Assembly: GCA_030706635.1 (NCBI GenBank)
Contig: JAUZOD010000005.1
Coordinates: 62,001-126,000 of the forward strand
DNA: 64,000 nucleotides
Direction of reading: 5' to 3'
DNA from: Bacteroidota bacterium
GTDB lineage: Bacteria; Bacteroidota; Bacteroidia; Chitinophagales; Chitinophagaceae
This document shows positions 1 to 64,000 of this stretch, in pieces (within the stretch, counting starts at the first letter, position 1; every line of letters starts with the position of its first letter). The notes under the pieces were generated by a model. It ran no database searches. It had not been told where the DNA came from and saw nothing but the letters and a program-made list of their open reading frames with translations. The position numbers were made by a program, and so were the translations under genes.

Positions 1-567
1 CTTTCGGTAATCAAACTTTGGATGTCTATCGCGCCAATCGAAAAAGAACATCCCGCTTTTGAGGGGGTTCAGAACTCCAAGGAAATGCTCCATAAGGTGA
101 TCCGGGAAATGGCGGATCTGACAAAAAGCCTGCATACGGACCGGATTTCGGATATTGGTCTCCAGGAAGCCATTAATTTTGATATAGCCTCAATCCGGAA
201 AACCGGCCTCATGGAAATTGAGTATGAGGTGCAGGGGGATGAATTTCATTTTCCCGAGCAAAAGTCCATTTTCCTTTTTCGCATGTACCAGGAGATGATG
301 AATAATATTCTCAAACATTCCAGGGCCAACCAGGTAAAAGTGTCAATAGTTTATTCAGAGGAATATACATTTGCATTAACCATTCGGGATAATGGGGTGG
401 GGTTCAATATGAAACAAAAAAAGGAATCTACCGAAGGCTCCAGCGGGCTGGGTTTGAAGAGTATGAGAAACAGGGCGAAAATGATTGGAGCGAATATGTC
501 CATTTTGAGTGAGCCGGGCAAAGGAACCACCATAACCGTGGCATTAGCTTTGAATCAACTATCTTAG
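1..567 (+). CDS. Sensor histidine kinase, C-terminal part (cut by window edge)
   Basis: The reading frame is open from base 1, so the gene starts outside the window. The first visible residues, LSVIKL, look like the stretch that directly follows the phosphoacceptor histidine box of HisKA_3 (NarX/DesK-type) kinases, so that histidine is probably just off the left edge. A HATPase domain follows, with an N box (MMNNILKHSRA), a G1 box (DNGVGF) and a G2 box (GLGLKSMRNRAKM). No membrane segment lies in the visible part. The stop is 8 bases before the response-regulator start, so the two form one operon and a cognate pair. The signal sensed cannot be told from this fragment. Confidence 0.9.
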   Translation, partial: LSVIKLWMSIAPIEKEHPAFEGVQNSKEMLHKVIREMADLTKSLHTDRISDIGLQEAINFDIASIRKTGLMEIEYEVQGDEFHFPEQKSIFLFRMYQEMMNNILKHSRANQVKVSIVYSEEYTFALTIRDNGVGFNMKQKKESTEGSSGLGLKSMRNRAKMIGANMSILSEPGKGTTITVALALNQLS

Positions 568-575
568 GCGGCATT

Positions 576-1235
576 ATGGCTTCAGTTACAAAACAGATTC
601 AGGTGGCAATTGCCGATGATCACACGCTTCTACGAAAGGCGCTGGGAAAGCTGATCAGTTCTTTTGAAGAATATGCGGTACTGTTCGAAGCAGATAACGG
701 GAAAGAAATTAAAAACAAGATTGCCCAGCACATTGTTCCCGACCTGGTGTTGCTGGACGTGAACATGCCTGAGATGGACGGGTTTGAAACGGCGGCCTGG
801 TTAAATAAGAATTATCCTAAAATCAAGATCCTGGCGCTTTCGATGTTCAGCGATGAAAAAACAATCATCAAAATGCTGCGGCAGGGCGCCAAAGGCTACA
901 TTCTCAAAAACATAGATCCGGACGAATTGAAAAATGCGCTGGATTCCGTGATGAAAAAGAATTTTTATCTCTCGGACTATATTTCCGGAAAAATCATCAG
1001 TGGTTTGCATAAAGATGCTGAACGACCAGACGAGCCGGAGCCCCTTACCCAGCGGGAGAAAGATTTCCTTCGGCTAATTTGCACGGAAATTACGTACAAG
1101 GATATTGCGGCGAAAATGTATGTCAGCCCTCGGACGGTGGACGAGTATCGCAACAACCTTTTCGAGAAGCTGAAGGTAAAGTCGCGCGTCGGACTGGTTA
1201 TGTATGCCATCCGGAATGGGTTGGTAGACGTATAA
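576..1235 (+). CDS. LuxR/NarL-family response regulator
   Basis: This 219-residue protein has an N-terminal receiver domain (about 8-125) and a C-terminal LuxR-type helix-turn-helix (about 152-212). The acidic pair is D14/D15, the predicted phosphorylated residue is D61 in LLDVNMP, and the conserved lysine lies in GYILK. The DNA-binding part reads LTQREKDFLRLICTE and later SPRTVDEYRNNLFEKL, a normal GerE-type domain. It should be phosphorylated by the kinase encoded just upstream and act as a transcription factor; targets are unknown. It converges on carB with only 3 bases between the two stops. Confidence 0.93.
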   Translation: MASVTKQIQVAIADDHTLLRKALGKLISSFEEYAVLFEADNGKEIKNKIAQHIVPDLVLLDVNMPEMDGFETAAWLNKNYPKIKILALSMFSDEKTIIKMLRQGAKGYILKNIDPDELKNALDSVMKKNFYLSDYISGKIISGLHKDAERPDEPEPLTQREKDFLRLICTEITYKDIAAKMYVSPRTVDEYRNNLFEKLKVKSRVGLVMYAIRNGLVDV

Positions 1236-1238
1236 CAC

Positions 1239-4061
1239 CTATTTGCTCAAATACATGCTTCTGTCCTTATATAATTGTCTGAAGTAAGGATCTTTCAAAT
1301 CCTTGATGAAACGGATGGCCTCGCCGGTAGATTTCATTTCAGGTCCCAGTTCCTTATTCACGCCAGGGAATTTATCGAAACTGAATACAGGCTCTTTAAT
1401 GGCGTATCCTTTCATTTTTTTCTGGAAAGTAAAATCCTTCAGTTTATTCTTTCCCATCATCACTTTGGTAGCTACATTCAGGTAGGGGATCTGATATGCT
1501 TTTGCAATAAAGGGAGTGGTTCTTGAGGCCCTTGGATTGGCTTCAATCACAAATACTTTTCCGTTTTTTATGGCAAACTGGATATTGATGAGCCCTTTTA
1601 TATTTAAACGGAAGGCGATTTTTCTCGCGTATTCTTCCATGGTTTCGACCACGAGGGGGGTCAGGTTGAACTGGGGAAGCACGGCATTGCTGTCTCCGCT
1701 GTGAATGCCGGCAGGCTCGATGTGTTCCATCACGCCCATGACATGAAATTCGTCGCCGTCGCAAATGCCGTCAATTTCCGCTTCCTGGCAGCGATCGAGA
1801 AAATGATCAATTAGAATTTTATTGTCGGGGATGTGTTTCAGGAGGCTGATCACCGCCTTTTCCAGTTCGTCGTCATTGATCACGATCCGCATCCTTTGGC
1901 CGCCCAGAACATAACTGGGACGCACCAGCACCGGGAAACCGACAATTTTAGCCACGGCCACGGCTTCATCCACCGTAAATGCCGTTCCGTAAGAAGGGTA
2001 AGGAATTTCCATTTCTTTCAGCATATCGCTGAACCGGCCGCGATCTTCGGCAATATCCATATTATCATAAGATGTTCCAACGATCGGGACTCCTTTTCTG
2101 TGCAGTCTTTCTGCCAGCTTGAGTGCGGTCTGCCCGCCAAGCTGTACAATCACCCCATCGGGTTTCTCATGTTCTATAATATCCCACAGGTGTTCCCAGA
2201 AAACCGGCTCAAAATAAAGCTTGTCCGCCATGTCAAAATCCGTTGACACCGTCTCCGGATTGCAGTTCACCATGATGGCTTCATAACCGCATTCTTTTAC
2301 AGCCAGCAATCCATGCACGCAGCAATAATCGAATTCAATACCCTGGCCGATCCGGTTAGGTCCTGATCCCAGGATGATAATCTTCTTTTTATCGCTGACG
2401 ATACTTTCGTTGGAACCCCCGTTCTCAAAGCAGGAATAGAAATAAGGTGTTTTGGCTTCAAATTCCGCGCTGCAGGTATCCACCATTTTAAAAACCCTCG
2501 TGATGCCCGCTGCCTTCCTCTTTTCAAATACAGTCTCTTCGCTTCCATCCTGCATAATGGTGGCAATCTGCACGTCGCTGAATCCGAGATCCTTCGCTTC
2601 CCTCAGCAGGTCGGTAGGCAGTATATCCATTTTGTACCGGGAGATTTCTTTTTCGACGACGCAGATCTTCTGGATCTCATAGAGAAACCAACGGTCGATA
2701 CCGGTTATCTGGGAAATGGTTTTCACACTTACGCCAAGCATCAGGGCGTCTTTTATCCGGAAGATCCGGTCCCACTTCGGTATTTTGATATATTCAATAA
2801 GCTCTTCAGCATGCAGCTGACTTTTGCCGTAATAGCCGAGTCCGACAGCGTTGTTTTCCAGGCTCTGGCAGGCTTTCTGAACGGCTTCCGTAAAACTCCG
2901 GCCGATAGCCATCACTTCGCCAACGCTTTTCATTTGCAATCCGAGGGTGTCGTTGGCCCCTTTGAACTTGTCGAAATTCCAACGGGGCATCTTAACGATC
3001 ACATAATCCTGCACGGGTTCAAAATAAGCAGAGGTGGTTTGTGTAATCTGATTCTTCAACTCGTCCAGCGTATACCCTATGGCCAGTTTTGCTGCAATTT
3101 TTGCAATTGGATAACCGGTTGCTTTCGATGCAAGTGCAGACGATCTTGAAACACGGGGATTAATTTCTACAGAAATAATTTCCTCCGTCTCCGGGTTCAG
3201 GGCAAACTGCACATTGCAACCACCGGCAAAATTTCCCAGCGAACGCATCATGAGAATAGCCTTGTTTCGCATGTCCTGGAATGCTGTATCGCTGAGGGTC
3301 ATGGCCGGCGCGACGGTTATGGAATCTCCCGTATGTACACCCATAGGATCCATATTTTCCACGGTGCAGATAATGGTCACATTGTCTGCCTTATCCCTTA
3401 AAAGTTCCAGTTCAAATTCCTTCCATCCCAGCACTGCTTTTTCTACCAGGACTTCATGTATGGGGGATGCTTTTAGTCCGCGATCCAACGCGGCGTCCAG
3501 TTCATCTTTATTCAAAACGAATCCGCCGCCTGTGCCGCCCAGGGTAAAGGATGGCCGGATAACCAGGGGAAAGCCGATTTCCTGGGCAAATTCTTTTCCT
3601 TCCAATAGAGAATTGGCCACTCGGGAGGGGGCCACTGCAATGCCGATCTTTAGCATCAGCTGCCGGAATTTTTCCCGGTCTTCTGCCGTATCGATGGCAT
3701 CAATATCCACCCCGATCAATTGTACTTTATATTTTTCCCAAACCCCGAGCTCGGCAGCCTCCTTGCATAGATTCAGTGCGGTTTGTCCGCCCATGGTTGG
3801 TAATACGGCGTCTATCTGATTCTCTTCCAGGATCTGTTCAATACTTTCAACCGTTAATGGAAGCAGGTACACCCGGTCCGCCATCATGGGGTCCGTCATG
3901 ATCGTAGCCGGATTGCTGTTGATCAGAATAACTTTTATTCCTTCTTCCCGGAGGCTTCTGGCAGCCTGGGAGCCGGCATAATCAAATTCGCAGGCTTGTC
4001 CGATGATGATCGGCCCGGAGCCGATAATGAGTACAGAACCGATCGAGGGATTTTTTGGCAT
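1239..4061 (-). CDS. carB: Carbamoyl-phosphate synthase large subunit, short form
   Basis: CarB makes carbamoyl phosphate from bicarbonate, ammonia (channelled from CarA) and two ATP, feeding arginine and pyrimidine synthesis. The two homologous ATP-grasp halves are visible. The first starts with [21 protein letters not shown] and the second with [19 protein letters not shown] (about 550), joined by the oligomerisation region. At 940 residues it stops where the second synthetase half ends in E. coli CarB (about 1,073 residues), so the C-terminal MGS-like allosteric domain is absent. The response-regulator gene abuts the stop, so no remnant remains. carA is not in the window. A TACTTTTG -7 box lies 17 bases before the ATG. 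Confidence 0.96.
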
Positions 4062-4078
4062 GTCAAAAACAAATTCCG

Positions 4079-4086
4079 CAAAAGTA
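4079..4086 (-). promoter_or_regulatory. -7 box of carB promoter
   Basis: On the minus strand this reads TACTTTTG, an exact match to the Bacteroidota -7 consensus TAnnTTTG. Transcription would start near 4075, giving a 5' leader of about 14 bases. I did not find a convincing TTTG -33 element. Confidence 0.55.
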
Positions 4087-4126
4087 AGGTTGTGCAGGTT
4101 CTTGGAGAAATTTATCAGCAGAAAGG

Positions 4127-4158
4127 GAAATAAAAAGTCCCGGGCTTGCCCGGGACTT
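4127..4158 (-). terminator. Intrinsic terminator downstream of the 71-residue gene
   Basis: AAGTCCCGGG and CCCGGGACTT form a perfect 10-bp stem (4135-4144 and 4149-4158) around a CTTG loop. Read on the minus strand, the stem is followed by TTTTTATTT. The T tract is on the minus side only, so it ends the leftward transcript from the small gene at 4180-4395 and insulates carB. Confidence 0.8.
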
Positions 4159-4179
4159 AAAAATATGTTCTGGGAGAAT

Positions 4180-4395
4180 TCAGTTATTGTGGAAAGAAGC
4201 CATTTCTATATCGTCCAACAAAACGCCTCCCTTTCTTGCCTGCAGGCGCTTTTCGGCGATTAGTCTCTTGTTATCGTATTTAGAACGGATCTTAAAAACC
4301 CATTTTTGTTTGGCTTGTTCACCCCGCACCATCCCGATCAGAGAACCAACTCCGATGACAAAAAAGACAACCATTTTATTGCGGGTCTTGAGCAT
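4180..4395 (-). CDS. Small single-pass membrane protein, function unknown
   Basis: I do not recognise this 71-residue protein. It has a short basic start (MLKTRNK), one hydrophobic segment (about 8-23, [15 protein letters not shown]) and then a highly charged tail rich in lysine, arginine and glutamine, likely cytoplasmic. Support for a real gene comes from the strong intrinsic terminator 21 bases after its stop on the same strand, and from an imperfect promoter upstream: a TTTG-like -33 and a TAATATTG -7 box 17 bases apart. A plus-strand frame over the same bases lacks these signals. The promoter and terminator suggest a monocistronic gene independent of carB. Confidence 0.6.
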
Positions 4396-4587
4396 AACCT
4401 CTTTTTAGGAAGTATTCTTTCAATATTAAGACATCTTCTTCATGCCAAAAGCTGTACCAATTTTGAAATTTTTTTTAAAATCGTTGATTTTCACTTTCTA
4501 TTAATTTTTTGTGATCAACTTAATACTTGTCCCCGATTCCTTATTTGGGATTTCAGCACCTTTGCATTTCTTAAACTGGGACCATCC

Positions 4588-6288
4588 ATGAGGACCTTTA
4601 TTATTTGTCTGAACTTGATTTTCTGTTGGGGCATGGCGGGTGCCCAACTTTTTCAGCCGGTTGATTATCCTAAAACGGAATTCAGGAATCCACTGGCCAT
4701 CCCGATAAGCCTGTCCGCCAATTTTGGCGAAATCCGGAGCAATCACTTTCATATGGGACTAGACATCAGAACCCAGCACCGGGAAAGTCTGCCGGTATAT
4801 GCTGCCGCCGACGGATATATCGCCAGGATTAAAATAGAACCTTTCGGCTTTGGGCAGGCTTTGTACATCAGGCACCCGAATGGATATATTACTTTATATG
4901 CCCACCTCAATGCTTTTAATCCGGCGCTGGCTTCTTATGTGAAGAAAAAACAATATGAGCTGGAAAAATGGGATGCTTTTTTTGATATACCGGCAGGATT
5001 ATTTCCTGTTAGAAAGGGGAACCTCATTGCTTACAGTGGAAATAAGGGTGGATCACAGGGACCCCATCTGCATTTTGAGATCCGTGAGTATCCGGGGGAT
5101 ATCAACCTGAATCCAATGCTCTTCGGCTTGCCCGTTTCAGACAATACGCCGCCGGAAATAAGAAAGCTGGCTGTTTATGACCGGAATAAGAGCATCTACG
5201 AACAGTCTCCCGTTTTTTATCCGGTGAAACATGCCGGTTCTCAATACACACTTCCCCTTTCGCTTATCGAAGTGAATACAACCAGCGTCGGTTTTGGTAT
5301 ATCTGGGTTCGACACCCAAACAGGATCTTCCAATCCCAATGGAATTTATCAGGCGGTTATTTATGATAATCAGCAACCGGTTTCCGGATTCCGGATGGAC
5401 CACATCAGCTATAATGATACGCGTGGGATCAATGCGCATATTGATTACCGTACGAAAGCGATGGGAGGCCCCTATTATCAATTGCTATTTTCGTTGCCTG
5501 GTTACGACCATTCCATTTATAAACAGGTTAATGGGGGATACATAAAGCTGTCAGATGAAAAAATCCATGATATCCGTATTGAGCTTAAAGATGCTTATGG
5601 AAATACTTCGAATCTTAATTTTAAAGTGCGATACCGGCCCGGACAGCCCGTAAATACCCTTTTTGAAGGTAAAAACTTTTACCCTTTCATGGTAGATGGA
5701 TTCGAATCGGAGGATTGCGCTTTTTATCTGGGAGAAAGATCTTTGTATGATTCTGTTCATGTGGCCTACGGCGCGGTGGATGTGAATACAGCCGGAGTGG
5801 TTTCACGTCTTCATCATGTCGGAACGCCAAGTGTCCCCCTGCAGGATTCAATTACCGTGAGAATACGGATTACCAAACCTGCCGGCGATAAAAGCCATGT
5901 TTTGATGCAATGGTTTAGCCGGGATGATGAAGAAGTGAAACGGGTGGAATGGCAGGGGGACTGGGCTACAGCCTCTTTCCTGAGTTTTGGGGATTTCCAG
6001 TTGGTCAATGATACCGAAGCGCCGCAAATCAGTTTTCCCGGAATCGTTGAAAATGCAAATCTGAGCAGAAGCTCCCGGATTGCCGTGCTGGTGCGCGACA
6101 ACTATAAAAAGATTAAAAATTTCAGGGCAACCCTCGACGGGCACTGGCTTCTTTTTTCCAATGACAAGGCCAGGGCTTTTATATATGATTTTGATGAGCA
6201 CTGCCTTTCCGGTAAACATGAATTAAGGATACATGTGGAAGATGAGGCAGGGAATGTGTCGGAAGCGGTGTTGCATTTTACGCGGTGA
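4588..6288 (+). CDS. Secreted M23 (LytM-type) metallopeptidase
   Basis: The 566-residue protein begins with a signal peptide (MRTFIICLNLIFCWGMAGAQ), which decided the start; the frame is open further upstream but that extension has no leader. The M23 zinc site looks complete: H55 and D59 in HMGLD, H106 in LYAHLN, and H160/H162 in GPHLHFE. It is therefore predicted to be an active endopeptidase cutting peptidoglycan cross-bridges in the periplasm. The rest (about 180-566) is beta-rich, with Ig-like character near the C-terminus (DNYKKIKNFRATLDGHW to EDEAGNVSEAVLHF), perhaps for binding a partner or the wall. It ends 10 bases before a large inverted-repeat element shared with birA. Confidence 0.88.
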   Translation: MRTFIICLNLIFCWGMAGAQLFQPVDYPKTEFRNPLAIPISLSANFGEIRSNHFHMGLDIRTQHRESLPVYAAADGYIARIKIEPFGFGQALYIRHPNGYITLYAHLNAFNPALASYVKKKQYELEKWDAFFDIPAGLFPVRKGNLIAYSGNKGGSQGPHLHFEIREYPGDINLNPMLFGLPVSDNTPPEIRKLAVYDRNKSIYEQSPVFYPVKHAGSQYTLPLSLIEVNTTSVGFGISGFDTQTGSSNPNGIYQAVIYDNQQPVSGFRMDHISYNDTRGINAHIDYRTKAMGGPYYQLLFSLPGYDHSIYKQVNGGYIKLSDEKIHDIRIELKDAYGNTSNLNFKVRYRPGQPVNTLFEGKNFYPFMVDGFESEDCAFYLGERSLYDSVHVAYGAVDVNTAGVVSRLHHVGTPSVPLQDSITVRIRITKPAGDKSHVLMQWFSRDDEEVKRVEWQGDWATASFLSFGDFQLVNDTEAPQISFPGIVENANLSRSSRIAVLVRDNYKKIKNFRATLDGHWLLFSNDKARAFIYDFDEHCLSGKHELRIHVEDEAGNVSEAVLHFTR

Positions 6289-6298
6289 TTTGTTTTGG

Positions 6299-6383
6299 GT
6301 TGATGGTATATAGTTGACGGTTGATGGACTTCAGTTTGAATCCGCACTTAAGAACTATCAACCGTCAACTATATACCATCAAC
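6299..6383. repeat. Heptad-unit stem-loop between M23 gene and birA
   Basis: Two perfectly complementary 27-base arms (6299-6325 and 6357-6383) flank a 31-base loop. The arms are made of GTTGATG/GTTGACG-like units. The birA stop codon (6369-6371) and its last residues VVDGI lie inside the right arm. It separates two convergent genes and can fold in RNA from either strand, so it may act as a two-way 3'-end or termination element. Confidence 0.85.
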
Positions 6384-7121
6384 TACAAATTCAACCTCTC
6401 CATGAATAAAAGCCCCCTTCCCCGTTACCAGCCGCCCCTCCGGGTTTACAGATTCGACGCGGGTTTCAAATAGGATATTTCCTTTCCTGAGACTTACCAT
6501 CTCTCCGCGCTTATAGAGATTTTGATTGAATGCATTCAGAATGATCTGGGGGTCGGATTTCAACAAATCTACCTGCACCCCGATTTCCGTAACCAGCTCC
6601 CGGGCCAGGGCTAGTGGTTCAAACGATCTGCCTGAAATTTGCTTAAGGGATATGGCATGGGGAAGTTCGGAAGGGAACGAGGTTTGGTTGAGGTTTATGC
6701 CTACGCCAATCACTGCAAAGCGCCAGTCGTTCCCTTTGATTACGTTCTCAATTAGGATGCCCGCTGCCTTTCTGTCACTCTGGTAAATATCGTTTGGCCA
6801 TTTGACCGTCCATCCGCCAGGAACATATTTCCGGACCTCGTTCAGACATCCAAGAGCGGTTGCGGCGCCCAGCAGGAATTGGCTGGATAGGAGCAGGGGG
6901 CCTGGATCCAGCACCAGGCTCATGCTGATGTTTTGTCCCGGCTCACTCGTCCAGGCCCTTCCGCGCTGACCCTTTCCGGCCCATTGCCGGTGGGCAAAAT
7001 AGACCTGACCGCCGGAAGCCAATCCCGCATGTACCTGCGCCATGGCATAGTTGTTGGTGCTGTCCACTGATTCCAGCTCAATCAACTGATTGTCAAATGT
7101 TGCCCTGTGTTGTTTATCCAT
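6369..7121 (-). CDS. birA: Biotin--[acetyl-CoA-carboxylase] ligase
   Basis: BirA attaches biotin to carrier proteins such as acetyl-CoA carboxylase, via biotinyl-AMP. The 250-residue protein starts at the ATG of MDKQHRATFDN; an in-frame TTG five codons earlier is less likely. Family motifs are clear: ESVDSTNNYA, the biotin-binding GKGQRGRAWTSEPGQN, and the ligase core KWPNDIY with GILIENV and AVIGVGINLNQ. There is no N-terminal DNA-binding domain, so this is a group I, enzyme-only BirA without repressor function. It is divergent from rsfS. Its last codons are supplied by the inverted repeat described at 6299-6383. Confidence 0.94.
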   Translation of the reverse strand: MDKQHRATFDNQLIELESVDSTNNYAMAQVHAGLASGGQVYFAHRQWAGKGQRGRAWTSEPGQNISMSLVLDPGPLLLSSQFLLGAATALGCLNEVRKYVPGGWTVKWPNDIYQSDRKAAGILIENVIKGNDWRFAVIGVGINLNQTSFPSELPHAISLKQISGRSFEPLALARELVTEIGVQVDLLKSDPQIILNAFNQNLYKRGEMVSLRKGNILFETRVESVNPEGRLVTGKGAFIHGEVEFVVDGI

Positions 7122-7243
7122 AGTGGGATGTGGCAAAAGATTACTATTTTTGAGCAGTGCGAATTTACTAATCCCGCGGTGAGTTGATACTTCGCCAAAA
7201 ACTATTCATCAACAAAATATTTTGATTATTGGAACAATTGTCA

Positions 7244-7633
7244 ATGTTGGTTAGCCGGAAACCAAATAAATCTGCCCGGTTAGCGAAAAACTCTAAAATT
7301 TTAAAAACCATTATCCAGGCAATCCAGGAAAAAAAAGGCGAAAAAATCATATCTCTTGATCTCCGTAAAATTCATGAAGCGGTATCGGACTTTTTCATTG
7401 TCTGCGAAGCAGGCAGTACCACGCAAGTAAGGGCCATAGCGGATTTCGTTGAAACCGAGGTTAAACATAATTGCGGAGAACTTCCCTACAAGCACGAAGG
7501 AAAACAGGCATTGCAATGGGTGATCATCGACTATATTAACGTGGTTGTTCACGTCATGCTTCCTGAGACCCGCCGGTTTTACAGACTGGAAGAAATGTGG
7601 AGTGATGCTGTCGTGGAGGAGCACGAAGGCTGA
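7244..7633 (+). CDS. rsfS: Ribosome silencing factor RsfS
   Basis: RsfS binds ribosomal protein L14 on the 50S subunit and blocks joining with 30S, lowering translation when nutrients are short. The 129-residue protein contains the family core from about 25: IIQAIQEKKGEKIISLDL, SDFFIVCEAGSTTQVRAIADFVE, and the C-terminal WVIIDYINVVVHVMLPETRRFYRLEEMW. The ATG at 7244 is chosen over a TTG 15 bases upstream. The basic N-terminal extension (KPNKSARLAKNSK) is longer than in E. coli. ftsH follows after 90 bases, an arrangement I know from other Bacteroidota. Confidence 0.93.
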   Translation: MLVSRKPNKSARLAKNSKILKTIIQAIQEKKGEKIISLDLRKIHEAVSDFFIVCEAGSTTQVRAIADFVETEVKHNCGELPYKHEGKQALQWVIIDYINVVVHVMLPETRRFYRLEEMWSDAVVEEHEG

Positions 7634-7723
7634 TCAATACCAATCTATGTTTTAAGGATTTTCCGAACTTTTTTATTTCCCAATCATTATCATTAATTAC
7701 TAAGACACAAGGAAGCCCATCAC

Positions 7724-9808
7724 ATGCCACAAAATAATATGAAACAAAATGAAAGGCCCGGATTCCCAAGATTCAGGCCCCGGGGTGGAGACGAAAATAA
7801 CCCCAAGAAAGGCCCTAAATTCAGTATTTACTGGGTATGGGGTATTATCGCTCTAATCCTGTTCGGTTATAATTTCTTCGGCGCTTTTGCTCCGGACGCC
7901 CATAAGCTGGATTCCGAATTGGAATTCAGAAATAACATGCTGGAAAAAGGGGATGTTTCGCGCCTGGTGCTGGTTACCAACAAGAACCTCGTAAGGGTGT
8001 ATATTAAGAAGGATAGTCTTGACAAACCCTACTACAAAGACAAGCTCGGCAAAACCTATCAGGTGGTAAAGACAGACGGACCCCAGTTCGAGTTCCAGGT
8101 TACCAAGATCGACGAATTCGAAAAGAGGATGAGTGATTTTTTTGTGAAAAATCCTGCCCTGGAAGTCCCCATGTCCCCTGTGCAGGAAGGAGACTGGATT
8201 CCCGGCCTTTTACAGATCGCCCTTCCGATACTCATCATATTATTGATCTGGGTGATGCTGATGCGAAAAATGGGTGGCCAGGGAGGCAGCGGAGGTCCCG
8301 GCGGGATCTTCAATATCGGAAAATCGAAAGCAACCTTATTTGATAAGGGAACAAAGGTGAATATTACGTTCAACGATGTGGCCGGTTTGGACGAAGCCAA
8401 GGTGGAAGTGATGGAGATCGTTGACTTTCTCAAGAATCCAAAAAAATATACCGCCCTGGGCGGTAAGATACCCAAGGGGGCATTGCTGGTCGGACCTCCG
8501 GGTACCGGAAAAACCCTGCTGGCAAAAGCCATGGCGGGTGAGGCGCAGGTTCCTTTCTTCTCGATGAGCGGTTCGGATTTCGTGGAGCTGTTTGTGGGTG
8601 TGGGCGCCAGCCGGGTACGTGATCTGTTCAAGCAAGCAAGGGAAAAAGCCCCTTGTATTATTTTCATAGATGAAATTGATGCCATTGGGCGCGCACGCGG
8701 CAAGAACGCCATTATGAGCAATGATGAACGAGAGAGTACGCTGAACCAGTTACTCGTGGAAATGGATGGATTTGGCGGCGATAGCGGGATCATCATCCTA
8801 GCTGCAACCAACCGTCCCGATGTGCTGGATTCGGCTTTGCTACGGCCGGGCCGGTTCGACCGGCAGATCTCCATTGATAAACCCGATCTGAAAGGCAGGG
8901 AGGCCATTTTTAAAGTTCACCTCAAACCGATTAAAATCTCCTCCAAACTGGATATTTATAAACTGGCGGAGCAAACGCCTGGATTTGCTGGTGCCGATAT
9001 CGCCAACGTATGTAACGAGGCTGCGCTGATTGCGGCCAGAAAAGGAAAGGACAGTGTGGAAATGGAAGATTTCCAGGATGCCGTGGATCGCGTGATCGGC
9101 GGGCTGGAAAAAAAGAACAAAATCATTTCTCCTGAAGAGAAACGGATTATCGCTTATCATGAAGCAGGTCATGCCATTTGTGGCTGGTACCTGGAACATG
9201 CCTATCCACTCCTTAAGGTGACCATAGTTCCCCGTGGTGTGGCGGCGCTCGGTTATGCCCAATACACGCCGAAGGAACAATATCTCTATAATACTGATCA
9301 GTTGTTTGACCAGATCTGTATGACGCTGGGCGGAAGAGCCAGTGAATCCCTGAATTTCAACAAGATCTCCACCGGTGCACAAAACGATCTGCAACAGGTT
9401 ACCCGGATCGCTTATTCTATGGTGACGGTTTATGGAATGAATGATAAAATCGGAAATGTTAGCTTTTATGATCCTGCCCAGGAAAATCAGTTTACCAAAC
9501 CCTATTCGGAAGAAACCTCCAAACTGATAGACGAAGAAGTTCGCAACCTGATTGATAAAGCGTATATAGCTACTAAAGAGCTGCTTACGAAGAAAAGCAC
9601 CCAACTGAAGTTACTGGCAGAAGCTTTGCTCGAAAAAGAAGTGCTTTTCCAGAGTGATGTGGAGACGCTGATCGGAAAACGGCCTTATGAGGAAAAAAGG
9701 GCCCTTGATGTTTCAGAACATGACCTGGTGAACGATGTTCCTGAATTGAAGTTGGCAGATAATGGATTGCCTGCTCCCCCGGTAGCCGTTCCGCCTGTCG
9801 CAGAGTAA
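7724..9808 (+). CDS. ftsH: ATP-dependent zinc metalloprotease FtsH
   Basis: FtsH is a membrane-anchored AAA+ protease that degrades damaged membrane proteins and short-lived regulators. Two membrane segments (about 36-53 and 159-180) flank a periplasmic domain. The AAA module follows, with Walker A GPPGTGKT (257-264), Walker B IIFIDEID (312-319) and the second region of homology near 360-385 ([20 protein letters not shown]). The zinc site is HEAGH at 479-483. The 694 residues are a little longer than E. coli FtsH, through an N-terminal polar stretch and a C-terminal proline/alanine/valine tail. It is followed after 15 bases by a LUD-domain gene. Confidence 0.97.
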
Positions 9809-9823
9809 GATTTCTGAGTGATT

Positions 9824-10462
9824 ATGAAAATATCGCCGGCCAAGGAGAATATATTAAAAAAGATCAGACTGGCGCTGTCTGAACCCACCGCGGTCCCTTT
9901 TCCCCAAAGTGATGGCAACAGTTCCGTTTATCAGCCGTCAACACAGGAAAACGAGGTGGAGTTTGCCGAGCAGCTTACGAAGGTCCAGGGGAAATTTATT
10001 TACTGCGCGGATCTGCCGGAAATGATTGGACAGCTGAAACAGCTGGTCGCCAAAAACGGCTGGACGCAGATCTTTTGCCGGGAATCCCTGCTTCTTCCGA
10101 TCCTGGACCTCCCCCTGAAGGGACTAATTACTCAGAGTGGACTTCCTGATGTGGATGCATCCATTACTTCCTGCGAGCTGCTTATAGCGAGAACCGGCAG
10201 CATTCTGCTAAGTACCGGTCAGGAAAGCGGCAGAACGGTCAGCGTATACGCTCCCGTGCATATTTGTATCGCCTACACCAGCCAGCTGGTTTACGATATC
10301 CGGGAAGGATTGGAGTTCCTGCAGGGAAAATACAAGGACGGATTCCCCTCCATGATCAGCCTGGCAACGGGTCCCAGCCGGACGGCAGATATTGAAAAAA
10401 CGCTGGTGGTTGGTGTTCATGGGCCGAAAGAGGTTTATGTTTTCCTCATAGATGCAGAGTAA
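9824..10462 (+). CDS. LUD-domain (LutC/YkgG-like) protein
   Basis: This 212-residue protein belongs to the LUD superfamily, best known from LutC in lactate-utilisation complexes. Family-like stretches are DASITSCELLIARTGSILLSTG and the C-terminal SRTADIEKTLVVGVHGPKEVYVFLID. No lutA or lutB partner is nearby. In several Bacteroidota a stand-alone LUD gene follows ftsH, as here, and its role is not established to my knowledge. The ATG at 9824 is chosen over a GTG two codons earlier. Its 3' end contains the promoter of lpxH. Confidence 0.8.
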   Translation: MKISPAKENILKKIRLALSEPTAVPFPQSDGNSSVYQPSTQENEVEFAEQLTKVQGKFIYCADLPEMIGQLKQLVAKNGWTQIFCRESLLLPILDLPLKGLITQSGLPDVDASITSCELLIARTGSILLSTGQESGRTVSVYAPVHICIAYTSQLVYDIREGLEFLQGKYKDGFPSMISLATGPSRTADIEKTLVVGVHGPKEVYVFLIDAE

Positions 10463-10464
10463 TT

Positions 10465-10472
10465 TATATTTG
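10465..10472 (+). promoter_or_regulatory. -7 box of lpxH promoter (predicted leaderless)
   Basis: TATATTTG matches TAnnTTTG exactly, with a TTTT -33-like element about 21 bases upstream. If the box covers -11 to -4, position +1 falls on 10476, the A of the lpxH ATG. This also argues against the ATG at 10452, which lies upstream of the box. Confidence 0.5.
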
Positions 10473-10475
10473 CCC

Positions 10476-11261
10476 ATGCAAATCGCCGACGGGAAGAAAA
10501 TCTATTTCTTATCAGACTTTCATCTGGGTACTCCCGATCGTTTGACCAGCCTGCGGCGGGAAAAATACATTATTCAATTTCTGGAATCTATCTCTCAACG
10601 GGCAGCTGAGATATTTATCGTGGGCGACCTGTTCGATTTCTGGTACGAATACAGAACCGTTGTACCGAAGGGATATGTCCGGATATTGGGGAAGCTGGCC
10701 ACATTGACTGATGCCGGCATTCCCATTCAGTTTTTTGTAGGAAACCACGACATGTGGATGAAAAGTTATTTTGAGAAGGAATTGAACATACCGGTCTATT
10801 ATGAACCCAAAGTATTTATCCGGAATGGCAAGAAATTCCTGATCGGACATGGCGACGGACTGGGACCAGGCGATCAGGGTTATAAAATGCTGAAGAAAAT
10901 TTTCCGGAATAAATGCTGTCAGTGGCTATTCGGAATTTTTCCCCCTGCCGCGGGCGTGGGGATGGCCAATTATTTTAGCCGGAAAAGCCGGGTAGCAACG
11001 GGACAATCCGATGACCACTTTTTAGGAGAGGAAGGCGAGTGGCTGATTGGATACACCAAAAGCATATTGGAAAAAGAACATTTTGATTATCTGATTTTCG
11101 GTCACCGGCATCTGCCCATCGATTTTCAGTTTCCAAACGGGAGCCGGTATATCAATCTGGGCGACTGGATCAATTATTTTACGTATGCCGAATTTGACGG
11201 CACCCAATTGCGCCTTCAATCGTACGATCCTGCGCTTAACGCGAAAATCATCCGGCATTGA
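10476..11261 (+). CDS. lpxH: UDP-2,3-diacylglucosamine diphosphatase
   Basis: LpxH hydrolyses UDP-2,3-diacylglucosamine to lipid X in lipid A synthesis, at the cytoplasmic face of the inner membrane. The 261-residue protein shows the metallophosphoesterase motifs in order: DFHLG (near 15), GDLFDFWYE, GNHDMW, GHGDG and FGHRH. The GDLFDFWYE/GNHDMW/GHGDGLGPGD pattern is LpxH-like rather than general phosphodiesterase. The start is set at the second ATG because a consensus -7 box ends just 3 bases before it. Its stop overlaps the TTG start of the next gene (TTGA), suggesting coupled translation. Confidence 0.88.
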   Translation: MQIADGKKIYFLSDFHLGTPDRLTSLRREKYIIQFLESISQRAAEIFIVGDLFDFWYEYRTVVPKGYVRILGKLATLTDAGIPIQFFVGNHDMWMKSYFEKELNIPVYYEPKVFIRNGKKFLIGHGDGLGPGDQGYKMLKKIFRNKCCQWLFGIFPPAAGVGMANYFSRKSRVATGQSDDHFLGEEGEWLIGYTKSILEKEHFDYLIFGHRHLPIDFQFPNGSRYINLGDWINYFTYAEFDGTQLRLQSYDPALNAKIIRH

Positions 11262-12064
11262 AGAAACTCCTGGCTCATATCATCTTAAGCTGGGTGCTGG
11301 CGTCTGCATCCGCCCAGGTAGAAAATCCTGAATTAAAGGCCCGCTTTGTCCCCGGCAATTTCGCCGATTTTGAAGTGGACAACCTAGGCAATATATATCT
11401 GCTGAATGCAGGCAATCAACTCAAGAAATTGAGTGCCGCAGGAGATTCTCTGGCTATATTTAATGATGTTCGCCACTATGGAAAGATTTCCTACATCGAT
11501 GTAACCAATCCGCTCAAAATCCTACTGTACTATCAGGAGTTTGGCACCATTGTTATGCTGGACCGGCTATTAAATAACGTCAACACCATTGATCTTCGGA
11601 AATTTAATTTGTTCCAGGTTAGAAGCATCGGACTGTCTTACGACAATAATGTTTGGCTATACGACGAATTGGAAGGCAAGCTTAAGAAAATAGGAGATGA
11701 TGGCAGCCTGATCATTGAAACGACGGATATCCGTCAACTCACGGATTCCGTCCCTGATCCGGAGCTTTTGATAGATCAGGGAGGATTGGTTTATTTGTAC
11801 GATTCACTTCAGGGAGTTTTTATTTTTGATCACTACGGAGGATTTAAGAAGTTTGTTCCGCTGAAGAACTGGCTGCATTTTTCTGTGATTGACAACGATA
11901 TACTGGGCTGGGAAGACCGGTATTTTTTGAAATATGTGATGAAAACCGGAGAACAGCAAAGGCGGGAAATCCCTGCCTGTTATTTGCCTGCCCTTAAAAT
12001 AGTGGTGCGTCCCGAAAGCATATACGTACTGAAAACAGATGGCATTCATGTATATAAGAATTGA
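11258..12064 (+). CDS. Secreted protein of unknown function, possible beta-propeller
   Basis: I cannot assign a function. The product has a clear signal peptide (KKLLAHIILSWVLASASAQ) and then about 249 residues of short beta-rich repeats such as DFEVDNLGNIYLLN and SIGLSYDNNVWLYDELEGKLKKIGDDG, resembling propeller blades. The only plausible start is a TTG that overlaps the lpxH stop by four bases, so translation is probably coupled to lpxH. The mechanosensitive channel gene follows 6 bases later, making an lpxH, secreted protein, channel operon. An envelope role is inferred from this context only. Confidence 0.75.
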   Translation: MKKLLAHIILSWVLASASAQVENPELKARFVPGNFADFEVDNLGNIYLLNAGNQLKKLSAAGDSLAIFNDVRHYGKISYIDVTNPLKILLYYQEFGTIVMLDRLLNNVNTIDLRKFNLFQVRSIGLSYDNNVWLYDELEGKLKKIGDDGSLIIETTDIRQLTDSVPDPELLIDQGGLVYLYDSLQGVFIFDHYGGFKKFVPLKNWLHFSVIDNDILGWEDRYFLKYVMKTGEQQRREIPACYLPALKIVVRPESIYVLKTDGIHVYKN

Positions 12065-12070
12065 TATTTT

Positions 12071-13177
12071 ATGAATGATTTCTGGAATAGGCTGATTTTT
12101 GATAACCCGCTTAAAAGCTATCTTTTCGTAGCTATTGCCATCGGCATCGGTCTCCTGATTAAACGGATCATTTCCAGATTTATCGCCGGACAATTGTACA
12201 GGGTTGCCAGCACGCTGGACCCGGGCCTGGACAAAAGACCTTTTGTGAAGCTTTTGCTTGCCCCGGTGGAGACATTTCTCGTGGCTTTTATTTCCATTGC
12301 AGCGATAGAAAAACTCCGCTTTCCCGGCAATCTTGAATTTGAGATTTATGAGATTTCGTCCAGGACGATCATTCATTCGATTGCCAAAGCCATTCTCATC
12401 GCGATGTTCATCTGGCTGCTGCTGCGCATCATTGATTTCATAGCCCTGTTGCTGAAAAGGAAGGCCATTGATTCAGGAGGTCAGAAAGACCATCAGATGG
12501 TAGTTTTCTTCCGGGATTTTTTAAAAGTAATCCTGGTGATCATCGGTATATTGATGATATTCAGTATTTCCTTCGGCTTCGAAGTGAGTAAGCTCTGGAC
12601 GGGCCTGGGTATTGCCGGTGCCGCCCTTGCGCTGGCCACTAAAGAAAGTATTGAAAACCTGATTGCTTCCTTCATTATATTCTTCGACAAACCATTTCAA
12701 ACGGGAGACGTATTGAAAGTGTCCAACATCACCGGAACCGTGGAAAAAATTGGCCTCCGAAGCACCCGGATCAGAACAGATCAGAAGACCTATGTGACTG
12801 TCCCCAACAAACAAATGGTGGACAGCATCGTGGATAACCAAACACTTCGAACCCAGAGAAAAGCAGAGATCCGTCTACAACTGGATTCCTCAACCCCTCC
12901 GGATACCATTCAGAAATTCGTGGAAGAAACCAGGAGTTTGCTGGATAAGACCTATATAGACAATCCAACAGTGTATCTGATTGATATATCCGGAACGGCC
13001 TTTCAGCTGAATATTGATTATTTCACCCCACCCATAGCGCTGGCAGATTTCAACGGAATCAAGCAAAAGATGAATCTGGAAATATTGAAATTACTCGAAA
13101 CCCTGAAAATTCCGCTTTCAGGTTCAAGTACAACGGTGCGGATTGTGGGGAACGCTGGTAATGCAGCTAATGTGTAA
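12071..13177 (+). CDS. MscS-family mechanosensitive ion channel
   Basis: This 368-residue membrane protein should open under membrane tension to release solutes during osmotic downshock. Hydrophobic helices lie at about 15-30, 70-85, 100-125 and 145-170. The pore-lining helix then reads LGIAGAALALATKESIENLIAS, followed by the MscS beta-domain start FIIFFDKPFQTGD. The cytoplasmic part includes VEKIGLRSTRIRT and VTVPNKQMV. It carries more N-terminal helices than E. coli MscS. The stop codon TAA sits at the start of an 8-base repeat array that faces an inverted array at the end of the convergent MerR gene. Confidence 0.9.
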   Translation: MNDFWNRLIFDNPLKSYLFVAIAIGIGLLIKRIISRFIAGQLYRVASTLDPGLDKRPFVKLLLAPVETFLVAFISIAAIEKLRFPGNLEFEIYEISSRTIIHSIAKAILIAMFIWLLLRIIDFIALLLKRKAIDSGGQKDHQMVVFFRDFLKVILVIIGILMIFSISFGFEVSKLWTGLGIAGAALALATKESIENLIASFIIFFDKPFQTGDVLKVSNITGTVEKIGLRSTRIRTDQKTYVTVPNKQMVDSIVDNQTLRTQRKAEIRLQLDSSTPPDTIQKFVEETRSLLDKTYIDNPTVYLIDISGTAFQLNIDYFTPPIALADFNGIKQKMNLEILKLLETLKIPLSGSSTTVRIVGNAGNAANV

Positions 13178-13469
13178 AAGTGCTGATGTGGAAATGTGTA
13201 AATGTTTTTAACTGCAGGCTCAAAAACCCGGGACGGTAAAAAGAGACACTTAAATCTTTTCTGCTTTAAAGACTAACAGAAAAGTCGAGAATATAATAAT
13301 CAGATAATCAAAATCTTATAATTTGCAGTGGCTTCGTTCCGGGACCGGTATCTATTCGACGACGGAAGCGTACGGCATGCGAACACCATACGAATAGTAT
13401 ACGAACAATGTAACCCCGGCTGACCTGATCATTTGCACATTCTCACATCAGCACATCTCCACATCATCT
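13173..13469. repeat. Inverted pair of 8-base tandem arrays between mscS-type and MerR genes
   Basis: On the left, TGTAAAAG, TGCTGATG, TGGAAATG and TGTAAATG run head to tail (13173-13204). On the right, five units in opposite orientation (CATTTGCA, CATTCTCA, CATCAGCA, CATCTCCA, CATCATCT) occupy 13430-13469. The unit is 8 bases, unlike the 7-base units elsewhere in the window. The stop codons of both flanking genes lie within the arrays. The 225 bases between the arrays hold no gene I can see. Confidence 0.8.
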
Positions 13470-14057
13470 CAGCATCGCCTTCATTTCCAATAGAAACCCC
13501 CTGATCTGTTCTAGTTTTTTGATTGTCTCAAATTTCTCCTCCGCCTTATTATTTTTTTTGAGAAAATCTTTGGCGCCTTCAATAGTGTATTTGCGCTGAC
13601 GAAGCAGGTGATAGATCAGATGAAGGTTTTTAATATCGACCGGCCGGAAATACCGGTCCCCTTTTTTATTCTTTTTCGGCTGAAGAATGCTGAATTCGGC
13701 CTCCCAGAAACGGAGAAGTGACTGATTCACACGGAACATCTCAGAAACCTCGCCCATCGTATAATACTGTTTGCTGAAAAGCTGCTCGTCATCCGGGATC
13801 TGAATCAGATCTGCTTCTTCCGCAATCTGACGAATTGATTTCCTTCCGCGACCCGACTTGATCTTCAAAAAAGGTTCTGCGGGTCTGCTCCGGGGAATCC
13901 TTTTTTCGGGAACCGGCGCCATGATCCCATTTTCCGGATGTTTGAGCTTCTTGATCCTTACTCCGATATTCAGTGGTGGGTCTTCCTTGGCAGGGGAATC
14001 CTGATGAAGAGCGGTTTCTTCAGCAAACTTCATTGATATTTGGGAGAAGGTATCCAT
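13464..14057 (-). CDS. MerR-family transcriptional regulator
   Basis: This 197-residue protein has a long basic N-terminal region (1-97, low complexity with many lysines, arginines and prolines) and then a MerR-type winged helix-turn-helix at about 98-165 (YTMGEVSEMFRVNQSLLRFWEAEF, then GDRYFRPVDIKNL). A short helical tail follows, with no cysteine-rich sensor domain, so the signal is unknown. It lies 57 bases downstream of the M23 peptidase gene on the same strand. A TATTTTTG box (minus strand, 14066-14073) is 8 bases before its ATG, giving it its own promoter. Confidence 0.85.
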   Translation of the reverse strand: MDTFSQISMKFAEETALHQDSPAKEDPPLNIGVRIKKLKHPENGIMAPVPEKRIPRSRPAEPFLKIKSGRGRKSIRQIAEEADLIQIPDDEQLFSKQYYTMGEVSEMFRVNQSLLRFWEAEFSILQPKKNKKGDRYFRPVDIKNLHLIYHLLRQRKYTIEGAKDFLKKNNKAEEKFETIKKLEQIRGFLLEMKAMLR

Positions 14058-14065
14058 GGTTGTAC

Positions 14066-14073
14066 CAAAAATA
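14066..14073 (-). promoter_or_regulatory. -7 box of MerR-family gene
   Basis: TATTTTTG on the minus strand matches TAnnTTTG and lies 8 bases before the ATG, predicting a leader of about 5 bases. Confidence 0.4.
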
Positions 14074-14114
14074 ACAAAAACTATTCCGAAACAATCTAAA
14101 GTCGGCTGAAAAAT

Positions 14115-15086
14115 CTAATCAAAGCTCTGATTGCTGGCAGAAGCCAGTTTCAACAGCCTGTCATACTGTTCGGGTGTGATATCGTTATAAAAATAATAGA
14201 CGGGATCGACCGGCTCTCCATTGCGATGAACTTCGTAGTGACAGTGAGGGCCTGTGCTTTTGCCGGTGCTTCCTACCCAGCCAATAATTTCTCCCCGTTT
14301 TACCTTTTCACCGGAATGAACCTTAATTCGGAACATGTGTCCGAATAAGGTGGAGTATCCGTAGCCATTATGGATCACCACATTGTTACCATAACCATTT
14401 CCCGTATTGCCTGCTGTTTCCACCGTACCATTGGCTGTAGCATAAATAGGAGTTCCCAGGGGGGCCGCGAAATCCAGGCCAGCATGAAATTTAGTGGTTT
14501 TATATACTGGGTCCACCCGGTATCCGAAGCCGGAGGCAATCCGCTTGAGGTCCTTATTGCTCACCGGTTGAATGGCCGGGGTACAAGCAAGGAGCTGTTC
14601 CTTGTTTTTGATGAAACCATTGATGTCGTTATAAGATTTTGACTGGGCGTTGATCCGGGATGCCAGATTGTTTAAGGAAAAGGCAATGGAAGAAGCCAGG
14701 TTTTCCTGATCCATGCCCTGAACCAGCTGGATCTCCTGTTCCTTTGCCAGGTTTTTAGCCCTCGCACTATCCGGTATCGGGTTGGCTTCAAAGATTGCCC
14801 GATATACCTCATTGTCCCGTTTTTCGAGACCTCCGATTTGATCCTGCATTTTTTTTACCTGCTCATTCAGCACGAAATAGTTGTCTTTCAGCGCTTCATT
14901 GGCCTGCATCAGGCGTTTTTCATTTGCGGAAGGGAAATACCGGTATGCCACGGATACCAGAATGAGAGCAGTAACAATAGAAGCGGATAAGAATCCCAGT
15001 ATGCGCAGCAACGTTACGCGAAGCGGAGTCTCGAGCTTTTCGTACCGGAGGGTATTGGTATTATAGTAATATTTGATCTTTTTCAT
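14115..15086 (-). CDS. Membrane-anchored M23 peptidase with coiled coil
   Basis: This 323-residue protein has a basic cytoplasmic start, one membrane anchor (about 29-50), a predicted coiled coil (about 55-95), and a C-terminal LytM domain (about 185-300). Zinc and catalytic residues are H201 and D205 in HAGLD, H250 in LFGHM, and H281/H283 in GPHCHYE. It should cut peptidoglycan cross-links in the periplasm while tethered to the inner membrane, like MepM or NlpD-type proteins but apparently active. It is divergent from alaS, a pairing I know from other Bacteroidota. Confidence 0.9.
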   Translation of the reverse strand: MKKIKYYYNTNTLRYEKLETPLRVTLLRILGFLSASIVTALILVSVAYRYFPSANEKRLMQANEALKDNYFVLNEQVKKMQDQIGGLEKRDNEVYRAIFEANPIPDSARAKNLAKEQEIQLVQGMDQENLASSIAFSLNNLASRINAQSKSYNDINGFIKNKEQLLACTPAIQPVSNKDLKRIASGFGYRVDPVYKTTKFHAGLDFAAPLGTPIYATANGTVETAGNTGNGYGNNVVIHNGYGYSTLFGHMFRIKVHSGEKVKRGEIIGWVGSTGKSTGPHCHYEVHRNGEPVDPVYYFYNDITPEQYDRLLKLASASNQSFD

Positions 15087-15131
15087 GCAGTACCGGAGTA
15101 CAGTCAGTTCGGTTTACGAAAATGATTCATG

Positions 15132-15139
15132 TACCTTTG
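15132..15139 (+). promoter_or_regulatory. -7 box of alaS promoter
   Basis: TACCTTTG matches TAnnTTTG; a TTCG that could serve as -33 lies 20 bases upstream (15108-15111). The predicted leader to the alaS ATG is about 74 bases. Confidence 0.5.
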
Positions 15140-15216
15140 CAGCGCCTGATTAATAACGCAATTGTACAATTTATTATCCTTTTATAAACCTCCAACCAAA
15201 GATAGTCTGTTAAAAT

Positions 15217-17868
15217 ATGATGGGAAGCGCTGAGATAAGAGACAAATTTCTGGATTTTTTCAGGTCTAAAGGTCATGTTATTGTTCCCTCTGCTCCGATT
15301 GTGGTGCAGCATGACCCGACCCTGCTGTTCACCAATGCCGGAATGAACCAGTTTAAAGATTTTTTTCTGGGAAATAAAATCGCCCCCCATCTCCGGGTGG
15401 CCGATACTCAGAAATGCCTGAGGGTAAGCGGTAAACACAATGATCTGGAAGAAGTAGGTGTGGATACCTACCATCACACCATGTTTGAAATGCTGGGCAA
15501 CTGGAGTTTTGGTGATTACTTCAAGAAAGAAGCAGTGGCGTGGAGTTGGGAATTGCTTACCGGGATCTACGGAATCCCGGTTGACCGGATCTATATAACC
15601 GTGTTTGGCGGAGACAAGACGGAGAATCTCCCCGCTGATGAGGAAACGCGTACGGAATGGATGAAGTGGGTGGCGGAAGACCGTATTCTTGCCGGGAGCA
15701 AAAAGGATAATTTCTGGGAGATGGGAGACACCGGACCTTGCGGACCCTGCACCGAGATCCATGTTGATTGCCGCACGGATCAGGAAAGGGAAAAACAAAA
15801 TGGGAGGGATCTGGTGAACAACGACCACCCGCAGGTAATTGAAATCTGGAACAATGTTTTCATCCAGTTCAACCGCAGCAGGAACGGGAATCTTGAACCG
15901 TTGCCTTCGAAACATGTGGATACCGGGATGGGATTTGAAAGGCTGGTGCGGGTTTTACAGAACAAACACAGTAATTACGATACCGATATTTTTTCGGGAA
16001 CCATCGCTATGGTGGCAGGCATCACCGGTAAAACGTATTCGGGATCTGCGAATGGTAAAATAGATATTGCCTTTCGTGTGATCGCAGATCATATCCGGGC
16101 CATCTGTTTTACTATTGCAGATGGTCAGCTTCCCGCCAGTACGGGCGCGGGGTATGTGATCAGGAGAATACTCCGCAGGGCAGTTCGCTATTATTATTCC
16201 TATCTCGACCAGCCGGATCCGCTGTTGTTTCAGCTGGTGACAGGAGTTGCAGATCAGTTTGCCCATGTGTTTCCGGAGTTGCAGAAACAGGAAGCTTTTG
16301 TTGCCCGCGTGATCCGGGAGGAAGAAGAGGCATTCTTAAGAACCCTGGATAAGGGACTGAAAATCTTCAATGAATATATTCAACAGTTGCCGGCCGAAAC
16401 GGAAGAAGCCAGGCAGCATGGGCAAAAACAAATTTCGGGTTCATTTGCATTTAAGTTAAACGATACCTATGGGTTCCCCATAGATCTTACCTCGCTGATA
16501 GCAAGGGAGATCGGATGGACCGTAGATGCAAAGGGATTTGAAAAGGAACTTCAGCAACAAAAGGACCGGTCCCGCTCAGCCACGCTGATGGATACCGGGG
16601 ATTGGGTTCCCGTTCATGAACAGGGGAAAGAATTGTTTGATGGTTATGAGCATCTCGAAACGGATACGGAAGTCAGCCGTTGGCGTAAAGTAAAAATCAA
16701 AGGGAAAGAAGCGTATCAGCTTATCCTGAAAAAAACGCCGTTTTATGCAGAAAGCGGTGGACAGGTCGGAGATACTGGAATACTACAATTTGCCGGTGAA
16801 GACATTCAGGTCACTGATACAAAAAAAGAAAATGGGCTTACCGTTCATTTTACAGAGCAATTGCCGGTAAAGATTGAAGCACCTGTTCACGCCCGGGTGA
16901 ATGCCACAATAAGAAAAAATACCGAGGCTCATCATACGGCAACACACTTGCTGCATGCTGCATTGCGCAAAGTATTGGGAACGCACGTTGCTCAAAAAGG
17001 ATCACTGGTAAATGCCCGTCATCTCCGCTTTGATTTCTCGCATTTTGCAAAACTGAGCGATGGGGAGTTGGCTTCCATTGAGCAAATCGTAAATGAAAAG
17101 ATCAGGGAGAACATTCCTGTCATCATCCGGGTGATGCCCCGGGAAGAGGCCCTGAAAACAGGCGCCATGGCGCTTTTTGGCGAGAAGTACGGAGACGTGG
17201 TGCGGGTGGTGATCATCGATCCGGCCTACTCCATAGAATTGTGCGGGGGTACGCATGTGGCCCGGACAGGCGAACTCGGGTTTTTTAAAATTGTATCGGA
17301 ATCTGCTGTCGCTGCCGGCGTCCGGCGGATAGAAGCCGTATCGGGCATTGCTGCCGAACATTTTATTTCCGGACAGTTGTCTGTGCTCCATGCGCTCAAA
17401 CAAGAGTTAAAAAATCCAAAGGATTTGCAAAAAAGTATCCAGGATCTTTTGTCGGAAAATATGCAGATGCGGAAACGGCTCGAATCATTGGAAACGCTCC
17501 AGCTTCTGCAAATCAAAAGAGAACTGGTAAAACAGGCCCTCTCTTATCGTGGAGCCTCTTTTATTGGCTCAGTTCTGGCCACGGTTTCAGGAGAAAGCCT
17601 AAGAAAGCTGGCGTCTGACCTGCGCCAGGAAATCCCGGACCTGCTCCTGGTCATTGCCTCTTCCGCAGAAGGTAAGGCCAATGTGGCTGTTGCCGTCGGA
17701 GACCGGTTGCTTTCCGCCAAAAACCTGGATGCTTCCCGGATTATCAAAGAACAGGTGGCGCCGTTGATTAAAGGGGGCGGGGGCGGTCAAAAGTCACTGG
17801 CAACCGCCGGCGGTCAGGAACCCGCTCATTTCCAGCAGATCATTGACCAGGTGAAAAATCTTTTATAA
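15217..17868 (+). CDS. alaS: Alanyl-tRNA synthetase
   Basis: AlaRS charges tRNA-Ala and edits mischarged Ser and Gly. At 883 residues it has the normal full length. The class II catalytic core opens with SAEIRDKFLDFFRSKGH and includes NAGMNQFKDFFLG and FEMLGNWSFGDYFKKEA. The editing-domain zinc motif HHTATHLLHAALR is near 570 and the second cluster CGGTH near 677. The C-terminal part contains a glycine run (GGGGGQ) typical of the DHHA1 domain. Two adjacent ATG codons are possible starts; the first is used. No frameshift is seen. Confidence 0.97.
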   Translation: MMGSAEIRDKFLDFFRSKGHVIVPSAPIVVQHDPTLLFTNAGMNQFKDFFLGNKIAPHLRVADTQKCLRVSGKHNDLEEVGVDTYHHTMFEMLGNWSFGDYFKKEAVAWSWELLTGIYGIPVDRIYITVFGGDKTENLPADEETRTEWMKWVAEDRILAGSKKDNFWEMGDTGPCGPCTEIHVDCRTDQEREKQNGRDLVNNDHPQVIEIWNNVFIQFNRSRNGNLEPLPSKHVDTGMGFERLVRVLQNKHSNYDTDIFSGTIAMVAGITGKTYSGSANGKIDIAFRVIADHIRAICFTIADGQLPASTGAGYVIRRILRRAVRYYYSYLDQPDPLLFQLVTGVADQFAHVFPELQKQEAFVARVIREEEEAFLRTLDKGLKIFNEYIQQLPAETEEARQHGQKQISGSFAFKLNDTYGFPIDLTSLIAREIGWTVDAKGFEKELQQQKDRSRSATLMDTGDWVPVHEQGKELFDGYEHLETDTEVSRWRKVKIKGKEAYQLILKKTPFYAESGGQVGDTGILQFAGEDIQVTDTKKENGLTVHFTEQLPVKIEAPVHARVNATIRKNTEAHHTATHLLHAALRKVLGTHVAQKGSLVNARHLRFDFSHFAKLSDGELASIEQIVNEKIRENIPVIIRVMPREEALKTGAMALFGEKYGDVVRVVIIDPAYSIELCGGTHVARTGELGFFKIVSESAVAAGVRRIEAVSGIAAEHFISGQLSVLHALKQELKNPKDLQKSIQDLLSENMQMRKRLESLETLQLLQIKRELVKQALSYRGASFIGSVLATVSGESLRKLASDLRQEIPDLLLVIASSAEGKANVAVAVGDRLLSAKNLDASRIIKEQVAPLIKGGGGGQKSLATAGGQEPAHFQQIIDQVKNLL

Positions 17869-17969
17869 TATAACGAAGCATCTTACCGCTTGTCCGGAGA
17901 CTGATCTCCCTGCCTTCAACGAATTCCGGAGAACTGTTAAATTCCCGTTTGTTTTAATTATCCGAATAT

Positions 17970-18009
17970 TTTCGTATTTCAGAATATTCCCTATATTTGA
18001 AATACGAAA
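17970..18009 (+). promoter_or_regulatory. Operator-like inverted repeat over the PDZ-gene promoter
   Basis: TTTCGTATTTCA (17970-17981) and TGAAATACGAAA (17998-18009) are exact reverse complements 16 bases apart. The -7 box TATATTTG (17992-17999) lies between and into the right arm, and the predicted +1 (near 18003) is inside the right arm. A repressor bound here would block the promoter. The regulator is not encoded next to it. Confidence 0.6.
17992..17999 (+). promoter_or_regulatory. -7 box of PDZ-protein gene
   Basis: TATATTTG is an exact TAnnTTTG match; a TTTC -33-like element (17970-17973) lies 18 bases upstream. The predicted leader is about 39 bases. Confidence 0.55.
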
Positions 18010-18041
18010 TCTAACGTAGTTAATATTTAAAATCATTGACG

Positions 18042-19121
18042 ATGAAACAAATCTTATACAAAATAGCTGGAATTGGCGCTATCTGTTTTGCTTTTACAAT
18101 AAGAGGGATTGCCCAGGATGCTGATCCCGTGGCACCGCCTCCCCCCGTGCCACAAACGGAATCTTCTGTGGATTCAAATGATAATCAAACGGAGATTATC
18201 ATTCGCCCGAAAGGAGATAAAGATAGCAAGGTTACTATTGAAATCCGTAACGGTGAGTTCTTTGTAAACGGAAAGCCGCTGGAAAAATTCGACGATCAGA
18301 ATATTGAAATTGAAAAAAGGATCGTCAGAGATGGGCCTTTCTTTGGAATGACCACCTCCCCTTTTCGCGGAAACGCCTGGGATCAGGAGAGATTTCAACA
18401 GGATCTGAACAGGCGGATGGGTGATGTTAACCGGAGAATGCATGATATTCAGATGTACAGGTCAAATGAGGCTTTTCTTGGCGTTTCTTCCCGGAAAGCA
18501 GAAACCGGCGGCGCTACGGTTCTGGAAATTACCAAGGGGAGTCCGGCTGAAAAGGCAGGGTTAAAAAAGGGAGATGTCATTACCAAAGTGAATGACCAGG
18601 AAATTGACAGCCCGGATAATCTCTTTGAAACTGTTCATCAGTTTAAGCCAGGAGAAAAGGTGAAAATATTTTTTAAAAGGGATGGCAAGGAACAGTCCGT
18701 TTCAGCCATACTGGACAAATCAAAAGACATCCAGAAGACGTATCGTTATAATTATGAATACAGGATGCCCGAAATAAATGAATATAGAACGCCGGAATTG
18801 CCCAATATGCCCGGAATGGAATCACCACTATGGGGTCCCATGCCGCCAAAAATAGGTATCAAGGCGCAGGATTCGGAAGAAGGAAAAGGGGTTAACGTGC
18901 TAGAGGTAACGGAAGGATCGGCAGCTGAAAAAGCGGGACTGAAAAAGGGAGATCTCATACTTAAATTCGACGGAACAGACGTGAATAATGCGAATGATCT
19001 CATTCAGAAGGTCCGGGATTCAAGGGATAAATCGCTGGTTAAGGTAGTGATTCAGCGGGATGGGAAGGTGCAGACGCTGGATATCAGGATACCGCGTAAA
19101 CTTAGAACTGCAGAGCTCTGA
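18042..19121 (+). CDS. Secreted protein with two PDZ domains and no protease domain
   Basis: The 359-residue product has a signal peptide (1-25, ending GIAQ), then a proline/acidic linker, and two PDZ domains at about 145-226 (GSPAEKAGLKKGDVITKVND) and 270-350 (GSAAEKAGLKKGDLILKFDG). The PDZ domains resemble those of DegP-type proteases, but no trypsin-like domain or serine motif is present, so it is probably a periplasmic binding or scaffold protein. An arginine/glutamine-rich helix (about 115-140) precedes the first PDZ. The ATG at 18042 is chosen over a TTG two codons earlier. Its promoter lies within a perfect inverted repeat, suggesting it is an inducible gene. Confidence 0.82.
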   Translation: MKQILYKIAGIGAICFAFTIRGIAQDADPVAPPPPVPQTESSVDSNDNQTEIIIRPKGDKDSKVTIEIRNGEFFVNGKPLEKFDDQNIEIEKRIVRDGPFFGMTTSPFRGNAWDQERFQQDLNRRMGDVNRRMHDIQMYRSNEAFLGVSSRKAETGGATVLEITKGSPAEKAGLKKGDVITKVNDQEIDSPDNLFETVHQFKPGEKVKIFFKRDGKEQSVSAILDKSKDIQKTYRYNYEYRMPEINEYRTPELPNMPGMESPLWGPMPPKIGIKAQDSEEGKGVNVLEVTEGSAAEKAGLKKGDLILKFDGTDVNNANDLIQKVRDSRDKSLVKVVIQRDGKVQTLDIRIPRKLRTAEL

Positions 19122-19220
19122 TCTATTCGGGAGTCGTAACGGTCGCGGCGAATCCGGCAAAGGATTTTAGGGAAAACTTGCCCGTTTTTTTTACCTTCGT
19201 GGCAGGAATCAACTGGCTCA

Positions 19221-19263
19221 GGAAAAGCGCAAAGAACAGGACAAACGATCTTTGCGCTTTTCC
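19221..19263 (+). terminator. Long stem-loop between PDZ gene and gatB
   Basis: Two perfect 14-base arms (19221-19234 and 19250-19263) enclose a 15-base loop; the right arm ends with CTTTTCC and is followed by TTTG. It lies 100 bases after the PDZ gene. The T tract is interrupted, so it could be a terminator or a regulatory hairpin in the gatB leader. Confidence 0.5.
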
Positions 19264-19293
19264 TTTGTAAAAAAGTTGAACGGCAACTATTTG

Positions 19294-20742
19294 ATGGAAG
19301 AGGCGGGAAAATACGAAACGGTAGTCGGTCTCGAGGTTCATGCCCAGTTACTAACAAACACCAAATTATTTTGCGGTGACAGTGCGCAGTTTGGCGCAGA
19401 GCCCAATACCCATATCAGCCCGGTTACCCTGGGTTATCCGGGAACACTTCCTGTGCTGAACAAACAGGCCGTGGCGTTCGCTATTAAAATGGGATTTGCC
19501 TGTCACTCCGAAATTGAGCGGCATAACTATTTTGCCAGGAAAAATTATTTCTATCCGGATCTTCCGAAGGGTTATCAGATTTCGCAGCACACCACGCCCA
19601 TCTGCAAGGGAGGGTTTATCAGGATTAGCACCGCTTCGGGAGTAAAGCATGTTCAACTGAACCGCATCCATCTGGAAGAAGATGCCGGAAAAAGCATCCA
19701 CGACAGGGATCCGGATTATACATGCCTGGATTTTAACCGTGCCGGAGTGCCGCTGATTGAAATTGTAACGGAACCTTGTTTAAGCAGCGGGGATGAAGCC
19801 GCGGCTTATCTGCTTAACCTTCGGCGCATACTCCGCTATCTGGAGATCTGTGATGGGAACATGGAAGAAGGCAGTATGCGCTGCGACGCTAACATATCCA
19901 TTCGTGAAAGAGGCGAGACCATGCTTGGGACCAAGGTGGAGGTTAAAAATCTAAATTCTATCCGCAATGTAAAACGGGCCGTTGAATATGAAGCCAGCCG
20001 GATGATGGAAGATGTCGGGAAAGGAAAAGACGTACTGCAGCAGACCCGCCGGTTTGATGCCCTCAGCGGAACCACATTTTCCATGCGGTCCAAAGAAGAA
20101 GCCAACGACTACCGTTATTTTCCCGATCCGGATCTGCCGCCCTTCCAGGTTACGGACGCGTTCCTGCAAAACATAAAGGAAAACATTCCTGATCTGCCTG
20201 ACGCCCTTATCGAACGCTATACCCGGGATTATCACTTGCCGCGTTATGATGCCGAGGTGATCTGTGATGATAAAGAGACTTCTGATTATTTTGAATTGCT
20301 GATTCAGCAAACCGGTGCTTTTAAGGCTGCGGCAAACTGGCTTCTGGGCCCTGTGAAATCCTATCTTAATGAAAATAATCTCACTATTAGCAAACTACCT
20401 CTAAAGCCATCCTCGCTGGTATCTTTAATCCTGATGGTTGAAGAAGGAAAAATCAACTTTTCGATCGCATCATCCAGAATCTTTCCCGAACTTGCCAGGG
20501 GTACGGAAAGTGATCCCCTGCAACTGGCCGTTCGCCTGAACCTGCTCCAGACGGGCGACGAAGATCAGATTCAGCAATGGGTAATGCAGGCGCTTGAGAA
20601 AATGCCCGAAAAAGTGGAGGAGTATAAAAAAGGGAAAAAGGGGCTGCTGGGATTATTTGTCGGCGAAGTAAAGAAGATTTCAAAGGGGAAGGCAGATCCC
20701 AAACTAACCAACGAACTGCTTATCAGGACACTTGAAAAATAA
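19294..20742 (+). CDS. gatB: Aspartyl/glutamyl-tRNA amidotransferase subunit B
   Basis: GatB is the kinase and tRNA-binding subunit of GatCAB, which converts Glu-tRNA-Gln (or Asp-tRNA-Asn) to the amidated form. The 482-residue length is normal. Hallmarks are YETVVGLEVHAQLLTNTKLFC at the start, SPVTLGYPGTLPVLN, KNYFYPDLPKGYQISQ and the C-terminal YqeY-like tail domain. The upstream TTG that would extend the frame lies in a hairpin, so the ATG at 19294 is preferred. gatA and gatC are not in the window. Confidence 0.96.
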   Translation: MEEAGKYETVVGLEVHAQLLTNTKLFCGDSAQFGAEPNTHISPVTLGYPGTLPVLNKQAVAFAIKMGFACHSEIERHNYFARKNYFYPDLPKGYQISQHTTPICKGGFIRISTASGVKHVQLNRIHLEEDAGKSIHDRDPDYTCLDFNRAGVPLIEIVTEPCLSSGDEAAAYLLNLRRILRYLEICDGNMEEGSMRCDANISIRERGETMLGTKVEVKNLNSIRNVKRAVEYEASRMMEDVGKGKDVLQQTRRFDALSGTTFSMRSKEEANDYRYFPDPDLPPFQVTDAFLQNIKENIPDLPDALIERYTRDYHLPRYDAEVICDDKETSDYFELLIQQTGAFKAAANWLLGPVKSYLNENNLTISKLPLKPSSLVSLILMVEEGKINFSIASSRIFPELARGTESDPLQLAVRLNLLQTGDEDQIQQWVMQALEKMPEKVEEYKKGKKGLLGLFVGEVKKISKGKADPKLTNELLIRTLEK

Positions 20743-20760
20743 TCACTTCAATTTCATCAT

Positions 20761-21951
20761 ATGCTGAATAGATATAGCGCCGGCCATTTGCTTTTTGCTG
20801 TATTCCTGCTTTTCGCCTGTAAGGATTCCGGGAAAAACCGGTTTCATGTAAACCTGTCCTATACCAACGCAGACAAGCTGGCGGAGGCCAATCCCGGATT
20901 TCCAGGCGCTAACGCCACCTGGGTGTATCTGGAACAAATTGTTTATGGTAAAGACCAGGCTCATGCCATAGTTGATTCGGCAAAGCTCAGCGGAAGTACC
21001 GGCAGTCTTGAACTTAGCGGAAAGACCACGGCAGAGGGGATTTACGAGCTGGTATTTGGAGAAAATGTTCTGGCGCTCCCGCTCATCAATGACGTTCAGG
21101 ATATCCGCATCCAGGCCGATCTTTCGAAGCGGAACGATTTTTATACCGTTAGCGGATCAGGGGCTTCTAAACAATTACAGGATCTGGTTAATTCCGTTGG
21201 AAGAAAAAATAATGCGATAGAGAAGTCTTTTGCCGTGCTGGACAGTCTGAAAAAAGTCAATGCGTCAGACAGCTTACTCTTATCTGCGACAGCTGATAAA
21301 AACGCCGCCATTCTCCAGTTGAATGATTACCTGAAAGGATTTATGCAATCCACACCCAACTCAACCCTGGGTTTTCTTGCGCTTAGCTGGGCTTCCAGGA
21401 GCTTTTCTCCCACGGAGCTGGACACAGCCATGAAAAGTTTGAAGGTCAAATTTCCAAACAATCCCCTGCTGGCCGAAATGGAAAAGAATAACCAGGCCCA
21501 ACAACAAGCTGCAGACCAGTCATCCGCTGCATCCTGGGTTGGCAAATCTGTTCCGGAACTTAGTCTTCCCGATGTGAACGGCAAACTGATCTCCGTTAAT
21601 TCATTTAAAGGAAAATATCTGCTGATTGATTTCTGGGCAAGCTGGTGTGGTCCCTGCCGTATGGAAAATCCCAATGTGGTTGAGGCGTATAACGAGTTTA
21701 AAGGAAAAAATTTCACCATCCTGGGAGTATCTCTGGATAAGGACAAAGATTCCTGGAAAAAAGCCATAGCGCAGGATCACCTCAGCTGGACGCACATCAG
21801 TGATCTGAAATATTGGAACAGCCAGGCGGTGGAAACATTCGGTTTTCAGGGCATTCCTTTTAACGTACTGGTGGATCCCACAGGCAAGGTGATTGCTCAG
21901 GAACTCCGCGGCAAGGATTTGGAAAACAAGTTGAAGGAGGTTTTGAATTGA
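20761..21951 (+). CDS. TlpA-like thioredoxin lipoprotein
   Basis: This 396-residue protein starts with a lipoprotein signal (LLFAVFLLFAC, lipobox C20). It has an N-terminal domain like the DUF4369 region found in Bacteroidota thiol-disulfide proteins, a coiled or helical middle, and a C-terminal thioredoxin fold with WCGPC at 295-299 and a cis-proline loop (GFQGIPFNVLVD). It is probably an envelope thiol-disulfide reductase or cytochrome-maturation type protein; the substrate is unknown. It starts 18 bases after gatB. Its TGA stop is part of a heptad repeat shared with the convergent exporter gene. Confidence 0.88.
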   Translation: MLNRYSAGHLLFAVFLLFACKDSGKNRFHVNLSYTNADKLAEANPGFPGANATWVYLEQIVYGKDQAHAIVDSAKLSGSTGSLELSGKTTAEGIYELVFGENVLALPLINDVQDIRIQADLSKRNDFYTVSGSGASKQLQDLVNSVGRKNNAIEKSFAVLDSLKKVNASDSLLLSATADKNAAILQLNDYLKGFMQSTPNSTLGFLALSWASRSFSPTELDTAMKSLKVKFPNNPLLAEMEKNNQAQQQAADQSSAASWVGKSVPELSLPDVNGKLISVNSFKGKYLLIDFWASWCGPCRMENPNVVEAYNEFKGKNFTILGVSLDKDKDSWKKAIAQDHLSWTHISDLKYWNSQAVETFGFQGIPFNVLVDPTGKVIAQELRGKDLENKLKEVLN

Positions 21952-21998
21952 CAATGGACAATTGTCCACTGTCCACTGTCAATTGTCCATTGTCAATT
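21946..21998. repeat. Heptad-unit inverted repeat between thioredoxin and MMPL genes
   Basis: Two perfect 19-base arms (21946-21964 and 21980-21998) of ATTGACA/ATGGACA-like units enclose a 15-base loop that itself repeats GTCCACT. The thioredoxin gene stop (21949-21951) is in the left arm, and the exporter stop (21979-21981) begins at the right arm. The exporter's last residues LTMDN are encoded by the repeat. Confidence 0.85.
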
Positions 21999-24321
21999 TC
22001 TTTTTCCCGCTGATTGAAATCAAAAGAGCAGGCAAAAATAACAGATTTGTCAACGTTGCCATCACCAGGGTAAGTGACGTAAGCCATCCCAATGCCTGTG
22101 TTCCCCCAAATCCGCTGAAGCAGAAGATGACAAATCCCGCAATCAGTACCAGGGAAGTATAGACGATGCTGATTCCGGTAGAATGAATGGTTCTTACGAC
22201 TGCATCGTGTACGGGCTCGTCCTTTCGCTGATCCTGCCTGTAATTTACCAGAAACCGGATGGTGATATCAATCGCAATTCCCAGGGCAATGCTGAATACC
22301 AGCACCGTTGAAGGTTTTAAAGGAACGCCAACCCAACCCATCACGCCCGCCGTAATCACCAGGGGAATAACATTCGGAAGAAGGGAGCAGATCAAAATCC
22401 GGAAAGACCGGAACAGATATAACATACAGGCGGCAATCAGCACAAAAGCCCATAGAATGCTTTGCTGCAAACCATGAATGATAAAAGAACTTCCTTCCAG
22501 AAAAATAACCGTAGTTCCGGTGAATTCAACGGAATACTTCGTACTGTCGAACAACACGGAAGACCTCTTTTGAATGGTTTGCAGAATTTCCGGTAAGCGC
22601 ACACTTCCCACGTCAGCCATGTTCACGCTGATGCGGGTTGTTTGTTTATTACTGTCAATAAAACTGTTGGCCAGTTTCATCACATTGTTTGACTTGCTGT
22701 TGCTATCCCCTTTCATATTCAGGTAAGGTGCCAGAAAAGGCAGGTCAAATTCATTCGGGAGCGCATAATCAGAACTATCGTTATGATAATACGCCTGACG
22801 TACAAATTTCAATCCTTCCACGATGGAAAGCGGTTTTCCCATCACGGCACTGGAATCTATGAAGGCGGAAAGTTTGTCGATCTTCTCAAATGTGCCGAGC
22901 ATATTGACGCGCAATCCGTTTTTTCTTTTGGTGTCGATCAATATTTCCAGCGGCATGACCCCTTTAAAATTTTTCTCGAAGAATTTAAGATCCATATACA
23001 CGGGATCTGTTTTGGGAAGGTCATCCAGAATGTATCCCTCGGATTTCAGTCGCAGCGTTCCGGTTATGGAAAAAATCAATACCAGGGCGGTGACGGCATA
23101 AATGACATTTTTATGGTGGATCGTCCAATTTTCCAGATGATCCAGCAGATTGGTCAGCCAACGGTTGGTGAGATAGCTCATGTGCCTGGCTTTTGGAGCC
23201 GGTAAGTAACTCAGGGCTGCGGGAAGCAGGATGATGGAAATAAAAAAGAGCAGCATGATGTTGATTCCGGCCACGACACCGAATTCTTTCAGTACTGCAC
23301 TTTTGGTAAATGCAAACACGCCAAAACCAATGGCTGCTGCGATATTGCAAAACAGGGTAACGATACCCATTTTGCGGATCATTTCGTAAAGCGCCTTTTT
23401 CTTCTCCCCGTTTTCCCGGAAGGAAGTATGGTATTTATTTAAGAAGTAAATGCAGTTGGGAATGCCGATCACTACGATTAACGGCGGGATCAGGGCGTTC
23501 AGCAAGGTTATTTTATAACCAAACAAATGCATGGTTGCCAGACTGAATACTACACCGATGATTACGACCAGGAGAGACAATAACATGGTGCTGAAGCTTC
23601 TGAAAAACAACAAAAGGATCAGTGCGGAAAGCAAAACAGAGCCCAGCAGGAACCATTTCATTTCGGTGGCCACTTTAGTGGCCATATTGGTCCGGATCAA
23701 GGGTAGACCGCTATAATGCATCTCCACCTGATGTGCCTTTCCGAAATCATCCCCCAGCTGCACGATCCGGCCCACCACCCCGGTTCTTGCAGCAGAGTTC
23801 ATCACCTGTTTATTTACATGTATGGCGGCTAGATAGGTGTGGGTGGAAGGATTGTACAGCAGGCTCCGGTAAAACAACAGATTTTCAAAAGCCTTGCTGG
23901 CACTGTCCAATTTTTCCTGATTGTCAAATACAGCGGAAAACAGCGGCTTCGGGATTAATTTTTCTGTGCTGTCATTTTTAATTCTGAGCAGCATGATGGC
24001 ACCTGGTATGCTCAATACCTGTTCTACGCCCTTCACTTTTTTTAAATCCTGATTAAGCCGGATATAATCATTGAAAAAATCTTTCGTAAAAAGCTTATCG
24101 GTCTGAATTCCCATCACCAGCAGGTTACCATCATCGCCGAATTTTTTAAGGAAATCCTGATAAGCCAGATATTTCGGATTATCTGTCGGAATGGCCCGGG
24201 TATATTCATAGCTCAATTCTATTTTAGATGCTTCATATGCCGTGAAAACACAGACGACGGCAAGCAACATCAATAGCCATAAACGGAATTTCAGAATAAA
24301 ACCGGCAATACTTCCCCACAT
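21979..24321 (-). CDS. MMPL/RND-type membrane exporter
   Basis: The 780-residue protein has the two-fold layout of RND/MMPL transporters: one N-terminal membrane helix (about 8-28), a large periplasmic loop, a block of five or six helices (about 225-385), another single helix (about 410), a second periplasmic loop, and a final helix block (about 615-770). Motifs such as GIAIDITIRFLVNYR and the paired loops fit the hydrophobe/hopanoid-type exporter (MMPL) group rather than AcrB, which is larger. The substrate is unknown; lipid or sterol-like cargo is inferred from the family. There is no adjacent adaptor or outer-membrane factor. It is divergent from recO. Confidence 0.85.
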   Translation of the reverse strand: MWGSIAGFILKFRLWLLMLLAVVCVFTAYEASKIELSYEYTRAIPTDNPKYLAYQDFLKKFGDDGNLLVMGIQTDKLFTKDFFNDYIRLNQDLKKVKGVEQVLSIPGAIMLLRIKNDSTEKLIPKPLFSAVFDNQEKLDSASKAFENLLFYRSLLYNPSTHTYLAAIHVNKQVMNSAARTGVVGRIVQLGDDFGKAHQVEMHYSGLPLIRTNMATKVATEMKWFLLGSVLLSALILLLFFRSFSTMLLSLLVVIIGVVFSLATMHLFGYKITLLNALIPPLIVVIGIPNCIYFLNKYHTSFRENGEKKKALYEMIRKMGIVTLFCNIAAAIGFGVFAFTKSAVLKEFGVVAGINIMLLFFISIILLPAALSYLPAPKARHMSYLTNRWLTNLLDHLENWTIHHKNVIYAVTALVLIFSITGTLRLKSEGYILDDLPKTDPVYMDLKFFEKNFKGVMPLEILIDTKRKNGLRVNMLGTFEKIDKLSAFIDSSAVMGKPLSIVEGLKFVRQAYYHNDSSDYALPNEFDLPFLAPYLNMKGDSNSKSNNVMKLANSFIDSNKQTTRISVNMADVGSVRLPEILQTIQKRSSVLFDSTKYSVEFTGTTVIFLEGSSFIIHGLQQSILWAFVLIAACMLYLFRSFRILICSLLPNVIPLVITAGVMGWVGVPLKPSTVLVFSIALGIAIDITIRFLVNYRQDQRKDEPVHDAVVRTIHSTGISIVYTSLVLIAGFVIFCFSGFGGTQALGWLTSLTLVMATLTNLLFLPALLISISGKKKLTMDN

Positions 24322-24405
24322 ATAATGATCAGTTTGATTAAATCCATAGTTGTTTGCCCCGCAAAGAAACTTATTTTAACCGAATTTTGCAGGAATCCAG
24401 TGAGT

Positions 24406-25155
24406 ATGCTTCACAAAACAAAAGGTATTGTACTGCGTACGGTGAAATACGCAGAAACAAGCATCATTGTCTCCATTTTTACAGAAATGTTTGGATTACA
24501 ATCATACCTGGTCAACGGGGTGAGAACAAATTCCCGGAAAGGGTCGTCCAAAACGGGGTTTTTTCAGCCTGCTGCCATATTGGATCTGGTTGTTTACCAT
24601 CATGAACCGAAAAATCTGGAACGAATAAAAGAATATCAGTGGGGGCATTTGTATCAACATATCTTTTTTGATGTGGTAACGAATGCGGTTGCCCTGTTCA
24701 TGATCGAATTACTCCAGAAATGTATAAAACAGCCAGAGTCTAATCCTGAACTATATCAATTTTCAGAAGACGCCCTGATCCATCTTGACCGGGCCAGTAC
24801 AACCGTTCAAGCCAATTTTCCCTTATATTTTGCCCTTCATGCAGCCTCTTTTTTCGGATTGCAGATCAGTGATAACTATACACTTCAAAAATCCTACCTC
24901 GATCTTCAGGAAGGAATTTTTACAGAAGAGAAACCGGCACATCCTCATTTCCTGGGAAACCCTTACAGTGAGATAACTTCCCAATTGCTCAAAGTAATGC
25001 AGCCTGCTGAACTTACACAAGTGCCTTTGAATAAGGAAAAGCGAAGAATATTGTTGCAGGCGTACCTGGATTTCTACTCTATCCACATGACCGGATTCGG
25101 CAGCATGAAAACACTGGCGGTTCTTCGGACCATTCTGGACGACAGTCCGTCATAA
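24406..25155 (+). CDS. recO: DNA repair protein RecO
   Basis: RecO works with RecR (and RecF) to load RecA on gapped DNA coated with SSB. The 249-residue protein begins LHKTKGIVLRTVKYAETSIIVSIFTE, the typical N-terminal OB-fold start, and this sets the ATG at 24406; an ATG 27 codons upstream adds a non-conserved extension. The helical C-terminal domain follows; the zinc-binding cysteines seen in some RecO proteins are not evident. Its stop overlaps the convergent amidohydrolase stop by 6 bases. Confidence 0.9.
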   Translation: MLHKTKGIVLRTVKYAETSIIVSIFTEMFGLQSYLVNGVRTNSRKGSSKTGFFQPAAILDLVVYHHEPKNLERIKEYQWGHLYQHIFFDVVTNAVALFMIELLQKCIKQPESNPELYQFSEDALIHLDRASTTVQANFPLYFALHAASFFGLQISDNYTLQKSYLDLQEGIFTEEKPAHPHFLGNPYSEITSQLLKVMQPAELTQVPLNKEKRRILLQAYLDFYSIHMTGFGSMKTLAVLRTILDDSPS

Positions 25156-26328
25156 AATCCGGCGGCAATTGCTTTCGGCGTCCAGCGGCTCTTTGCCTTT
25201 GTATTCAATAAGGACCAGGCCCGGTTTTTTTCCTGCTTTAAAATCACCCAGCTTATCTTCAAACTGAAGGGCACGTGCACCGTTTGATGTAGCCCATTGA
25301 AGGATCCGGGCTGTTTCAATCTCCGGAAAATGTTTTTTGATCGTTTTCATTTCTTCGAGTACGCTGAGTTGATGGTTGCTGGCTAAACTGTCGGTGCCGA
25401 CCACCAGGTTGCCCCCAGCATGAATCATGGACGGGATATCCGGTAGTTTGTCTTCAATGAAGAGGTTGGCGTTGGGGCAGAGGCAAAAAAACAGGTCCGG
25501 GCTGAATGCTGTCGCCCTGGTAATATCTTCTGCTGAAGTAAATGTATTGTGAACGAGAAGGATGTTTTTGGCTGATTCAAATTGAGGCAGGGAACAGGCA
25601 AGGCTGCTGGCTCCTGCAGGGGAGAAGTGGCTGTTGTCTATTTTCATCATAGTGTACAATTCGGTCAGACCACCCCGTTTGAACATGAAAAGTTCATCTT
25701 CTGCAGCAGTCTCCTGGTTGTGCATCGTGATGGCTTTATGAGGAAAACTCTTTCTTAATAAATCCCATAATCGGGGGGAGACAGAATAAGGTGCATGAGG
25801 GTTTAAGGAAAGATGTTGGGTATTCCCTGCCATGAGGGCGAATTGGTTGTACAGTGCCTTTCCGGAATCAAACCGGCTTTGGGCCTGGGACGGCAGCCAG
25901 CCGGCGAGTTCAATAAAATTATAATAGTCCAGCCGGCGTGCGGACTTTTGGGCAAGCGTGTCCCCTGTATTGCAGATATCCCCGACCGCCACGATTCCCC
26001 CGGCCAGCATATCGCTCTCCGCCCTGGATAGGGCAGTCTGTATTTCGTTTATATCGGTTTTCCTCTGATTGACAATGGAAAGGACGAAGCGGATCAGACC
26101 TGTTTTCATGGAAATCAACCCTTTCAGGTGACTGAGTTCCAGGTGGCAATGGCAATTGATAAAACCCGGGCTGATCAATCCCTTAAACCTCTCCACATCT
26201 TCTCCGGCGTCTGAACAGTCCGCAATTTCCCGGACGGTGCCGTCCTCGCTGGTAACCAGCACATGCTTATCATCCAGCAGTTCAGTACCGTCAAACAAAT
26301 AATCTGCCTGGAATTTCCGGTAAGTCAT
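25150..26328 (-). CDS. Amidohydrolase-superfamily deaminase/hydrolase
   Basis: This 392-residue metal-dependent hydrolase has the superfamily motifs: [15 protein letters not shown] (H60, H62), the metal-binding or catalytic MHNQET, LVHNTF and GTDSLASN. The HCHLELSHL pattern resembles aminofutalosine-deaminase-like and chlorohydrolase-like members, but I see no neighbouring mqn genes, so the substrate stays open. The start is the ATG of [14 protein letters not shown] at 26328; the frame runs on upstream across the prfA promoter without conserved sequence. Only 40 bases separate it from the divergent prfA start. Confidence 0.82.
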
Positions 26329-26336
26329 GGTTGGGT

Positions 26337-26344
26337 TAACTTTG
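26337..26344 (+). promoter_or_regulatory. -7 box of prfA promoter
   Basis: TAACTTTG matches TAnnTTTG. A TTTC -33-like element (26314-26317), 19 bases upstream, lies inside the first codons of the divergent amidohydrolase gene. The predicted leader is about 21 bases. Confidence 0.55.
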
Positions 26345-26368
26345 CAGCAATTTAAATTTTTCGCAGGT

Positions 26369-27427
26369 ATGATAGATAAACTGGAGGCTATCCGTGCAAA
26401 GTTCGAGGATCTGGGCGTGGCATTAACGAATCCGGCCATCGTGAATGATAACAGAAAATTTAGTTCTGTCAGTAAAGAATACCGGAGCCTGGAAAAAATA
26501 GTAAAATCCTATACGATTTACCGCAACCTGCTGGATGACCTGGCTTTTAACCGGGAGGCCCTCAATGGAGAGGATGAGGAATTACGCGAACTGGCCAAGC
26601 TGGAGAAGCCGGGGCTGGATGAGAAAAAGACCGTTCTGGAGGCCGAGATCCGGCAGTTGCTGATTCCAAAGGATCCGCAGGATGAAAAAAATGCCATTCT
26701 GGAAATCCGGGCGGGAACAGGGGGCGATGAAGCCAGTCTTTTTGCCGGAGATCTGCTCAGAATGTATTTGAAATATGCCGAAAAAAAGGGCTGGCGTACG
26801 GCCTTACTGAATGAAAGCGAAGGCACGGTAGGGGGATATAAAGAAGTTCAGGTAGAAGTTACCGGCGAGGACGTCTATGGCACCCTCAAATTTGAAAGTG
26901 GCGTTCACCGGGTGCAACGCGTTCCGGATACCGAGCAAAGCGGAAGAGTTCACACCAGTGCAGCCACGGTGGCTGTTATGCCCGAGGCCGAGGAAGTGGA
27001 TTTTGAACTCAGGGAAAGCGATGTAAAAATGGAAACCGCCCGTAGCGGCGGGGCGGGTGGACAGAATGTAAATAAAGTGGAAACGAAGGTATTGCTCACC
27101 CATTTACCTACCGGTACTGTTGTGGTATGCCAGACCGAAAGAACCCAGTTGGGCAACCGGGAAAAGGCGATGCAAATGTTAAGGACCCGCCTATACGAAG
27201 AGCAGGTGAGGAAACAGGAAGAGGAAATAGCGCGCCATAGGAAAAGCCTGGTAAGCACCGGAGATCGCAGCGCCAAGATCAGGACGTATAATTATCCACA
27301 GGGTAGGGTAACCGATCACCGGATAGGGTTGACCATTTACAACCTTTCGGAGGTGCTGAACGGTAATATTAATGAATTCACTGACGCACTGCAGTTTGCG
27401 GAAAATGCGGAAAAAATCGCTAATTAA
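26369..27427 (+). CDS. prfA: Peptide chain release factor 1
   Basis: RF1 ends translation at UAA and UAG. The 352-residue protein carries the GGQ motif within [18 protein letters not shown] (about 220-240), which triggers peptidyl-tRNA hydrolysis. A stop-codon recognition region lies earlier. The ATG at [16 protein letters not shown] is supported by a consensus -7 box 24 bases upstream; the longer frame starts before that box. RF1 rather than RF2 is inferred from the length, the N-terminus and the absence of a programmed frameshift. Confidence 0.95.
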
Positions 27428-27720
27428 TCCTGGTTTTGTAGCAATAATTCCCCAGGTCATTCGTAATTAAATTCCTTAAAGTTGTTGTTATCAAGCGTTT
27501 TTATTTGTAAATTCATTTTAATATTTTTTAACAGTCACCCATTAAACCATCGATTGTTCCGGCAGTTTAATAAACGGCAGATATTTAATATAACGGGAAG
27601 CGCGGTACCAGTCAATGTTTTAAGTGTTTCCAAATTTTAGATTTCATTTGCCCCGGTTCCTGGATTCATAAAATATTGTTATTAAGAAAATAAGCAGAAG
27701 TCAGATAACCCGGGAGCCTT
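27428..27720. other. Intergenic stretch after prfA, no gene seen
   Basis: These 293 bases are AT-rich and contain no open frame of useful length, no convincing hairpin with a T tract, and no member of the heptad repeat family. CCTGG and CCAGG near 27430-27455 could pair weakly. I see nothing else here. Confidence 0.5.
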
Positions 27721-27728
27721 TATCTTTG
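27721..27728 (+). promoter_or_regulatory. -7 box of candidate small RNA
   Basis: TATCTTTG is an exact TAnnTTTG match with no open frame downstream on this strand before a terminator about 170 bases later. No clear TTTG -33 element was found at the usual distance. Confidence 0.4.
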
Positions 27729-27731
27729 TAT

Positions 27732-27899
27732 AAGTTCTTTTAGCAATTCAGGATTTCAAATCGCAAAATCAATTGGCACCTATTTTGCCTTACTTAGTTC
27801 AAGCAGTCTTTTCTATTTGACTTCACAAAAGCAGTCAATTTTCTCATAAGCAGTTAGTTTTGGTTACGGCCCCTGTTTCCACAGGGGCTTACTTTTTTT
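27732..27899 (+). ncRNA. Candidate small RNA with intrinsic terminator
   Basis: A consensus -7 box and a strong rho-independent terminator bracket about 168 bases with no open reading frame, more than 300 bases after prfA. The transcript would contain the word AAGCAGT three times (near 27805, 27834 and 27852), each followed by a T-rich run. It could be a Bacteroidota 6S-type RNA or another regulatory RNA; I could not fold it or compare it, so the class is open. The gene beyond the terminator is on the other strand. Confidence 0.35.
27869..27899 (+). terminator. Intrinsic terminator of candidate small RNA
   Basis: GCCCCTGT (27869-27876) and ACAGGGGC (27881-27888) form a perfect 8-bp stem around TTCC, followed by TTACTTTTTTT. 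The T tract is on the plus strand only, so it does not serve the convergent VanZ-like gene. Confidence 0.85.
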
Positions 27900-27915
27900 A
27901 ATGAAGTGAGAAGCT

Positions 27916-28314
27916 CTATTCTGTCCTTTTCCACCAATTAATGGTCAATCTCATCAGGAGATAGCCGATGCACGCACCAACTACATCGGCGAGAATATCA
28001 TACAGGTCGAAGTCCCGGAAAGGAATAAAATATTTCTGAACAAATTCCATGGCCGTTCCGTACAGACAAGCAGCGATAAAAATGACAAAGAAAATATGCC
28101 TGTTTTTCGTGTGTGGTTTCGTGCCATAGTAAATTGACCACAGCAGCACGAACAAACAGAAGATGCTGATATGAACGTATTTGTCAAAATTGGGAATTTT
28201 GAAATTTCCTTCGGAGGGTAGCATGGTTCCAGGAAGAGCGAGTAAAATAAAAATAATCAGGGTCCAAAGTATTGCCGGATAACGCCTGGACAGGATTTTT
28301 TTTATCTTTTGCAT
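27916..28314 (-). CDS. VanZ-like membrane protein
   Basis: This 132-residue protein has four hydrophobic segments (about 15-32, 45-62, 75-90 and 105-125). It carries the family pattern FDKYVHISIFCLFVLLWS and a later ...AMEFVQKYFIPFRDFDLYDILADVVGACIGYLL, typical of the VanZ-like fold. VanZ was named for teicoplanin resistance, but most chromosomal homologues have no known role. It lies 26 bases downstream of the anti-sigma gene on the same strand and might be co-transcribed. Confidence 0.82.
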   Translation of the reverse strand: MQKIKKILSRRYPAILWTLIIFILLALPGTMLPSEGNFKIPNFDKYVHISIFCLFVLLWSIYYGTKPHTKNRHIFFVIFIAACLYGTAMEFVQKYFIPFRDFDLYDILADVVGACIGYLLMRLTINWWKRTE

Positions 28315-28340
28315 AGCTGTTAAGGAACGAAGATAAGACC

Positions 28341-29165
28341 CTATCCGGTTACTTTACCCATAACAAACATTGCAGTCATGGTAGGGGTTTCGCTTCCGCC
28401 CTGTTTTTCCAGGGTAATGGCAAACGCCTGGGCAATGGGAATGGTTTTGAGCTTCATCAGTTGCGGCCCTTCTGTCAGATCAAAAACGCCCGCATCCACA
28501 GGTTTCCCGTCTACAATGGCCCAGAGTTGATATTGCTTGCCGGGTTCCGCTTTAGGCAATTGGTTGACCAGCAGGTACACTTCTTTTGAATTCGTATTCC
28601 AGTACACGGTCGCCATACTGGATGGTGCGGGGCTGGTTGGAACGCCTGGCATTTTCACAATCGCCATCCGGGGGTCCTTAATCAGGCTGATGGCTGCCTC
28701 ATAGCTCTCCAGTTTGGTATCCATTGACCGACTTGCGTTGGTCAGTTCTTCCTGGCTTACAAGGAGTTCCTTATACTGGGCAATGGAATGCTTATACTGG
28801 CTAAGCAGATAAAGGTTAAGCAGAATACTTCCCAGCAAAAGCACAAGAGAAGCTGCGGCAACAAAACGGGGAAATCCTGATCGCTGGATCAATACGGGTC
28901 GGTTGAGAGGAATGCCTGGCTCCGACTTCACCGGCGGCTGCTCCATTCCGATCTGTGAAAATATTCTGGATTTTATTTCACGCGGAGGCGCCACCCGTTG
29001 CATATGCAGCTGATCTTCCATCTGTTTTTCAAACAAATCCCGGGCGGCCCGAACTTCAGGGTGTGCAGCACAGGCACGCTCAAATTCCACTCCTTCCTCA
29101 GAGCTGGCCAGTCCGAGAACGTAGCTTTCAATAATTCCACTCGATATGTATTCCTGAATGTTCAC
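28341..29165 (-). CDS. Anti-sigma factor, RskA-like
   Basis: The 274-residue protein has an N-terminal cytoplasmic sigma-binding region (about 1-70), one membrane segment (about 100-122, FVAAASLVLLLGSILLNLYLL), and a periplasmic C-terminal domain of the anti-sigma-K type (YWNTNSKEVYLLVNQLPKAEPGKQYQLWAIVDGKPVDAGVF). It should hold the ECF sigma factor encoded immediately upstream until a signal triggers release. It starts with GTG directly after the sigma-factor TAA (TAAGTG), with no gap, so translation is likely coupled. Confidence 0.88.
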   Translation of the reverse strand: MNIQEYISSGIIESYVLGLASSEEGVEFERACAAHPEVRAARDLFEKQMEDQLHMQRVAPPREIKSRIFSQIGMEQPPVKSEPGIPLNRPVLIQRSGFPRFVAAASLVLLLGSILLNLYLLSQYKHSIAQYKELLVSQEELTNASRSMDTKLESYEAAISLIKDPRMAIVKMPGVPTSPAPSSMATVYWNTNSKEVYLLVNQLPKAEPGKQYQLWAIVDGKPVDAGVFDLTEGPQLMKLKTIPIAQAFAITLEKQGGSETPTMTAMFVMGKVTG

Positions 29166-29717
29166 TTATTTTAAATATTCTCTTAATTGCAATAAAGCAG
29201 TTCTGATCCGTGTTTTGACGGTTCCCAATGGAATATCCTCGATATGCGCAATTTCTTCATGCGTATAGCCCTTAAAATAGGCAAGTTCTATTAAAACGCG
29301 ATGATCAGGTCGAAGTTTTGCCAGGAATTTACTTAATCCGATGCTATCTGTACCGGTTTGGGTTACCTGATCAATACCATATACGCTATCTGTCAATTCC
29401 CGGTTTTTCCGGCTGTTCACGTAATCCTTTGATCTGAGCAGATCAATGGAGGCATTTCGGCTGATATTCAGCAGCCAGGTGAACAACCTTCCTTTTGTGG
29501 GATCGTAAGTTTCGATCCTGCGCCAGACGTTCACAAAAACATCCTGCAACACATCGTTGGCCAGGGTTGTATCTTGAACGATTTGTAATATTATGCTGTA
29601 AAGGGAGCCGCTGTAATGGTCATAGAGGTACTGAAATGCCTCATTGTCCCGGTCTTTCAGGGCGGCGATTAATTCATGCTCGCTATATGACGGTGTCAGA
29701 TTCAAGAATACCTGCAT
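29166..29717 (-). CDS. ECF RNA polymerase sigma factor, SigK-like
   Basis: The 183-residue protein has region 2 (EAFQYLYDHYSGSLYSIILQIV, then DVLQDVFVNVWRRI) and region 4 (LRPDHRVLIELAYFKGYTHEEIAHIEDIPLGTVKTRIR), and no regions 1 or 3. It belongs to the ECF group paired with RskA-type anti-sigma factors, and its partner follows at once. It directs transcription of an envelope- or redox-responsive regulon, which is an inference from the family. No TAnnTTTG box is visible upstream; it may use its own promoter type. Confidence 0.93.
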   Translation of the reverse strand: MQVFLNLTPSYSEHELIAALKDRDNEAFQYLYDHYSGSLYSIILQIVQDTTLANDVLQDVFVNVWRRIETYDPTKGRLFTWLLNISRNASIDLLRSKDYVNSRKNRELTDSVYGIDQVTQTGTDSIGLSKFLAKLRPDHRVLIELAYFKGYTHEEIAHIEDIPLGTVKTRIRTALLQLREYLK

Positions 29718-29741
29718 GTGAAAAAATGATGCCAGCCTGAA

Positions 29742-30122
29742 TTATCCAACCAGGGAGGCATAGGCATCCGCATCCAGCAAACCATTGATAAGAGAAGAAT
29801 CTTTTACAGCAAGCTTAATCATCCATCCCTTGCCATAGGGATCGCTGTTCACCAGATCCGGCGCATTGGCCAGTTCCGGATTTAATTCTTTAATGGTTCC
29901 CGCTACCGGGAGAAAGAGGTCCGACACTGTTTTTACGGCTTCCACTGTTCCGAAAATGGCGCCGGCTTCAAGGGATTTTCCGATGGTTTCCACCTCAACG
30001 TAAACAATATCGCCCAGTTCACTCTGGGCATATTCCGTAATGCCGATAACCGCTGTTTGCTCATCTTCCATCCGTACCCATTCGTGTTCTTTTGTATATC
30101 GGAGGTTCTTGGGAAAACTCAT
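29742..30122 (-). CDS. gcvH: Glycine cleavage system H protein
   Basis: GcvH carries the lipoyl arm that shuttles the aminomethyl group between the P, T and L proteins in glycine breakdown. The 126-residue protein has the lipoylation site K64 in [11 protein letters not shown], and the normal start ([12 protein letters not shown]) and end. No gcvP or gcvT is nearby, so it is encoded apart from its partners. A TATATTTG box lies 19 bases before the ATG. Confidence 0.96.
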
Positions 30123-30141
30123 GCAAATTCATTTAGTGTTG

Positions 30142-30149
30142 CAAATATA
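30142..30149 (-). promoter_or_regulatory. -7 box of gcvH promoter
   Basis: TATATTTG on the minus strand matches TAnnTTTG; the predicted leader is about 16 bases. Confidence 0.5.
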
Positions 30150-30193
30150 GAAGGATTTGTATATTCTCCGCCGTTTGGACAGATTCTTCACAT

Positions 30194-30541
30194 TTAATTC
30201 AATTCCTGTTTTTCGAAGTAAAGCAAAAGATGATCCTTCATGAAATTTTCCTGTTCGGTCATATTCATGGTCGGCAGCGCTTTTAGTTGACGGAAATGCG
30301 GCCATCCTTCTTCATCCACTCTCTCCAGCTCATAATATCCGCTTTGGGCGAACAGACTGCAAACGGCAATATGCATCAGATCCTGTTTTTGTTCTTTGGT
30401 AAATTTCTCCCTCACTTCGCCCAGTTCCTGTATGCCAACCAGAAAAAGAATAGCTTCCATATCCGGCTTTTTTCCAAAGCGTTCCATCAACTTTGCTTCC
30501 AGTGCCCACCACCTGAGCTGAATATCTTCCTTACCCTTCAT
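30194..30541 (-). CDS. Small conserved-looking soluble protein, function unknown
   Basis: I do not recognise a named family. The 115-residue protein is charged and mostly helical, with one Cys and several aromatic residues (QLRWWALEAKLMERF, SLFAQSGYYELERVDEEGWPHF). There is no signal peptide or membrane segment. It is divergent from serS. A TATCTTTG box lies only 4 bases before the ATG, so the mRNA should be nearly leaderless, which also supports this start. gcvH follows on the same strand after 71 bases with its own promoter. Confidence 0.75.
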   Translation of the reverse strand: MKGKEDIQLRWWALEAKLMERFGKKPDMEAILFLVGIQELGEVREKFTKEQKQDLMHIAVCSLFAQSGYYELERVDEEGWPHFRQLKALPTMNMTEQENFMKDHLLLYFEKQELN

Positions 30542-30545
30542 ACGG

Positions 30546-30553
30546 CAAAGATA
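30546..30553 (-). promoter_or_regulatory. -7 box of the 115-residue protein gene
   Basis: TATCTTTG on the minus strand matches TAnnTTTG and ends 4 bases before the ATG; +1 is predicted at about 30542, one base from the start codon. Confidence 0.5.
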
Positions 30554-30583
30554 ACCCGGCGCAGGAATCTATCGCGCATCAAT

Positions 30584-30591
30584 TACCTTTG
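30584..30591 (+). promoter_or_regulatory. -7 box of serS promoter
   Basis: TACCTTTG matches TAnnTTTG; the predicted leader is about 13 bases. It faces away from the promoter at 30546-30553, 30 bases distant. Confidence 0.5.
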
Positions 30592-30607
30592 CCGAAATTT
30601 TTGGATC

Positions 30608-31882
30608 ATGTTACAGCTAGCGGTCATCCGGCAGCATCCGGAGTTTGTCAAGGCGCGGTTAAAGGTAAAAAACCTGGACGCGGCATCGCTGATCGATTCC
30701 ATTCTTGCATTGGATGAGAAAAAAAGGAAGCTGCAGGTGGAACTGGAAGCCGCCCAGTCCCGCTTAAACAGTATTTCTAAAGAGATTGGTCAGTGGATAG
30801 CCAAAGGTGACCAGGTAAAAACGGATGAAAAAAAACGGGAAGTCGCCGCGTTCAAAGCTTCCATTCCGCCCCTGCAGGAAAAATCGAATCAGCTGGATCA
30901 GCAGCTGCAGGATTTGCTGGTCACGCTTCCGAACCTTCCAGCCAAAGAAGTGCCCCTGGGAAAAACGCCGGAAGATAATGTCGTGGTGCGGATTGGAGGA
31001 GAGCAACCCAGGCTTTCTGAAAATGCCCTGGCTCATTGGGATCTGGCAAAGAAGTTTAACCTCATTGATTTTGAGCTGGGAAATAAATTAACCGGAAGCG
31101 GATTTCCCGTATATATTAACAAGGGCGCCCGTCTGCAACGTGCCATGATTCAGTATTTTCTGGACTATAATACAGCGGCCGGGTTTATCGAATACCAGCC
31201 GCCGTTAATGGTGAATGAAGCAAGTGCTTTTGGTACGGGGCAGCTGCCGGATAAAGAAGGTCAAATGTATTTTGCCACAGAGGATAAATTTTATCTTATT
31301 CCTACCTCCGAAGTGCCCCTGACGAATATTTACAGGGATGCGATTGTAAAAGAAAATGAACTTCCCATCCGAATGACCGCGTATACGCCCTGTTTCCGCC
31401 GTGAGGCCGGAAGTTATGGGAAAGACGTGAGGGGCTTAAACCGCCTGCATCAGTTCGACAAGGTGGAGATTGTACAGATCGTTCACCCGGACAGGAGTTA
31501 TGCTGTTTTAGATGATATGGTTGTTCATGTGGAGCGATTGCTGCAATCATTAAAGCTGCCATACCGCATTCTCCGGCTTTGCGGTGGGGATATGTCGTTT
31601 GCTTCTGCCATTACGTATGATCTCGAAGTGTTCAGTGCCGCTCAAAAAAAATGGCTGGAAGTAAGTTCAGTAACCAATTTTGAAACCTTCCAGACCAACC
31701 GCATGAAAATCCGGTTTAAAGACGAAGTTGGCAAAATGCAATTATTACATTCACTGAACGGCAGTTCCCTGGCTCTTCCCCGAATCCTGGCCTGCCTGCT
31801 GGAAAATAATCAGCAAACGGACTCGATCGGGTTACCTGAGGTGATTCATGACTATTTTGGGGCAGCGGAAATTAAGGGTTGA
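30608..31882 (+). CDS. serS: Seryl-tRNA synthetase
   Basis: SerRS charges tRNA-Ser. The 424-residue protein has the N-terminal antiparallel coiled-coil arm (about 25-110, rich in K, Q, E and L) and the class II core with TSEVPLTNIYRD, motif 2 CFRREAGSYGKDVRGLNRLHQFDKVE, and motif 3 LNGSSLALPRILACLLENNQ. The ATG at 30608 follows a consensus -7 box; the frame is open for 107 codons upstream but that part is antisense to another gene. The TGA stop is supplied by a heptad repeat (GTTGACG). Confidence 0.97.
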   Translation: MLQLAVIRQHPEFVKARLKVKNLDAASLIDSILALDEKKRKLQVELEAAQSRLNSISKEIGQWIAKGDQVKTDEKKREVAAFKASIPPLQEKSNQLDQQLQDLLVTLPNLPAKEVPLGKTPEDNVVVRIGGEQPRLSENALAHWDLAKKFNLIDFELGNKLTGSGFPVYINKGARLQRAMIQYFLDYNTAAGFIEYQPPLMVNEASAFGTGQLPDKEGQMYFATEDKFYLIPTSEVPLTNIYRDAIVKENELPIRMTAYTPCFRREAGSYGKDVRGLNRLHQFDKVEIVQIVHPDRSYAVLDDMVVHVERLLQSLKLPYRILRLCGGDMSFASAITYDLEVFSAAQKKWLEVSSVTNFETFQTNRMKIRFKDEVGKMQLLHSLNGSSLALPRILACLLENNQQTDSIGLPEVIHDYFGAAEIKG

Positions 31883-31904
31883 CGATCAACTGTCGTCCGT
31901 CAAC
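31878..31904. repeat. Short heptad stem-loop after serS
   Basis: GTTGACG (31878-31884) and CGTCAAC (31898-31904) form the outer stem; the serS stop (31880-31882) is in the left arm. The 30 bases after it (AAAACTTCGGTGGCATTAAACC and on) resemble those after the element at 58496-58563, so the two copies share sequence beyond the stem. Confidence 0.6.
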
Positions 31905-31965
31905 AAAACTTCGGTGGCATTAAACCTTCCTGTATTCTCTCCGTCCAAAGCCGGAAGTCTCTTCA

Positions 31966-33417
31966 ATGGGCAGTGATCAGGTTAAAAATCAACATTTATT
32001 GTGGCGGGCGGGATTTGGTCCCGCTGCGCATCAGTTTACACAGGTCCGGCAACAGTCTCCTAAAAAATTATTCTGCGCCGTACTCGAAGCTTCACAAAAA
32101 GATCCTGTTTTATTTGACCTGGCTGACCCGGGCCTCAGATCAATGGTGATGGCAGCCGGGGAAAGTCAGTTTCCGCGACGCAGGAATTTATCGCCCGGTG
32201 AGAGAAAAAACATCAGAACACAATCCGTTCAGGATATCAGGGCACTTAATGTCCGCTGGCTCGGGGAGATGACGGATAGCGACGCGCAGCTCCGCGAGAA
32301 GATGTCCCTTTTTTGGCATGGCCATTTTGCTTCGAAGACCATAAATATTTTTTATGATCAGCAATTGCTGAATGTCATTCGGCAGCACGCGCTGGGTAAT
32401 TTCCGGGATCTCTTATTCAACGTGAGCAAAAGCGCATCCATGATCCGGTTTCTGAACAATAACCAGAACAAGAAAGATCACCCCAATGAAAATTTTGCGC
32501 GTGAGTTAATGGAACTTTTTACCATAGGCCGCGGAAATTATTCGGAACAGGATGTGAAAGAATCGGCCAGGGCATTTACGGGATGGGGAACCAGCTTACA
32601 GGGCGATTTTGAATTCAGGGAAAGGCAACATGATGATGGTGAAAAATCTTTTCTTGGAAAAATGGGCAAACTTTCCGGCGAAGATATCCTCGATATGTTG
32701 CTCAGTAAAAAGCAGACCGCCGTTTTCATTACCCGGAAGATCTACCGGTTTTTTGTAAATGACCAGGCGGATGAAAACAGGGTGTTCTCCCTGGCCGAAG
32801 CCTTTTATAAAAGCGGGTACGATATTCAAAAACTAATGGAAGCCATTTTCAGCAGCGATTGGTTTTACGATGAAAAAAATATCGGAACGCATATCAAGTC
32901 GCCTGTGGAATGGATGGTTGGCATTCGCCGCCAGTTGCCACAGGATATTGAAAATCCGGAAGTTCAGGTGCTGATACAAAGGTTATTAGGACAGGTTTTA
33001 TTCAATCCGCCCAATGTTGCCGGCTGGCCGGGGGGCAAACATTGGATAGACAGTTCCAGCCTGATGTTCCGGATGCGTTTCCCGCAGATCATGTACGCCG
33101 CTGATGCCATTCTGGCAACGCCAAAAGATGATGACGACCTGATGATGGGGTCGGGAAGAATGGACATTCAGCGACGAAAGGAGATGGGCCGGGCTGTGCA
33201 ATTTATACATACAAGGATCCGCTGGTCAGCGATTACGGATCATTTCCGGGATTCAGAAGGAGATGTGCTTACTGATATCCGTCAATGGTTATTGCCATGC
33301 AATACGGCAATATCCGATGACAGTCTGAAAAATTACCTGGACCAGTCCAGCCAAAATAGCCTGATTCAATCGGCTGTGATCCGGTTCATGAGTACACCGG
33401 AATATCAATTGTGTTAA
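31966..33417 (+). CDS. DUF1800 family protein
   Basis: The 483-residue protein matches the DUF1800 pattern: HLLWRAGFGP near the start, a central LREKMSLFWHGHFASK, NENFARELMELFTIGRGNYSEQDVKESARAFTGW, and the C-terminal FNPPNVAGWPGGKHWID. The biochemical role of DUF1800 is unknown. No signal peptide is visible. It is followed after 25 bases by a DUF1501 gene, and the two families are commonly adjacent, so they probably work in one process. Confidence 0.9.
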   Translation: MGSDQVKNQHLLWRAGFGPAAHQFTQVRQQSPKKLFCAVLEASQKDPVLFDLADPGLRSMVMAAGESQFPRRRNLSPGERKNIRTQSVQDIRALNVRWLGEMTDSDAQLREKMSLFWHGHFASKTINIFYDQQLLNVIRQHALGNFRDLLFNVSKSASMIRFLNNNQNKKDHPNENFARELMELFTIGRGNYSEQDVKESARAFTGWGTSLQGDFEFRERQHDDGEKSFLGKMGKLSGEDILDMLLSKKQTAVFITRKIYRFFVNDQADENRVFSLAEAFYKSGYDIQKLMEAIFSSDWFYDEKNIGTHIKSPVEWMVGIRRQLPQDIENPEVQVLIQRLLGQVLFNPPNVAGWPGGKHWIDSSSLMFRMRFPQIMYAADAILATPKDDDDLMMGSGRMDIQRRKEMGRAVQFIHTRIRWSAITDHFRDSEGDVLTDIRQWLLPCNTAISDDSLKNYLDQSSQNSLIQSAVIRFMSTPEYQLC

Positions 33418-33442
33418 ACCAGGAAACAGCAAACGAATTTAT

Positions 33443-34642
33443 ATGCTGATCAAAAGAAGAGAATTTCTGCAACTCGGTACACTGGCAACCAGTTCCTTCC
33501 TGGTTCCGAAATTCCTGAAGGCGTTTGAAGGCGCCGGAAAACTGGTTGCGGGCAACAACGTGCTTGTTGTTCTTCAACTGAGCGGCGGGAATGACGGGCT
33601 CAATACAGTGATACCATTCCGGAACGATATTTACTACCGGGAGCGCCCGAAATTGGGAATAGCAAAGGAAAAAGCGCTTCAACTCACTTCAGAAGCGGGG
33701 TTGCATCCCGAACTGACGTTCCTGAAGTCGTTGTTTGATGAAGGTAATCTGGCTATTCTCAATAGTGTGGGTTATCCCAACCCAGACCGGTCCCATTTCC
33801 GCAGCATGGATATCTGGCAGACCGCATCCAGCAGTGATGAATATAAAAATACGGGATGGCTCGGGAGATGGCTCGATGCACAATGTGCGCATTGTGATAA
33901 GCCGACCCAGGCCCTGGAAATGGATGATATGCTAAGTTTGGCCCTGAGTGGTGATCAGATGAAAGGCATTGCATTGCGGGATCCGGCGCGTTTGTTTAAT
34001 GCCAGTCAGGATCCTTTCTTCGAGCAGATTTTGCAATCGGGTAATGCGCATCCTGCCGGAGACCCCAATGATTATCTATATCAGGTAATGGCAGAAACGC
34101 TTTCAGGAGCAGACTATATTTTTAAACAAAGCAAACTTCGCCCCAGCGTGGCGGTTTATCCGGAAACTGAAATCGGAAAAAGCTTTAAAACCATCGCCTC
34201 CCTTATTTGCTCCGATATTAACACCCGGGTTTATTATTTGAGTTTAGGAAGTTTTGACACCCATGTAAATCAGGAAGATCGCCAGCAGAAATTATTTGCC
34301 GAGATGAATGCGGCTGTTAAAGTATTCATCTCAGATCTGAAATCAAATCATCGCTTCAACGAGGTGATGCTGATGACTTTTTCAGAATTTGGAAGAAGGG
34401 TAGCTCAAAATGCGAGTGCAGGTACAGATCATGGAACGGCCAACAATATGTTTTTAATCAGCGGAGGTCTGAAAAAAGCCGGGCTGCTGAATGGTCTACC
34501 TGATCTGAACAATCTATTTGAAGGCGATCTGCAATACCAACTGGATTTCAAAAGAGTATATGCTACCCTACTGAGTAGATGGCTGGAAGGGGACGACCGG
34601 AGAATTCTGGGCGGCAGCTATGACTATCTGGATTTTGTTTGA
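33443..34642 (+). CDS. DUF1501 family protein
   Basis: The 399-residue protein belongs to DUF1501, a family related to the alkaline phosphatase/sulfatase fold. A Tat-like leader (KRREFLQLGTLATSSFLVP) points to export in folded form. Conserved stretches are VLQLSGGNDGLNTVIP, DRSHFRSMDIWQTAS, SFDTHVNQEDRQQKLFAEMN and MTFSEFGRRVAQNASAGTDHGTANNMFLIS; the D/H residues there could bind metal. Substrate and reaction are unknown. It pairs with the preceding DUF1800 gene and converges on the type-IX-secreted lectin protein, 7 bases apart. Confidence 0.9.
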   Translation: MLIKRREFLQLGTLATSSFLVPKFLKAFEGAGKLVAGNNVLVVLQLSGGNDGLNTVIPFRNDIYYRERPKLGIAKEKALQLTSEAGLHPELTFLKSLFDEGNLAILNSVGYPNPDRSHFRSMDIWQTASSSDEYKNTGWLGRWLDAQCAHCDKPTQALEMDDMLSLALSGDQMKGIALRDPARLFNASQDPFFEQILQSGNAHPAGDPNDYLYQVMAETLSGADYIFKQSKLRPSVAVYPETEIGKSFKTIASLICSDINTRVYYLSLGSFDTHVNQEDRQQKLFAEMNAAVKVFISDLKSNHRFNEVMLMTFSEFGRRVAQNASAGTDHGTANNMFLISGGLKKAGLLNGLPDLNNLFEGDLQYQLDFKRVYATLLSRWLEGDDRRILGGSYDYLDFV

Positions 34643-34649
34643 AAAATCC

Positions 34650-36605
34650 TTACCTTATTAACACCACCGTTCCTTTTTCCGCATGCGTTTTTCCCAGATA
34701 ATCTTCTCCTTTTATCACCCACACATACGTGTCTTCGGGCTGGGGTATTCCCCGTGAGGTTCCATCCCAGCCGACGCTGGTGTTACGGCTGCTGTAAACG
34801 AGTCGGCCAGACCGGTTGTAAATATTAAATAAAGAGATATTGGTCATTCCTACGGCAATAGGCCGGAAATAATCGTTGTGGCCGTCATGGTCTGGGGTAA
34901 AGGCATTGGGAACATAAATAGCCGGTCCCTTATATGCTTTTATCAGGATGGTATCACTGGTAGGGCAGCCGAAAGAAGTGTATGCGGTAACGATATACCG
35001 GGTATCATTATAAAGTGTGACCTGCGGGTCCGGCGAACCGGGATTATCAAGTCCTGTTGTCGGTGTCCATTGATAAAAATCACCACCCGTCGCATGGAGC
35101 TGAAAGGGTTGACCGATCACCGCTACGGTGTCATTTCCGAGTTTGGCATTTGTCTGGTAAATGATCACGGTAGCCGTCATGGTGTCTGAAGAGCAACCGG
35201 CGGAATTCTCTGCGTAAGCCCTCACCGGATATATGCCCCCAACTGAATAATCGTGGGTGATGTGTGCTGTGCTGTCAAATCCCCCATCTCCGGTGGACCA
35301 GTACCATTGCCGTATCGACACCGCCGGATCGGTGTTTTCCGCATTGAGATGAACCGGATCTCCGAAACAGGCATTTTCTGTAGTTATGGCGGTCTGAGGT
35401 TTTTCCGTTACGTTAACTGTTCGATCGTCGGGATCCGAAATACATCCTTCCCTGGTGGTGCTGATAAGTTGTATTTGCTGCGGACCGGCAGCAAATGTTT
35501 TGGTAACACTGGAATCGTTGGTCTGGGCCAGGGTGGCAACATTATTAAAAGTCCAGTTCCATTCGGTAATGGTACCAAACTGAACCTGGGAGGCATCCTG
35601 AAGAATTACCGGCGCATCGGCACAAATCACTTTAGGATTTGAAGTGAATCCTGCTACCGGTTTTGATCCGATGGTGATCTGATTTTTAACGGTGTCTGAA
35701 AGACAACCGTTATTTCCCAGGATATTAAGCTTAACCGTGTAATAGCCTGGTATGGAATAAATGTGCGGCGGAGGAGTTTGACCATCGTAATACGTTCCAT
35801 CCCCGAAATCCCATGACCATTTTAAGATCGACCCGAAGGACGTTGAATTGTCGTGGAAGGACAGGGTGGCCGGGGCGCAGGTTTTTTGATCCGGCAGTAG
35901 AGAATAAGCCGGACTCAGCGAAGTGCAGAATTTCTGAACATTGCTTTGACCTCCTGTGGCTGCGCTAAAGCCCCAGTATACCTCGGGATCGTTCAGGAAT
36001 ATGTCCCTTACGAGGTCTGTTTTGGTTTGCACCTTTGGCACCCCGTCAATCTCCGCAGACAGTGTGGTGGTGGGGGCATCCCATATGATCCGGAAAGTAT
36101 GCCATTGACAGTCTTCGATATTGGCACTATTGTTCAATGCAGGCACCGGGCCTGCTAAAGTATTCGGAGTGCCATTGGTCAGGTCGCCGTTTTTATAGAT
36201 ACCCGTATGATCGTAAGCAGGATCATTGAAATCCAGGTTTTGCCAGGTATCGATCGGAATGCCTATAGATGGACTAACGCCTTCAAATCCCAGACCTTGT
36301 CCGGAGCTGCCTATGCTGGTGCCGATGGGCTGCAAAACGAACACGATGCCGTCCGCTCCCAGGACGTCTTTGCAGCCAAGATAAACATTGAACTTATAAT
36401 CAAATGACTGGTGGAGATCTATTTTGTTTTTGTTCCAGACGGAGCCGGCCTGTTCATTTAAATCCTTTGTAAGTGTATAACAGTTGCAATTCTCCTGGAA
36501 TGCGTTTCCGTTGATGATATAGGGATTATGCTCCTGCGCTGATGCGATAGAATGAAAAAGGCCGGACAACAAAATGATCAGGCCAAGACGAAGCTTTGAT
36601 TTCAT
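34650..36605 (-). CDS. Lectin-PKD surface protein with type IX secretion C-terminal domain
   Basis: The 651-residue product has a signal peptide (1-24, ending IASAQ) and an L-type lectin domain (about 26-235, with GADGIVFVLQ and CQWHTFRIIWD). PKD-like domains follow (about 240-490, with WSWDFGDGTYYDGQTPPPHIYSIPG and WYWSTGDGGFDST), then a gliding-motility type C-terminal domain (about 565-651, YVPNAFTPDHDGHNDYFRP to DTYVWVIKG). The last is a type-B sorting signal for the type IX secretion system, so the protein should be exported and sugar-binding at the surface. The ATG at 36605 is chosen because the longer frame starts with TTG and delays the signal peptide. Confidence 0.9.
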   Translation of the reverse strand: MKSKLRLGLIILLSGLFHSIASAQEHNPYIINGNAFQENCNCYTLTKDLNEQAGSVWNKNKIDLHQSFDYKFNVYLGCKDVLGADGIVFVLQPIGTSIGSSGQGLGFEGVSPSIGIPIDTWQNLDFNDPAYDHTGIYKNGDLTNGTPNTLAGPVPALNNSANIEDCQWHTFRIIWDAPTTTLSAEIDGVPKVQTKTDLVRDIFLNDPEVYWGFSAATGGQSNVQKFCTSLSPAYSLLPDQKTCAPATLSFHDNSTSFGSILKWSWDFGDGTYYDGQTPPPHIYSIPGYYTVKLNILGNNGCLSDTVKNQITIGSKPVAGFTSNPKVICADAPVILQDASQVQFGTITEWNWTFNNVATLAQTNDSSVTKTFAAGPQQIQLISTTREGCISDPDDRTVNVTEKPQTAITTENACFGDPVHLNAENTDPAVSIRQWYWSTGDGGFDSTAHITHDYSVGGIYPVRAYAENSAGCSSDTMTATVIIYQTNAKLGNDTVAVIGQPFQLHATGGDFYQWTPTTGLDNPGSPDPQVTLYNDTRYIVTAYTSFGCPTSDTILIKAYKGPAIYVPNAFTPDHDGHNDYFRPIAVGMTNISLFNIYNRSGRLVYSSRNTSVGWDGTSRGIPQPEDTYVWVIKGEDYLGKTHAEKGTVVLIR

Positions 36606-36741
36606 ATGGGGACCTTTGACCAATCAGCAACAGTTCCGGTTCACAGGAATTGAGTCCAATATCCATATGGAGAAAATCATCTGCCGGTTTCGGGTCCGAA
36701 GAAGCTGTGTAATCTTCCGGAACAGATCCGATACCTGGAGA

Positions 36742-36945
36742 CTACCAGCCTTGTTTAGCTACTCCAGCCTTAATGGCCGCCAGCGCTTTTTCTTCGCCGA
36801 GCAGAGTCGTCAATTTATTCCCCTTCCCGTCGTGACCCTGAGCCATGTAAGCTCCCTTTGCCGTTTTGCTGATCACTGCATCCACAATGGGAACATTCTT
36901 CTCTTTGGTCTTTACATTATAGGCTGTAAGTATTACGGTGGACAT
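36742..36945 (-). CDS. 67-residue protein, function unknown
   Basis: I do not recognise the family. The sequence looks coding: STVILTAYNVKTKEKNVP, then DAVISKTAKGAYMAQG and GKGNKLTTLLGEEKALAAIKAG, with a balanced soluble composition and no membrane segment. It lies between gyrB and the lectin gene on the same strand as both, with an AT-rich upstream region and no TAnnTTTG box. The lysine-rich centre might bind nucleic acid, but that is a guess. Confidence 0.65.
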   Translation of the reverse strand: MSTVILTAYNVKTKEKNVPIVDAVISKTAKGAYMAQGHDGKGNKLTTLLGEEKALAAIKAGVAKQGW

Positions 36946-37035
36946 ATTTTTAAATTTAAAAGGTTATTAATGATCAACACGATATAACCGGTTTTAAAGA
37001 TAGATAAATATTATTAAACCGGTTTTCCGGTAATG

Positions 37036-39033
<1,998 letters not shown>

Positions 39034-39095
39034 TTATTAGAACTGAAATAACAGGATCTGCGAATGTACGAAAATCGGGGCTAAGAATGAGGGTT

Positions 39096-39153
39096 AAAAC
39101 TGTCTTTTTTGCAGATTTTTTTGAGTGTTTTCACCCAAAAAAATGACAGTTTT
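39096..39153 (+). promoter_or_regulatory. Inverted repeat upstream of AraC-type gene (candidate operator)
   Basis: AAAACTGTC (39096-39104) and GACAGTTTT (39145-39153) are reverse complements about 40 bases apart, with T- and A-rich extensions. The right arm includes AAATGACAGT (39141-39150), the reverse complement of ACTGTCATTT found between hemA and hemH. It lies about 60-115 bases upstream of the -7 box at 39212. Autoregulation by the AraC-type protein is inferred. Confidence 0.45.
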
Positions 39154-39211
39154 ATGATGCTTATGGCCCTCTGAATCAGTTTTTGGGTATTGCCGGGCTG
39201 TGTTTCTGCTG

Positions 39212-39219
39212 TAAATTTG
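39212..39219 (+). promoter_or_regulatory. -7 box of AraC-type regulator gene
   Basis: TAAATTTG matches TAnnTTTG, with an ATTG -33-like element 19 bases upstream (39189-39192). The predicted leader is about 7 bases. Confidence 0.55.
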
Positions 39220-39229
39220 CCCCTCACCC

Positions 39230-40171
39230 ATGCATCAACCCCCCGACATACTTTCCCTGGCCTATAAACAACCGGTTATGCATCATGCCCTTGATCTTAT
39301 TCAGGAGAAAGAGCGTCAGATTCCCGGGTCTGTTCAGTATGTAATCCAGCGTTATCATAAGAATCCGCAATGGAATCTGGATGACCTGGGCATGATGACC
39401 TACCATTATCAAAAAGACAAACCCAGGGAGAACTACTTCGAATTGCGGTTTTGTATTGCCGGGAATGTTTACTGTAAGCAGAAAGACAGGGAATGCGATT
39501 CCTGCCGGTTGAATGTTTCCCGTTACTGTCAGGAGCGGATCGAGACGGTGGATGTGCTGAGTTTCCGGTTTTCTTCCGTTCATCTTTCCCAATTTGTGAG
39601 ATCAGAACAGGTAGCGGGCTCACTCACGGATAATGTACTCAATTTCAAACACCCTTCTTCCTTCTCGAAAATATTATCCCTTTGCAGCCGCATCAGGACG
39701 CTGCTGGAAGCAGTATTGAACCATACCTATACTGACAGCCTCGAAAATATATACATCAATGCGCAAACCCAGATGCTACTGCTATACAGCCTGGAGTGCA
39801 TGCTGGGGGAAAAAGAGGTGGAAGCCTTCCAATGCAAATTCCTGGCCAATGAAGGCGACCGTGAAAAAATTACGATGGCCAGAAAGATCCTCCTGGATCA
39901 TATCGGCGAACCCCTCACCATCCGCGAACTCAGCCGAAAAGTAGCCATCAACGAATGTTACCTCAAGAAAGGGTTCAAAGAGCTATTCGGCACCACCATC
40001 TTCGATTTCTACCAGAGCCAGCGTATGGAACACGCCCGCTATCTTTTATACGAAAAAGGGCTTAGTGTCACGGAGGTCTCCATTATGCTGGGCTATTCCT
40101 CCATCTCTCATTTTTCCACTGCTTTCAAAAAGCATACGGGGCTGAAGCCTTGTGAGTTATTGCTCCATTAA
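39230..40171 (+). CDS. AraC-family regulator with N-terminal cysteine cluster
   Basis: The 313-residue protein ends in an AraC-type DNA-binding domain (about 215-310: LTIRELSRKVAINECYLKKGFKELFG, then YEKGLSVTEVSIMLGYSSISHFSTAFKKHTGLKP). Its N-terminal half holds five cysteines, C75, C82, C89, C92 and C100 (C-x6-C-x6-C-x2-C-x7-C), a spacing that could bind a metal, an iron-sulfur cluster or haem. Together with the haem genes next to it, this suggests control of haem synthesis. That role is inferred, although the shared operator-like words at 39141 and 47697 support it. It is followed by a heptad stem-loop and convergent hemL. Confidence 0.85.
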   Translation: MHQPPDILSLAYKQPVMHHALDLIQEKERQIPGSVQYVIQRYHKNPQWNLDDLGMMTYHYQKDKPRENYFELRFCIAGNVYCKQKDRECDSCRLNVSRYCQERIETVDVLSFRFSSVHLSQFVRSEQVAGSLTDNVLNFKHPSSFSKILSLCSRIRTLLEAVLNHTYTDSLENIYINAQTQMLLLYSLECMLGEKEVEAFQCKFLANEGDREKITMARKILLDHIGEPLTIRELSRKVAINECYLKKGFKELFGTTIFDFYQSQRMEHARYLLYEKGLSVTEVSIMLGYSSISHFSTAFKKHTGLKPCELLLH

Positions 40172-40178
40172 TTTCATT

Positions 40179-40284
40179 GTTGACGGTTGACAGTTGACCG
40201 ACTCAGGTGCAACTCGTCAACAACAGGCTAACGCCATTCAGTTATTAACCTTCACCTAAAGTCTGTCAACCGTCAACTGTCAAC
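40179..40284. repeat. Heptad-unit inverted repeat between AraC-type gene and hemL
   Basis: The left arm (40179-40203) carries GTTGACG, GTTGACA and GTTGACC units; the right arm (40260-40284) is its near-perfect complement. The centre differs from other copies (56 bases, containing TCAGGTGCAACTCGTC). The hemL stop (40273-40275) and its last residues VDS lie within the right arm. Confidence 0.75.
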
Positions 40285-41556
40285 GAAACTCTCTGCTGCC
40301 TCAATCGTTTCATCCAGGTCCCGGAAACTGAGCGCATTGTTCAGGAACCAGCTTTCAAAAGGAGAGGGCGGAAGATAAATTCCCTGATCCAGGAGGGAAT
40401 GAAAGAATTTTTTAAACTGGTCTGTGTTGCCGTCGGAAGCAGTTGCAAAATCTTTTACTGGATGATCACAAAAATGAACGCTGATCATTGATGCGTACTG
40501 GTTGATCACAAAAGGAAATCCTTTTTGCTGCAGCGCTTTTTGTAATCCTTCTTTCAGATAGGTTGTCTTTTGTTCGAGTTCAGCAAAGATCTTTGGGTTT
40601 CCCTTTAATACTTTTAACGTCGTTAATCCTGCAATCATGGCAATGGGATTTCCACTAAGTGTTCCCGCCTGATATACTTTACCGGCCGGGGCGATGTGTT
40701 CCATGATTTCCCTGCGGCCACCGAATGCGCCTACAGGCATCCCGCCGCCAATCACTTTTCCATAGGTCACCAGGTCTGCCCGGATACCCAGTTTTTCCTG
40801 CGCACCTCCCGGAGCCAGCCGGAAGCCGGTCATCACTTCATCAAAGATCAGCAGCATATTTTCCGTATCACAGAGGGATCTTAATTCTTCCAGGAATCCT
40901 TTTTCAGGAAGGACACAGCCCATGTTGCCTGCTACCGGTTCAACGATGATGGCCGCGATGTTTCCGCGGTGTTGTTTTACCAGTCGGGTAACCGCTTCCG
41001 GATCATTGAATGGACAGGTAAGGGTGTCCTGGGCCACACCGGCCGTTATACCGGGTACCGTTTGTATATCTAAAGTGGCGACACCACTTCCGGCTTTCAC
41101 GAGAAAGGCATCGGCATGCCCGTGGTAATGGCCTTCAAATTTGATAAACTTATTTTTTCCGGTAAACCCCCTGGCCAGCCGGATTGCGCTCATACAGGCT
41201 TCTGTTCCGCTGCTCACCATGCGGATCAGATCCACATGGGGAACCATACTGATGATCAGCTCGGCCATTTCCACTTCCAGTTCGGTAGGCGCCCCATAAG
41301 AAGTGGAATTGGCAACCCTGTCCCGGATCGCCTGAATAACGGGTTCATATGCATGCCCGAGAATCATTGGCCCCCAGGAAGCAATATAATCGATGTATTT
41401 ATTGCCATCAGCATCGTAAAGGTAGGCGCCTTTGGCCCTGCTAATGAAAAGCGGCGTGCCGCCAACACTTTTAAAGGCTCGCACCGGCGAATTCACCCCT
41501 CCGGGAATGGACCTCCGGGCCCTGGCGAAAAGCTGTTCACTTAGAGTTGTCTCCAT
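40273..41556 (-). CDS. hemL: Glutamate-1-semialdehyde 2,1-aminomutase
   Basis: HemL moves the amino group of glutamate-1-semialdehyde to give 5-aminolevulinate, using PLP. The 427-residue protein has the PLP lysine K267 in VTYGKVIGGGMPVGAFGG, plus SSGTEACMSAIRLARGFTG and EGHYHGHADAFL. It forms the C5 pathway with HemA, encoded at the other end of this block. It is the last gene of the leftward haem run. Its C-terminal codons are formed by the inverted repeat. Confidence 0.97.
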   Translation of the reverse strand: METTLSEQLFARARRSIPGGVNSPVRAFKSVGGTPLFISRAKGAYLYDADGNKYIDYIASWGPMILGHAYEPVIQAIRDRVANSTSYGAPTELEVEMAELIISMVPHVDLIRMVSSGTEACMSAIRLARGFTGKNKFIKFEGHYHGHADAFLVKAGSGVATLDIQTVPGITAGVAQDTLTCPFNDPEAVTRLVKQHRGNIAAIIVEPVAGNMGCVLPEKGFLEELRSLCDTENMLLIFDEVMTGFRLAPGGAQEKLGIRADLVTYGKVIGGGMPVGAFGGRREIMEHIAPAGKVYQAGTLSGNPIAMIAGLTTLKVLKGNPKIFAELEQKTTYLKEGLQKALQQKGFPFVINQYASMISVHFCDHPVKDFATASDGNTDQFKKFFHSLLDQGIYLPPSPFESWFLNNALSFRDLDETIEAAESFVDS

Positions 41557-41634
41557 AATATTGATTCAGAAAATAAAAGTCTGCTTATCCATTCGGTTAT
41601 TCATTGACGGTAGCAGCAGGGTTTGTTCACAGCT

Positions 41635-42606
41635 TCAGTTCTCCAGCAATTTCACGGCATCTCGTGCGAAATAAGTAGCAATTAAATCGGCGCCGGCTCT
41701 TTTCATGGACGTGAGGGTTTCCAGGATCGCTTTATGCTCATCCAGCCAGCCCATTTTGGCTGCGGCCTTGATCATGGCATATTCGCCGCTGATATTGTAA
41801 GCACTAACGGGAACGCGCACGGCATTTTTCACTTCGCGGATGATATCCAGGTAGGCAAGCGCGGGTTTTACCATCACGATGTCCGCGCCTTCCGCCACGT
41901 CCTGCAGAGCCTCTTTTACTGCTTCCGTGCGATTGGCATAGTCCATTTGATAGGTTTTTTTATCACCGAATCCGGGAGAAGAATCCAGGGCATCCCGGAA
42001 AGGACCGTAGAAACAGGACGCATATTTTGCACTGTAGGCCATGATGCCCGTTTTGGTAAATCCGTTTTTTTCAAAGGCCGTTCTTATGGCGCCGATCCTG
42101 CCGTCCATCATATCGCTTGGGGCTACAAAGTCTGCCCCGGCCTCTGCATGACTCAGGCTCATCTTTACCAGCGCTTCCACGGTTTCATCATTTACAATCT
42201 CCCCGTCTTTTACAATGCCATCGTGACCATAAGAAGAATAGGGATCAAGCGCCACATCGGTCATGATCAGTATTTCAGGAACCGCATCTTTAATTGCGCG
42301 GATACTCTTTTGCATAAGGCCTTCTTTATTCCAGGCTTCCTTTCCCGTATTGTCCTTCAATTCATCTTTGCACTTGATGAATAGCAAAATACTTTTCAAT
42401 CCCATGCTATAAAGTTCTTTCACTTCACTGACCGTCACGTCCAGGCTGTTCCGGTAATATCCCGGCATGGATTTAATCTCCGTTCTTACCTGTCTGCCCT
42501 CGTCAATGAAAAGGGGTACAATGAAATCATTGGCGGAAAGAGTGGTTTCGGCAACCAAACTCCGGATGGATGGATTTGCTCTTAATATTCTGCTTCGGGT
42601 GCGCAT
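41635..42606 (-). CDS. hemB: Delta-aminolevulinic acid dehydratase (porphobilinogen synthase)
   Basis: HemB joins two 5-aminolevulinate molecules into porphobilinogen. The 323-residue protein has two active-site lysines (in MAYSAKYASCFYGPFRD and MVKPALAYLD). The region that carries three zinc-binding cysteines in E. coli reads DVALDPYSSYGHDG here, so the enzyme is predicted to be of the type without active-site zinc, probably magnesium-dependent. The ATG at 42606 (MRTRSRILRANPSIR) is chosen over an upstream TTG. hemL follows after 78 bases. Confidence 0.96.
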   Translation of the reverse strand: MRTRSRILRANPSIRSLVAETTLSANDFIVPLFIDEGRQVRTEIKSMPGYYRNSLDVTVSEVKELYSMGLKSILLFIKCKDELKDNTGKEAWNKEGLMQKSIRAIKDAVPEILIMTDVALDPYSSYGHDGIVKDGEIVNDETVEALVKMSLSHAEAGADFVAPSDMMDGRIGAIRTAFEKNGFTKTGIMAYSAKYASCFYGPFRDALDSSPGFGDKKTYQMDYANRTEAVKEALQDVAEGADIVMVKPALAYLDIIREVKNAVRVPVSAYNISGEYAMIKAAAKMGWLDEHKAILETLTSMKRAGADLIATYFARDAVKLLEN

Positions 42607-42686
42607 TGGAATTAAAATTAATAAGTAAAAAGGTGTTTTATTCTGTTTCAATATTGTTTATATCAGCCGGTCATTTGCCCGCTCTT

Positions 42687-42716
42687 CATTGTCCATTGTT
42701 AACTCTCCATTGTTAA
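42687..42716. repeat. Heptad array after hemF (single orientation)
   Basis: CATTGTC, CATTGTT, AACTCTC and CATTGTT run head to tail; the hemF stop (42713-42715) is at the edge. Unlike the other members there is no facing inverted array, so it cannot form the long stem by itself. Confidence 0.6.
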
Positions 42717-43663
42717 ACCCACTCCTTCGGCTTCAAACAAACCTGCAGCAATTCGTCTTCCCTGCTCCCCGGGTCGGGATGATGGTCATATACCCATCGG
42801 GCGCGGGGCGGGAGGCTCATTAAAATACTTTCTATCCTTCCCTTTGTTTTTAATCCGAACAAAGTTCCGCGGTCATGAATGAGATTAAACTCCACATATC
42901 TGCCCCTTCTGATTTCCTGCCAGAAGGTTTCTTTTTCTCCATAGGGATTGTCCTTTCTTTTCTGAACGATGGGAAGGTAAGCTTCCAGAAAAGTATCGCC
43001 GTTTAGCTGCTGGAACCTGAACAGGTCTTCAGCATGGGCTTCGCTGCCGGGCCTGAGATGGTCATAGAATATACCTCCTATGCCGCGCGTTTCCTTATCG
43101 CGGTGGGTATTGGAAAAATAGTCATCGCAGTTTTTTTTGTACCGGGGGTACAGATCCGGGTCAAAGGAATCCAATGCTTTTTTCAGGGTCCCGTGAAAAT
43201 GCCGGGCATCTTCTTCAAATAAATAATATGGCGTAAGATCGGCACCTCCGCCAAACCACCTGTCTTTTATATATCCTCCCCCATCATATAATTCAAAAAA
43301 ACGCCAGTTGGCGTGAACCGTGGGCACGTAAGGGTTCAAGGGATGAATGACCAGGGAAAGTCCGCAGGCGAACCAGGAATCACCGTCCATCTGCAGTTGC
43401 TTTCGCATGGCATCTGTTACCTGGCCAAAGACCACCGATGTATTTACACCGGCTTTTTCAATTACAGCACCCATGTCCATCACCCGGGTTCTTCCGCCAC
43501 CACCTTTTCCGGCCGCCCGTTCCCAATCATCTGTTTTGAATACGGCCTTCCCATCGAGTTTTCCCAGTGCAGCACAGATTGTATCCTGCAAACCATAGAT
43601 GTACTCAATCCACCGGCTTCTGAATTCTTTTGTTGTTGTCTTATTTAAAAGCGGAGCATCCAT
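42713..43663 (-). CDS. hemF: Oxygen-dependent coproporphyrinogen III oxidase
   Basis: HemF uses molecular oxygen to convert coproporphyrinogen III to protoporphyrinogen IX. The 316-residue protein has the family core: WERAAGKGGGGRTRVMDMG, NPYVPTVHANWRFFE, WWFGGGADLTPYY-like text (RWFGGGADLTPYYLFEEDA), RGIGGIFYDHL and GRYVEFNLIHDRGTLFGLKTKGRIESILMSLPP. Its presence implies aerobic haem synthesis; no hemN is in the window. It starts 15 bases after hemE on the same strand. Confidence 0.97.
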   Translation of the reverse strand: MDAPLLNKTTTKEFRSRWIEYIYGLQDTICAALGKLDGKAVFKTDDWERAAGKGGGGRTRVMDMGAVIEKAGVNTSVVFGQVTDAMRKQLQMDGDSWFACGLSLVIHPLNPYVPTVHANWRFFELYDGGGYIKDRWFGGGADLTPYYLFEEDARHFHGTLKKALDSFDPDLYPRYKKNCDDYFSNTHRDKETRGIGGIFYDHLRPGSEAHAEDLFRFQQLNGDTFLEAYLPIVQKRKDNPYGEKETFWQEIRRGRYVEFNLIHDRGTLFGLKTKGRIESILMSLPPRARWVYDHHPDPGSREDELLQVCLKPKEWV

Positions 43664-43678
43664 AACAGACTTTTGTTT

Positions 43679-44731
43679 TCACAATGAGCTTTTTTCAAAG
43701 TCGTTTTGATAGGAATGACTTTTAACCGCATCTACAAATGCTTTGGCATGATCCACGGGCACGTTCGGCAGAATGCCATGACCCAGGTTGGCGATATGCC
43801 GGCGAGGACCAAAATCGTTCAGCATCCGGGTGACCTGTTTTTTCAATTCCGGAATCGGCGTAAGCAAACGTGCCGGATCAAAATTTCCCTGCAGAGTCAC
43901 CTGATGGCCCGCAAACGCCCGCGCCGTATCCGGCCGGATGCACCAATCCACACCGATGCCTGCAGTACCGGTTGCGGCCATTTCCGCCAGGGAATGCCAG
44001 GCGCCTTTGGCAAATAAGATGGTTGGGACCTCCTGTTTCAAAGCAAGAATGATCTGGCGCATGTATTGTAAAGAAAAAATTTCAAAGTCATCCGGACCCA
44101 GCAAGCCGCCCCAGCTGTCAAACAACTGAACTACATCGGCTCCGGCTTTTACCTGTTGCCGGAGATAGGCAATGGTTGTATCTGTAAGCATTTGCAGAAG
44201 CTGATGTGCGAGTACGGGCTGGGTATAACAAAAGGATTTCGTCAGGTCAAACGTCTTGGATCCTTTACCATCCACCATATAACAGAGCAGGGTCCAGGGG
44301 GCGCCCGCAAATCCGATCAGGGGTACACGCCCATTCAGTTCCTGCTTCACCAGGCGTATGGCCTCGAAAACATAACCCAGGGACGCTTCCACGTTTGGCA
44401 CAAAAACCCGTCGGGCATCGGCTTCGGTTCTTACCGGTGCCGGCAACACCGGACCCGTATTTTCAATCAGTTGTACTTCAAGCCCCATGGCCTGCAGTAC
44501 AACGAGGATGTCAGAGAAAAGAATGGCCGCGTCCACTCCGATCTGATCTACAGGCTGTAGCGTAATCTCGGTTGCCAGTGCCGGTGTTTGCACCCGGTCA
44601 AAAAATGAATATTTATCCCGCAGCTTCCGGTAGTCTGGCAGATAACGGCCTGCCTGCCGCATCATCCATACTGGTGCGCGTTCCGTTTTTTCTCCTGCGA
44701 GGGTTCTCAGCAATAAGTTATTTTTCAGCAT
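43679..44731 (-). CDS. hemE: Uroporphyrinogen decarboxylase
   Basis: HemE removes four carboxyl groups from uroporphyrinogen III to give coproporphyrinogen III. The 350-residue protein has the signature [16 protein letters not shown] near the start, then [27 protein letters not shown] and [17 protein letters not shown], and ends with [19 protein letters not shown]. Its start overlaps the end of hemD by 7 bases, indicating coupled translation within the haem operon. Confidence 0.97.
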
Positions 44732-45456
44732 GTTGATGATATCGGGTGTGACCGGCCATAGTCAATGGCCATTTTTAAAAGAGATTTTTTATCGGGGTTG
44801 GGGCAGATCAGCAACTCATTGTTGGAGAAACTTCGAAGGATTTGGGCCGTTGTTTCCCCCAACGCAAATAAAACGGTCCGGCGCGGAATGCTGTTTATGG
44901 AAAAAAAACTGGTTACGGCCGTCGGACTAAAAAATAATATGGCATCAAAATCTTTTTCCAATTGCACCGGCGTCGCGCATGTTCGGTAAACAACAAGTTC
45001 CTGCAGGTGAATCCCGTGTTCATTTAATTTATCGGGCAATACGTCTCTGCGCTGATCTCCGCAGAAGAAAACGGCCCGCCTGACCTGGTCCTGAATTATT
45101 TTACCGGAAAGTTCCTCTGCATTTTTTGCTGTGCTTAGGATCGCCGCCTCGCCAAAAAAAGAAACGATCTGTTTTCTGGTCACGCTACCTACAGCATATA
45201 TTCCCCAATCCGGCCTGCGATGGATAAAGGCTGACACCGCCTTCACTGCATTGGCGCTGGTAAAAACAACAACCTGCGTTTGGCCGGCGAACGACATCAC
45301 CTCATTGCGGGTATGCTCATCCGAATTCAAAGTAATTTGAATGAAGGGAATTTCTTCAACCACAACGGAAAGCGGATAATTTCCTTTTTCAGCCGTCCGG
45401 TTTTCATCCGCTGACGCTGATCCGGTGGATAATATCGTAAAGGGCCTGTCAGGCAT
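44725..45456 (-). CDS. hemD: Uroporphyrinogen-III synthase
   Basis: HemD closes hydroxymethylbilane into uroporphyrinogen III with inversion of ring D. HemD proteins are poorly conserved; this 243-residue one is recognised by its two-domain Rossmann-like layout, motifs such as [15 protein letters not shown] and [14 protein letters not shown], and its position between hemC and hemE. The end of hemC overlaps its start by 8 bases and its end overlaps hemE by 7. Confidence 0.9.
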
Positions 45457-46369
45457 GTTTTATTTCCTTCAGTATGGCCATTCCGCCTTCTTCTAGCAGT
45501 TCGCGCGCTGCGGAAGTGCCAAGGGATGCCGCCAGCTCCAGGGAGATCCGTTTCTCGATAGTCACTTGCTTTTTCCCGTCGGTGCTGGTAAGATTTCCCT
45601 GAAAAAGCAGTTCTTCATTTTCAATTTCTGCGAGCGCACCTACCGGCGTTGAGCAGCCTCCCATGAGTGCGGATAAAAAATCTCTTTCAATATGGGCGCA
45701 GAATGCAGTGCGTTCATCATGAAGTTTTGCACAGGAGCTGAGCAGCGGCTCATCGTTTTCGCGACAAACGACCAACAAGGCACCCTGAGCCGGGGCGGGA
45801 AGCATCCAGCTCAGTTCGATGGCATTCTGCGGGCGAAGGCCGATCCGTTCCAGGCCGGCTGCGGCAAAAATGGCTCCGCTCCAGTTGCTTTCAGCCAGTT
45901 TTTTCAGTCGGGTATTCACGTTCCCGCGAATAGGTGCTATGCTGTCCTGCGGAAAACGGTGCAGCCATTGCGATCTTCGCCGGAGGCTGCTCGAACCAAT
46001 CAAAGCAGGGCGGTGGTCTTCTAGGAAAGTATTTTCGAGTTGCTGCCGGGGAGCGAGCAAATCATAGGGATTGTCTCTTTCCGGAACGGCGGCTTCTACT
46101 ATTCCTTTGGGAAGCTGAACCGGCACATCCTTCATGGAATGTACAGCAAGATCTATCTGATTATTCAGCAGAGCCTGATCCAGGCTGCGGGTAAATATGC
46201 CCTGAACGCCCATGGCATATAAAGGCGTGGTCAGATCGAGATCGCCCTCGCTCTTTACAGGCACGAGTACAGTGTTTATGCCGGATTTCTTTAGCAGATG
46301 CTGAATCCGCGTTGCCTGCCACAAAGCGAGCTGACTATCCCTGGTGCCGATCCGGTATGTTATTGACAT
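45449..46369 (-). CDS. hemC: Porphobilinogen deaminase (hydroxymethylbilane synthase)
   Basis: HemC polymerises four porphobilinogens on a dipyrromethane cofactor. The 306-residue protein has the cofactor cysteine C239 in LMGGCSTPVGALAEI, the substrate-binding HSMKDVPVQLP, and GSSSLRRRSQ. The ATG of MSITYRIGTRDSQLALWQ is the start, 11 bases after the hemA stop; the longer upstream frame is antisense-like and overlaps hemA. Its TGA lies inside the hemD ATG region, an 8-base overlap. Confidence 0.96.
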   Translation of the reverse strand: MSITYRIGTRDSQLALWQATRIQHLLKKSGINTVLVPVKSEGDLDLTTPLYAMGVQGIFTRSLDQALLNNQIDLAVHSMKDVPVQLPKGIVEAAVPERDNPYDLLAPRQQLENTFLEDHRPALIGSSSLRRRSQWLHRFPQDSIAPIRGNVNTRLKKLAESNWSGAIFAAAGLERIGLRPQNAIELSWMLPAPAQGALLVVCRENDEPLLSSCAKLHDERTAFCAHIERDFLSALMGGCSTPVGALAEIENEELLFQGNLTSTDGKKQVTIEKRISLELAASLGTSAARELLEEGGMAILKEIKHA

Positions 46370-46380
46370 GATAGACTGGT

Positions 46381-47613
46381 TTATCCTGCAGCGATAAACT
46401 CGTTGATTGCCTGAATATACTGGCAACCCCGCTGATTTTCGTGGCGCATCTTTGAAGCCATGCCGTTCAATACACGCTGTATTTTTTGGTCTGCTGCGCT
46501 GGCCGGGGTCCGCGTAATGGAAGATTGTCCAAACAGCGGAGAACAGTAAATTTCCTGAAGTTTTATTTTCACTTCTCTTAAAACCGGAACGTGCTTGCGC
46601 ATTTCGTGCCAATCCAGCAATTCCCGCATGTGGCCGGCAATAATCACCTGCGCTTTAGGAATTTCAGCTGCGCGTTTCTGAAGGGTCTCATCTTTCATCC
46701 GCGAAAGACTATCCACGTCGATCAGCGTAATGAAGGGGAGTTCAGCAACCGCTTTATCTACATTGCAGGGAATGGACAGATCAATAAGGAGTTTATTTTC
46801 TTTGAATGGGGCCAGCTGGTCAACCGTAATGACCGGATCCGTTGCATTCGTAGCCACCAGAATAATGTCTGCCTTACCAATCTCTTCCGTCAGGTGATCC
46901 ATGGAGGCATGCCGTAAATGCAACAGGGAAGCCAGGTTTTCTGCTTTCTCGTTTGTCCTGTTAATCAGCGTGATGTTGGTGGTACCCAGATAATCCACCA
47001 TATTTTTACAGGCATTGCTGCCGATTTTACCTGTGCCGAGCAGGAGAATCTGTTTGTTCTTGATCTCCTGTATGTTTTCCCGGATATAATGTACAGCAGC
47101 AAAAGCAACGGAAACCGTACCGTCACTCAGGGTTGTTTGATTTTTTATCTCTTTGGAAGATTGCAAAACCTGGTTCAGGGTCCTTTCCAGAAAAATATGG
47201 ATGAACTCTCTTTCTTTTGCGAATTTCATGGCCTGGCGGATCTGACCAACAATTTCATAGTCCCCCAGAATCTGAGAATCCAACCCGGCTGCGACATCAA
47301 AAAGATGATGGATGGCTTTTAACCCCTGTTTGCAATACGCCAAGGCATTGAACACATCCGAGGTTCCTTCTGTCTGGGAACAAAAAAGCCGCACCAGCTG
47401 CTGGGCATTCTCTGCAATTCCGTAAATCTCTGAACGGTTGCAGGTAGATAAAACGAACAGATCCTGGACTCCGTAAAGAGATGCGTTTTGAAGTATTCGT
47501 TCGTACTGCTGGGATCCAATGGCAAATGAACCTCTGACCTTGGTATCAGTCTTTTTGTAGTTGATACCAACCACAAAAAATTTGGAAAGTTCAGTTACCG
47601 GATTCCTGCTCAT
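46381..47613 (-). CDS. hemA: Glutamyl-tRNA reductase
   Basis: HemA reduces glutamyl-tRNA to glutamate-1-semialdehyde, the first and usually controlled step of haem synthesis. The 410-residue protein has the active-site cysteine C58 in VLSTCNRSEIYG, then AAGLDSQILGDYEIVGQIRQA, and the NADPH-binding LLGTGKIGSNACKN. It heads the leftward hemACDEF-B-L run and is divergent from hemH. A TAGTTTTG box (minus, 47650-47657) lies 36 bases before the ATG. Three TGTC-type sites lie just behind it. Confidence 0.97.
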   Translation of the reverse strand: MSRNPVTELSKFFVVGINYKKTDTKVRGSFAIGSQQYERILQNASLYGVQDLFVLSTCNRSEIYGIAENAQQLVRLFCSQTEGTSDVFNALAYCKQGLKAIHHLFDVAAGLDSQILGDYEIVGQIRQAMKFAKEREFIHIFLERTLNQVLQSSKEIKNQTTLSDGTVSVAFAAVHYIRENIQEIKNKQILLLGTGKIGSNACKNMVDYLGTTNITLINRTNEKAENLASLLHLRHASMDHLTEEIGKADIILVATNATDPVITVDQLAPFKENKLLIDLSIPCNVDKAVAELPFITLIDVDSLSRMKDETLQKRAAEIPKAQVIIAGHMRELLDWHEMRKHVPVLREVKIKLQEIYCSPLFGQSSITRTPASAADQKIQRVLNGMASKMRHENQRGCQYIQAINEFIAAG

Positions 47614-47647
47614 GGCTCCTGCTCGTCGGGGTTATGATAAATAGATA

Positions 47648-47664
47648 CGCAAAACTACTTTGCG
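47648..47664 (-). promoter_or_regulatory. Inverted repeat over the hemA -7 box
   Basis: CGCAAA (47648-47653) and TTTGCG (47659-47664) are reverse complements with a 5-base spacer. The hemA -7 box TAGTTTTG (minus strand, 47650-47657) overlaps it. It might be an operator or simply the promoter core; both readings are possible. Confidence 0.4.
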
Positions 47665-47685
47665 CTTTCCTTAACTCAGCATTTT

Positions 47686-47720
47686 AATGTCATAATACTG
47701 TCATTTGTAAAATGGACATT
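47686..47720. promoter_or_regulatory. Cluster of TGTC-type sites between hemA and hemH
   Basis: AATGTCAT (47686-47693), ACTGTCATTT (47697-47706) and the inverted AATGGACATT (47711-47720) are spaced about one helical turn apart. ACTGTCATTT recurs, inverted, at 39141-39150 upstream of the AraC-type gene. The sites are about 30-65 bases behind the hemA -7 box and 45-80 before that of hemH, a normal distance for AraC-type activators. Confidence 0.45.
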
Positions 47721-47764
47721 TATTTCCGTTTGAAGGGGATTGAATATCTCTTGTTTTCTGTAAT

Positions 47765-47772
47765 TACATTTG
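47765..47772 (+). promoter_or_regulatory. -7 box of hemH promoter (predicted leaderless)
   Basis: TACATTTG matches TAnnTTTG and ends 3 bases before the ATG at 47776; +1 is predicted on the A of that ATG. The TTG at 47770 is part of the box, not a start codon. Confidence 0.5.
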
Positions 47773-47775
47773 CAG

Positions 47776-48795
47776 ATGGCCATTTCCAGAAAGGGTATCA
47801 TCTTAATGAACCTGGGTTCTCCGGATTCCGTATCGGTAAAAGATGTAAAAAAATATCTGAATGAATTCCTGTTCGACAAGCGGGTGATCGACTATTCCTG
47901 GTTGTTTCGTAAAATATTGGTTCAGGGGATCATAGTTCCGCGCCGTGCTCCGAAGTCGGCAGAAGCTTACCGGACCATCTGGACTGCTGAGGGTTCTCCC
48001 CTAATCTACTTAACTGATGAACTGGCAGCCCGTTTACAGGAACTTGTACCTTATCCGGTATCCATTTCCATGCGTTATGGAAATCCAACCATGGAGTCTG
48101 CCTATCAGGAGCTCCTGCAAAAAATGCCGGATCTGGAAGAAGTAACGGCGGTGCCCTTGTATCCGCATTATGCCATGTCTTCTTACGAAACTGCTGTGGA
48201 ACATGCAAAAGAAGTCCATCGCCGGAAAAAATACAAATTCAGGCTGAATTTCCTGCCGCCGGTTTTTGACCGGCCGGAATATATTCACGCCTTAACGGAG
48301 CATATACGACCCTGGCTGCAACGGGATTTTGATCATCTGTTGTTCAGTTTTCATGGCATTCCGGAAAGACATCTTGAAAAAACAGATCCAACCCATCAGC
48401 ATTGCCTCAGGTCGGCGGATTGCTGCTCGGTTGCATCACCCGCACATGCTACCTGTTACCGTCATCAGGGCCTGACCACCATGAATCTTGTTGCCGCAAA
48501 ACTGGATCTTCCGGAAGACAAATTCAGTTATTCTTTTCAGTCGCGTCTGGGGAGGGAAGAATGGCTGAAGCCCTATACCGATTATCGTTTTATGGAAATG
48601 CCGAAGGAGGGAATTAAGAAATTGCTGGTTATTTGTCCCGCCTTCGTAAGCGACTGCCTGGAAACCCTGGAAGAAATTGCCATCCGGGGTAAAAAGAGTT
48701 TTCTGAATTCCGGAGGAACCGATTTTGAAATGATTCCCTGTTTAAATACGAATCCGCTTTGGGTGAAAGCGCTGGCAGGGTGGGTGAAGGGTTGA
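47776..48795 (+). CDS. hemH: Ferrochelatase
   Basis: HemH inserts ferrous iron into protoporphyrin IX. The 339-residue protein has the catalytic H193 in LLFSFHGIPERH and the later CLETLEEI. Four cysteines sit close together in an internal segment, C210, C216, C217 and C227 (HCLRSADCCSVASPAHATCYRHQ region). A class of ferrochelatases from Myxococcus and other bacteria is reported to bind a [2Fe-2S] cluster in such an internal segment, so a cluster is likely here. The start is the ATG just after the -7 box. The TGA stop is part of a GTTGACG array. Confidence 0.95.
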   Translation: MAISRKGIILMNLGSPDSVSVKDVKKYLNEFLFDKRVIDYSWLFRKILVQGIIVPRRAPKSAEAYRTIWTAEGSPLIYLTDELAARLQELVPYPVSISMRYGNPTMESAYQELLQKMPDLEEVTAVPLYPHYAMSSYETAVEHAKEVHRRKKYKFRLNFLPPVFDRPEYIHALTEHIRPWLQRDFDHLLFSFHGIPERHLEKTDPTHQHCLRSADCCSVASPAHATCYRHQGLTTMNLVAAKLDLPEDKFSYSFQSRLGREEWLKPYTDYRFMEMPKEGIKKLLVICPAFVSDCLETLEEIAIRGKKSFLNSGGTDFEMIPCLNTNPLWVKALAGWVKG

Positions 48796-48818
48796 CGGTT
48801 GGCGGTTGATGGTTGACG
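48791..48818. repeat. GTTGACG heptad array after hemH
   Basis: GTTGACG, GTTGGCG, GTTGATG and GTTGACG run head to tail, and the hemH stop (48793-48795) is in the first unit. A distant GTTGATGG follows near 48881. No facing array exists; a different hairpin follows directly. Confidence 0.65.
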
Positions 48819-48826
48819 GCTTTGCC

Positions 48827-48867
48827 CTCCGTAGCTTTCTTCGTTCGCCGAAGTTTTAGCGACGGAG
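48827..48867. repeat. Imperfect CTCCGT/ACGGAG hairpin between hemH and hemJ
   Basis: CTCCGT (48827-48832) pairs with ACGGAG (48862-48867); TTCG/CGAA pairs inside. The sequence resembles CTCCGTAGCTT...CGACGGAG elements that I recall as dispersed hairpins in several bacterial genomes, so it may be a second repeat type inserted in the heptad element. Confidence 0.4.
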
Positions 48868-48957
48868 ATAGAGAAGGTGGGTTGATGGACTTTGTGTGGA
48901 TCTTCTAAAGGAGGAATTGGCGGTCGACTGATTTTGAGGAATATAAATCCGGTCGGA

Positions 48958-49488
48958 ATGTATTTATATATTAAGGCGCTGCATATTATTTTTATTGTCA
49001 CCTGGTTTAGCGGGATGTTTTACATCGTGCGCCTTTTCATTTATAACACGGAAGCGTCTGAGAAACCGGCGGCGGAGCGGGAAATTCTGCAACCACAGTT
49101 CCGCGTCATGATCAGGCGTTTATGGCTTGGAATCACCTGGCCTTCTGCTTTGCTCACCCTGATTTTCGGGCCCTGGATATGGTATATGCTGGGAACTACA
49201 CCTGCGTGGCTGGGGGTAAAACTGATATTTGTTATTTTGCTTTATCTCTATCATTTTTCTCTTCATCAGCTGTACCGGGAACAGATGCGGGGTATATTCC
49301 GTTTCAATTCTCAAAAACTACGCATCTGGAATGAACTGGCTACTGTCTTTCTGTTCGCGATTGTTTTTCTGGCGAGTGTTAAGCAGGCCCTGAGCTGGAT
49401 TGCCGGTGTTGTGGGAATCCTTTCGCTTGCTACAATGCTTATGCTGGCTATCCGGGTGTATAGGAAGTTGCGAAATAAAAAGGGTTGA
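48958..49488 (+). CDS. hemJ: Protoporphyrinogen IX oxidase, HemJ type
   Basis: HemJ oxidises protoporphyrinogen IX to protoporphyrin IX in the membrane, replacing HemG or HemY. The 176-residue protein has four or five membrane helices and the family start YLYIKALHIIFIVTWFSGMFYIVRLFIY, with the conserved early histidine (H9) and the W-F-x-G-x-F-Y-x-x-R-L pattern. Further helices lie at about 60-80, 90-108, 125-142 and 147-165. The ATG at 48958 is the family start. It completes the haem set and sits directly downstream of hemH. A terminator follows at 49552-49585. Confidence 0.9.
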   Translation: MYLYIKALHIIFIVTWFSGMFYIVRLFIYNTEASEKPAAEREILQPQFRVMIRRLWLGITWPSALLTLIFGPWIWYMLGTTPAWLGVKLIFVILLYLYHFSLHQLYREQMRGIFRFNSQKLRIWNELATVFLFAIVFLASVKQALSWIAGVVGILSLATMLMLAIRVYRKLRNKKG

Positions 49489-49551
49489 AGAATCTGAAGG
49501 GCGAATTGGCGATTAAATTCCATCAACTATCAACCACATACCATATTAACC

Positions 49552-49585
49552 AAAAAAAGACCTCCCAAACGAGAAGTCTTTTTTT
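49552..49585. terminator. Two-way intrinsic terminator after hemJ
   Basis: AAAAAAAGAC (49552-49561) pairs with GTCTTTTTTT (49576-49585), extended by CTC/GAG with a 2-base bulge, around CCAAAC. A/T tracts on both sides would let it work on either strand. Confidence 0.7.
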
Positions 49586-49759
49586 ATGAAGGGGCAAAAA
49601 GGTGGTCTTTCGGAAACTGATTTCGAATGGTCATTCAGGAAATTGGGCAATAACTTACGAGACTAACTGCAGGTTTTTGCAAAGGCTATAAAGGAATTAA
49701 AAACGGGGAGAACGGATTACAACGGGCCAGAAGTAAAGAGAAAAAAGGAAGGGGAGTAG
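49586..49759 (+). pseudogene. Possible interrupted small gene
   Basis: An ATG frame of 26 codons (KGQKGGLSETDFEWSFRK and on) ends at a TAA (49664-49666). The same frame then continues for 30 codons (LQVFAKAIKELKTGRTDYNG and on) to TAG at 49757-49759. Both parts look like protein sequence, so this may be a small gene broken by one nonsense change. I do not recognise it, and the ATG directly follows a terminator T tract, so it may equally be chance. Confidence 0.2.
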
Positions 49760-49775
49760 GAATACCCCCCTTTTT
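49749..49775 (+). terminator. Terminator-like hairpin in the ileS upstream region
   Basis: AAGGGG (49749-49754) can pair with CCCCTT (49767-49772), followed by T residues to 49775. It lies at the end of the interrupted frame 49586-49759. Confidence 0.4.
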
Positions 49776-49812
49776 AACCCCTAAACCCTAAACCGTAGAA
49801 AAAAAAGTTTTC

Positions 49813-49968
49813 ATGAACGAGAATATCATTATAGATGCAATCTTTAATTTTTTAACAGGCATTGGCGTCCGGTTTTTGAAACATAAATTATGCCAAATGG
49901 AGCCTATGTGGATAATTGATTGGGCTGAAAAGCATGATGCTGCTCGTTTCCAGAGAAAGATTACGTGA
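49813..49968 (+). CDS. 51-residue open frame, doubtful
   Basis: The frame NENIIIDAIFNFLTGIGVRF and on ends ...AARFQRKIT. It has a protein-like composition, with a hydrophobic N-terminal helix and a charged tail. I find no family, promoter or partner. It may be a real small protein, the remnant of a longer gene, or chance. Confidence 0.3.
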   Translation: MNENIIIDAIFNFLTGIGVRFLKHKLCQMEPMWIIDWAEKHDAARFQRKIT

Positions 49969-50031
49969 GACTTTCGAAACAAACGATAGAATAACCACGT
50001 GCTTTATTGCGTAAAAAACCCTCAAATGTGC

Positions 50032-50039
50032 TAGCTTTG
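50032..50039 (+). promoter_or_regulatory. -7 box of ileS promoter
   Basis: TAGCTTTG matches TAnnTTTG, with ATTG 22 bases upstream (50006-50009). The predicted leader to the ileS ATG is about 72 bases. Confidence 0.55.
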
Positions 50040-50114
50040 CAGCCATTTTTATACCAGGTTCTCTGGTGGTTTCAAACTATTTTTTCATAACCTATTCATT
50101 ATTAACATCTTGAT

Positions 50115-53100
50115 ATGGCCGGTCAATACAGGGAATATCAACACTTGAATCTTCCGGCAATCGGTCATGATGTGCTGCAACACTGGTCCGCCTCTGATGC
50201 GTTCCAGAAAAGCATTGATTTGAGAGAGGGAAAAACTTCTTTTGTTTTTTATGAAGGGCCACCCAGCGCCAACGGTATGCCCGGCATTCATCACGTGATC
50301 AGCCGAACCCTGAAAGACCTGGTCTGCCGGTATAAAACGATGCGGGGATTTCAGGTTTGGCGAAAGGGGGGGTGGGACACCCACGGGCTGCCAGTAGAGC
50401 TTGGGGTTGAAAAAGAGCTGGGTATCACCAAAGAGGATATCGGTAAAAAGATTTCCGTAGAAGAATATAACCGCCAATGCCGGGAAGCGGTACTCCGGTA
50501 TAAAGATAAATGGGATGATCTGACCCGGAAAATGGGTTATTGGGTAGACCTTGATCACCCCTATATCAGCTTTAAAAACGATTACATCGAGACCTTGTGG
50601 TGGTTGCTTAAGGAATTGTACAATAAAGACTTACTATTTGAAAGTATAAGCATCCAGCCCTATTCACCTGCCGCAGGAACGGGGCTGAGCTCCCACGAAC
50701 TCAATCAGCCGGGCACCTATAAGGAAGTGAAGGATACGAGTTGTGTGGCCATGTTTAAGGCCGTCCGGGATGAACGGTCTGCATTTCTATTTAAGGGCGC
50801 AGATCAACCGGCTGCCGAGATATTTTTTTTAGCCTGGACCACGACACCCTGGACCCTTCCTTCCAACCTCGGGCTGACCGTTGGTGCCCAGATAGACTAT
50901 GTGTTGCTGCGGACTTTTAATCCATATACCCATTTGCCAGTGAATGTGGTGCTTGCCCGGTCCCTGGTCGGAAAATATTTCAAGGCGGAGGACGAGCATG
51001 GCGATTTTGCCGCCTATGGACCTTCTTCCAAATCACTTCCCTGGAAAACATTGCTTTCTTTCCAGGGGGCAGATATCGCTCAGTGCAGGTATGAACAATT
51101 AATTCCCACAGAAGCGGGAAGCCTGGCCAACATCCGGCAGATCACGCCGGGTGCCGATCCGTTCCGGGTGGTGACGGGGGATTTTGTAACCACAGAAGAT
51201 GGTACCGGGATCGTGCATACCGCACCGGCATTTGGTGCGGATGATTATAAGGCTGGCCGGAAAAATAATCTGGGCATCCTCGTCCTCGTGGATAAGAAAG
51301 GGAAATTCGTGGATGCTGTTGGTGAGTTCAGCGGCCGCTATGTAAAAAACTACCTGGATGATGCGCAATACGTGGATGTGAACGTGGACATCTGTGTAAA
51401 ACTGAAGAAAGAAAACCGCGCATTTAAAATAGAAAAATACGAGCATACTTATCCGCATTGCTGGCGAACGGACAAGCCTATTTTATATTATCCGCTGGAT
51501 GCCTGGTTCATAAGAACCACGGCTTGCAAGGATCGCATGGTTGAATTAAATAAAACCATTCAGTGGAAACCTGCTTCCACCGGTGAAGGCCGGTTCGGAA
51601 ATTGGCTGGAAAATATGGTAGACTGGAACCTGAGCCGGAGCCGGTTCTGGGGAACGCCTTTGCCCGTCTGGAGAACCGAAGACGGAACCGAAGAAAAATG
51701 TATCGGTTCTGTAAATGAGCTATTATCGGAGGCATTAAAGGCGAAAACTGAGTTGGGCGGAAACATCAACGCCAGGGTGGACGCCGCTTCGCTGGATCTT
51801 CACAAACCTTTTGTGGATGAAATCATATTGTTGAGCAAGAGCGGAAAACCCATGACGCGTGTGCCGGATCTGGTCGACGTATGGTTTGACTCAGGCGCAA
51901 TGCCCTACGCTCAATGGCATTTTCCGTTTGAAAATAAGGAGAAGTTTAAAAAAAGTTTTCCCGCAGATTTTATCGCGGAAGGCGTAGATCAGACGCGGGG
52001 ATGGTTTTATACCCTGCATGCACTTGCCGTGATGCTGTTCGATAGTGTGGCTTATAAGACAGTTGTATCCAACGGGCTGGTTTTGGATAAAAACGGGAAT
52101 AAGATGAGTAAGCGCATCGGAAATGTGGTGGATCCGTTTAAAACGATTGAACAGTTCGGGGCCGATGCTACCCGCTGGTACCTGATCACCAATGCATCGC
52201 CCTGGGATAGCATGAAGTTCGACCCGGAAGGCATCCGGGAAGTGCAGCGAAAATTCTTTGGTACGCTTTATAATACGTATCAGTTTTTTGCACTCTACGC
52301 CAATGTGGATGGGTTTAATTTTAAAGAAGCGTATATTCCGCTGGAAAGAAGGCCTGAGATTGATAAATGGATCCTCTCTTCTCTGAATAGCCTGGTGAAA
52401 AAGGTTACGACCAGTTTCGATGAGTATGAACCGACGGTTGCCGGAAGACTGATTGAAGATTTCGTGGATCAGCAACTGAGCAACTGGTATGTCAGGCTCA
52501 GCCGCCGGCGTTTTTGGAAAGGAGATTACGGCGATGATAAACAATGCGCCTATCAAACTCTGTATGAATGCCTGGAAACCTTAAGTAAACTGATTGCCCC
52601 GGTTTCGCCATTTTTTGCGGACTGGCTTTTCCTGAACCTGAATCAGGTTACAGGCAGAAGCGATGCACAATCGGTTCATCACACGGATTTTCCAGCGTTG
52701 AATGCCGGGGCTGTTGATGAACAGCTGGAAGACAGGATGCAAATGGCGCAGGATGCCTCTTCCTTGATTTTATCTCTCCGGAAAAAAATAAATATAAGAG
52801 TGCGCCAGCCCCTGCAGAAGGTTTTGATTCCGGTGCTTGATCCCCGGATGGCGGAACAACTGAAAAAGGTAGAGGAACTGATCAAATCGGAGGTCAACTT
52901 GAAGGAATTGTCCTATTTAGATGATACAGAAGGGTTTATAAGGAAAAAGATAAAACCCAACTTTGTGATCCTGGGTAAAAAGCTGGGTGCCGGGATGAAA
53001 GCCGTCAGCATCGCCCTGGGCGCTTTCAGTCAGCAGGACATCAGCAGGATGGAAAAGGAAGGCGGATCAGGAGTTGTTGTGGATGGGAAAACGATCTGGA

Positions 53101-53465
53101 TCGCCTTAAATGAAGTAGAGATCACCAGTGAGGATGTTCCCGGCTGGATGGTAGCTTCCAAGGGCCCCCTGACTGTGGCTTTGGACATTACGGTAACTCC
53201 GGAACTGGAGAAAGAGGGGAATGCCAGGGAGCTGGTAAACCGGATTCAAAAGATCAGAAAAGACAGCGGCTTTGACCTCACGGACAGAATCAACGTACAA
53301 ATTGGCGGGGCTGAAACATTGCAGGAGACGATAAGACAATTTAATTATTATATTTGCGCGGAAATTTTGGCAGATCGTTTGGAGATGGTGACTGAAATTT
53401 CCAGTGGCACTTTAATTGAAGTGAATGGTATCCCATTAACAGTGTTCGTTACTAAAAAAGCCTAA
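50115..53465 (+). CDS. ileS: Isoleucyl-tRNA synthetase, IleRS2-like with GIHH motif
   Basis: IleRS charges tRNA-Ile and edits valine. The 1,116-residue protein is full length for the eukaryote-like IleRS2 type. The class I HIGH signature, normally HxGH, reads G57-I-H-H60 in PSANGMPGIHHVISRTLKD, so the first and third positions are swapped. KMSKS is KMSKR (663-667). The editing domain (about 200-420, with TTTPWTLPSNLGLTVG and GTGIVHTAPAFGADDY) and C-terminal tRNA-binding part are present. Swapped GXHH motifs have been described in IleRS2 enzymes with very high mupirocin resistance. It heads an operon with the DksA-like gene 4 bases later. Confidence 0.96.
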   Translation: MAGQYREYQHLNLPAIGHDVLQHWSASDAFQKSIDLREGKTSFVFYEGPPSANGMPGIHHVISRTLKDLVCRYKTMRGFQVWRKGGWDTHGLPVELGVEKELGITKEDIGKKISVEEYNRQCREAVLRYKDKWDDLTRKMGYWVDLDHPYISFKNDYIETLWWLLKELYNKDLLFESISIQPYSPAAGTGLSSHELNQPGTYKEVKDTSCVAMFKAVRDERSAFLFKGADQPAAEIFFLAWTTTPWTLPSNLGLTVGAQIDYVLLRTFNPYTHLPVNVVLARSLVGKYFKAEDEHGDFAAYGPSSKSLPWKTLLSFQGADIAQCRYEQLIPTEAGSLANIRQITPGADPFRVVTGDFVTTEDGTGIVHTAPAFGADDYKAGRKNNLGILVLVDKKGKFVDAVGEFSGRYVKNYLDDAQYVDVNVDICVKLKKENRAFKIEKYEHTYPHCWRTDKPILYYPLDAWFIRTTACKDRMVELNKTIQWKPASTGEGRFGNWLENMVDWNLSRSRFWGTPLPVWRTEDGTEEKCIGSVNELLSEALKAKTELGGNINARVDAASLDLHKPFVDEIILLSKSGKPMTRVPDLVDVWFDSGAMPYAQWHFPFENKEKFKKSFPADFIAEGVDQTRGWFYTLHALAVMLFDSVAYKTVVSNGLVLDKNGNKMSKRIGNVVDPFKTIEQFGADATRWYLITNASPWDSMKFDPEGIREVQRKFFGTLYNTYQFFALYANVDGFNFKEAYIPLERRPEIDKWILSSLNSLVKKVTTSFDEYEPTVAGRLIEDFVDQQLSNWYVRLSRRRFWKGDYGDDKQCAYQTLYECLETLSKLIAPVSPFFADWLFLNLNQVTGRSDAQSVHHTDFPALNAGAVDEQLEDRMQMAQDASSLILSLRKKINIRVRQPLQKVLIPVLDPRMAEQLKKVEELIKSEVNLKELSYLDDTEGFIRKKIKPNFVILGKKLGAGMKAVSIALGAFSQQDISRMEKEGGSGVVVDGKTIWIALNEVEITSEDVPGWMVASKGPLTVALDITVTPELEKEGNARELVNRIQKIRKDSGFDLTDRINVQIGGAETLQETIRQFNYYICAEILADRLEMVTEISSGTLIEVNGIPLTVFVTKKA

Positions 53466-53469
53466 TCAT

Positions 53470-54408
53470 ATGGCAATCAAGAAAAAACCTGTAAAATCCG
53501 TGAAAAAAGCGCTTCCCAAAAAAGCGGCAAGGCCGGCTGTAAAGAAGCCTGTAACTGCTAAAAAGCCGGTGCATGCAAAGCCTGTCAAAAAGGAAATTCA
53601 CAAAAAAAACGTACCCGTGTCAAAGAAACCCGTAGCAGCTAAGTCAGTACCCGTAAAATCAGCGTCTAAACCCGCTGTGAATTCAGTTAAAAAATCACCA
53701 ATACAGGCAGCAGCTAAAAAACCTGTTGCTCACGTTCCGCATACCGTGGCAAAGCCGGCGGCACAGCCTGTCCATATTGCAGTGAAGCCAGTGGTTCAGC
53801 AGCCCATAGTAAAAGCTCCGGCGGGAAAGGCCGAGCTGAAAAAACCCGTATTTAAACAAGAAGTCAAGAATACATCCCCGGTAACGGCTAAACCGGAACC
53901 GAAGAAATCAGCTCCTTTGCCTGTCAGAACAGGAAAGGTGGTTATTCCAGAAATGAAAACGAAGACGGTTCGTAAATACGAACCTGAATTTACAAAATCA
54001 GTGCTGGACGTACAGCAGCAGGAACAAACCGGACCCACCATGAGATATAGTGATGCAGAGTTAGCAGAATTCAGAGAGTTGATTACCAAGAAACTGGATG
54101 CGGCAAAAAAAGAGCTTGCCTATCTTCAGGGATTGATCACCCGCCGCGATGAAATGGGAGGAGATGAAACGGATAACCGTTATATGACTATGGAAGATGG
54201 AAGCATGAGTATGGAGCGTGAGCAGTTGAGCCAGATGGCCAGCCGCCAGATCACTTTCATTGATCATCTCGAAAAAGCCATGATGCGGATCGAAAATAAA
54301 ACCTATGGCATTTGCAGGGTTACAGGGAAATTGATTGATAAGGCAAGGTTGAAAGCAGTTCCCCACGCAACACTAAGCATCGAGGCTAAACAAACCATGA
54401 ACAAATAG
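53470..54408 (+). CDS. DksA/TraR-family protein with histone-H1-like tail
   Basis: The 312-residue protein has two parts. Residues 1 to about 185 are low-complexity lysine, alanine, proline and valine repeats (VKKPV, AKKPV and similar), like histone H1 or AlgP tails. The remainder (about 190-312) matches Bacteroidota DksA/TraR proteins: the coiled coil ELITKKLDAAKKELAYLQGLITRRDEMGG and the C-terminal YGICRVTGKLIDKARLKAVPHATLSIEAKQ. Only one of the four zinc-finger cysteines remains (C282), which is usual for this Bacteroidota group as I recall. It may bind RNA polymerase through the coiled coil and DNA or RNA through the tail. It follows ileS by 4 bases. Confidence 0.85.
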   Translation: MAIKKKPVKSVKKALPKKAARPAVKKPVTAKKPVHAKPVKKEIHKKNVPVSKKPVAAKSVPVKSASKPAVNSVKKSPIQAAAKKPVAHVPHTVAKPAAQPVHIAVKPVVQQPIVKAPAGKAELKKPVFKQEVKNTSPVTAKPEPKKSAPLPVRTGKVVIPEMKTKTVRKYEPEFTKSVLDVQQQEQTGPTMRYSDAELAEFRELITKKLDAAKKELAYLQGLITRRDEMGGDETDNRYMTMEDGSMSMEREQLSQMASRQITFIDHLEKAMMRIENKTYGICRVTGKLIDKARLKAVPHATLSIEAKQTMNK

Positions 54409-54426
54409 GCTTGTTCATCTGCTAAT

Positions 54427-54876
54427 ATGCAATCCCGCCTTCTTTTTATTTCGATGGCGTTGGCCCTGGGGGCAATTCTTCCCATACAGGCAGCAATCAA
54501 TGCACGCCTGGCAAAAACGGCAGATAACAATCCCGTGATGGCGGCCTTCGTTTCTTTTGCCGTAGGAACTATCGCCCTCATGATTTACCTCGTTATTGCC
54601 GGCCAGTTTAATTTCCGTTATGTGTCGGGCAATTCCCGCTGGTGGATATGGACGGGCGGATTGCTTGGCACTTTCTTCGTTGCAGGCATTGTGATCCTGT
54701 TGCCTAAACTGGGTGTGACCCTCGCCTTCAGTCTGGTGATTGCAGGACAAATGCTGGCAGCCATCGTGTTTGATCAGTTCGGCTGGATGGGACTTGCCGT
54801 AAAAGAAATTTCCGCAGGAAAAATTACCGGTGCTATCCTGTTGATTATGGGCGTTTTTCTGATCCGGAAATATTAG
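54427..54876 (+). CDS. DMT-superfamily (YdcZ/DUF606-like) membrane protein
   Basis: The 149-residue protein has about five hydrophobic helices (8-25, 38-58, 75-95, 98-115 and 128-146). It matches the half-length drug/metabolite transporter family: LGAILPIQAAINARLAK, FVSFAVGTIALMIYL and LAFSLVIAGQMLAAIVFDQFG. Such proteins usually act as dimers; the substrate is unknown. It lies 18 bases after the DksA-like gene and converges on the ABC exporter, with a single-orientation heptad array between them. Confidence 0.85.
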   Translation: MQSRLLFISMALALGAILPIQAAINARLAKTADNNPVMAAFVSFAVGTIALMIYLVIAGQFNFRYVSGNSRWWIWTGGLLGTFFVAGIVILLPKLGVTLAFSLVIAGQMLAAIVFDQFGWMGLAVKEISAGKITGAILLIMGVFLIRKY

Positions 54877-54879
54877 AAA

Positions 54880-54907
54880 ATGGACAATGGAGAATGGACA
54901 ATGGACA
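54880..54907. repeat. ATGGACA heptad array between DMT and ABC genes
   Basis: ATGGACA, ATGGAGA, ATGGACA and ATGGACA run head to tail. The stops of both flanking genes are within 6 bases of the array (54874-54876 and 54913-54915). No facing array exists. Confidence 0.65.
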
Positions 54908-54912
54908 ATTCC

Positions 54913-56733
54913 TCACCGGATCTCCTGCATATCTACCAGTTTTTTATAAAATCCATGCAGATTCACCAGTTGGTCGTGGGTTCCCCTTTCCACGATGCGC
55001 CCGTGCTGAAGAACGATAATTTCATCAGCATGCCGTATAGTGCTTAGCCGGTGTGCAATCACGATACAGGTTCTGTTTTGCATCATATTATTTATGGCAT
55101 CCTGAACCAGTCTTTCACTTTCGGTGTCCAGGGAAGACGTGGCTTCATCCAGAATCAATATGGGAGGATTTTTTAATACGGCACGGGCGATGGTTATCCG
55201 TTGTCTCTCTCCGCCGCTCAGTTTGGATCCGCGGTCTCCGATATTTGCCTGATATCCATTTTCCTTCTGGGAAATAAAAGCGTGTGCATTGGCCACCATG
55301 GCTGCGTGTTCAATATCTGCGAGAGAGGCATCCGGAGTGCCCAATGCAATATTGGCGGCAATGGTATCATTAAATAAAATAGGCTCTTGGGTAACAATAC
55401 TCATCTGGCCCCGGAGGGCATATAGTGAATACCCTCTGATGTTGGTGCCGTCCAGCAGCAATTCTCCTGAAATCACATCGTGAAATCTCGGAATGAGATC
55501 GGCCAGTGTGGATTTTCCTGCACCTGAAGAGCCGACCAGGGCTATGGTTTTTCCCTTGTTGATGACCAGATTGATATCATGTAACACCTCTTTGCCATCG
55601 TAGGCAAAGGATACATTTTTGAATTCGATGGCGTGTTGAAAGCTTGTAAAAGGTTTTGGATTTTTGGATTCAGTAATCATTATATCAGCATGGAGGATTT
55701 CGTCTATCCTCTTAATAGCCGCCGTTCCGCGCTGAGCATTATAAAAAGAGGTGGAGAGGGTCTTTGCCGGATTAATGATCTGGGTGAAAATGGCGATATA
55801 GGTTATGAATCCTTCTGCCTGCAAGGCGAACCGGTGGGAAAGAATCATCTGGCCACCAAAAAAAAGGATACAGCACAATACGATCACGCCCAATAATTCT
55901 GACAGCGGAGAAGCCAGGTCCCGCCGGAAAATCATCTTATTCCGAACATGATTCAGGTAATTATTGACTGAAAAGAATTTGGATTGCAAGAATTTTTCTG
56001 CGTTAAAAGCTTTGATCACTCGCAGACCGCCCAGTGTTTCATCCAGGATGGACATCAAAATGCCGAGCTGGTCCTGCGAAATATTCGATTGCTTTCTCAG
56101 GGAACGACTCACCCGGCCGATGATAAAGCCGGTAAGGGGTAACAAAACCAGCAGGAACAGGGACAAGGGTGGGCTCAGGAAAATCAGCGTGAGCAGGTAC
56201 ATGAGAATGGTTACCGGTTCCCGGAAAAGTCCTTCGAGTGTGCTGATCACGCTCCATTCAATTTCATTTACATCATTGCTCATCCTGCTGATCAGGTCGC
56301 CTTTGCGTTGTTCGGTAAAGAATCCGAGCGGGAGTTCCAGCACTTTGGTATAGAGATCTGCCCTTATCCTGGTGAGTACGCGGTTGCGAAGGGGGCCCAA
56401 AACCCGGTACGACAAATAAAGAAAAAGGTTTTTAAAGAGAATGGAGACGATGATGATCATGCAGATGGCGCCCAGTGCATAAGCCGGCCCATGATCGCGG
56501 ATCAGGATACTGAGTACGTATTTGATGTAATTCAGAACACTTTCGGCGGAAAAACTTACCTCCGGTTTCTGCATGATGACTTTTTCCTTTCCAAACAGGA
56601 GTTGCATGAAAGGAACAAGCATGGTCAGCGAGAACAGAGAAAAGATGACAGACAACAGGTTGAGTATAAAGTAAAGTGCTATATATTTCGTCTGATCACG
56701 CAGGTAACTGAGAATCGTCGCAAATCTTTTCAT
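54913..56733 (-). CDS. MsbA-type lipid/peptide ABC exporter (membrane and ATPase fused)
   Basis: The 606-residue half-transporter has six membrane helices (about 18-40, 65-90, 140-165, 165-190, 250-275 and 285-310) followed by an ATPase domain. The motifs are Walker A GSSGAGKST, the signature LSGGERQR, Walker B ILILDEATSSLD and the switch histidine in IAHRLST. The MsbA-like length and TM-NBD order suggest export of a lipid or other amphipathic molecule. No partner is encoded nearby, so it probably forms a homodimer. Confidence 0.92.
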   Translation of the reverse strand: MKRFATILSYLRDQTKYIALYFILNLLSVIFSLFSLTMLVPFMQLLFGKEKVIMQKPEVSFSAESVLNYIKYVLSILIRDHGPAYALGAICMIIIVSILFKNLFLYLSYRVLGPLRNRVLTRIRADLYTKVLELPLGFFTEQRKGDLISRMSNDVNEIEWSVISTLEGLFREPVTILMYLLTLIFLSPPLSLFLLVLLPLTGFIIGRVSRSLRKQSNISQDQLGILMSILDETLGGLRVIKAFNAEKFLQSKFFSVNNYLNHVRNKMIFRRDLASPLSELLGVIVLCCILFFGGQMILSHRFALQAEGFITYIAIFTQIINPAKTLSTSFYNAQRGTAAIKRIDEILHADIMITESKNPKPFTSFQHAIEFKNVSFAYDGKEVLHDINLVINKGKTIALVGSSGAGKSTLADLIPRFHDVISGELLLDGTNIRGYSLYALRGQMSIVTQEPILFNDTIAANIALGTPDASLADIEHAAMVANAHAFISQKENGYQANIGDRGSKLSGGERQRITIARAVLKNPPILILDEATSSLDTESERLVQDAINNMMQNRTCIVIAHRLSTIRHADEIIVLQHGRIVERGTHDQLVNLHGFYKKLVDMQEIR

Positions 56734-56870
56734 CCGTTAATTATTGTCTTTTAATTCCGGGTATACTGTCTTTTAGCAACCTCGGCGAAACCGCTTTGCT
56801 GATTATTGCCGGGGTCTTTTCTCCCGGATGCTGGCTAAACCCGTAAATTTACACTGAAATACCCAATGAT

Positions 56871-57248
56871 ATGAAAGAAGGTAAGCGGCAGAAACAGGTG
56901 AGCGCCTTATTACTCGAAGAATTGAACCGGATTTTTCAGAAACTCGGCCTCAATATGGTTCAGGGCGGAATGGTTTCCATTTCCTCAGTAAAGATTACGC
57001 CCGATCTCTATGAGGCTAGGGTGTATTTGAGCTTTTACCAGGTAAAGGATGCTTCCGAGGCGTTGAAGCTGATTGCAGACCGGGCATGGGAGATCAAACG
57101 GGATCTGGTCAGCTCCATCAGAAACCAATTACGCAGCATGCCGCAACTAACCTTTTATATTGATGATTCGCTGGATTACGTGGATAAGATGGACGCACTA
57201 TTCCGCGAGATCAATGCAAACAAATCGCCGGAGAGCGGACAACCCTAA
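56871..57248 (+). CDS. rbfA: Ribosome-binding factor A
   Basis: RbfA binds the 30S subunit during late 16S rRNA maturation. The 125-residue protein has the family start RQKQVSALLLEELNRIFQK and the KH-like core ISSVKITPDLYEARVYLSFY to RNQLRSMPQLTFYIDDSLDYVDKMDALF. It is followed after 15 bases by an FtsX-like permease, an arrangement I know from other Bacteroidota. Confidence 0.94.
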   Translation: MKEGKRQKQVSALLLEELNRIFQKLGLNMVQGGMVSISSVKITPDLYEARVYLSFYQVKDASEALKLIADRAWEIKRDLVSSIRNQLRSMPQLTFYIDDSLDYVDKMDALFREINANKSPESGQP

Positions 57249-57263
57249 TACAAAAAAACCATT

Positions 57264-58484
57264 TTGAATTTCCTGTTCACCTGGCGTTATTTTAAGGCGA
57301 AGAAATCCACGAATGCCGTCAATATTATCTCTTGGGTAAGTATCAGTGCCATCACGCTGGGAACGGCTTCGCTGATTGTGGTATTAAGCGTTTTCAACGG
57401 ATTGGAACAGCTGGTGCAGTCTCTCTATTCTGCTTTTTACACCGACATCAGGATCAGTGCTGTAAACGGAAAGTTTATTTCTGTTTCAAACGATAAGCTG
57501 TATCAACTGAAGCTACTGAAGGGGATCAGCGCTTATTCATTAACGATAGAAGACAAGGCACTCCTGCAATACAACGGGAATCAGCAGATCGTGGTTCTGA
57601 AAGGGGTGGACAGCAATTACCGCAATATCAGCGGCATATCGCAGAATATTTCGAAAGGCAGTTTTGAATTGGGTGATGCGGTCCATCCCGCGGCTGTTTT
57701 TGGTTCCGGAGTAGCAAGCATGCTGAATCTGGAATCAGACAGGAGTATCTTACCCGTACTCGCCTATGTTTTCCGGAGCGGACCGGGCATAAACCCCGCA
57801 GACCTGAATTCTTCGGTTCATGCGGAGGAAATGATTTCCTCCGGCTCGTTTAAGATACAACAGGACTTTGATAATAAATATGTGCTTACCAACCTGCATT
57901 TCATGCAGGGCATGCTGGGACTGGATTCCAATCAATACAGTGCTGTTGAGATCCAGTGTGGGATCGCATCCAAAGCAAACGAAATAAAAAAACAGGCTCA
58001 GGCTTTATTGGGACCCGGTTACAAAGTGCAAACGCGGTATGAGCAGAATCAAACGCTGTTTAGCGTGATGCGAATGGAAAAATGGGTAATCTATGCCGTG
58101 CTTACGCTCATCCTGATTGTTGCTGCATTTAATATGGTAGGCGCGCTGACGATGCTGGTACTGGAAAAGAAAAAGGACATCCAGGTATTGAAAGCCATGG
58201 GGGCAAATGATCTTTACATACAACGCATATTTTTAAATGAAGGATTGCTACTGGCGATATTGGGCGGCGCAGGCGGAATTTTGCTTGCTCTGATTGCCTG
58301 CTGGTTACAGGTAAAGTTTAAACTGGTTCCGCTGCAGGGGAATTTCCTGATCGATTATTATCCGGTTAAAATTATACCGGGGGATCTCTTGCTGGTAGGC
58401 GGAACGATTTTAATTGTGGCACTCCTGGCGTCCTGGCTGCCTTCGCGGAAAGCCGCGATGCAGGCTTTTGAGTTGAAAACCTGA
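57264..58484 (+). CDS. FtsX/LolE-type ABC permease
   Basis: The 406-residue protein has an N-terminal membrane helix (about 18-42), a large periplasmic domain, and three C-terminal helices (about 270-295, 320-345 and 370-395), the layout of LolC/LolE and MacB-type permeases. Lipoprotein release is the likeliest role. The start is a TTG: the family-like sequence NFLFTWRYFKAKKSTNAVNIISWVS begins immediately and there is no ATG upstream in frame. No ATPase gene is adjacent. A heptad stem-loop follows. Confidence 0.88.
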   Translation: MNFLFTWRYFKAKKSTNAVNIISWVSISAITLGTASLIVVLSVFNGLEQLVQSLYSAFYTDIRISAVNGKFISVSNDKLYQLKLLKGISAYSLTIEDKALLQYNGNQQIVVLKGVDSNYRNISGISQNISKGSFELGDAVHPAAVFGSGVASMLNLESDRSILPVLAYVFRSGPGINPADLNSSVHAEEMISSGSFKIQQDFDNKYVLTNLHFMQGMLGLDSNQYSAVEIQCGIASKANEIKKQAQALLGPGYKVQTRYEQNQTLFSVMRMEKWVIYAVLTLILIVAAFNMVGALTMLVLEKKKDIQVLKAMGANDLYIQRIFLNEGLLLAILGGAGGILLALIACWLQVKFKLVPLQGNFLIDYYPVKIIPGDLLLVGGTILIVALLASWLPSRKAAMQAFELKT

Positions 58485-58495
58485 TTTTAGGGATG

Positions 58496-58563
58496 ACAGC
58501 TAACGGATGACCGGGTTCAGGTGCGAATCCGCAATAAAAGTCGGTCAACTGTCAACCGTCAAC
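58496..58563. repeat. Heptad-unit stem-loop between FtsX gene and transketolase
   Basis: Degenerate left units (ATGACAG, CTAACGG, ATGACCG) face right units GGTCAAC, TGTCAAC and CGTCAAC (to 58563). The core is TTCAGG, then TGCGAATCCGCA (58522-58533), then ATAAAAGTCGG. The 12-base core is the exact reverse complement of the one in the copy at 62917-62995, while the flanks are in the same orientation. Confidence 0.75.
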
Positions 58564-58587
58564 AAGAAATTCGGAGTGGCAAAACCT

Positions 58588-59421
58588 TCAATAATCCCCC
58601 AGCGTTTCCGGCAGCTGCGAAAGCGCCCGCTGAAGTTGTTCATCATTTGGGGCAACGCCATGCCAGCTGTGATCATTTTCCATAAAATCAACACCCTTCC
58701 CCATGATGGTATGCATCAGGATGGCAATGGGTTGTCCCCTGCCGGTGAGTGATTTTGCTTCATCCAGGGTGGCGATCACGGCATCCATGTCATTTCCGTT
58801 CGTTTCCAGCGTTTTCCAGCCGAAAGCATCAAATTTCTGGCGTATGTTCCCGAGGTTCATCACTTTGTCTGTGGTACCATCAATCTGCTGATGATTCCAG
58901 TCCACGGTGGAGATCAGGTTATCCACTTTATGATGTGCCGCGAAAAGAAGTGCCTCCCATATCTGGCCTTCATCCAGCTCTCCGTCTCCATGAAGTGAGA
59001 ATACAATATTTGAATCCTTATTGAGTTTTTTAGTAAGCGCTGCTCCGATGGCGGCGCTCATGCCCTGACCCAGGGAACCGCTGGCGATGCGGATACCGGG
59101 CAGGTGCTCATGAGTAGCAGGATGCCCCTGCAACCTGGAGTTCAGCTTCCGGAAACTGGCAAGTTCTTTTATATTGAAATAGCCTGAACGGGCAAGCGCG
59201 GAGTAAAAAACGGGAGAGATATGACCATTGCTGAGAAAAAACAAGTCTTCGTTTTTGCCATCCATGGAGAAGGTGGGGTCATGCTTCATCACCTTGAAAT
59301 AGAGGGCTGTGAAGAAATCGGCACAGCCGAGGGAACCTCCGGGATGACCACTGGAAGCGCCATGGACCATTCTTACAATATCCCTGCGAACTTGTGAGGC
59401 AATTGCTTTTAAATCAGCCAT
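58588..59421 (-). CDS. Transketolase, N-terminal (thiamine-binding) half
   Basis: This 277-residue protein corresponds to the N-terminal half of a split transketolase. It binds thiamine diphosphate through GDGELDEGQIWEALLFAAHHKVDNLISTVDWN and has SSGHPGGSLGCADFF near the start. Split transketolases normally have the C-terminal subunit as the next gene. Here an FtsX permease gene follows convergently, so the partner must be encoded elsewhere or be different. A TAGCTTTG box (minus, 59447-59454) lies 25 bases before the ATG. Confidence 0.9.
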   Translation of the reverse strand: MADLKAIASQVRRDIVRMVHGASSGHPGGSLGCADFFTALYFKVMKHDPTFSMDGKNEDLFFLSNGHISPVFYSALARSGYFNIKELASFRKLNSRLQGHPATHEHLPGIRIASGSLGQGMSAAIGAALTKKLNKDSNIVFSLHGDGELDEGQIWEALLFAAHHKVDNLISTVDWNHQQIDGTTDKVMNLGNIRQKFDAFGWKTLETNGNDMDAVIATLDEAKSLTGRGQPIAILMHTIMGKGVDFMENDHSWHGVAPNDEQLQRALSQLPETLGDY

Positions 59422-59446
59422 ATAAATTAGGTTTCAATGAAGCCGG

Positions 59447-59454
59447 CAAAGCTA
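59447..59454 (-). promoter_or_regulatory. -7 box of transketolase-half gene
   Basis: TAGCTTTG on the minus strand matches TAnnTTTG; the predicted leader is about 22 bases. Confidence 0.45.
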
Positions 59455-59643
59455 ATGGAATTTATTTATCGTTGTTCCGGAACATATTGAACTTTTGTTC
59501 TAACTTGCCTGCTCATACGCTCAGTGACATTATCTTTGCTAGTCTCATTTTCCTGATTATCAATGAACTAACCTAAACTAGCCATATGGGGAAGGGTCTG
59601 ATTGAGGCACTGCAAGTAATTATTTTAATGTAAACCGAGGTAC

Positions 59644-60777
59644 ATGTTTGATGTTTTACTTTCCCTGGCAATTTCCTTTACAATCACTTTTTTGGCCATT
59701 CCGGTAATTATTAACGTAGCGGAAATGAAGAAGCTGTTTGATGTTCCGGATGCCCGGAAAATTCATCTGGTTGCCATCACTCCGCTCGGTGGAATCGGCA
59801 TTTTTGCAGGGTTTGTTTTTGGCTGTCTGCTGACCATCAATTTTAAATATGCTTCAGAATTCCAGTATTTTATCGCAGCCGGCCTGGTCATTTTCTTTTT
59901 GGGCCTGAAAGATGATATTCTTGTTCTTTCCCCGATCAAGAAATTTATCGGGCAGGTGCTAGCTGCTTTTCTGATTATATATTATGGAAGGATTCAGATC
60001 CGGAGCATGCATGGATTTTTCGGCATCCATGAACTGCCCGAGATGTTTAGTTTGCTGATCTCTTATTTTGCAGTGATCGTTATCATTAACTCTTTCAACC
60101 TGATTGACGGAGTGGACGGGCTGGCCGGTACGCTGGGACTGATGTCTTCCGCGCTTTTTGGAATTTACTTTCTCAGTAAGGGCATGGCTCCTTATTACAT
60201 ACTGGCATTTTCTTTATGCGGAAGCCTGCTGGCCTTCCTGATCTTTAATTTTCAACCGGCTAAGATCTTTATGGGCGACACAGGATCCTTACTGATTGGC
60301 GTAATCAATTCGATTCTGGCGCTGAAGTTTATCGACCCGGGAAATGGTCCCGAATTCAGCGTACCTATGGATGCGTCCCCGGCCATCGGGTTCACCATTC
60401 TTATGATTCCGCTGCTTGATACGCTGCGCGTTTTTGCCATACGAATTTTTAAACGGCGCTCGCCATTCAGTCCGGACAGAAATCATATTCATCATCTTTT
60501 GCTCGACCGTGGCCTTTCCCATCGTACCATCACCTTACTCCTGGTTTCGCTGAACGTGAGCATGGTTGTATTTGTTTATCTGGCCCGTTCCCTGGGTACT
60601 ACCATTTTAATCCTTTCTGTAATTGCCCTGTTCTTTACTTTTATCGCCCTTGCTTACTATTCCAGAACCCGTAGTGCCTTTGCCTGGGCAACCAACCCGG
60701 AGGATAAAAATGAAAAGATAAAAGAATCGAAATTGGTTACCTTTATCCGCGATAGTATGCTGGAACAAAAAAATTAG
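59644..60777 (+). CDS. MraY/WecA-type undecaprenyl-phosphate sugar-phosphate transferase
   Basis: The 377-residue integral membrane protein belongs to the polyprenyl-phosphate HexNAc-1-phosphate transferase family. Motifs are the aspartate pair D90/D91 in GLKDD, NSFNLIDGVDGLAG, the GDTGS magnesium site, and the C-terminal HIHHLL. WecA-like activity (linking GlcNAc-phosphate to the lipid carrier for surface polysaccharide) is more likely than MraY, since no mur genes are nearby. About ten or eleven helices are visible. frr follows after 54 bases. Confidence 0.9.
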   Translation: MFDVLLSLAISFTITFLAIPVIINVAEMKKLFDVPDARKIHLVAITPLGGIGIFAGFVFGCLLTINFKYASEFQYFIAAGLVIFFLGLKDDILVLSPIKKFIGQVLAAFLIIYYGRIQIRSMHGFFGIHELPEMFSLLISYFAVIVIINSFNLIDGVDGLAGTLGLMSSALFGIYFLSKGMAPYYILAFSLCGSLLAFLIFNFQPAKIFMGDTGSLLIGVINSILALKFIDPGNGPEFSVPMDASPAIGFTILMIPLLDTLRVFAIRIFKRRSPFSPDRNHIHHLLLDRGLSHRTITLLLVSLNVSMVVFVYLARSLGTTILILSVIALFFTFIALAYYSRTRSAFAWATNPEDKNEKIKESKLVTFIRDSMLEQKN

Positions 60778-60831
60778 TATTCGGATTTTTAAGCACCGGT
60801 CGACCAACAATCCCTTTAAGAATTATCGTTT

Positions 60832-61395
60832 ATGTCTGATGAATTAACGCTCATTGTGGAATATGCGCAGGATTCCATGATCAAAGCAATCAATCACCTT
60901 GAAAATGAATTGGTGAGGATCCGGGCCGGAAAAGCAAATCCCCAGATGCTTGATGGGCTCTTCGTTGATTATTACGGCGCTCCTACTGCATTGAACCAGG
61001 TAGCCAATGTATCCGCAATGGATGCCAGAACCTTAACCATTCAGCCCTGGGAAAAAAATATGTTGCAGCCCATTGAAAGGGCCATCATCAATGCTAACCT
61101 GGGTGTAAACCCGCAGAACGATGGCAATACTATACGGCTGTTTATGCCTCCCCTTACGGAAGAAAGAAGAAAGGAATTTGTAAAACGTGCATTTGGTGAA
61201 GGCGAACAGACCCGCGTCGCTATCCGGAGTATACGCCGGGAAGCCATCGAGCAGGTTAAGAAATTACAGAAAGACGGATTGAGTGAAGACCTGACCAAAG
61301 ACGCTGAAAAGCAAATGCAGGATCTGACCGACCGCCATATCAGTCTCGTAGAGAAACATCTCGCTGCCAAAGAAAAGGAGATAATGTCTGTTTAA
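60832..61395 (+). CDS. frr: Ribosome recycling factor
   Basis: RRF splits the post-termination ribosome with EF-G. The 187-residue length is normal. Motifs include AINHLENELVRIRAGKANPQMLDGL, YYGAPTALNQVANVSAMDARTLTIQPWE, and RIFMPPLTEERRKE-like text (RLFMPPLTEERRKEFVKRAFGEGEQ). pyrH and tsf, its usual neighbours in many bacteria, are absent here. Confidence 0.97.
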   Translation: MSDELTLIVEYAQDSMIKAINHLENELVRIRAGKANPQMLDGLFVDYYGAPTALNQVANVSAMDARTLTIQPWEKNMLQPIERAIINANLGVNPQNDGNTIRLFMPPLTEERRKEFVKRAFGEGEQTRVAIRSIRREAIEQVKKLQKDGLSEDLTKDAEKQMQDLTDRHISLVEKHLAAKEKEIMSV

Positions 61396-61441
61396 CTTAC
61401 TGGTAACTAGCTAAAATGTTCATTTTTTTTAATGTATTTCC

Positions 61442-61449
61442 TATCTTTG
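61442..61449 (+). promoter_or_regulatory. -7 box of mscL promoter
   Basis: TATCTTTG matches TAnnTTTG; the predicted leader is about 30 bases. Confidence 0.5.
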
Positions 61450-61482
61450 GCGATCTACATTAATTAACCAAAAACAACAGTT

Positions 61483-61851
61483 ATGGGTACGCTAAAAGAA
61501 TTCCGCGACTTTGCTTTAAGAGGGAACGTGGTTGACCTTGCGGTTGCCGTGATCATTGGTGCTGCTTTCGGTACCATTGTCTCTTCTCTGGTAGATGATG
61601 TAATTACACCCTTGTTATTAACTCCGGCTCTTAAGGCGGCCAATGCCCAGAATTTGGATCAGCTCTCGTGGGGGGCAGTCAAGTATGGCAAATTCCTGTC
61701 GGCCGTCATCAAGTTTGCGATTATTGCCTTTATTTTATTCCTCATAGTTAAAGCCATGAAAAGCATTGAAAAGAAAAAAGTACCAGCAGCTACCGGCCCT
61801 TCCAGTACCGATGTTCTGCTCATGGAAATCAGGGATGAACTGAAAAAATAG
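61483..61851 (+). CDS. mscL: Large-conductance mechanosensitive channel
   Basis: MscL is a pentameric pore that opens at high membrane tension during hypo-osmotic shock. The 122-residue protein has the family start LKEFRDFALRGNVVDLAVAVIIGAAFGTIVSSLVDDVITPLL (helix 1), a periplasmic loop, the second helix (FLSAVIKFAIIAFILFLIVKAM), and the charged C-terminal bundle. It has its own promoter and is a second mechanosensitive channel in the window besides the MscS-type gene at 12071. Confidence 0.97.
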   Translation: MGTLKEFRDFALRGNVVDLAVAVIIGAAFGTIVSSLVDDVITPLLLTPALKAANAQNLDQLSWGAVKYGKFLSAVIKFAIIAFILFLIVKAMKSIEKKKVPAATGPSSTDVLLMEIRDELKK

Positions 61852-61953
61852 ATGCCTTTACCCCTGTCATTTGGATTGCTTGTCATTCGGAATCAAAACC
61901 CCAACCGGAGAAAATAGGCTTTAAACTCTATTATTGACTAATTTTTAAAAAAG

Positions 61954-62892
61954 ATGAAAAAGATTTTAATCAGTCTGGTGGCTATGCTATGTGTGTATGT
62001 CAGCTTTTCCCAGGATAAAACGGTTCAGGATTTAAAAAATGACGCATCCAGGGCAATCACAAAAGATCCCAATGATACCATTCCGAAAATGTGGAAGAAG
62101 GGTGCATTGCTGAATTTTAATTTAAATCAGGCCTCACAAAGTAACTGGGCGGCCGGTGGGGAAAAGAACTCAACTGCTTTAAGTGCATTATTTCATGGAT
62201 TTGCGTTTTATAAGAAAAATAAAAATTCCTGGGATAATACCCTCGACCTTGCCTACGGTTTTGTAAAAACCACCAGCCTGGGCTCGCGGAAATCAGATGA
62301 CCGCATCGACTTTCTTTCCAAGTACGGATACGAGGTTGCCAAAAGCTGGTACATCAGCGGTCTGCTGAATGTGAAATCCCAGTTCGCTCCCGGGTATGCC
62401 TATCCGGATGGTAAGAACAGGGTGCTTACCTCCGATTTCTTTTCACCCGGGTATGTTCTCCTCTCTCCCGGTGTGAACTATATGCCCAACGATCATTTTT
62501 CGGTATTTGTATCTCCGGCTACAGCCAGGTGGATCATTGTGCGCAATGATTCATTGGCCAGCGTGGGTGCCTTTGGCGTGGATTCGGGGAAGAACTCAAA
62601 GATTGAAGTAGGTGCTTACGCTACGATCTCTTATATGAAAAAACTGGGAACGGCTGCCGTTTACACAGGAAGACTTGATCTCTTTTCCAATTACGGCCAT
62701 AAACCCCAGGATGTGGACATCAGCATGACCAATCTGATCCTGGTAAAAATCACCAGTATTTTCTCGATGTCTTTTGCCCTGAACCTGATCTATGACAACG
62801 ATGCAAAACAGGTAAAATCCGATGGAACCACCGGAGGCGCTGCAATGCAGCTTCAGGAATTGCTGGGGATCGGAATAGCGCTTAAGCTTTAA
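61954..62892 (+). CDS. DUF3078 outer-membrane beta-barrel protein
   Basis: The 312-residue protein has a signal peptide (1-19, ending VSFSQ) followed by alternating beta strands rich in aromatics (LLNFNLNQASQSNWAAGGEKNS, YGYEVAKSWYISGLLNVKSQFAPGY), ending in the barrel-like LQELLGIGIALKL. It matches the Bacteroidota DUF3078 group, whose function is unknown to me. An outer-membrane location is inferred. A heptad stem-loop separates it from scpA. Confidence 0.88.
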   Translation: MKKILISLVAMLCVYVSFSQDKTVQDLKNDASRAITKDPNDTIPKMWKKGALLNFNLNQASQSNWAAGGEKNSTALSALFHGFAFYKKNKNSWDNTLDLAYGFVKTTSLGSRKSDDRIDFLSKYGYEVAKSWYISGLLNVKSQFAPGYAYPDGKNRVLTSDFFSPGYVLLSPGVNYMPNDHFSVFVSPATARWIIVRNDSLASVGAFGVDSGKNSKIEVGAYATISYMKKLGTAAVYTGRLDLFSNYGHKPQDVDISMTNLILVKITSIFSMSFALNLIYDNDAKQVKSDGTTGGAAMQLQELLGIGIALKL

Positions 62893-62916
62893 TTTTTTAT
62901 TATCCCGGAGGGTTTG

Positions 62917-62995
62917 GTTGACGGTTGACGGTTGACGGTTGACGGACTTCAGGTGCGGATTCGCAATAAAAGTCGGTCAACCGTCAACCGTCAAC
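62917..62995. repeat. Best-preserved heptad stem-loop, before scpA
   Basis: Four exact GTTGACG units (62917-62944) face two CGTCAAC units and a GGTCAAC unit (62975-62995). Inside, GACTT pairs with AAGTC, and the 12-base core TGCGGATTCGCA (62954-62965) forms its own tip. The nested fold is therefore heptads, then GACTT/AAGTC, then TGCG/CGCA. Confidence 0.85.
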
Positions 62996-63052
62996 CCTTT
63001 CAGGGTGAAATAAATGTTCACAACCTCCCTCCTCCGGAACCTCTTTTTTATG

Positions 63053-63060
63053 TATCCTTG
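63053..63060 (+). promoter_or_regulatory. Probable -7 box of scpA
   Basis: TATCCTTG is one mismatch from TAnnTTTG and lies 16 bases before the ATG. Confidence 0.35.
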
Positions 63061-63076
63061 TAACTAAAGTATAGAC

Positions 63077-63850
63077 ATGCAGAATGCCGCATCCTATCAG
63101 ATTAAGTTATCGCAGTTTGAAGGCCCGTTTGATCTGCTGCTTTTTTTTATAGAAAGGGACGAGCTGGACATTTATAATATTCCCATCCACCAACTGATCA
63201 GGGATTTCCTGGATTTTATTCACTCACAGGAAACCCTGAATATTGAACTGAGCAGTGAGTTTATTCTTTTCGTTTCCACCCTGATGCGGATCAAGGCGAG
63301 AATGCTGTTGCCACGAAAGGAGCTGGATGAACAGGGCAATGAGATAGATCCGCGCCAGGAACTGGTGAATAAGGTGCTGGAATATAAAAGATTCAAAGAA
63401 GCATCTGCGCAGATGGCGGAACTGGAAGAATTGAGGATGCAGATGATAAAGAGAGGAAATCTCTACAAGGAACTGCTACAGATCGGGGAAGAATCCGGAG
63501 AAGGGACAGAGATACAGTCCATCAGTCTTTTTAAGCTGATGAAGACGTTTGAAAAAGTCATGCAGCGGATGCAGGACCGGAATAACCGGCCCAGTCATAC
63601 CGTGGTTCAATACAACTATACAATGGAAGAAAGCCGGTCCAGCATGATTGACCTGCTCAAAAGGGAAGTCTCGGTACCCTTTGAAAGGATCATCAGCGAC
63701 TGCAACGACCGGATACAGGCTATTTTCCTGTTTCTTTCCATCCTGGAGCTTATTCAGCAGGGATATATGAATATCCTCATCGGGGAAGGAAGGAATAATT
63801 TTATTTTGGAGTATAACCCTGAGGGGGAGATGCTGAATGCGGGAATGTAA
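63077..63850 (+). CDS. scpA: Segregation and condensation protein A
   Basis: ScpA is the kleisin that bridges SMC heads with ScpB in chromosome condensation. The 257-residue protein has the kleisin N-terminus (YQIKLSQFEGPFDLLLFFIERDELDIYNIPIHQLIRDFLDFI) and C-terminal winged helix (FERIISDCNDRIQAIFLFLSILELIQQGYMNI). scpB and smc are not in the window. It converges on the end of dxs, 16 bases apart. Confidence 0.94.
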   Translation: MQNAASYQIKLSQFEGPFDLLLFFIERDELDIYNIPIHQLIRDFLDFIHSQETLNIELSSEFILFVSTLMRIKARMLLPRKELDEQGNEIDPRQELVNKVLEYKRFKEASAQMAELEELRMQMIKRGNLYKELLQIGEESGEGTEIQSISLFKLMKTFEKVMQRMQDRNNRPSHTVVQYNYTMEESRSSMIDLLKREVSVPFERIISDCNDRIQAIFLFLSILELIQQGYMNILIGEGRNNFILEYNPEGEMLNAGM

Positions 63851-63866
63851 ATTGCGGTATTTTAGA

Positions 63867-64000
63867 CTAAGCTTTCCCCTGAATATGCAACGAGCATAAG
63901 GTTTTTGCGGTCGAATAAATTGCTTCCGCATCAAATCTGCATTCATGCTGTAGCTGCTTGGGTGATCCGTGTTCTACCACTTTGTCCGGAATGCCGAGCA
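63867..64000 (-). CDS. dxs: 1-deoxy-D-xylulose-5-phosphate synthase, C-terminal end (cut by window edge)
   Basis: Translating the minus strand into the window edge gives LGIPDKVVEHGSPKQLQHECR and on to DAEAIYSTAKTL, the typical end of DXS (GIPDxFVEHGxxxxL...GLDAEGI). The stop is at 63867-63869. DXS makes the first committed intermediate of the non-mevalonate isoprenoid route. Only 44 codons are visible. Confidence 0.85.
   Translation of the reverse strand, partial: LGIPDKVVEHGSPKQLQHECRFDAEAIYSTAKTLCSLHIQGKA

Follow-up and report, generated by a model that had tools for sequence, protein, structure and literature searches.

AraC-type regulators of siderophore uptake include PchR, YbtA and AlcR, and for PchR and YbtA the ligand is a ferric siderophore. 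WhiB-like proteins are four-cysteine iron-sulfur regulators with the spacing C-xn-C-x2-C-x5-C, and Ada joins an N-terminal zinc domain to an AraC helix-turn-helix (HTH). To our knowledge, sensing by a four-cysteine iron-sulfur or metal loop is known from no AraC protein. The sequence-only reading of the present locus had supposed that a haem- or iron-sensing AraC protein of this kind was undescribed, and searches of open papers likewise showed no description of this regulator or of such sensing chemistry in an AraC protein, the nearest case being IurV (PMC7600106). In Vibrio cholerae, iurV is flanked by vctA and vctPDGC, and the expression of iron-uptake genes changes when it is deleted; the word cysteine is absent from the main text of that paper (PMC7600106). 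Knowledge of the Bacteroidetes iron response was called sparse in 2023 (PMC10434189).

Here we analysed an AraC-family regulator gene in a 64,000-nucleotide stretch of DNA, referred to as the window. The reading that we favour, with a probability of about one half, is a one-component AraC regulator that is tied to iron or haem supply and in which a four-cysteine site alters the DNA-binding half. The protein is a directly testable candidate sensor that is widespread in the Chitinophagaceae and often encoded beside genes for siderophore or haem uptake, ferritin or haem synthesis.

The regulator and its place in the window

The regulator gene is an open reading frame (ORF) at 39230-40171 on the plus strand whose translation is an AraC-family protein of 313 residues, an assignment backed by PF12833 and by orthologues in the genus. 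HTH_18 (PF12833) matched residues 234-309 (39929-40156, plus strand) with an E-value of 7.7e-21 and 74.6 bits against a cut-off of 33.6, and HTH_AraC (PF00165) scored 49.5 bits against a cut-off of 26.6, placing the protein among those with the double HTH DNA-binding domain of the AraC/XylS family. Structural alignment of this domain with VIA-align returned AraC-type HTH structures with Z up to 14.5. Residues 1-233 had no covering Pfam match in a scan at E up to 1. Apart from HTH_18 and HTH_AraC, the scan gave a single sub-threshold match, to GST, and the Ada zinc domain was not found. For the N-terminal sensor half, residues 1-195 (39230-39814, plus strand), an AlphaFold2 model predicted a beta-rich domain followed by helices at 153-164 and 169-192.

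Five cysteines had been reported within 26 residues of the sensor half, and C75, C82, C89, C92 and C100 do lie together at 39452-39529 on the plus strand. C75 (39452-39454) is in a predicted strand, residues 69-82, and the other four make up a loop, C82-x6-C89-x2-C92-x7-C100 (39473-39529), with codons at 39473-39475 (C82), 39494-39496 (C89), 39503-39505 (C92) and 39527-39529 (C100). The regulator was the sole protein with five cysteines in 26 residues among 46 non-overlapping ORFs of at least 150 residues in the window. Shuffled versions of the protein, which has 10 cysteines in 313 residues, reached the same density in 469 of 20,000 cases. Clustering within the regulator by itself is modestly unusual, and it is conservation that lifts the cluster above chance.

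The gene had also been described as standing at one end of a complete haem set, and the haem neighbours are borne out. Its divergent neighbour is gyrB (37036-39015, minus strand; TIGR01059) and its convergent neighbour is hemL (40273-41556, minus strand; TIGR00713). Beyond hemL the minus strand carries hemB (41635-42606; NF006762), hemF (42713-43663; NF003727), hemE (43679-44731; TIGR01464), hemD (44725-45456; PF02602, HEM4), hemC (45449-46369; TIGR00212) and hemA, encoding glutamyl-tRNA reductase (46381-47613; TIGR01035). On the plus strand follow the ferrochelatase gene hemH (47776-48795; TIGR00109) and a hemJ-like gene (48958-49488; PF03653, UPF0093). The products of hemA, hemC, hemE, hemF, hemB, hemL and hemH exceeded their NCBIfam cut-offs, and HemD and the HemJ-like protein exceeded those of Pfam; against NCBIfam the HemJ-like protein was below cut-off (TIGR00701, E 7e-26, 91 bits with a cut-off of 138). 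No iron-uptake gene or TonB receptor gene adjoins the regulator gene in the window.

The four-cysteine loop

Conservation was assessed in 170 distinct homologues, left from 190 collected sequences (172 unique) after exclusion of L078 and L079. In the stretch aligned to residues 79-105, four cysteines were present in 162 of the 170, three in 3 and none in 5, in a collection found mostly through profiles and queries from cysteine-bearing members, which favours cysteine-bearing matches. The five homologues without cysteines had 8-16 residues in the aligned stretch, compared with 27 residues in 112 of the 170. The cysteines of the loop were spaced 6-2-7 in 104 of the 162 and 4-2-7 in 25, with 4-4-7, 15-2-7, 36-2-7 and others among the rarer spacings, and the remaining positions from 83 to 99 were at most 76% conserved. 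The loop cysteines are kept through changes in length, are nearly all-or-none and are lost together, a pattern that suggests one shared site and would be as expected for a single metal, iron-sulfur or disulfide site. Three or four conserved cysteines can hold one iron-sulfur cluster, and 162/170 have four in the loop, a feature that is necessary and not sufficient for an iron-sulfur regulator. C75 was kept in 167/170 and is separable from the loop because three of the five homologues that lost the loop retain it. The proposed five-cysteine unit therefore stands as to conservation and has to be redrawn as to extent, the actual unit being the four-cysteine loop C82-C100 with C75 separate in the preceding strand.

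Within the genus, 18 of 24 genomes, our own included, have a full-length orthologue; the other 17 proteins are 73-90% identical, and the six genomes lacking an orthologue are 58-87% complete. C75, C82, C89 and C100 were invariant in these 18 proteins, and C92 was present in 17. Loss of the cysteines beside hem genes, which would have spoken against the sequence-only reading, was not the pattern seen, as 18/18 hem-linked loci keep all five; the exception is L007, a genus locus adjoining hemL, with Trp in place of C92. With a profile built from the N-terminal half, matches were obtained in 225 of 294 sampled Chitinophagaceae genomes. In a sample of 396 genomes of the class the same profile matched in 14, of which 12 were Chitinophagaceae; the two matches from other families were weak and covered residues 149-219 only, so that the loop was not seen outside the family in this sample. 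The matching records of a second collection bore titles indicative of the Chitinophagaceae, with Niastella, Puia, Terrimonas and Ferruginibacter among the genera named, apart from one titled Beijerinckiaceae.

We looked further at the 69 sampled family genomes with no match to the N-terminal domain, of which 20 were listed and 19 searched with a full-length profile (G111 was omitted). In 12 of the 19 (L299, L300, L302-L309, L312 and L313) the search found an orthologue that shares the DNA-binding half but lacks the loop, and in three (L310, L315 and L318) it found a form with CC near positions 151/152 and C-x2-C ending at 202. Of the rest, G053 had a fragment at a contig end that resembles the loop form, two had AraC proteins that were all more distant, and one had nothing. 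Genomes with no match to the N-terminal domain are thus not true absences, because the full-length profile found orthologues in most of them. The CC/CxxC form was also found in L311, from the same order, and in L078 and L079, from other families of the class. C152 (39683-39685, plus strand), C202 in a CKFL motif (39833-39835, plus strand) and C243 in the DNA-binding half were invariant over 18 alignment rows of all forms, loop-less relatives included, and among the 170 homologues C152 was present in 90.6% and C202 in 95.9%. More speculatively, C152 and C202, which are CC and CxxC in one related form, may represent an earlier site to which the loop was added later. Loop-less orthologues carried an extra cysteine, arranged as C-x4-C before the FL motif, in 10 of the 12 (not L307 or L308).

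The AlphaFold2 model, built with 64 sequences, had a mean pLDDT of 83 and a pTM of 0.80. C75 and C82 are both in strand 69-82, and a further strand, 103-115, follows C100, so that the loop joins two strands. Loop residues 84-91 and 93-99 were below pLDDT 50 and their geometry was not predicted; accordingly, a preformed four-cysteine site was not seen in this model. Foldseek hits spanning the full chain were CsvR, Rns and ToxT, with an rmsd of about 14-17. VIA-align with residues 22-196 gave the AraC-type N-terminal domain of BgaR at Z 6.2, which is below the trusted level of the tool (rmsd 5.0-5.2 over 111-114 residues).

These results bear on whether the loop senses at all. It could instead hold a structural zinc, with a ligand such as a ferric siderophore bound elsewhere in the N-terminal domain. 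Four near-invariant cysteines lost together would fit a structural zinc equally well, the TonB receptors beside relatives of the gene fit siderophore-sensing AraC regulators, and the N-terminal domain weakly resembles ligand-binding AraC domains. However, the loop is predicted to be disordered, which is unusual for a structural site, and it is not needed for the family fold because 12 orthologues with the same DNA-binding half do without it. We consider a structural zinc unlikely and prefer a site whose state is sensed.

Iron and haem genes beside the regulator, and a repeat before hemA

The neighbourhood of the gene was examined in 60 loci, one per genome, hand-picked over the score range; 27 lower-scoring loci with short flanks (L140-L166) were not counted. 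Iron genes were found within 6 kb downstream in 21/60 loci and within 6 kb upstream in 1/60, a comparison in which the upstream flank cannot serve as a neutral reference, since gyrB or other conserved genes lie there, and which is given without a p-value as the loci are related. The downstream iron genes encoded TonB receptors (19), PepSY_TM proteins (5), HmuY (3), ferritin (3), FecCD (2) and a binding protein (1). Representatives were confirmed with Pfam or NCBIfam as a siderophore receptor (TIGR01783, above cut-off), HmuY, periplasmic binding protein, FecCD, PepSY_TM and ferritin. Genes of haem synthesis lay within 6 kb downstream in 18/60, iron or hem genes in 34/60 and both in 5/60; neither was found in 26/60, some of them clipped by contig ends. 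Among relatives that have the CC/CxxC form, four of six had a TonB receptor gene following the regulator on the same strand (L310, L315 and L318 in the same family, L079 in another).

Hem or iron genes were found at 0/12 of the loop-less loci, which were seen with 1.5-kb flanks. Loss of iron neighbours along with the loop was considered and rejected, because even among the 60 loop-bearing loci an iron gene begins within 1.8 kb in only about 16.

The nature of these neighbours is also relevant to a redox switch, in which disulfides would form in the loop under oxidative stress and iron genes would be targeted because free iron drives oxidant damage. A cysteine-rich loop of low predicted order would suit such a switch, as would the ferritin neighbours in 3/60 loci, but a switch seldom needs exactly four cysteines, as found in 162/170, and the recurring neighbours counted were mainly uptake genes. 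We judge a redox switch to be quite improbable.

The place of the gene next to hemL may itself be a matter of inherited gene order. If the arrangement gyrB-araC-hemL was simply inherited, the regulator would not act on the hem genes, which is compatible with our favoured reading. The regulator gene is convergent to hemL, short flanks show gyrB in 18/18 genus loci and hemL in 13/18 (L007 among them), gyrB stands divergent to the regulator in 31 of the 60 loci, and 42/60 relatives have no hem gene within 6 kb downstream. Against inheritance as the whole account, different iron and haem genes occupy the same place in different lineages. We regard inherited order as a plausible explanation of the hem adjacency, held at somewhat short of even odds.

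A HemA match (E 1e-20) was missing in 8 of 30 genomes that bear the regulator. These eight are near-complete family genomes (G296, G123, G148, G064, G056, G124, G287 and G317), and, judged by HemA as the single marker, the pattern hints at a loss of haem synthesis in them. Among the genomes with no HemA match, 7/8 had a TonB receptor of sequence cluster F7 in the fetched downstream flank; where HemA was matched, the count was 3/22 (Fisher p 0.0004, kinship ignored). The receptors grouped in F7 are mixed, and five of eight scanned members had an NCBIfam haem-receptor subfamily as best match, all below cut-off.

Gapped-dyad counting in 167 regions upstream of the regulator, with 580 control regions, found GTCA-N7-GTCA in 38/167 where 4.5 were expected; promoter-like dyads ranked above it and ATGA-1-TCAT close below. 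The repeat, GTCAY-N6-GTCAW in extended form, has a period of 11 bp and is rare in strict form. We built a matrix from sites at regulator promoters, to which the window contributed none, and set the threshold at the 1% level of 769 other genes. The best score in the 64-kb window (20.3) was in the divergent hemA/hemH interval at 47689-47708 on the plus strand. The second best (14.4) was in the promoter of the regulator itself at 39139-39158 on the minus strand, a near match, ATCAT-N6-GTCAT, with A for the first G. Sites above the 1% level were found upstream of 15/22 hemA, 11/16 hemH, 13/50 TonB-receptor and 1/9 ferritin genes, and upstream of 0/7 HmuY and 0/39 hemL genes. Enrichment at regulator promoters (42/125) and at gyrB (16/72, with which the interval is shared) is circular, as the same promoters trained the matrix.

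Within the family the repeat stood before hemA at 22/24 loci of regulator-bearing genomes and at 11/12 loci from 20 genomes with no match to the N-terminal-domain profile. Outside the family it was present at 18/28 Bacteroidia hemA loci (L339-L343 and L345-L357), sampled as 28 of the 41 out-of-family genomes in which HemA was matched. A regulator-family match of at least 100 bits was missing from 16 of the 18 genomes with the repeat, and 8 of the 18 had no match at E 1e-12. In our own genome a loose form of the repeat was not enriched: it matched 16 times and the reversed control 23 times. At two out-of-family loci, L333 and L335, a related AraC gene (133 and 122 bits) is divergent from hemA and the repeat is missing there; a replacement of one hem control by another is possible in these cases.

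A direct haem sensor acting on the hem genes through this repeat would account for the hem linkage in 18/60 loci, for the two best repeat scores of the window and for the frequency of the repeat before hemA and hemH. It is opposed by the repeat at hemA in out-of-family genomes, 16 of the 18 being free of a regulator match of at least 100 bits, by the counts in our own genome, and by the Cys-Pro haem motif, which is absent from residues 70-110 in 163/170 homologues and present in 7/170. We think a direct haem sensor very unlikely. The repeat was dropped as an operator of the regulator and as evidence of hem control, given its presence at hemA in regulator-less genomes, its absence at L333 and L335 and the lack of enrichment in our own genome. 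Because it also stands before hemA in Bacteroidia genomes with no regulator match, it probably serves another factor. It looks like a widespread haem operator and is probably an element of haem-related control in Bacteroidia to which that other factor binds, with the regulator gene probably among its targets in the Chitinophagaceae.

The 12 out-of-family genomes scanned for strict sites gave nine, spread over eight genomes; six lie at hemA and a seventh precedes a c-type cytochrome gene. Sites before c-type cytochrome genes (cytochrome c and c7-type matches) occur in two distant genomes, at L261:933-952 in our own genome and at L389:1501-1515, and this gene may be the first of an alternative complex III operon. 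The repeat also resembles the Escherichia coli Pho box. A Pho box was rejected on the strict sites of these 12 genomes, given the six at hemA and the one at the c-type cytochrome gene; the other two are in or near genes that were not recognised as pho genes by eye.

Taken together, the link to haem and iron proposed from the sequence alone is borne out in the neighbourhoods of relatives, which hold both iron and haem genes, while a regulator specific to hem genes is disfavoured because the gene is convergent with hemL, hem linkage is confined to 18/60 loci, 8/30 regulator-bearing genomes lack a HemA match and the repeat before hemA occurs also in genomes with no regulator match.

Proposed function and comparison with known systems

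In the reading that we favour, a beta-rich N-terminal sensor domain would carry the four-cysteine loop between two strands in most Chitinophagaceae members. The four loop cysteines would jointly form a single site, with a bound metal or iron-sulfur cluster as the likeliest case and a thiol redox pair as the alternative. The state of this site would change the sensor domain and, through it, the DNA-binding half, and the regulator would in this way adjust adjacent genes, often those for a TonB-dependent receptor of ferric siderophores or haem and for accessory proteins of that receptor. The AraC DNA-binding domain, the conservation of the loop cysteines, their nearly all-or-none loss and the iron and haem neighbourhood in relatives are observed; the ligand, the sensing, the direction in which genes are regulated and, for the window, any control over its hem genes we infer. 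A wider proposal, which we put forward tentatively and consider doubtful, is a Bacteroidota branch of AraC proteins that would sense iron supply through a four-cysteine iron-sulfur or metal loop and link iron and haem uptake, iron storage and haem synthesis. If the loop does hold a metal or an iron-sulfur cluster, this would add a sensing chemistry for which the searches of open papers gave no precedent among AraC proteins.

The regulator shares with the AraC/XylS members ToxT, Rns, CsvR and BgaR the AraC DNA-binding half and perhaps, by Foldseek with large rmsd, the two-domain layout; unlike them it has a four-cysteine loop between strands and no N-terminal Pfam match. With Ada it has in common four cysteines in an AraC-HTH protein, but here the cysteines are in a loop of the sensor half, their spacing is different and there is no Pfam match to the Ada zinc domain. 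As in WhiB there are four cysteines, two of which usually form a C-x2-C pair, and the first spacing varies, whereas the DNA-binding domain is of the AraC type and the WhiB family did not appear in the Pfam scan. The likeness to PchR, YbtA, AlcR and IurV is that of an AraC gene beside one for a TonB-dependent receptor, an arrangement seen in 19/60 relatives (within 6 kb downstream) and not in the window. In contrast to these siderophore-uptake regulators, the neighbouring place is occupied here by various receptors, by hem genes and by ferritin.
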